Source: a virus. Taken from it: DNA of 20,475 nucleotides. Position numbers and translations under genes: made by a program. The stretch spans positions 1 to 20,475 of IMG/VR virus record IMGVR_UViG_3300009788_000351. The stretch is one strand, 5' to 3'. The notes beneath the pieces are model-generated. The model did no database searches, had not been told where the DNA came from, and worked only from the letters and a program-made list of their open reading frames with translations. Shown here one piece after another: positions 1-20,475 of this stretch (its first letter is position 1; the number at the start of each line of letters is the position of its first letter).

Positions 1-292
1 ACGTCGTGTACAGAACGAAGGCCCAACCTCGACGATGCGCCTCGGCGATGAACCGATCGACCTCATCGTCGGACACGTGATCCAGGTCAGCCGCGTAGCA
101 GCCGAAGGCCTCGACATTGACGTTCGCTCGAGAGGTGCTCGGGGGGTAGATCGCGGGACTGAACGCGGGGCACTCGAGCTTCGTGCCGGCGGGGCGGAAC
201 TCGTGTTTGAAGGTCGCCGCAAACGCGTCCCACGACCGCTCGACGCGGATCGGGCGGTTGCTCCGGGCATGGGTGAAAAGCGTCAGCCGCAT
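1..292 (-). CDS. Primase-polymerase-like replication protein, N-terminal part (runs off left edge)
   Basis: Reading leftward from ATG at 292-290 there is an open frame of 97 codons to the window edge. Near residues 69-76 it has the hydrophobic-D-x-D pattern AADLDHVS, followed by a helix and then GWAFVLYTT. This arrangement (catalytic DxD, helix, strand ending in Y-T/S) is typical of the first motif of archaeo-eukaryotic-type primase-polymerase domains, found at the N-terminus of many phage primase-helicases. The start overlaps the end of the XRE gene by 10 bp, suggesting translational coupling; there is no strong Shine-Dalgarno. A replication role would fit the iteron-rich, AT-rich region upstream. 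The C-terminal part, including any helicase domain, lies outside the window, so the family call rests on a short stretch. Confidence 0.55.
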   Translation of the reverse strand, partial: MRLTLFTHARSNRPIRVERSWDAFAATFKHEFRPAGTKLECPAFSPAIYPPSTSRANVNVEAFGCYAADLDHVSDDEVDRFIAEAHRRGWAFVLYTT

Positions 293-492
293 AGCGCCAG
301 GAGCCAATCCGAGCTCACTGCGTACACTGTGGCCAAACGTGCGAGGTCTGTTGCGTTTGGTGTCGTTCGGCCCTGTTCCCAGCTCGCGACCGTCTGCGCG
401 GTTACGCCTATTTTCTCGGCGACTTTCTCTTGCGATAATTGCGCCGCGGCGCGGGCCGCACGGAGCCGTTCGGGGAGCTGAGGGGATAGCAT
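283..492 (-). CDS. Small XRE/Cro-CI family repressor-like protein
   Basis: A 69-residue protein that is almost entirely a helix-turn-helix domain of the XRE type: RAARAAAQLSQEKVAEKIGV (residues 10-29) then TAQTVASWEQGRTTPNATDL. The S-Q-x-x-V/L-A...G-V...V-x-x-W-E-x-G-x-x-x-P pattern is the classic Cro/CI signature. It has no C-terminal dimerisation or cleavage domain, so it resembles Cro more than a full CI. A leftward promoter ends about 2 nt before its ATG, so its mRNA is nearly leaderless. It overlaps the downstream primase-like gene by 10 bp. It probably represses its own promoter and/or sites in the 493-1013 control region; that target is inferred. Confidence 0.85.
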   Translation of the reverse strand: MLSPQLPERLRAARAAAQLSQEKVAEKIGVTAQTVASWEQGRTTPNATDLARLATVYAVSSDWLLALCG

Positions 493-529
493 GGGATCTC
501 TTGATACATGCAGGGTGTAAAAGGGTCAA
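493..529 (-). promoter_or_regulatory. Leftward sigma70-type promoter, nearly leaderless
   Basis: On the minus strand the -35 is TTGACC (plus positions 524-529) and the -10 is TATCAA (501-506), with a 17-bp spacer. The predicted +1 falls at about 494, two bases before the ATG at 492. One CCCACTT iteron (538-546) lies just upstream of the -35. Confidence 0.6.
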
Positions 530-602
530 GTGAAAAGAAGTGGGCCAGGTAAAAGAGAACGATGCCGAGGTGTTAGGCCGATTGACCCACTTTGGGAGGG
601 GT

Positions 603-622
603 GGCCCAGATCAAAGTGGGCC
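603..622. repeat. Inverted repeat GGCCCA/TGGGCC
   Basis: Perfect 6-bp arms at 603-608 and 617-622 are separated by 8 bases. The right arm is part of an iteron. There is no T-tract, so this is more likely a protein-binding site than a terminator. Confidence 0.45.
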
Positions 623-704
623 GAAAAAGTCGAGGGGTTACAGGCGGATAGGGGCCATTTACCCACTTACCCACTTTTTCTAGAGGATAAGTAGGAGGGG
701 AGGG

Positions 705-760
705 TGTTGTTACTATACAGACTTGTATAGATACCAAATTATAGATCCCCCCACTAAATA
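705..760. other. AT-rich segment inside the iteron cluster (possible unwinding element)
   Basis: This stretch is clearly poorer in G+C than the surrounding DNA and sits between the two inverted iteron pairs. On the minus strand it contains a perfect TATAAT (plus 738-743), but I find no good -35 at 16-18 bp, so a promoter is not claimed. Either unwinding of an origin or an operator region is possible. Confidence 0.4.
713..730. promoter_or_regulatory. 18-bp palindrome, operator-like
   Basis: CTATACAGACTTGTATAG has perfect 7-bp arms (713-719 and 724-730) around a 4-bp centre. This size and symmetry is typical of operators for dimeric HTH repressors. The XRE protein encoded at 283-492 is a plausible but unproven ligand. 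Confidence 0.55.
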
Positions 761-821
761 GGGAAAAAGTGGGTAAAGTGGGCCGAGGGGGGTTAAGTGG
801 CTGTTTCGATTGCGGAATCCT

Positions 822-841
822 GGCCCAGCACGATCTGGGCC
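822..841. repeat. Perfect hairpin GGCCCAG/CTGGGCC
   Basis: Arms of 7 bp at 822-828 and 835-841 with a 6-base loop. No T-tract follows on either strand, so an intrinsic terminator is not supported. The arm shares GGCCCA with the iterons nearby. Confidence 0.45.
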
Positions 842-869
842 GTTATCGGTCGATTTACTGATGGTAATC

Positions 870-976
870 TAAGTGCGCGGAACGGTTGGTGGCGGGGTCG
901 TGGGTTCATTTAATTGGGGGCTGCAGGTGCTCGAAATCTTGAGGCTTTTCGGGGGTGTGGCTGTAAGTGCGCGGAA
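870..976. repeat. 13-bp direct repeat TAAGTGCGCGGAA, two copies
   Basis: Exact copies lie at 870-882 and 964-976, 94 bp apart. The second copy ends three bases before the -35 of the promoter driving the gene at 1014, a position typical of an activator site. The DNA between the copies holds no convincing gene. Confidence 0.55.
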
Positions 977-979
977 TGC

Positions 980-1014
980 TTGACTTCGTATTTACATTCG
1001 GTATATTCCCGGTA
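980..1014 (+). promoter_or_regulatory. Rightward promoter with +1 on the start codon (leaderless)
   Basis: TTGACT (980-985), a 16-bp spacer, and TATATT (1002-1007). Six bases separate the -10 from the ATG at 1014, so the predicted +1 is the A of the ATG. No ribosome binding site is present upstream of this start. Confidence 0.65.
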
Positions 1015-1568
1015 TGCAGTTGAGGCCCATCGAGTGGAACGACGAGTGTTCGTGGCTGCGCCAGCCCTGCGACACAGAGAGCCGCTGGAGGGCGTTCCAG
1101 GCCTACCGCGACCAGCCGCCGCCTCGAACCGTGCGAGGCGCTAGCGAGGCTCTGGGGGGGCAGCAGAAACGCACGCTCGAATATTGGTCTACTGAGTGCA
1201 TGTGGCCCGAGCGATGTGAAGAGCTCGACCGATATCTCGAGGCCCAGCGTGTGGCCGTCGTCGTCGACGTCTTGAAGGAAGACGCTCGCGAGACCGCGGC
1301 CGAGCACATAGGGCAACTTCGTGAGGCTCGTGACATCGCGGTCGCGGTCGTGAGGCAGTGGGCGAAGAAGCTCGAGCGCGGCGAAACGATCGAGGGGTGG
1401 TCCCCAAACGACGTGCGCCAGATGATTCGCGACACCATCACCTTGGAACGCCTGGTGAGGGGTGAGGCAACCGAGCGCGTCGAGCACGGGCTTGTGGATC
1501 TGTCGAAGCTCTCGGTTGACGACATGTCCGAGCTCAAGAGGCTGGAAGCGAAGGCGGGGGCGGAGTAG
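1014..1568 (+). CDS. Probable small terminase subunit-like DNA-binding protein
   Basis: A 184-residue, charged, largely helical protein. Residues about 38-70 (VRGASEALGGQQKRTLEYWS, then TECMWPERCEELDRYLE) fit the N-terminal helix-turn-helix seen in many phage small terminases, where a short HTH is followed by a W-S-x(4)-W-x-x-R-x-x-x-x-D pattern. The middle (residues 70-125) is a long helix. Small terminases bind the packaging site and hand DNA to the large subunit. The odd point is the place: the large terminase is about 4.4 kb downstream and this gene has its own promoter and terminator. The start at 1014 is chosen because the promoter's predicted +1 falls exactly on it. It could instead be another phage DNA-binding regulator. 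Confidence 0.6.
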   Translation: MQLRPIEWNDECSWLRQPCDTESRWRAFQAYRDQPPPRTVRGASEALGGQQKRTLEYWSTECMWPERCEELDRYLEAQRVAVVVDVLKEDARETAAEHIGQLREARDIAVAVVRQWAKKLERGETIEGWSPNDVRQMIRDTITLERLVRGEATERVEHGLVDLSKLSVDDMSELKRLEAKAGAE

Positions 1569-1612
1569 GTTGGAGGTACCTCAGGCGTCTGCAGCGCCTG
1601 GGTTAGCATGTG

Positions 1613-1651
1613 CCCCCGTCGGACCTATCGGGACCCCGGCGGGGGTTTTTT
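1613..1651 (+). terminator. Rho-independent terminator after the TerS-like gene
   Basis: An 8-bp stem (1613-1620 with 1638-1645, including one G-U pair) is followed directly by six T residues at 1646-1651. It closes the single-gene unit 1014-1568; a new promoter starts 22 bp later. Confidence 0.75.
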
Positions 1652-1673
1652 CGTGAGGGGTGTCGATTCGGGG

Positions 1674-1719
1674 TTGACCTGATATCAGGATAGGGTTATA
1701 TTCAGATCATGAAGACGAC
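1674..1719 (+). promoter_or_regulatory. Leaderless promoter cassette, copy 1 of a 46-bp repeat
   Basis: TTGACC (1674-1679), a 17-bp spacer and TATATT (1697-1702), then six bases to the ATG at 1709, so +1 is predicted on the A of the start codon. The spacer contains the perfect palindrome CCTGATATCAGG (1678-1689). All 46 bases from the -35 to codon 4 recur exactly at 3248-3293. Confidence 0.75.
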
Positions 1720-1948
1720 AGCCGCACAGCAAAGGGTCCTTGACGAAGTGCGTCGCGCTAATGCCGAAGGCTGTGAAGCTGTGTTCGAGGTTACTGTTGG
1801 CTATCGCAAAGCGACCCGGGCGAGTGTTCGGGTGTTGAACACTTTGCAGGATCAAGGTCGTATAACCTGGAGCAGGCATTACCCGTGTGCGTCGAGCAGC
1901 AGTTATGTCGCCGTGGTGACTGTCGTTGCTCCCCACCCCAAACCCTGA
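1709..1948 (+). CDS. Small basic protein, possible winged-helix fold
   Basis: A 79-residue protein of unknown family. An N-terminal helix (AAQQRVLDEVRRANAEG, residues 5-21) is followed by a second helix ending RASVRVLNTLQDQGRITWSR (residues 38-57) and a C-terminal strand-rich segment (SSYVAVVTVV). The helix / helix / hairpin order is like that of small winged-helix DNA-binding proteins such as phage excisionase-type regulators, but I cannot assign a family. It is translated from a leaderless promoter. Its TGA stop (1946-1948) overlaps the extended -10 of the next gene's promoter, so the two genes are tightly packed yet separately transcribed. Confidence 0.65.
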   Translation: MKTTAAQQRVLDEVRRANAEGCEAVFEVTVGYRKATRASVRVLNTLQDQGRITWSRHYPCASSSSYVAVVTVVAPHPKP

Positions 1949-1962
1949 TATAAGGCTAGCCA
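1926..1962 (+). promoter_or_regulatory. Leaderless extended -10 promoter with operator variant
   Basis: TTGCTC (1926-1931), a 17-bp spacer and TGATATAAG, an extended -10 (hexamer 1949-1954). The predicted +1 at 1961 is one base before the ATG at 1962. The 12-mer CCTGATATAAGG (1944-1955) matches the palindrome of the 1674 promoter at 11 of 12 positions, here overlapping the -10. Confidence 0.65.
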
Positions 1963-2582
1963 TGCCCCATACACCTAACAACACCAAGCTCGGACAATCA
2001 ATCAAAGACACCTACATGCGCGGGTTCCGCATGGCCGTGAACGGCGAAGACCCCGGGCCCTTGCACCCCGAGTCGCATCTAGCGCGGGGGCATGCCTTCG
2101 GTGCGTTCGCCGTGAGCGTGGCGCGAAGCACAGCGAAGGACAACGCCGATCGGGTGCTGAACAGCGCTGCCATGACGCAGGCCCAGGAGAACGCTGAGAG
2201 CGGACAACGCGTTCTGTGGGACGGGGAAGACATCGGTAGGTACCTGGGAGACGCGGGAGGGGGGAGCGACGCGTGTTTGGTCGAGCGCCCCGGCGGGGTT
2301 GTTGAGCGTTGGAATAAGCATCATGAATTGCTGACAATCGACGACGTGAGAGAGGGCATGCACGGCCCTGAGGTCGAGAGCGCCGACATACTCCACGAGA
2401 AGTACCCGCCGTTGCCCAATACCCACGTTGGGCGCGATGAGCTCAAGGGGCGGATCATCGAAGCTGTGCGAGCGGTGCTCCCGCCTGTCGAGCCCTTTGT
2501 CGAGTTCGACGAACCCACCAAAGAGCAGATCGAGCGCCGGGAGCTCTCAGGCACGATGGGTGTGCGCGTGGTGAAGCCGTGA
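1962..2582 (+). CDS. Hypothetical early phage protein, 206 aa
   Basis: I do not recognise a family. The start at 1962 (MPHTPNNTKLGQ) is preferred over an upstream in-frame codon at 1926 because the promoter's -10 and predicted +1 lie between them. The protein is hydrophilic, with an alanine-rich helix (HAFGAFAVSVARSTAKDNAD, about residues 46-65), a glycine-rich linker (DAGGGSD) and a C-terminal segment rich in Pro and Glu. There is no signal peptide or membrane segment. It heads an operon of four genes joined by 4-bp stop/start overlaps (next starts at 2579, 2764 and 2949), so it is probably co-expressed with the Zn-ribbon and DnaA-like proteins. Confidence 0.75.
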   Translation: MPHTPNNTKLGQSIKDTYMRGFRMAVNGEDPGPLHPESHLARGHAFGAFAVSVARSTAKDNADRVLNSAAMTQAQENAESGQRVLWDGEDIGRYLGDAGGGSDACLVERPGGVVERWNKHHELLTIDDVREGMHGPEVESADILHEKYPPLPNTHVGRDELKGRIIEAVRAVLPPVEPFVEFDEPTKEQIERRELSGTMGVRVVKP

Positions 2583-2767
2583 ACTGCCCCCGATGCAACG
2601 CACCCATGCTCAGGCTCTACGGGCCACATTGGTGGATCACGTTGTTCCCTGTGACCAAGTGGCGCTGCCCGGAGCACCCCGACGCGGACACACTCGAAGT
2701 GACGCACGAGTATATCTTGCCGGGAGCCATTCACAGCATCGTGATCAGAGGAGTGATCGAGGTATGA
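2579..2767 (+). CDS. Small zinc-ribbon-like protein
   Basis: A 62-residue protein starting with GTG in a GTGA overlap with the previous stop. It begins MNCPRCNAPM, a C-x-x-C knuckle at residues 3 and 6, with a further C at residue 30 followed by H (WRCPEHP), so a C-x2-C...C-x2-H metal site is plausible. The rest looks like beta strands (EVTHEYIL, SIVIRGVIEV). Small CPxC zinc-ribbon proteins are common in phage early regions and their roles are mostly unknown. No specific function is claimed. Confidence 0.7.
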   Translation: MNCPRCNAPMLRLYGPHWWITLFPVTKWRCPEHPDADTLEVTHEYILPGAIHSIVIRGVIEV

Positions 2768-2952
2768 AACGCTGGAACGAAAAGCAGAAGGCCACGATCG
2801 AGACCCCGGCGATCGATGCGTTCTTGAAAGAGATCGAGGCAGTGTGCCGAAAGCACGGCTTCGCAATCTCGCACGAGGATTCACACGGTGCGTTCGTGGT
2901 CGTCAAGCACACCGAAGGTTCGTACCTCTATGCTGCGGAGGATGGCACGTGA
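2764..2952 (+). CDS. Conserved-looking small phage protein (HGF-SHEDSHGAF motif)
   Basis: A 62-residue protein starting at ATG 2764 in an ATGA overlap with the previous stop. Residues 16-45 (AIDAFLKEIEAVCRKHGFAI then SHEDSHGAFVVV) fit a helix followed by two strands; short phage proteins with a helix plus HGF...SHED.HGAF recur in many phage genomes as uncharacterised genes. No catalytic motif is evident. It lies between the Zn-ribbon gene and the DnaA-like gene in one translationally coupled operon. Confidence 0.7.
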   Translation: MKRWNEKQKATIETPAIDAFLKEIEAVCRKHGFAISHEDSHGAFVVVKHTEGSYLYAAEDGT

Positions 2953-3251
2953 GCGACACTCAACCCACGGTCCCGCCATGGTCGACCGTCGTCGAAGCGC
3001 TCGAGGCCAGGGGGCTTCGCGAGCCCCTCGTGGCCGTGGTGCGACCGATGGGCGTAACCATGTTCGAGGCTTGCGGACGCACCCGGTCAACGCGCATCGT
3101 GGCCGCACGTCACGCCGCGTGGAAGAAGCTGCGGGAGCTCGGCTTTAGCCTGAATGAGATCGCCCGGTTGTGGGGGGTGGATCAATCGAGCGTGTCGTAC
3201 GGGCTGGCCGGGGTGAAGAGAAGGCGGAAAAAGAAAGTGAAAAAGGCTTGA
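2949..3251 (+). CDS. DnaA domain IV-like helix-turn-helix protein
   Basis: A 100-residue protein starting with GTG (GTGA overlap). Residues 50-90 contain RHAAWKKLRELGFSLNEIAR followed by LWGVDQSSVSYGLAGVK. This matches the DNA-binding domain IV of the replication initiator DnaA: R-x-x-A-x-x-L...LSLPEIG, then the signature D-H-S/T-T/S-V-x-x-A/G. The signature is D-Q-S-S-V here, with Q in place of the usual H. It ends in a strongly basic tail (KRRRKKKVKKA). There is no AAA+ domain, so it cannot act as a complete initiator; it may bind DnaA-box-like sequence, block or redirect host DnaA, or act as a transcription factor. Its TGA lies inside the -35 of the next promoter. The similarity is clear by eye, the role is inferred. 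Confidence 0.75.
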   Translation: MSDTQPTVPPWSTVVEALEARGLREPLVAVVRPMGVTMFEACGRTRSTRIVAARHAAWKKLRELGFSLNEIARLWGVDQSSVSYGLAGVKRRRKKKVKKA

Positions 3252-3293
3252 CCTGATATCAGGATAGGGTTATATTCAGATCATGAAGACGAC
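3248..3293 (+). promoter_or_regulatory. Leaderless promoter cassette, copy 2 of the 46-bp repeat
   Basis: Identical over 46 bases to 1674-1719: TTGACC (3248-3253), palindrome CCTGATATCAGG (3252-3263), TATATT (3271-3276) and ATG at 3283 with predicted +1 on its A. The -35 contains the TGA stop of the preceding gene. Confidence 0.75.
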
Positions 3294-3471
3294 GAACAAC
3301 CCCGACCGCACCTCAGCCACCTACTTCCTGACCGCACGCGGCGAGGCAGAATCCACCCTGCGCCGGGCTCTGAGCTCCCGCAATGAAGACGGGTACACCA
3401 GCCGCGCCTGGAACCGGGCTTTCTGCCGACGGCTCATCGCCCGTGTGCGACGGTTGCAGACGTCGTGCTAG
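3283..3471 (+). CDS. Small basic hypothetical protein, 62 aa
   Basis: The protein starts MKTTNNPDRTS, sharing MKTT with the gene at 1709 because the repeated cassette includes the first codons. The rest is rich in Arg and Ala (RGEAESTLRRALSSR and NRAFCRRLIARVRRLQ), likely two amphipathic helices. No family is recognised. It is the only gene in its transcription unit, between a leaderless promoter and a pair of hairpins at 3479-3540. The promoter supports it being a real gene; the short, arginine-rich sequence alone would not. Confidence 0.6.
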   Translation: MKTTNNPDRTSATYFLTARGEAESTLRRALSSRNEDGYTSRAWNRAFCRRLIARVRRLQTSC

Positions 3472-3478
3472 CCTACCC

Positions 3479-3510
3479 CGGCACGGTAGGGCCCTATCCC
3501 CACCGTGCCG
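3479..3510 (+). terminator. Hairpin between convergent genes (no T-tract)
   Basis: A perfect 9-bp stem CGGCACGGT/ACCGTGCCG (3479-3487, 3502-3510), with three further G-C pairs possible inside after one mismatch. It starts 8 bases after the stop of the gene at 3283. No T-run follows, so termination is inferred from position and stem strength. Confidence 0.45.
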
Positions 3511-3512
3511 AG

Positions 3513-3540
3513 CCCTCGGCGCCCTCGCCTGCGCCGGGGG
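3513..3540. terminator. Second strong hairpin, end of the convergent transglycosylase gene
   Basis: A 10-bp stem with one G-U pair (3513-3522 with 3531-3540) and an 8-base loop, directly next to the stop codon of the minus-strand gene (3542). It may act on both strands together with the hairpin at 3479; no clear T-tract is present. Confidence 0.45.
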
Positions 3541-3541
3541 T

Positions 3542-4048
3542 TCACTTTGATCGCACGAGCTGCTGGTAAGTCGCGACACGGGCTAGCAAGCGACGCCTTA
3601 GCTCCCCCTGCGTCAACCGGTCCCGGGGGATCCCGCCGTACCGCTTGAACACGCACAGAGGCGCTCCGTAGCACCCGACGATGATCGGACGCAGGTACAC
3701 GGCCGCGACTTCCACCGCTCGAGCGGTCGCCTCAGGGCTCACCCCTATCACTTGCTTCGCGGTGTATTTGTGCCGCAGGATCTTCCCGTCTTTGCCGACC
3801 ATGACCTGAAACAATCCCGCTTCACCTGCCGCGCCGCGCTTCTTCCCGCTGTGTATGTCCAGCCGGAACGAGCTTTCATGCTTCGCGACCGTGATCAGAA
3901 ATCGGGCCAGCCGGATGTCCCCTTTTGCCTCGGCGGAGATCGCCGCGGCGATCACCTGATACCGCACGCGGGCGAGCTCCTCGCCCTCTTTCTGATACTT
4001 CGGCGGGACCAACCCGATCATGAGCGCAAGGATTATCAGAGTTTTCAT
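3542..4048 (-). CDS. Lytic transglycosylase (SLT/lysozyme-like) with N-terminal hydrophobic signal or anchor
   Basis: A 168-residue protein. Residues 1-15 (MKTLIILALMIGLVP) form a hydrophobic signal or signal-anchor. The catalytic region has AKHESSFRLD with the expected catalytic Glu at 58 followed by Ser, then GEAGLFQVM (residues 75-83), equivalent to the G-L-M/F-Q-V motif of SLT-type transglycosylases, and a later YGG (117-119). These enzymes cleave peptidoglycan between MurNAc and GlcNAc. The ATG at 4048 is chosen over GTG at 4054 because AGAGG lies at normal spacing from the ATG. It is the only gene on this strand between 493 and the right edge and stands alone in the early region, convergent with 3283. 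It could be an endolysin or an entry or exclusion factor. Confidence 0.8.
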   Translation of the reverse strand: MKTLIILALMIGLVPPKYQKEGEELARVRYQVIAAAISAEAKGDIRLARFLITVAKHESSFRLDIHSGKKRGAAGEAGLFQVMVGKDGKILRHKYTAKQVIGVSPEATARAVEVAAVYLRPIIVGCYGAPLCVFKRYGGIPRDRLTQGELRRRLLARVATYQQLVRSK

Positions 4049-4066
4049 AGCCACACCTCTAGCAGA

Positions 4067-4084
4067 TCTGATATAAGGGTGTCA
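4067..4084 (+). promoter_or_regulatory. Leaderless extended -10 promoter with operator variant
   Basis: TGATATAAG is an extended -10 (hexamer 4072-4077), six bases before the ATG at 4084, so +1 is predicted on its A. The -35 is weak (TAGCCA, 18-bp spacer). The 12-mer TCTGATATAAGG (4067-4078) matches the CCTGATATCAGG palindrome at 10 of 12 positions. Confidence 0.6.
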
Positions 4085-4311
4085 TGTCAAAACAACCCAT
4101 CGTCGGACCGTACACCGGCGTTACATTCGGTTCGATGATCCGTGAAGCGTTCGACAAGTCGGGGATGACGCAAGTGCAATTCGCCCAGCGGCTGGGAGTG
4201 ACCCAACCCCGGATCGTGGAGATCTTCAATCAAGCGAGCATGACCGAGGCGCTGCTCGATCGGTGCATGGTGGCGCTCAGGGTCAAGTTCGAGGCGAGGA
4301 TCGTAGCGTGA
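4084..4311 (+). CDS. XRE-type helix-turn-helix regulator
   Basis: A 75-residue protein. Residues 15-50 (FGSMIREAFDKSGMTQVQFA, then QRLGVTQPRIVEIFN) form an XRE-type HTH with the usual T-Q-x-x-F/L-A-x-x-L-G-V and recognition helix. There is no other domain. It is translated from a leaderless promoter that overlaps a copy of the shared palindrome, so autoregulation is plausible. It heads the operon that runs through three more small genes and the methyltransferase toward the terminase, with the next start in a 1-bp overlap. It is a candidate for the regulator that binds the shared operator, along with the XRE protein at 283-492. Confidence 0.8.
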   Translation: MSKQPIVGPYTGVTFGSMIREAFDKSGMTQVQFAQRLGVTQPRIVEIFNQASMTEALLDRCMVALRVKFEARIVA

Positions 4312-4541
4312 TGGATCGTCACGAGTTGAGAGCGCTTGCAGCTTCTGCACGCGTGCATCCGACAACCGCAGAGCGGTCTGTGTTTGGGGCACGGGTTAGG
4401 TTCAGTCACGCGAAAAGGATCGCAGACGCGCTGCGTGACATCGACCGCGGGGATCTCATCCGTCGCATACCTCCCGGCCGCGTTGTGCAAGAGGCTGGCG
4501 GTGCGATGCTCGAAGCCGATACCGTAGAGGTGCCCCGATGA
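4311..4541 (+). CDS. Small HTH protein, LacI/Cro-like DNA-binding
   Basis: A 76-residue protein starting at ATG 4311 (TGATG overlap). Residues 4-45 (HELRALAASARVHPTTAERS, then VFGARVRFSHAKRIADALRD) fit the short HTH found in LacI-type and related phage regulators: L-A...A-x-V-x-x-x-T, then a helix ending R-I-x-x-A-L. The C-terminus is short and acidic. It follows directly on an XRE gene, so the pair may form a two-component switch, though paired regulation is only inferred. It lacks any effector-binding domain. Confidence 0.7.
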   Translation: MDRHELRALAASARVHPTTAERSVFGARVRFSHAKRIADALRDIDRGDLIRRIPPGRVVQEAGGAMLEADTVEVPR

Positions 4542-4774
4542 GCTCCTGGCGCGACACTGGGGGCGGCCGCGTCAAGTGCGACGACAGCGGCCGCATGGGC
4601 ACCCTCGTCCCGGGGCATCACGTGGTTGTCGACGGGCAAGACAATCGCACAGTCACGTTCACACGCGCCGAATGGGCCAAGCTCGAGGCGTTGGCGGCGA
4701 AGCGGAGCACCCCGAAGCGGCCGTGGACGGCGCGACAGTGCATCAGGGATTTCGTCAAGAGGTGCCAGCCGTGA
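4538..4774 (+). CDS. Hypothetical protein, 78 aa
   Basis: It starts at ATG in an ATGA overlap with the previous stop and ends in a GTGA overlap with the methyltransferase gene. The sequence has an N-terminal polar part (SSWRDTGGG), a beta-like middle (LVPGHHVVVDGQ, RTVTF) and a C-terminal helix pair (RAEWAKLEALAAKRS, ARQCIRDFVKRC). I recognise no family. The coupling to its neighbours is the main support for it being a gene. Confidence 0.65.
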   Translation: MSSWRDTGGGRVKCDDSGRMGTLVPGHHVVVDGQDNRTVTFTRAEWAKLEALAAKRSTPKRPWTARQCIRDFVKRCQP

Positions 4775-5493
4775 AACCCACCGAACGCCTAGCGCTCGCC
4801 AAGCGCCCCGATGCGACCCAATGCGTTGCATGCGGGGGCTCCGGAGCCCGCTCTACAGGCGGCACGTGTGGAGCGTGCAAGGGTGGGGGGTCTATCTTGC
4901 CCCAGCACTCGAGCGAGACCGTCGAGCACTACACCCCGCTCTATATCGTCGACGCTGCGCGGCGAGTGCTCGGGGGGATCGATCTGGATCCTGCGTCGTG
5001 CGCGATGGCGCAAGATCTGATCAAAGCCGAAGTCTGGTACGGGGAGAACTCGTCCGACGGCGAAGACGGACTAGAAGAGCCGTGGGGAGGTCGGGTGTTC
5101 CTGAACCCGCCCGGTGGCCGCGTGTCCGAGAAGGGCCTAGGCACGAGCTCGAACGCGGCGCTGTGGTGGGCCAAGCTCGCCAGCGAATGGCAAGCGGGTG
5201 AAGTCGAGGCTGCGATCTTCGTGGGCTTCACGCTCGAGATCCTAAGAAGCGCGCAAGCGCTTGACGTGCCGCAGCCGTTGGACTTCCCGATCTGTGTGCC
5301 GAAGTCGCGGATCAAGTTCGATACGCCGGTGTATTCCGATCAAGGTGAGCCTTACCAGAGGGAGGCGTCATCGAGCCCGACGCATGCGAACGTGATCGTG
5401 TATCTTCCGCCCAGGGTGCCCGGCACGTCCGTGCCTGGCAGCGTCGCGGGGTTTCTCGGGGTCTTCGGGGAGATCGGCCGGTGCCGGGAATGA
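4771..5493 (+). CDS. Phage Dam-like N6-adenine methyltransferase with N-terminal DnaJ-type zinc motif
   Basis: A 240-residue protein starting with GTG in a GTGA overlap. Residues 18-40 carry two C-x-x-C-x-G-x-G units (CVACGGSG and CGACKGGG), the pattern of one DnaJ-type zinc site (C18, C21, C33, C36). The rest follows the phage DNA N6-adenine methyltransferase (Dam, PF05869-type) layout: HYTP (53-56), IDLDPAS (70-76), a WYGE...G...W segment, FLNPPGG (110-116), and PICVPKSRIKF near 173-183. The catalytic tetrapeptide is NPPG, where most family members have NPPY or DPPY, so activity or specificity may be altered. It probably methylates adenine, perhaps in GATC, to protect phage DNA or regulate genes; the target is not shown. 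Confidence 0.8.
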   Translation: MKPTERLALAKRPDATQCVACGGSGARSTGGTCGACKGGGSILPQHSSETVEHYTPLYIVDAARRVLGGIDLDPASCAMAQDLIKAEVWYGENSSDGEDGLEEPWGGRVFLNPPGGRVSEKGLGTSSNAALWWAKLASEWQAGEVEAAIFVGFTLEILRSAQALDVPQPLDFPICVPKSRIKFDTPVYSDQGEPYQREASSSPTHANVIVYLPPRVPGTSVPGSVAGFLGVFGEIGRCRE

Positions 5494-5711
5494 TGGGTTT
5501 CGCCGAAGGTGCGGGGTGGGCGTCGGCGGTGTGTATGCTGCTCTTGTTCGGGTTTTGGGTGGGCACCCAAGCCGAACGCCAGGAGCACCGATGCATCCCA
5601 ACCGTGTGCCCCGCCCTGAGCGATTACACGCTCACGCTTCCGGTCTACACCGATCGTGATCGGTGGTTGAACGACCTCGACGCGTGTCTCGATGAAATGG
5701 GGAGAGAATGA
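5490..5711 (+). CDS. Small single-span membrane protein
   Basis: A 73-residue protein. ATG 5490 is chosen because it forms an ATGA overlap with the methyltransferase stop, as at other junctions here; GTG 5481 is the alternative. Residues 9-26 (GWASAVCMLLLFGFWVGT) form one hydrophobic membrane segment near the N-terminus, followed by about 45 polar residues with three Cys (HRCIPTVCP and DACLD). The topology suggests an inner-membrane anchor with a soluble C-terminal domain. It might serve in lysis (spanin- or holin-like) but nothing specific supports that. Confidence 0.65.
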   Translation: MMGFAEGAGWASAVCMLLLFGFWVGTQAERQEHRCIPTVCPALSDYTLTLPVYTDRDRWLNDLDACLDEMGRE

Positions 5712-5926
5712 TCAGGTTCGTAGATCTGCGACCGGCTGAGATCGTGTGCGTTCGGTTCGCTTTTTGGGACACTATCAGGGATCGTTTCGTGGAGGGCTCG
5801 ACGGGGCAGGGTTGGGAAACGTGGCAAGAGTTTCTTGAAGACATGCCCCCGAACCTCCCCGAGAATACGCGGGCGCGCTTTCGTGGGTTGGTGCCTTCGT
5901 GGGTGGACGAAGAGCTTAGTTCATGA
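5708..5926 (+). CDS. Small acidic protein just upstream of the large terminase
   Basis: A 72-residue protein bounded by ATGA overlaps on both sides. It begins with a strand-like segment (MIRFVDLRPAEIVCVRFAFW) and continues WETWQEFLEDMP, ending in acidic residues. The sequence looks like a compact two-part domain with a C-terminal helix. No family is recognised and no catalytic motif is visible. Its position could suit a packaging accessory, but that is only positional inference. Confidence 0.65.
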   Translation: MIRFVDLRPAEIVCVRFAFWDTIRDRFVEGSTGQGWETWQEFLEDMPPNLPENTRARFRGLVPSWVDEELSS

Positions 5927-7470
5927 CCCAACACTTTCGCATCCCCCCACACGCGCTCGACCGCGAGCTCGTGATGCGAGACGCGCCGGGGTCCCTACAC
6001 CGGTTCGTGCTGATGTGCTTTCGCATCGTCGAGCCTACGGCGTACGTCGACAACTGGCATATCAGGATCTTGTGTGCATACCTCGAAGCCGTGAGCCGGT
6101 GCGAGATCATGAGGCTCGTGATCAACGTCCCGCCCGGGACCATGAAGTCTCTCACGGTGTCGGTGTTCTGGCCGCTCTGGGAATGGATCCACCGGCCCGA
6201 AACCAAGTGGATGTATGCATCTTACGATGCGACCTTGAGCGCTCGCGACGGACGGCGCATGCTCCGCGTGCTCCAAAGCAGGTGGTTTCAAAAGCGGTTT
6301 GATCCGCGCCTGACGGAGCTCCGTCCCGCGGCGACAGACTTCGACAACTCGGCCGGCGGGTTCCGGTTCGCTACCTCGGTCGCCGGCAAAGCGACCGGGC
6401 GACATGCTGATATCCAAGTAGTCGACGATCCGATCAAGCCGTATGACATGCGAGGATCGCTGTCCTTGGGCATGACGAAGAAAGCGATCCAAGCCGTCTC
6501 TACTTGGTGGCGCGAGACGATGTCCAGCCGTCGCGCTGATCCCGAAACGTTCCGCCGGGTGATTGTCATGCAGCGTCTGCACGAAGACGATCTAGCGGGT
6601 GAAATGTTGCGCGAGGGCGGGTGGGTGCACTTGTGCTTTCCGATGCGCGCGGAGCCCGAACAGTTGTGTGCCTGCCGCGATCCCGAGTGCACTCCCGAGG
6701 ATCCGCGGCGGATCGTCGGTGAGCTCTTGTGGCCCGAGCGCTTTCCCGAAGACGTGGTGAAGGAAGATGAAACGACGGGCATGGGCCCCAGCGTCGCCGC
6801 GGCGCAGAACCAACAACGACCCACCCCAGCGTCAGGCGGGATCTTCCAAAAGTCGTGGTTCCGCTACTGGCATCACCAGGCCGGACACTCGGTGCCGAAC
6901 GATCCGAAATTCCCTTGCCGCGATGAAACGTGTTTCGCGTTGCCCGATGAAGGTGTGTGGCTTCAGTCGTGGGATATGACTTTCAAGGGCACGGACGGAA
7001 CGGACTTCGTCGCGGGCGGGGTGTGGCTCTACGACGCGCCGCGGGCGTTCCTGGTGGCTCAGGTGTGCGCTCGTATGTCGTTTGTCGAGAGCTGCCGTGC
7101 GGTGGTCGCGATGTCCGCGCGCTACCCCATGGCGATCACGAAGGCGATCGAGGACAAGGCGAACGGACCCGCGATCGTGAGCGCGCTCGAGCTGCAGATC
7201 TCGGGGCTTGTGCTCGTCAATCCCGAGGGCGGGAAAGAGGCTCGCGCGCATGCGTGCTCAGGCTTGTTCGAAGCGGGAAACGTGTTCATTCCGCACGACT
7301 CGATCGCTCCGTGGTGTCCAGCCTATCGCGCCCAGATGTCCACGTTTCCGCGCGGGGTCAACGATGACATGGTAGATCAGACCACACAGGCGTTGATCCG
7401 TTTGCAGCAGAAACATGTGCCCTTCGCTCAGGCGATGCGTGCCGTAAGAGAGACCTGGAAAAATGGCTAA
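5923..7470 (+). CDS. terL: Terminase large subunit (ATPase and nuclease)
   Basis: A 515-residue protein of normal TerL length. The N-terminal ATPase has a Walker A variant NVPPGTMKS (68-76), a Q/S-Y-D-A-T motif (89-94), a Walker B VVDDP (166-170) and the coupling motif IVMQRLHEDDL (214-224). The C-terminal RNase H-like nuclease has acidic residues in SWDMTFKG (349-356), IEDKANGPAI (409-418) and VNDDMVDQT (479-487). It drives DNA into the prohead and cuts concatemers, with the portal as partner. Three Cys in CACRDPEC (249-256) sit between the domains. The start is in an ATGA overlap and the stop overlaps the portal gene by 8 bp. The likely small subunit is at 1014. Confidence 0.95.
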   Translation: MTQHFRIPPHALDRELVMRDAPGSLHRFVLMCFRIVEPTAYVDNWHIRILCAYLEAVSRCEIMRLVINVPPGTMKSLTVSVFWPLWEWIHRPETKWMYASYDATLSARDGRRMLRVLQSRWFQKRFDPRLTELRPAATDFDNSAGGFRFATSVAGKATGRHADIQVVDDPIKPYDMRGSLSLGMTKKAIQAVSTWWRETMSSRRADPETFRRVIVMQRLHEDDLAGEMLREGGWVHLCFPMRAEPEQLCACRDPECTPEDPRRIVGELLWPERFPEDVVKEDETTGMGPSVAAAQNQQRPTPASGGIFQKSWFRYWHHQAGHSVPNDPKFPCRDETCFALPDEGVWLQSWDMTFKGTDGTDFVAGGVWLYDAPRAFLVAQVCARMSFVESCRAVVAMSARYPMAITKAIEDKANGPAIVSALELQISGLVLVNPEGGKEARAHACSGLFEAGNVFIPHDSIAPWCPAYRAQMSTFPRGVNDDMVDQTTQALIRLQQKHVPFAQAMRAVRETWKNG

Positions 7471-9139
7471 CTATCTGTCGAGGCTCTTCGAGCAAGGTCT
7501 TTCTTTCGTTCAAGACAACTGGCAGAACGTCATGACCGGGCTTGGCACGGCCCGCGACAAGACCGTTTTCGGATCGTTTCAGAATCTGCAGCCCATTCGC
7601 GACAACGAACTTACGGCGCTGTATCACCAGAACGACACGGCCCGAAAAGTCGTTGCCTTGAAGCCTCAGGAAATGATGCGCCAGGGCTTCACGGTCAATG
7701 TCGAAGAAGATGTCGACGCGTCGGGGGATATCGTCGAGTCACTTCTAGATCTCGATACCGGCGCCAAGGTTCGAGACGCGATGATCTGGGGGCGGCTGTA
7801 CGGGGGCGCGGCCGTGATCATCGGCGCCGACGACGGCTTGCCGGCCGACGAGCCCTTGGATGAAAACAGGATCCAATCGGTCGACTTTCTGCAGGTGATT
7901 GACAAGCGCTTTTTGCTCCCCGATGTTTTCTTTGGGGAGCACGAACCCCAGCTCTTTCGCGTGGTGCCCCGCACCGGGAGTTCTGAAACGGCCGTGGTCC
8001 ACCGGTCACGGTTGCTGCTGTTCGGTGGCGCACACACCAGCGACGAAGAGCGGGTGAAGCAGGGCGGGTGGGATCACTCGGTCATCACAGGGATCTACGA
8101 CGTGCTTCGGATGTTCGATAGCGTGTGGAAGTCGAGCGAACACCTGATGTCCGATGCCAGCCAAGCCGTGTTCAAGATCCAGGGCCTGATGGCGATGATC
8201 GCAGGGCAGCAAAAGGAAGAGCTCCAAACGCGTATGCAGTTGGTGGACATGTCGCGATCGGTGGCGCGTGCCGTGCTGCTCGACGCGGACGGGGGAGAAG
8301 AGTTCAAGCGCGAGGGGTCGAGCTTTACCGACGCTTCAGTCATGGTCGAAAAATTCATGATGCGTCTGGCGAGCGCAGCGGATACCCCGGTCACGATCTT
8401 CATGGGTCGAAGCCCCGCCGGGCAAAACGCGACGGGGGATGCCGACTTTCGGTGGTTCTACGATACGATCAAGACGGCGCAAAAAAACGATCTCTTGCCC
8501 CAGCTCAAGAAGCTTGTGCGAATCCTGATGCTTTCGAAGGACGGACCCACGGGGGGCAAAGAGCCGGACAAGTGGGCGATCAAGTTTGCGCCGCTGTGGC
8601 AGCTAACGCCGAAGGAACAAGCGGAGCTCGAAGAACTCACCGCGAAGAAGGACAAGCTGTACATCGACGCAGAGGTGTTGCTGCCGGAAGAAGTCGCAGA
8701 ATCCCGTTTCCGCCCGGAAGGGTTCTCGACCGAGACGCAGATCGATCAAGACGTGCGCGAAGGGATGCTCGAAGCGGAGCGCGCGCCGGTCGAACCCGTC
8801 GAGGGCGAAGAGAAGTCTGCCGAAGAGCCGGTCGAAGAAACTGGGAAAGTCGTGTTGGCCCCGACCGACGTGAAGGTGATCACCCGCGTGAACGAAGGCC
8901 GAGCCGCTTCGGGCTTGTCCCCGCTCAGTATCGAAGAGGGCGGAAACCTCTTCATCGCAGAGTTCGACGCCTTGCAAAAAGCGAAGGGCGAAGCGGTCGG
9001 AGCAGCCGAAGGGGACGTCGCGGCGGGAGAGATCGATCCAGGTGCCTCAAAGGATCCGCCCCCCGCCTTTGGTGCGCCGCCTCCCCCCGTAGAGACCCCA
9101 CCCGATGGCGAAGAAGATCCCGAACCGGGCGACGCGTAG
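7463..9139 (+). CDS. Portal protein, DUF1073 type
   Basis: A 558-residue protein right after TerL. The N-terminus has the family pattern IRDNELTALYHQNDTARKVV (45-64) with MMRQGF shortly after. The most diagnostic part is GRSPAGQNATGDADFRWFYD (315-334), matching the G-x-S-P-A-G-L/Q-N-A-T-G-x-x-D motif of DUF1073 portals, followed by a long helix. Near 480-500 is VNEGRAASGLSPL, also common in this group. The last about 50 residues are Ala-, Pro- and acid-rich and probably disordered. The portal forms the dodecameric ring at one capsid vertex that receives TerL and the neck. It overlaps the next gene by 35 bp. Confidence 0.9.
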   Translation: MANYLSRLFEQGLSFVQDNWQNVMTGLGTARDKTVFGSFQNLQPIRDNELTALYHQNDTARKVVALKPQEMMRQGFTVNVEEDVDASGDIVESLLDLDTGAKVRDAMIWGRLYGGAAVIIGADDGLPADEPLDENRIQSVDFLQVIDKRFLLPDVFFGEHEPQLFRVVPRTGSSETAVVHRSRLLLFGGAHTSDEERVKQGGWDHSVITGIYDVLRMFDSVWKSSEHLMSDASQAVFKIQGLMAMIAGQQKEELQTRMQLVDMSRSVARAVLLDADGGEEFKREGSSFTDASVMVEKFMMRLASAADTPVTIFMGRSPAGQNATGDADFRWFYDTIKTAQKNDLLPQLKKLVRILMLSKDGPTGGKEPDKWAIKFAPLWQLTPKEQAELEELTAKKDKLYIDAEVLLPEEVAESRFRPEGFSTETQIDQDVREGMLEAERAPVEPVEGEEKSAEEPVEETGKVVLAPTDVKVITRVNEGRAASGLSPLSIEEGGNLFIAEFDALQKAKGEAVGAAEGDVAAGEIDPGASKDPPPAFGAPPPPVETPPDGEEDPEPGDA

Positions 9140-9929
9140 AGCGCTCTCGGCACGACCGCCGCGGGCACAAGCGCTCGCGATGGCGAAGCTGATCCGGGAT
9201 CGGCTGACGCGTCTCGAGAAAGTGATCGAGCGTTTGCTGTTCCCGGTGCTGGGCCAGTTCTCGCCCAAGGTCGGATCGCCAGATCAGCCACGCGAAGACG
9301 CGACCTTACCCCGGTTCGTGTCCGCGCGCCTCGAAGCGATCGAATTGCACTTGATCGAGATCTTCGACGATGTCGAGCTCGACGGCGCGCTCGAAGTGAT
9401 CGGCCGGCGGGTGTCGAAGAAAAACGGAACCGAGTTACAGCGCGTGGTGGGGATCGCGATCCGTCAAGCCGATCAAGGTATCGGCGCACAGCTCGAAGGC
9501 TTCCGGCAAATCAACGTCCAACGGATCAAGTCGCTGGCGGGGCAAGAGCTCGTGCAAATCACACAGCTCTTGCAAGCGTCCGAAGGACAAGGGCTTCGCG
9601 TCGAGGTTCTTCGGAAGCAAATTCAAGAGCGTTTCAGCGTCACGAAAGGCAAAGCGGATCTTCTCGCTCGAGATCAAACGCTTACCTTGAACGCTCAGAT
9701 CGCGCGCAACCGTCAGACGAATCTGGGGATCGAATCCTACGTGTGGACGACGTCGGGCGATGACCGTGTGCGCGACGGTACTGCAGGCCCGTTAGACCAC
9801 GCGATCCTCGACGGGGAAACGTTCCGCTGGGATAACGCACCCGACGTCGGAGACGGTCGTAGGCTCCACCCTGGCGAGGATTTCCAGTGTAGGTGCACAG
9901 CCTTTCCAGTTCTGCCCGAGCTTGCCTAG
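9105..9929 (+). CDS. Minor head / head morphogenesis protein (SPP1 gp7 / Mu F-like)
   Basis: A 274-residue protein. The C-terminal region from about residue 210 reads SYVWTTSGDDRVRDGTAGPL, then DHAILDGETFRWDN and LHPGEDFQCRCTAFP, the W-x-T-x-x-D-x-x-V-R...H...L-D-G...P-G-x-x-x-x-C-R-C pattern of the Mu F / SPP1 gp7 family. The middle is helical. These proteins ride with the portal and take part in head assembly and possibly DNA ejection. The start at 9105 overlaps the portal's disordered tail by 35 bp; an in-frame ATG at 9180 would avoid the overlap but has no better ribosome site. Confidence 0.88.
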   Translation: MAKKIPNRATRRALSARPPRAQALAMAKLIRDRLTRLEKVIERLLFPVLGQFSPKVGSPDQPREDATLPRFVSARLEAIELHLIEIFDDVELDGALEVIGRRVSKKNGTELQRVVGIAIRQADQGIGAQLEGFRQINVQRIKSLAGQELVQITQLLQASEGQGLRVEVLRKQIQERFSVTKGKADLLARDQTLTLNAQIARNRQTNLGIESYVWTTSGDDRVRDGTAGPLDHAILDGETFRWDNAPDVGDGRRLHPGEDFQCRCTAFPVLPELA

Positions 9930-9958
9930 TCCCGTGATTCCGTGCTAGTGCCTGGATC

Positions 9959-11131
9959 GTGGGTACGGAAACAGTCGAGCGCTTGGACGTCGGACGTTTG
10001 AGCCAGATCGAGCGAACGCCTCAAGGCGGCTTGCGGATCCCGGCACACCTTACCCGCACCGGGGTCTTCGCCTACACACTGCCGGATGGCAGCGTGCGCC
10101 GGGAGCTCCGGCACCCGGATGAGGTGTTCGCGAAGGATTCGCTAGCGACGCTGTCCGGGGCGCCCGTGACCAACAGACATCCCGCCACACCGGTGCGACC
10201 CAACAACTGGCGCAAGCTTTCGGTCGGTCATGTTGGCGAAGACGTGAAAGCGGACGGACGGTTTATTGCCGCGCCGATCCTCGTGCAAGACGCGAGCACG
10301 ATCAGCGATGTGGACAAAGGGGATCTGAAAGAGATCTCTTGTGGCTACTCGTGTCGCCTGGACAACACCCCGGGCGAGCACAACGGCGAGCACTATGACG
10401 CGGTGCAGACGTCGATCAAATACAACCACGTCGCGCTTGGTCCGAAGGGCTGGGGGCGGGCAGGCAATGAAGTCGCTTTGCGGCTCGACTCAAACGGAAA
10501 CCAGATCGAGAGACAAGAGGAAATCATGCCCACGAAGACCATCAGGATCGACGGCGTTGACTACGAGGTCGGGTCGGACGCGCACCTCAGCAAGGTCGAG
10601 TCGATGCACAAGGCCAAGCTCGACACCGTCACCGCGAAAGCCGACGACGAGAAGAAGCGCGCAGACGCTGCCGAAGGCGAGCGCGACGGCTTGAAAAAGG
10701 AGCTCGCCGAAGCCAACGATCCGAAGCGGCTCGACGGCTTGGTTTCCGACCGCGTCGCACTCGTGAGCACGGCGCGCAAGGTGCTGGGCGACGAAGAGAA
10801 ACTCGACGGCAAGACCGACCGCGAGATCATGATCGCGACCATCCGCCACGACGACGAAGACTTCGACGCCGAAGGTAAGTCGGACGAGTATGTCCGCGCC
10901 TACTTCGAGGCAACCGCCAAGGGCTCGACGCGGCGCCAGGACGCTGGCGGGATCAAGGCCGTTGCCGCGGCCGCTCGTGAGGCATCCGCCAAGGGTGGCG
11001 ACAAGGGCAAGCGCCAGGACGGAGGCGGCGAGCAGGTCGACCGCTTCGACGCCAAGGCGGCACAGCAGCGCATGCACGAACACAACCGCGAGCTGGCTTC
11101 GCAGCCCCTTCGCTTCACCCGCAGCAACTGA
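9959..11131 (+). CDS. DUF2213-type prohead protease fused to scaffold
   Basis: A 390-residue protein. The N-terminal half carries LSGAPVTNRHP (62-72), LSVGHVGEDV, then DLKEISCGYSCRLD and YNHVALGPKGWGRAG, the order of histidine, V-G-x-V and E-I/L-S-x-G-Y motifs in DUF2213 prohead proteases. The C-terminal half from about residue 190 is a separate scaffold-like part: KTIRIDGVDYEV, a charged coiled coil (DEKKRADAAEGERDGLKKEL) and a basic tail. It precedes the decoration and capsid genes, as usual for protease/scaffold. The GTG at 9959 is used because TGA closes the frame 24 bases upstream. An internal start with a strong ribosome site at 10526 is described separately. Confidence 0.85.
   Translation: MGTETVERLDVGRLSQIERTPQGGLRIPAHLTRTGVFAYTLPDGSVRRELRHPDEVFAKDSLATLSGAPVTNRHPATPVRPNNWRKLSVGHVGEDVKADGRFIAAPILVQDASTISDVDKGDLKEISCGYSCRLDNTPGEHNGEHYDAVQTSIKYNHVALGPKGWGRAGNEVALRLDSNGNQIERQEEIMPTKTIRIDGVDYEVGSDAHLSKVESMHKAKLDTVTAKADDEKKRADAAEGERDGLKKELAEANDPKRLDGLVSDRVALVSTARKVLGDEEKLDGKTDREIMIATIRHDDEDFDAEGKSDEYVRAYFEATAKGSTRRQDAGGIKAVAAAAREASAKGGDKGKRQDGGGEQVDRFDAKAAQQRMHEHNRELASQPLRFTRSN
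10526..11131 (+). CDS. Predicted nested scaffold protein (internal in-frame start)
   Basis: Inside the protease/scaffold gene, AGAGG lies five bases before ATG 10526, in frame (Met190 of the long product), exactly where the protease part ends and the scaffold part begins. This would give a free 201-residue scaffold, as lambda Nu3 is made from within gene C. The layout supports it but expression cannot be shown from sequence. Confidence 0.55.
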   Translation: MPTKTIRIDGVDYEVGSDAHLSKVESMHKAKLDTVTAKADDEKKRADAAEGERDGLKKELAEANDPKRLDGLVSDRVALVSTARKVLGDEEKLDGKTDREIMIATIRHDDEDFDAEGKSDEYVRAYFEATAKGSTRRQDAGGIKAVAAAAREASAKGGDKGKRQDGGGEQVDRFDAKAAQQRMHEHNRELASQPLRFTRSN

Positions 11132-11139
11132 GGATCGAC

Positions 11140-11685
11140 ATGCCGCAGACCGTACATGCACTGAACATCCCGCAAGCCCGCCCCGGCATGGTTGCCGACG
11201 CGGGCCGCGCGAAAGACGTGATCTCGCGTCTCGCCGAAACCGCAACCGGGATCCGAGCGGGCACGCTGATGGTCCCGGGGACCGACGCAGAAACGCAGGC
11301 GCTCCCCCCGACCGCGACCGGCCAGGTGTCGGACGGTGACGGACTGGGCATCGTCATGTATGACGCCTCGAAGATGCCCGCGCGTACCGCGGTCGCCATC
11401 GCCGTCGATGCCGAATACGACGACGAAGAGACCTTGCCGATCGTACAGAAGGGCCGGATCTGGGTGCTCTGCGACGACGCCGCAACGGTCACCGCCAACA
11501 CGGCGGCGTTCGTTCGCTTCACGGCCGGCGCGGGCGAAGTGCTCGGGGCCTTCCGCGAAGACGCGGACGGAGGCGACGCAGTGGCGTTGCCGCTCGCCGT
11601 GTTCCGATCGGCGCATCAGGATGTGGTGTTCCAGGCGGACACCTTCCGGATCGCCCTACTCGAGATCAACCTGCCCAGCATCTGA
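11140..11685 (+). CDS. Probable capsid decoration/cement protein
   Basis: A 181-residue protein with GAGG about six bases before the ATG. It is rich in Ala, Thr, Val and Asp, with many short predicted strands (AVAIAVDAEYDDEE, GRIWVLCDD, AAFVRFTAG, VALPLAVF) and no membrane segment. Its position between protease/scaffold and the major capsid gene, and its size and beta-rich make-up, are typical of structural cement proteins in DUF2184-capsid phages. I do not see a defining motif, so the call rests mainly on synteny. Such proteins bind the outside of the mature shell and stabilise it. Confidence 0.65.
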   Translation: MPQTVHALNIPQARPGMVADAGRAKDVISRLAETATGIRAGTLMVPGTDAETQALPPTATGQVSDGDGLGIVMYDASKMPARTAVAIAVDAEYDDEETLPIVQKGRIWVLCDDAATVTANTAAFVRFTAGAGEVLGAFREDADGGDAVALPLAVFRSAHQDVVFQADTFRIALLEINLPSI

Positions 11686-11700
11686 TCGAAGGACAAGAAC

Positions 11701-12672
11701 ATGAACGCACCTCTGGATTTCTTCATCGATCACTCATGGCTTCAGGCCGAGATGGCACGTCGAGGTCAACGCCTCGACGCGGGTGAGACCGCGGCGCTCG
11801 CTCGACAGCTCGAGCACATCTTCGCGCAGACCTACGACATCAAATACAGCGAGCTGAAAGCCCGCCGTTTCATCCCGGTCGACACCTCCGTCGATCCCGG
11901 CGCGGAATACTACACGTATCGCCAGTGGGATCAGATGGGCATGGCGAAGATCATCGCCAACTACGCCGACGATCTGCCCCGCGTCGATGCGCTCGCGAAA
12001 GAGTTTCCAGCGCCGATCAAGTCGCTGGGCGCCGCGTACGGATTCTCGATCCAGGACATGCGCCGATCCGCCATGGCCGATTCGCAGCTCGACAGCCGCA
12101 AGGCTGCCACCGTGCGACGTGCACACGAGCAAGCGGTCGATCAGATCGCAGCCATCGGAGACTCTGATGCTGGTCTCGGTGGGTTCACGAACAACGCCAA
12201 CGTCCCGCTGGTCACCCCCGACAACGCGCCCTGGTCGACGGCGACCCCGCTCGAAATCGTGGCTGATGTCAACAAGCTGTTGAATGCGATCGTGACGGCG
12301 ACGCTCGAGACCTTCGAGCCGGATACGTTGCTTCTGGACACGGCGAGTTTCCAGATCATCAACTCCCGGCCGATGAGCTCGACCGGTGACAGCGACAAGA
12401 CGATCCTCCGGTTCTTGCTCGACAACAACCCGTTCTTGTCGAACATCGATCAGTGGGCTCGGCTCACCACGGCCGGCGCCGGATCGACGACAAGGCTTGT
12501 CGGATACAAGCGCAGCGACGAAGTGTTGGCGCTCGTCATCCCCCAAGAGTTCGAGCAATTCGCGCCGCAAGCGCGCAACCTCGAGTTCGTGATCCCCACC
12601 CACAGCAGGATCGGCGGAGTGTCGGTTCGCTATCCGTTGGCCATGGCGTACATGGACGGCACCGGAGCTTGA
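11701..12672 (+). CDS. Major capsid protein, DUF2184 type
   Basis: A 323-residue protein. Features fitting the DUF2184 capsid family include an N-terminal helix region (LARQLEHIFAQTYDIKYSEL), ARRFIPVDTSVDPGAEYYTY (60-79), AYGFSIQDMRRSAM (118-131), GLGGFTNNANVPLV, DTLLLDTASFQII and a C-terminal strand near GVSVRYPLAMAYMDG. It probably has an HK97-like fold and forms the icosahedral shell. AAGGAC lies before the start. Neighbours on both sides (protease/scaffold and cement protein before, connector after) support the call. It has no obvious N-terminal delta domain, in line with a separate scaffold. Confidence 0.9.
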   Translation: MNAPLDFFIDHSWLQAEMARRGQRLDAGETAALARQLEHIFAQTYDIKYSELKARRFIPVDTSVDPGAEYYTYRQWDQMGMAKIIANYADDLPRVDALAKEFPAPIKSLGAAYGFSIQDMRRSAMADSQLDSRKAATVRRAHEQAVDQIAAIGDSDAGLGGFTNNANVPLVTPDNAPWSTATPLEIVADVNKLLNAIVTATLETFEPDTLLLDTASFQIINSRPMSSTGDSDKTILRFLLDNNPFLSNIDQWARLTTAGAGSTTRLVGYKRSDEVLALVIPQEFEQFAPQARNLEFVIPTHSRIGGVSVRYPLAMAYMDGTGA

Positions 12673-12675
12673 TCG

Positions 12676-13446
12676 ATGGCAACTTCAGACAGCAGAGTTT
12701 CGATCGTTGATATCGATCAGCTGGCGGTCACGGCCGCGGAGACCGCGATCAACGCGGAGATCGAAGTGCTCGAAGCCGCGGGCTTCGTGGTGCGCGAAGT
12801 CCTGACCCACAAATACGGGCCGTCTCACGACCCGAAAGAGGCGGTCAAGTTGCTTGGGGTGATCCCTTCGCACCTCGACCACAGCAACAGCGCGGCGCAC
12901 GACATCCACTTGAAGAGTGCGCAGACCATGATCCCCTTGCCGTTGCACGGCTTGAACGACAAGGACGGCGATCCGCTGGTCAAGTTCGTGACCGGGGATA
13001 CTGAAGTCCCGGGCTACAACCTGGCTGACTCGGAAGCCTACGGCGTTCGGTGGAACAACAAGGCGACGCACGATCCGTTCTTGCTGTCGATCCCGATGCC
13101 TCAGGATGTGGACAACGCCGAAGACATGGTCGTTCATATCTTGGCGAGCAAGACCGGCGCGACCGTGGGTGACGCGACCACGTTCACGGCGACGGGGTTC
13201 TTCCACACGGTTGGCGCCTTGCACGACGCGGACGCCGATGTGGGTGGGGCGAGCTCGGCCATGACGGGCGACGCCACGGCCAAGACCGTTCAAGAGGTCA
13301 CGCTCACGATCGCCTCGGCGGACGTGCCCGCGTCGCCTTCGTCGCTGTCGCTCACGCTGCAGCCCACGGACGGCACGCTGGCGACCGATGACGTTGTCAT
13401 CGAGGGTTGGTGGATCGAGTACACGCCGCAGCTCTTGACCAGCTGA
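12676..13446 (+). CDS. Virion-associated protein of unknown function, beta-rich
   Basis: A 256-residue protein starting four bases after the capsid gene stop. It has a helical N-terminus (VTAAETAINAEIEVLEAAGF, 18-37), a middle segment with LPLHGLNDKDGDPLVKF, and a Ser/Thr/Asp-rich C-terminal half that looks like beta strands, ending VVIEGWWIEYTPQLLTS. A C-terminal W-x-E-Y-T-x-x-L-L-T-S ending is familiar to me from uncharacterised phage structural genes. It may be a head fibre or second decoration protein. A hairpin follows it. No enzyme motif is seen. Confidence 0.7.
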   Translation: MATSDSRVSIVDIDQLAVTAAETAINAEIEVLEAAGFVVREVLTHKYGPSHDPKEAVKLLGVIPSHLDHSNSAAHDIHLKSAQTMIPLPLHGLNDKDGDPLVKFVTGDTEVPGYNLADSEAYGVRWNNKATHDPFLLSIPMPQDVDNAEDMVVHILASKTGATVGDATTFTATGFFHTVGALHDADADVGGASSAMTGDATAKTVQEVTLTIASADVPASPSSLSLTLQPTDGTLATDDVVIEGWWIEYTPQLLTS

Positions 13447-13465
13447 TCTCACCACAACCCGATCG

Positions 13466-13500
13466 AGCCCGAGAGCGTGCAAGCGCCTCGGGCTTCTTCG
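13466..13500 (+). terminator. Hairpin after the capsid-cluster gene
   Basis: An 8-bp stem AGCCCGAG/CTCGGGCT (13466-13473, 13487-13494), with three more inner pairs after a one-base bulge, then TTCTTCGG. The T-rich tail is weak, so this may be a partial terminator that lowers transcription after the capsid genes. Confidence 0.5.
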
Positions 13501-13519
13501 GTGAAAGGCGAGAACCCCC

Positions 13520-14032
13520 ATGGCATCCCTGAACAACAAAACCGAACGACTCCTCACAGGTCCCACGATCCCCGGGCACGGCACAGCCAGTTGGCCCCCC
13601 GGTGTGAGCCCGCTCGATCTCAACTACTGGAACGCCGCCAAGCGTAACGGGATGATCAAGGTGTGGCTCCAAGAGCGGTACATCAGCGTCGACTTGCGAG
13701 TCGAGCCCAAAGCCGAAGACGGGCCGACCGCGGCGGAGCTCGCCGTGCTTCCCACCAAAGAACTCGAGGCGTCGCTAGTCGATGCACCGAAGGCGTGGGC
13801 CGTGGCGATCCAGGTGGAGCTCGATCGCCGCAAGGCGGATCTGGCGACCCGCGTGCGCGAAGACTTGACCGGGCTCAAGGTGGAAGAAGCCTTGCCACTG
13901 ATCGTGGCCGAAACCTCCGCCGAAACGCTCGAGCGCTGGTCCGAAGCGGACAAGCGTAAGACGATCGGCGAAGCCATCGATGAGCGTCTCGGTGATCTGA
14001 TCCTGGACGAAGACGAAGACAGCGAGGACTGA
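13520..14032 (+). CDS. Hypothetical head-region protein, acidic C-terminus
   Basis: A 170-residue protein with an AAAGGCGAG site before the start. The first 60 residues have a Pro/Gly-rich segment (GPTIPGHGTASWPPGVSPLD) followed by a strand (MIKVWLQERYISV). The rest is helical and charged (AAELAVLPTKELEASL, AWAVAIQVELDRRKADLATR) and ends DEDEDSED. No family is recognised. The acidic tail and place between capsid and connector genes suit a small head-assembly or virion protein. Its stop overlaps the next start by one base. Confidence 0.65.
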   Translation: MASLNNKTERLLTGPTIPGHGTASWPPGVSPLDLNYWNAAKRNGMIKVWLQERYISVDLRVEPKAEDGPTAAELAVLPTKELEASLVDAPKAWAVAIQVELDRRKADLATRVREDLTGLKVEEALPLIVAETSAETLERWSEADKRKTIGEAIDERLGDLILDEDEDSED

Positions 14033-14316
14033 TGGCCGTAGACCTCGCCAGCTTTCTCCGACGTTTCCCCGAGTTCGAATCGGCGAAGAGCTCGGGCATG
14101 GTCGAAGAAGCGATCCTCGAAGCGGGGCGCAACGTCGACTCTGGCGTGTTCGGTGACAAGACCGACGACGGGATCCGGTGGATGACGGCGCACCTCTTGG
14201 CGATTGGACCCTTCGGGCAAAACGCCCGGATGGTTTCGAAGGACGGATCGACCACCTACGAAAAACGGTATTGGAAACTCGTGGCGAGTGTGACCCCGGG
14301 GTTCAGGGTGGCGTGA
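14032..14316 (+). CDS. Head-tail connector protein, DUF4054-like
   Basis: A 94-residue protein in a TGATG overlap. It begins FLRRFPEFESAKSSGMVEEA and continues GIRWMTAHLLAI, then YEKRYWKLVASVTPGF. The F-x-x-x-F-P-E-F...V...I-L-E-A opening, W-M-T-A-H-L-L-A and Y-x-x-L pattern are those of DUF4054-type adaptor proteins, which sit below the portal ring. Length is typical though slightly short. It is the first of three neck genes in a row. Confidence 0.8.
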   Translation: MAVDLASFLRRFPEFESAKSSGMVEEAILEAGRNVDSGVFGDKTDDGIRWMTAHLLAIGPFGQNARMVSKDGSTTYEKRYWKLVASVTPGFRVA

Positions 14317-14320
14317 AGAC

Positions 14321-14779
14321 ATGCCGCGCGCTGTACGCATCATCGATCGTGACCGAGGCTTCAAACGCCTTGTGAAGCGCATACGCCGGGGGGCGAACCC
14401 GCCCCCGGTCAAGGTCGGGGTGTTGTCAGGCTCGGGCGGGGAAGCGTCGGGCGAGGGTGGTCTGTCCGTGCTCGATGTCGCGTCGATTCACGAGTTCGGC
14501 TTGAATGGTACGGAGCGGTCTTTCATCCGGGCTTGGGCCGACGCGGATCGCGCGGAGCTCGAAGACGCGGAGAAGCGCTTGGCCGAAAGCGTGATCAAGG
14601 GCAGGGACACTGTCGAGAGCGCGCTCGAAAAAATGGGTGTGTTGTTCGCTGCAAAGGCACAGAAGTACATCCAGGACGGACGCGTAACGCCTGCGACCGT
14701 GAAGAGTGATGGCGATGGCAACACGACGCTCATCGACAAGGGCCAGCTAGTGGGCTCGATTTCACACGAGGTCGGGTAA
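14321..14779 (+). CDS. HK97 gp10-like neck / tail completion protein
   Basis: A 152-residue protein. The pattern KVGVLSGSGG near residue 31, then VLDVASIHEFGLNGTERSFI (49-68) and R-x-W-x-D-x-x, followed by a long helix, is the signature of gp10-like / phage virion morphogenesis proteins. Residues 117-152 contain IQDGRVTPAT and DKGQLVGSISHEV, also common at the C-terminus of this family. It joins the connector to the tail terminator during head-tail joining. The stop (TAA) overlaps the next ATG by one base. Confidence 0.82.
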   Translation: MPRAVRIIDRDRGFKRLVKRIRRGANPPPVKVGVLSGSGGEASGEGGLSVLDVASIHEFGLNGTERSFIRAWADADRAELEDAEKRLAESVIKGRDTVESALEKMGVLFAAKAQKYIQDGRVTPATVKSDGDGNTTLIDKGQLVGSISHEVG

Positions 14780-15363
14780 TGGCGATCCCGTGGGACACAG
14801 TCCGCCCCGAGTTGCTTTCGCTGGTCAACAACCTGAGCGGGCTTCAGACGATCTGGATCGACAAGCGCCGGCCGTTCACGGATCCAACCGGCCAGGCCTG
14901 GGCGCTGCTCCGTATCAGGACCGCGGTAGGTATCGGAATCGACGATCGTAGATACACGGATCTCGAAAAGGGTATCCCGGCCGCGACGCTCGAAGAAACG
15001 TTGAACGGCCATCGAAGGGTGAGTCTCGAGATTCGAGTCGAGAGCTTTCGCCACGATGACGATCGGTTCGCGTTCAATGCCGCGAGCGACATCGGGACAC
15101 GTATCGGTTTCAACTCTTCGCTTGCTCGGTTGCGCGGCGTGAACATGTCGCTGATCCGCGTCGGGCAAGCGATCGATCTTCCGAACATCCTGAAAGACGA
15201 TCGGATCACGTCGGTCGCTTTGCTGGAGGTGTTCTTGAATGCTGGGATCACCGCAGCCGACGGGGCAGCCGCGGCCGCCGATGCTGGCGAAGAAGATCCC
15301 ACAGCAAATCATGTGTTCACTATCGAGAGTGTGGAAACCCCCGAAGGGACCTTTACGCCATGA
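14779..15363 (+). CDS. Neck/tail terminator protein
   Basis: A 194-residue protein. It starts WDTVRPELLSLVNNLSGLQT, then IWIDKRRPFTDPTGQAWALL, a pattern found in myophage neck terminator proteins placed just before the sheath gene. The middle has strands around VSLEIRVESF and a helix-rich segment; near the end is an Ala-rich linker (AADGAAAAADAGEE) before a final strand HVFTIESVETPEG. It would cap the tube and sheath at the head-proximal end. The family call relies on both the N-terminal pattern and gene order; the ATGA overlap shows coupling to the sheath gene. Confidence 0.75.
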   Translation: MAIPWDTVRPELLSLVNNLSGLQTIWIDKRRPFTDPTGQAWALLRIRTAVGIGIDDRRYTDLEKGIPAATLEETLNGHRRVSLEIRVESFRHDDDRFAFNAASDIGTRIGFNSSLARLRGVNMSLIRVGQAIDLPNILKDDRITSVALLEVFLNAGITAADGAAAAADAGEEDPTANHVFTIESVETPEGTFTP

Positions 15364-16685
15364 GCCTCAACGACATTATCACCCTTTCGATCACCGCGAA
15401 CACAACGACCGTGAGCAAGCTCGGTTTCGGTGTACCGCTGATCGCAACGCATCACGTCGTGATCGCCGCGCGCGTGCGCGAGTATGCGAGCCTCGCCGCG
15501 ATGACGGATGACAGTTGGCCCGCGACCGATCCGGCCGTGCTCATCGCGACGAAGATTCTTTCGCAAAACCCGAAGCCCCCCACTGTGAAGATCGGCAAGC
15601 GTGATTCGGCGTTCACGCAGATCATCACGTTCACCCCGATCAACTTCACAGAAGATTACGTGTATACGTTCGACATCGTCGTCGGCGTCACGACCACTAC
15701 GATCACCTATACCGTGCTGGCCGCGTCTTCGGTAGCCATCATCGCCACGGCGATGCACGCCCTGATCAATGCGGTCGCGGGGATCACGTCAAGCGACGAC
15801 ACCACGCACGTCACGATCACCACGGACACCGCCGGGGACCTCGTCGACTACGTCGGCTTTGACGAGCCCGACAATTTCTCGCTCAAAGATTCGACGGCAG
15901 ATCCCGGCCTGGCCGCAGACCTGGCGCTGATCGAGGCGGCGGATCCTGATGGTTGGTACGCGCTGGTCCTGGACTCGAATAGCGAGCCCGAGATCTTGGC
16001 GGCCGCCGCGTGGATCGAGTCTCGCAAAAAGATCTTTCTCACGAACACCAGCGACAGCGAGTGTGTGGACAACGTCGTTACCGACGATGTCATGAGTGAC
16101 CTGCAGGGGTTCTCATACGCACGCACGGCGATTCTCTTCTCACAGTCCCGCTTGCTCAACTGGTCCGGTGCGGCGTGGGCGGGCAACCGTCTGCCGAGTG
16201 ATCCGGGTTCGAGCACTTGGGCCTACAAGACGTTGGCGGGTGTGTCGGTTGATTCGAACTTGACCGGCGGACAGGTGAGCGTGATCGAGAGCAAGGGTGG
16301 AAACGTCTTCCGCACGATTGCAAGCGTCAACGTGACGACGTTTGGCATCATGGCATCGGGAGAGTTCATCGACATCACGAGGTTCATCGACTGGCTCGAT
16401 CAGCGCACGAAAGAGCGGATCTTCGGTGTGTTGATCAACAGCCCCAAGATCCCGTTCACGGACACCGGGATCGGAACGATGGTTGCTCAGGTCAAGGCAC
16501 AGCTCGACCAAGGGATCACGGCCGGCGGACTGGCCGCAGACCCCGCGCCCCGCGTCGAGGCACCGAAGGCGGCCGACGTGAGCTCCGCGAACAAGGCTGC
16601 GCGCATCTTGCCCGACATCACCTTCCAAGCCACGTTGGCGGGTGCGATTCACACGCTCGTCATTTCTGGCGTTCTCTCGGTCTGA
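15360..16685 (+). CDS. Contractile tail sheath protein, DUF3383 type
   Basis: A 441-residue protein. It begins SLNDIITLSITANTTTVSKL followed by GFGVPLIA, the usual N-terminus of DUF3383 sheath proteins. The middle (residues 85-175) is a Thr/Val-rich beta domain. The conserved C-terminal half has WYALVLDS, AAWIESRKKIFLTNTSD, YARTAILFS, TWAYKTLAGVSVD, then GEFIDITRFIDWLDQRTKER and a final strand ending LVISGVLSV. The sheath polymer contracts to drive the tube into the host, so this gene identifies a myovirus. Length is normal. It precedes the tube gene, with TAGGAG before the next start. Confidence 0.9.
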   Translation: MSLNDIITLSITANTTTVSKLGFGVPLIATHHVVIAARVREYASLAAMTDDSWPATDPAVLIATKILSQNPKPPTVKIGKRDSAFTQIITFTPINFTEDYVYTFDIVVGVTTTTITYTVLAASSVAIIATAMHALINAVAGITSSDDTTHVTITTDTAGDLVDYVGFDEPDNFSLKDSTADPGLAADLALIEAADPDGWYALVLDSNSEPEILAAAAWIESRKKIFLTNTSDSECVDNVVTDDVMSDLQGFSYARTAILFSQSRLLNWSGAAWAGNRLPSDPGSSTWAYKTLAGVSVDSNLTGGQVSVIESKGGNVFRTIASVNVTTFGIMASGEFIDITRFIDWLDQRTKERIFGVLINSPKIPFTDTGIGTMVAQVKAQLDQGITAGGLAADPAPRVEAPKAADVSSANKAARILPDITFQATLAGAIHTLVISGVLSV

Positions 16686-16700
16686 TAGGAGCGATCCCCG

Positions 16701-17132
16701 ATGGCACTCAAAGTCTACGATGCAAACGAAATCCTGATGATCATCGCCGGGATCCCTGTGACCAGCGGTTACGACGATGGTGAGTTCTGCCGAATCGAAC
16801 AAGAGACCGAGGATTTCACCGACAAGGTCGGGACCGATGGCGAGGTCACCCGCAGCCGAACGAACGACAAGCGCGCCACGTGTTCCGTGATCCTTATGCA
16901 GTCCAGTTTGGGGAACGCGCTACTGTCCGCGCTCAACAACATCGATCGGCTGGCGGGCAACGGCGCCGGGGTCGGCCCGTTCCTCGTGCAAGATCTCCAA
17001 GGCACGGCGCTGTATGCGGCGGCCGAGTGTTGGATCTCGAAGCCACCCGACGTGAGCTTCGACCGGGAGCCTACCGCGCGCGAGTGGACGATCCGGATCG
17101 CCTCGCTCGAGCGCTTCGACGGCAGCAACTGA
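16701..17132 (+). CDS. Tail tube protein, DUF3277 type
   Basis: A 143-residue protein directly after the sheath. It shows YDANEILMIIAGIPVTSGYD (6-25), then FCRIEQETEDFTDKVGTDGE with VTRSRTNDKRATCSVILMQS, and ends EWTIRIASLERFDGSN. The D/N...I-x-G-x-x-I/V-x-G-Y/F-x-x-G-x-x-I...D-G-E/S-x-x-R pattern is that of DUF3277 tube proteins, which stack into hexameric rings forming the inner tail tube. Length is typical. A GGAG site sits at the expected distance. Confidence 0.88.
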   Translation: MALKVYDANEILMIIAGIPVTSGYDDGEFCRIEQETEDFTDKVGTDGEVTRSRTNDKRATCSVILMQSSLGNALLSALNNIDRLAGNGAGVGPFLVQDLQGTALYAAAECWISKPPDVSFDREPTAREWTIRIASLERFDGSN

Positions 17133-17163
17133 TCACACCTAAGGCGAGAGAGGATAGGGCGAC

Positions 17164-17694
17164 ATGTCGAGGGAAACGAAGACGAAGACGATCGGTGAAT
17201 ACACCTACCACGTGACGCAGCTCGGCACGAAAGCCGGCGGCCGTGTCATGGTGCGCTTGATCAAGATGATCGGTGTAGCCGCAGGCGAGGCAATGCAGGA
17301 CGCAGGCAAGGGTGCCGACTTCGACTTCGACGCCGGCACCGTGGGCAAGATCTTGTCGAACCTTGCGGGCACCTTGGGCGAAGCGGATTTCGATTACCTC
17401 TGCGATTCTTTCGTCGCGTCAACTGAGGTCACTGGGAGCGACTACGGAGACAAGCGCTTGTCGTTTGGCGACGTAGAATTTTTTGACTTCCACTTTGCGG
17501 GTTCCTACTTCGAGCTCGGACAATGGCTCTTGTTCGCGATCGAGGCGAACGGTTTTTTAGGCAAAGGGGGTCTCGCCGCGATGCTGCGACAGGCCGCCGC
17601 ACTTCGCCAGGCTTCGCAAGACTCCGACAAGCAAAAAGGGTCTTCGTCGACATCCCCGAACACCTCCACGCAAGCTGGCATATCTGGCGCGTAG
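17164..17694 (+). CDS. Tail assembly chaperone (gpG-like, zero-frame product)
   Basis: A 176-residue protein between tube and tape measure, with AGAGAGG upstream. It starts KTIGEYTYHVTQLGTKAGGR and continues MVRLIKMIGVAAGEA; this Y/T...Q-x-P/G...A-x-x-x-x-x-x-L opening is typical of myophage tail chaperones. The slippery heptamer at 17553-17559 lies at codon 130-132. Beyond it the zero frame gives a low-complexity tail (QKGSSSTSPNTSTQ). Such proteins bind the tape measure during tail assembly and are absent from the virion. The -1 product is described separately. Confidence 0.85.
   Translation: MSRETKTKTIGEYTYHVTQLGTKAGGRVMVRLIKMIGVAAGEAMQDAGKGADFDFDAGTVGKILSNLAGTLGEADFDYLCDSFVASTEVTGSDYGDKRLSFGDVEFFDFHFAGSYFELGQWLLFAIEANGFLGKGGLAAMLRQAAALRQASQDSDKQKGSSSTSPNTSTQAGISGA
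17553..17559 (+). promoter_or_regulatory. Programmed -1 ribosomal frameshift site (T TTT TTA)
   Basis: TTTTTTA is set in the zero frame as T-TTT-TTA, the canonical X-XXY-YYZ heptamer for -1 slippage. The -1 frame then stays open for 88 codons to 17825. TTA is unusual in this G+C-rich coding sequence. I did not find a clear downstream pseudoknot by eye. Confidence 0.85.
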
Positions 17695-17825
17695 CGACCT
17701 CCCCACACATCCGTGACACCCTGATCGATATCGAGACCCTGTGGAGCCTAGACGATCTGTATGATGCGCACGACGTGATCGACACTCTTGAAGAGCTCGA
17801 GCGCAAGCGCCAGGAAAAACCCTGA
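17559..17825 (+). CDS. -1 frame extension of the tail chaperone (gpGT-like fusion)
   Basis: After slippage at TTTTTTA the -1 frame adds about 88 residues, giving a fusion of about 220 residues that starts at 17164. The added part is basic at first, then VFVDIPEHLHASWHIWRVAT, IRDTLIDIETLWSLDDLYDA and HDVIDTLEELERKRQ, ending one base into the tape measure start (TGATG). This arrangement, a long and a short chaperone made by frameshift just before the tape measure, is standard in tailed phages (lambda G/GT, Mu 41/42). The extension is expected to recruit tube subunits to the tape measure. A separate ATG at 17523 exists in this frame, but nothing suggests it is used. Confidence 0.82.
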   Translation, partial: RQRGSRRDAATGRRTSPGFARLRQAKRVFVDIPEHLHASWHIWRVATSPHIRDTLIDIETLWSLDDLYDAHDVIDTLEELERKRQEKP

Positions 17826-19579
17826 TGGCACTTCGAGAGATCATCGCGCGATTCGGTTTTCAGTTTGATCAAGCTGGGCTGAAGAAGGCACAGAACGGAA
17901 TCGGTGGGGTGATCGGATCACTGCGCACGTTCGGTGCGGTGATCGCGGGCTCTGTGATCGTGCGAGGTGTGTCGAACTTCGTTCGCGAAGTTGTGGCCGC
18001 AGGCGATGAGCTAGGCAAGACCGCGGCCCAGCTCGGTGTTGGGGTGACCGAGCTACAGCGTTGGCAGAAGGCGGCACAGTTCTCCGGCGCCAGCGCGCAA
18101 GAGTTCAACACAGGGCTGCGCACGTTCGCGAAGAACGCGCTTCTGGCCCAGCAAGGATCGAAGCAAGCCGCGGACGCTTTCGGAATGCTGGGCGTCGATA
18201 TCGAAGACGCTTCGGGCAATCTGAAAGAGAACACGGTCTTGATGCGCGAGGCGGGGCTAGCGCTTGGCAAGATCGAGAACTCCACCGAACGCGTCGCGCT
18301 CGCTCAGCAGCTCTTCGGGCGCGCGGGCACGAAGCTGCTCCCCTTGTTCGCGAAGACCAGCGAGGAGCTAGACAAGCTTCTGAATCGTGTCGATGAGCTC
18401 GGCGGGGGCTTCTCCGAAAACGCCGTGATACTGGCGGAAGACGCGGCCGACGCGTTTCTAGATCTGGAGATTGCTACCGATTCTCTGAAGAGCGCAATCG
18501 CCGAACAACTCTTGCCCTGGCTTTCTGCATCGACGCGACGCTTCGCCGAATGGCTCGGGGGGATCACGAAGAACGAAGCGGCCATGAACTCACTGAAAGC
18601 GATCGTGCTCGCGCTCGGGATCGCGTTGGGCAAGGCGGCGATTGCCAAGTTCGGTGCGTCTCTCTTGAGGCTAGGCAAAGCAGCGATCTTGCCCCTGCTC
18701 AAGTTCGCGCTTTTGTTCTTGGTGGTTGATGATCTGATCGCTCTCTTCTCCGGAAGGGGGTCTGTGATCGGTGTGTTCATCGACAAGATCTTCGGACCGG
18801 GATCCGCGAAGTCGATCGTCGACGCGATCAAGGGCATCGGCAAAGCCGTTTCCGACGTCGTCAAAACAGGGGACTTCAAACAGTTCGACGAAGATCTCGA
18901 AGACATCTTCGCGCCGCTCGGGTTCGACATCGTTTCCGATATCGTCTTCACGTTTGACATGATCGGCGAAGCGCTCGATCAATTCGGCGCCGAAACGTCC
19001 GAGGGCTTCGCGCTCATTTCGTCGGACGTTGTCGCGTTCGTGAAGAGCATTCCCGGCAAGATCACTGCAGGGATCACGGATATTCTAGTAGGCGCCAAAG
19101 AGCTCGGCAAAGCGATCGTCGATGGGATCATCGATGAGATCTTGGCCGGCGGTAAGAACATGGTGAAGGCGCTGGGCGACACCGTGAAAGGCGCAATCTC
19201 TGGTGTGAAGAGCTTGATCGAATCGAAGAGCCCCTCGAAGCTCGCGGCAAGAGAGATTGGCAAACCTCTTGCGGAGGGTGTTCCTATGGGTGCACTCGAC
19301 GCAGCCCGAGGCGCGGCGCGCAAGACAGCGTCGGCGCTCTTTCGTGCGTCGGCCCTCTCTTCGCCGCGTTCGATCTCCGCGCCCGCGAGGGGTGCCGGGG
19401 GTGGGGGAGGTCCGACGGCAGCGACTTTCACTTCCACGCTCAACATCACGGTCAACGGTGGAAGCGCTAGCGACCCACAGATCCAGAAGCTTCGCCAGGG
19501 TGTGCGCTCGGAGCTTCGTGATAACCGGCGCGCTACACTAGAGGCTCTACGTCAAACCGTGGAGACCCCTTTGATATGA
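17825..19579 (+). CDS. Tail tape measure protein
   Basis: A 584-residue protein. It begins with a helical domain (FDQAGLKKAQNGIGGVIGSL), continues GDELGKTAAQLGVGVTELQR and WQKAAQFSGASAQEFNTGLR (61-98), typical of tape measures. Residues 257-308 form a long hydrophobic block (VLALGIALGKAAIAKF...LLKFALLFLVV) that may insert into the host membrane. Near 469 is SPSKLAAREIGKPLAEGV, the common S-P-S-x-x...G...x-E-G motif. The C-terminus has a Gly-rich linker and a strand (TSTLNITVNGG). At about 0.15 nm per residue the tail would be near 88 nm long. It is preceded by the chaperones, as expected. Confidence 0.92.
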   Translation: MALREIIARFGFQFDQAGLKKAQNGIGGVIGSLRTFGAVIAGSVIVRGVSNFVREVVAAGDELGKTAAQLGVGVTELQRWQKAAQFSGASAQEFNTGLRTFAKNALLAQQGSKQAADAFGMLGVDIEDASGNLKENTVLMREAGLALGKIENSTERVALAQQLFGRAGTKLLPLFAKTSEELDKLLNRVDELGGGFSENAVILAEDAADAFLDLEIATDSLKSAIAEQLLPWLSASTRRFAEWLGGITKNEAAMNSLKAIVLALGIALGKAAIAKFGASLLRLGKAAILPLLKFALLFLVVDDLIALFSGRGSVIGVFIDKIFGPGSAKSIVDAIKGIGKAVSDVVKTGDFKQFDEDLEDIFAPLGFDIVSDIVFTFDMIGEALDQFGAETSEGFALISSDVVAFVKSIPGKITAGITDILVGAKELGKAIVDGIIDEILAGGKNMVKALGDTVKGAISGVKSLIESKSPSKLAAREIGKPLAEGVPMGALDAARGAARKTASALFRASALSSPRSISAPARGAGGGGGPTAATFTSTLNITVNGGSASDPQIQKLRQGVRSELRDNRRATLEALRQTVETPLI

Positions 19580-20292
19580 CCGCCTTCATCGTTCCCGACG
19601 ACGACTCAGGTCGGATTATCACGTTCGACGTGATCGAAAACGAGCTACACGAAAACATCGCGGAAGTGACGGAGCATCCGGTTGAGGTAGGTGCGAACGT
19701 TTCGGATCACGTCCGGCCGCTGCCCGATCAACTATCGCTCACGGCGTACACTTCGAATCAACCGATCAGAGTCAACCCTTTCACGCAACGGGGAGAGCTG
19801 ATTTCGTTCGCGCTCGAAACCCCGACCTGGACTGTGCCCGTCGAAGCGACACCCGGATCCTTATACCGCGCGGGTTTGAGTGGTCTTTCGTCTCTGTTCG
19901 ACGATCCCACGAACGTGAAGATTCTGGCATTCAGTGAAGAGTTCAACGCGATCTGGGAGACGTACGAAATCCTCCGAGAGTTCCAAACGAACGGGGTTCT
20001 TTTGCAGATCCTCACAGGGATCCGAACCTATGAAGACATGGTCTTAACGCGCGTGACCGCGCCTCGTAACGCTGGTGATTCGGGGGTCGCGTTCGGTCTT
20101 GAAGTGCGAGCGCTTCGCATTGTCGAATCTGGACAAGTCACGGCCGCCCCCGTTCCCGCGGACGATGTCCCCGGGGGCAAGCCCTTAGAGAACAAGGGCG
20201 GGCAGGGTGCGCAAGCGCCGGTGCCGGGTGAAGACGAAGCCCGCGGCGGATCGATCGCGTTCGAGATCCTTTCGGGACAGGGGTTGATCTGA
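19576..20292 (+). CDS. Dit-like baseplate/tail protein
   Basis: A 238-residue protein in an ATGA overlap with the tape measure. Residues 17-57 (FDVIENELHENIAEVTEHPV, then EVGANVSDHVRPLPDQLSLT) match the Dit-like N-terminal domain of myophage baseplate proteins, with the E-H-P-V-E-x-G-x-x-x-S-D-H-V signature. A later part has YRAGLSGLSSLFDD and LLQILTGIRTYEDMVLTRVT, also typical. The C-terminal about 50 residues are Gly/Pro-rich (PADDVPGGKPLENKGGQGAQ). It probably sits at the tube tip and links the tube to the baseplate hub. Confidence 0.85.
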   Translation: MTAFIVPDDDSGRIITFDVIENELHENIAEVTEHPVEVGANVSDHVRPLPDQLSLTAYTSNQPIRVNPFTQRGELISFALETPTWTVPVEATPGSLYRAGLSGLSSLFDDPTNVKILAFSEEFNAIWETYEILREFQTNGVLLQILTGIRTYEDMVLTRVTAPRNAGDSGVAFGLEVRALRIVESGQVTAAPVPADDVPGGKPLENKGGQGAQAPVPGEDEARGGSIAFEILSGQGLI

Positions 20293-20475
20293 TGCCTGTG
20301 ATCGTTCCCGTGTTCCCAGGTGAGCCCCTTTATCAGGAAAGGGTGCGCCTCGAGGATCGTGATTACATCTTCCGGTTTGACTGGTCCAACCGCGAAGGTC
20401 GGTTCTATATGTCGATCTTCAATCCCGACGGAGAGCCGCTCTTGCGGGGGATCAAGATCGTTGCCAATTGGGGGC
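20292..20475 (+). CDS. Baseplate plug protein, N-terminal part (runs off right edge)
   Basis: 61 codons to the window edge, starting in a TGATG overlap with the Dit-like gene. The visible part, with VPVFPGEPLYQERVRLEDRD, YIFRFDWSNREGRFYMSIFN and PDGEPLLRGIKIV, fits the small plug proteins (Pam3 gp18-like) of simple myophage baseplates: L-x-G-x-x-Y-x-F-x-x-x-W/Y-x-x-R-x-x-R-W/F-Y-x-x-I/L followed by G-x-P-L-L-x-G. These close the tube exit at the hub centre. The rest of the gene is outside the window. Confidence 0.75.
   Translation, partial: MPVIVPVFPGEPLYQERVRLEDRDYIFRFDWSNREGRFYMSIFNPDGEPLLRGIKIVANWG

Follow-up and report, generated by a model that had tools for sequence, protein, structure and literature searches.

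The intergenic segment at 538–784 of the window, the whole 20,475-bp viral record analyzed here, is most probably (at roughly 85%) where a contractile-tailed phage begins to replicate its DNA. In this replication origin, copies of the heptamer CCCACTT would act as iterons for an initiator that the phage itself encodes next door, an AEP-like primase (PrimPol) fused to an SF3/D5-type hexameric helicase. The window encodes TerL, portal, protease, capsid, sheath, and tape measure proteins and is part of a tailed-phage genome. To our knowledge, the place where replication starts is hardly ever known for uncultivated phages. An earlier note on this DNA had proposed an iteron-cluster origin beside a primase-polymerase gene, and the proposal is supported by a layout conserved among relatives, by its linkage to primase-helicase genes, and by an independent geometry search.

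CCCACTT occurs eight times in the window, against 1.5 expected, and seven of these copies fall within 538–782, leaving one elsewhere in the 20.5 kb. All seven cores that had been reported in both orientations within about 250 bp are thus present, and their density is beyond chance, as no 7-mer reached seven copies per 250 bp in any of 600 Markov simulations of the window (200 each with first-, second-, and third-order models), the maximum being six, attained once. Three outer copies lie on the left at 538–544 (minus strand), 586–592 (plus), and 614–620 (minus). The inner four form two tandem pairs spaced 8–9 bp from start to start, 662–668 and 670–676 on the plus strand in an 8-bp register and 767–773 and 776–782 on the minus strand, and both pairs are directed at a 90-bp AT-rich core (677–766), the candidate melting site. 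With CCCACTT written as ">", the order reads 538<, 586>, 614<, 662>, 670>, core, 767<, 776<. The pairs had been described as two sets of inverted copies; each is in fact a tandem direct repeat, and it is the two pairs that stand in opposite orientation to one another. The AT-rich DNA noted inside the array is real, with a minimum G+C of 0.33 over 60 bp at 707–766. One-mismatch copies are found at 689, 750, 795, 871, 912, and 965.

A secondary element is present on the plus strand as AAGTGCGCGGAACGGTTGG at 871–889, which is also a one-mismatch iteron on the minus strand, and as AAGTGCGCGGAATGCTTGA at 965–983, directly 5' of terS. In the degenerate form ~AAGTGYGCGGAATCATTGG, it recurs in the intergenic region of relatives, often in the terS-proximal half (L004 321, L005 3292, L009 5796 and 6050, L003 5550, L012 3925), and its enrichment is partly circular because the matrix was made from the very instances scored.

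The array lies between divergent transcription units, a leftward XRE-PrimPol pair and a rightward module that begins with the terminase small subunit gene (1014–1568, plus strand; phrog_6299, E 3e-12), a flanking gene not named in the earlier note. The first gene of the leftward operon encodes an XRE/Cro-type HTH protein (283–492, minus strand; Pfam HTH_3, E 6.4e-16), starts 46 bp from the first CCCACTT copy, and overlaps the start of the PrimPol-like gene (2–292, minus strand), of which the contig end leaves the N-terminal 97 aa (tblastn identity of 41–45% to L003, L005, L009, and L012). The primase-polymerase-like gene placed next to the array is therefore present, but it is truncated and the XRE gene intervenes. 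The XRE proteins of L003 (4931–5227), L005, G004, L009, and L012 carry a zinc-ribbon-like CPHGVPVxxRCxxCE tail that is absent from the 69-aa XRE protein of the window. A DNA search with window positions 1–1700 against deposited phages gave no match. A 30-bp repeat, 97% identical, occurs at 1671–1700 and 3245–3274 and is possibly a shared promoter 5' of the genes at 1709 and 3283.

In the relatives, the full-length PrimPol gene encodes about 800 aa, in which a primase-like region at the N-terminus (phrog_9765, E 8e-12) precedes a DUF5906-like helicase at the C-terminus. The helicase match is weak in Pfam; its motifs are a Walker A LTGxxxTGKT, a Walker B CPLVFADE, and an SF3 motif C-like ISANN. 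An AlphaFold model of the relatives' PrimPol-helicase (mean pLDDT 85, pTM 0.55) predicts an SF3 fold for the initiator. A fold search with this model found the C-terminal helicase of the NrS-1 PrimPol as the best match (E 1.9e-11), followed in order by poxvirus D5/E5 helicases, ASFV PrimPol, and SaPI5 PriRep1. A sequence search of the PDB with the PrimPol-helicase profile gave no match, and a scan of genome contigs for the PrimPol-helicase gave distant N-terminal matches only and no host. As the window's own copy shows the first 97 aa alone, we infer its C-terminal helicase.

Relatives in viral contigs were reached through TerL, with an identity of 63–83% for the close ones, while TerS alone and the PrimPol N-terminus alone found none there. 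The close relatives share the PrimPol-XRE/terS arrangement of the window. Unbiased 7-mer counting in the relatives revealed that, at seven syntenic loci (the window, L003, L004, L005, G004, L009, and L012), one dominant 7-mer is concentrated in the homologous intergenic region. The word drifts at this same place to TGTCTCA/CTCACTT and CTACTCACT: TGTCTCA has six to eight intergenic copies and zero to two elsewhere in L003, L004, L005, G004, and L009, and in L012 CTACTCA has nine copies (six elsewhere) and ACTCACT seven (none elsewhere). CTCACTT occurs in L005 (four copies), L012 (four), L003 (three), L004 (two), and L009 (one), with none in the window, and since this core is common to several relatives, CCCACTT is one transition away from their words. 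The layout is kept despite the change of word, with inward tandem or single iterons flanking an AT core, as in L009 (5904>, 5912>, core, 6028<, 6035<), L004 (179>, 187>, core, 288<), and G004 (44060>, 44068>, core, 44183<), and the inner gap is 80–124 bp across loci. A tandem pair like the inner left one of the window is found in L004, G004, L009, and L105. In each relative's contig, the homologous intergenic region holds the 100-bp stretch with the lowest, or nearly the lowest, G+C. GC skew, suggested earlier as a check, was computed over four contigs of 45–47 kb and one of 21 kb and gave no clean switch, and is uninformative here.

Both flanking genes offer an explanation of the repeats that does not involve replication. 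The CCCACTT copies could be operators for the adjacent XRE repressor, forming an immunity or early/late switch between the XRE-PrimPol and terS units. Besides the 46-bp distance, the XRE gene is kept beside the array in L003, L005, G004, L009, and L012, a repressor-PrimPol operon is also known in pRN1 (PMC4234260), and about 15 low-GC phages have an XRE-like gene immediately next to a CCCACTT array. At about 17 low-GC CCCACTT loci from a geometry scan (described below) the array is adjoined by an XRE-like gene and not by a primase-helicase gene, which counts against the origin reading. However, more distant PrimPol-helicase genes (35–42% identity) in L101, L102, and L105 have the array directly at their 5' side with no XRE gene between (ten TGTGCTG, eight TGTTGAC, and seven GTGTTGG copies, respectively), and the entire L102 and L105 contigs contain no HTH_3 match. 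The sites are thus neither restricted to nor specific for a cognate XRE protein, whose recognition-helix residues differ (HVAT, SSAT, QATT, TPQT) among genomes with the common word TGTCTCA, while G004 and the window have common recognition residues (TxQT) and different words. Up to 13 sites over more than 400 bp around an AT core would also be unusual for an operator, and we regard an operator array as improbable. A pac site recognized by TerS 5' of terS is the least credible explanation: TerS is the array's neighbor here and in the nearest relatives, but arrays persist with no TerS match nearby in L101, L105, and L119 and lie beside primase-helicase genes elsewhere. Because the arrays persist where XRE or TerS neighbors are absent and the XRE recognition helix does not track the word, it is the primase-helicase that the array follows.

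The PrimPol of L119 is 83% identical to that of L101, and the word TGTGCTG is common to both. L104 has no clear array and L120 and L121 only weak ones, which counts against the origin reading. In L119, eight tandem 11-bp GTTCCGCACCA-type repeats (3696–3780) adjoin the TGTGCTG array and are distinct from it. An apparent decayed XRE remnant, with a partial HTH_3 match of 16 bits, lies at about 5800–5995 in L120, directly 5' of the PrimPol-helicase gene. L108 carries 12 GTGTCCC copies at 4310–4600, just 3' of a helicase-like gene located after a distant relative of PrimPol, and this cluster is likely another iteron origin.

The earlier note had also pointed to DnaA-box matches and a DnaA-domain-IV-like protein. 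In a DnaA-box origin, either host DnaA or this phage protein (2949–3251) would bind TTACCCACT. The three 7/9 matches to the DnaA box are present, with TTACCCACT at 659, 667, and 768 (minus strand), but the window holds 30 such matches, and the intergenic region contains no TTATCCACA box, let alone a cluster of them, at one mismatch or fewer. Similarly, the domain IV-like protein does match Bac_DnaA_C (E 1.7e-6), though weakly and below the cut-off (28.4 bits versus 31.5). Some relatives lend weight to this idea, as L101 has a strong DnaA-domain-IV-like gene (4529–4969, 77.5 bits) directly beside its array, and an ORF beside the array in L119 (2901–3782) reads as DnaA-domain-IV-like by eye. On the other hand, the iteron words of the relatives (TGTCTCA, TACTCAC, TGTGCTG, TGTTGAC) are not DnaA boxes, and the DnaA-IV domain (PF08299) was detected in only two of 11 related records. 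This part of the earlier reading is therefore not supported, and a DnaA-box origin is very unlikely. Neither DnaA nor XRE binding is supported as a general explanation of the arrays.

For the origin served by its own primase-helicase, a mechanism may be proposed in which initiator protomers would bind both tandem pairs of iterons that point at the 90-bp core, and two helicase rings would assemble, one on each side of it. Once the rings were assembled, the DNA at 677–766 would melt, and the same initiator polypeptides, loaded bidirectionally as a double hexamer, would carry out unwinding and priming in the outward direction. The copies outside the inner pairs might raise the local initiator concentration or tune firing, and possibly also repress the adjacent promoters. 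Alternatively, CCCACTT could mark primer starts on a single-stranded template for the PrimPol domain, in the style of NrS-1, and not act as a duplex iteron on which helicases load. The NrS-1 polymerase, to which the helicase region of the relatives is closest in fold, depends on an 8-nt recognition sequence that occurs once on each strand and has been proposed to act as an origin (PMC7102993), and GP55 of the lactococcal phage 1706 likewise primes at a short motif (PMC12205980). But at least seven copies with tandem inward pairs around a core suit the loading of hexamers and are not needed for priming, and the layout also accompanies DUF927 and RepA-like helicases that carry no AEP domain on the same polypeptide. 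A purely priming role is thus unlikely, if somewhat less so than an operator array, and priming and helicase-loading roles of the word could coexist.

We conclude that the locus is a replication origin like those reported from phage-inducible islands, found here in contractile-tailed phages. In PICI origins, two iteron sets flank an AT-rich region (PMC6092414), and an AAA+ primase-helicase initiator is encoded beside the origin in PICIs and SaPIs (PMC6092414; PMC7581432). SaPI Rep proteins recognize the iterons through their C-terminal domain, and the ori lies downstream of rep (PMC7581432). The array in the window has the same layout, and the full-length initiators of its relatives are adjacent SF3 primase-helicases (97 aa being visible in the window), whose model matches SaPI5 PriRep1 by fold only. 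In contrast to the islands, where the ori is 3' of the initiator gene, the array here is 5' of the XRE-PrimPol operon, and whereas PICIs are satellites without a full capsid and tail set, the tailed phages in the lineage of the window encode capsids and contractile tails of their own. The NrS-1 system shares, in a comparison by fold only, a PrimPol fused to an SF3-like hexameric helicase, and recognizes a short word, but its 8-nt priming word occurs twice, once per strand, and there is no iteron array with an AT core (PMC7102993). The pRN1 operon resembles the leftward unit in having a small DNA-binding repressor (orf56) followed by a PrimPol-helicase (orf904); its origin, however, is a stem-loop of about 100 bp 3' of orf904 and not iterons (PMC4234260), which counts against an iteron origin here. 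What is new is thus the setting, tailed phages with the array 5' of the initiator operon, and the mechanism is already known. In phage P4, the alpha protein is a primase-helicase initiator, and the ori and crr carry iterons in both orientations. P4 is a satellite, unlike the phage of the window, and the likeness is drawn from these described features. A layout described as peculiar to phage-inducible islands is now extended to a tailed-phage lineage, and the drifting iteron words and their initiators provide a natural series for testing the evolution of initiator-origin specificity.

The layout was also searched for by geometry, with the pattern CCCACTT-N1-4-CCCACTT-N75-105-AAGTGGG across viral contigs. 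It was found at 49 loci with CCCACTT, 27 with TGTCTCA, and five with the control, a single heptamer of the same base composition, with several matches being near-duplicates. The test-word loci are mostly intergenic (three of 49 and six of 27 inside ORFs), as against five of five for the control, and have a median of six to seven sites and a core G+C 0.14–0.17 below that of the locus. An ORF of at least 300 aa lies within 250 bp of the array at 30 loci, and in 27 of the 28 classified with Pfam it is a replicative primase or helicase, belonging to DUF927 (four with a Cch HTH domain), DUF5906/D5_N, VapE with or without Toprim, Prim-Pol+AAA, or RepA-like AAA_25 families. The array is 3' of the gene at most of these loci and 5', as in the window, in L124, L139, and L166. 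A DUF5906 SF3 replicase occurs elsewhere on the contig in five of six tested, these being chosen mostly from the low-GC XRE-like lineage.

Facing tandem iterons around an AT core thus amount to a sequence rule by which a blind search lands beside primase-helicase genes in diverse viral contigs, and since many viruses that are otherwise unrelated have this layout next to their replication genes, it could be used to find replication start sites. At about even odds, one origin architecture, with facing tandem heptamer iterons and an AT core of about 75–125 bp, may be common to phages with DUF927, DUF5906/D5, VapE, Prim-Pol+AAA, and RepA-like initiators. On this reading, the recurrence of the same heptamers, CCCACTT and TGTCTCA, beside unrelated initiators would mean that iteron words are drawn from a restricted vocabulary and that origins could be found by geometry alone. 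If true, this would contradict a claim made in 2018 that PICIs are the only known bacterial replicons with such a layout. In L124 (9406–13422), L139, and L166, the CCCACTT arrays lie 21–57 bp 5' of genes for large DUF5906 replicases, and that of L124, with 1338 aa, appears by eye to combine a helicase, an AEP domain, and a B-family polymerase, resembling GP55 of phage 1706.
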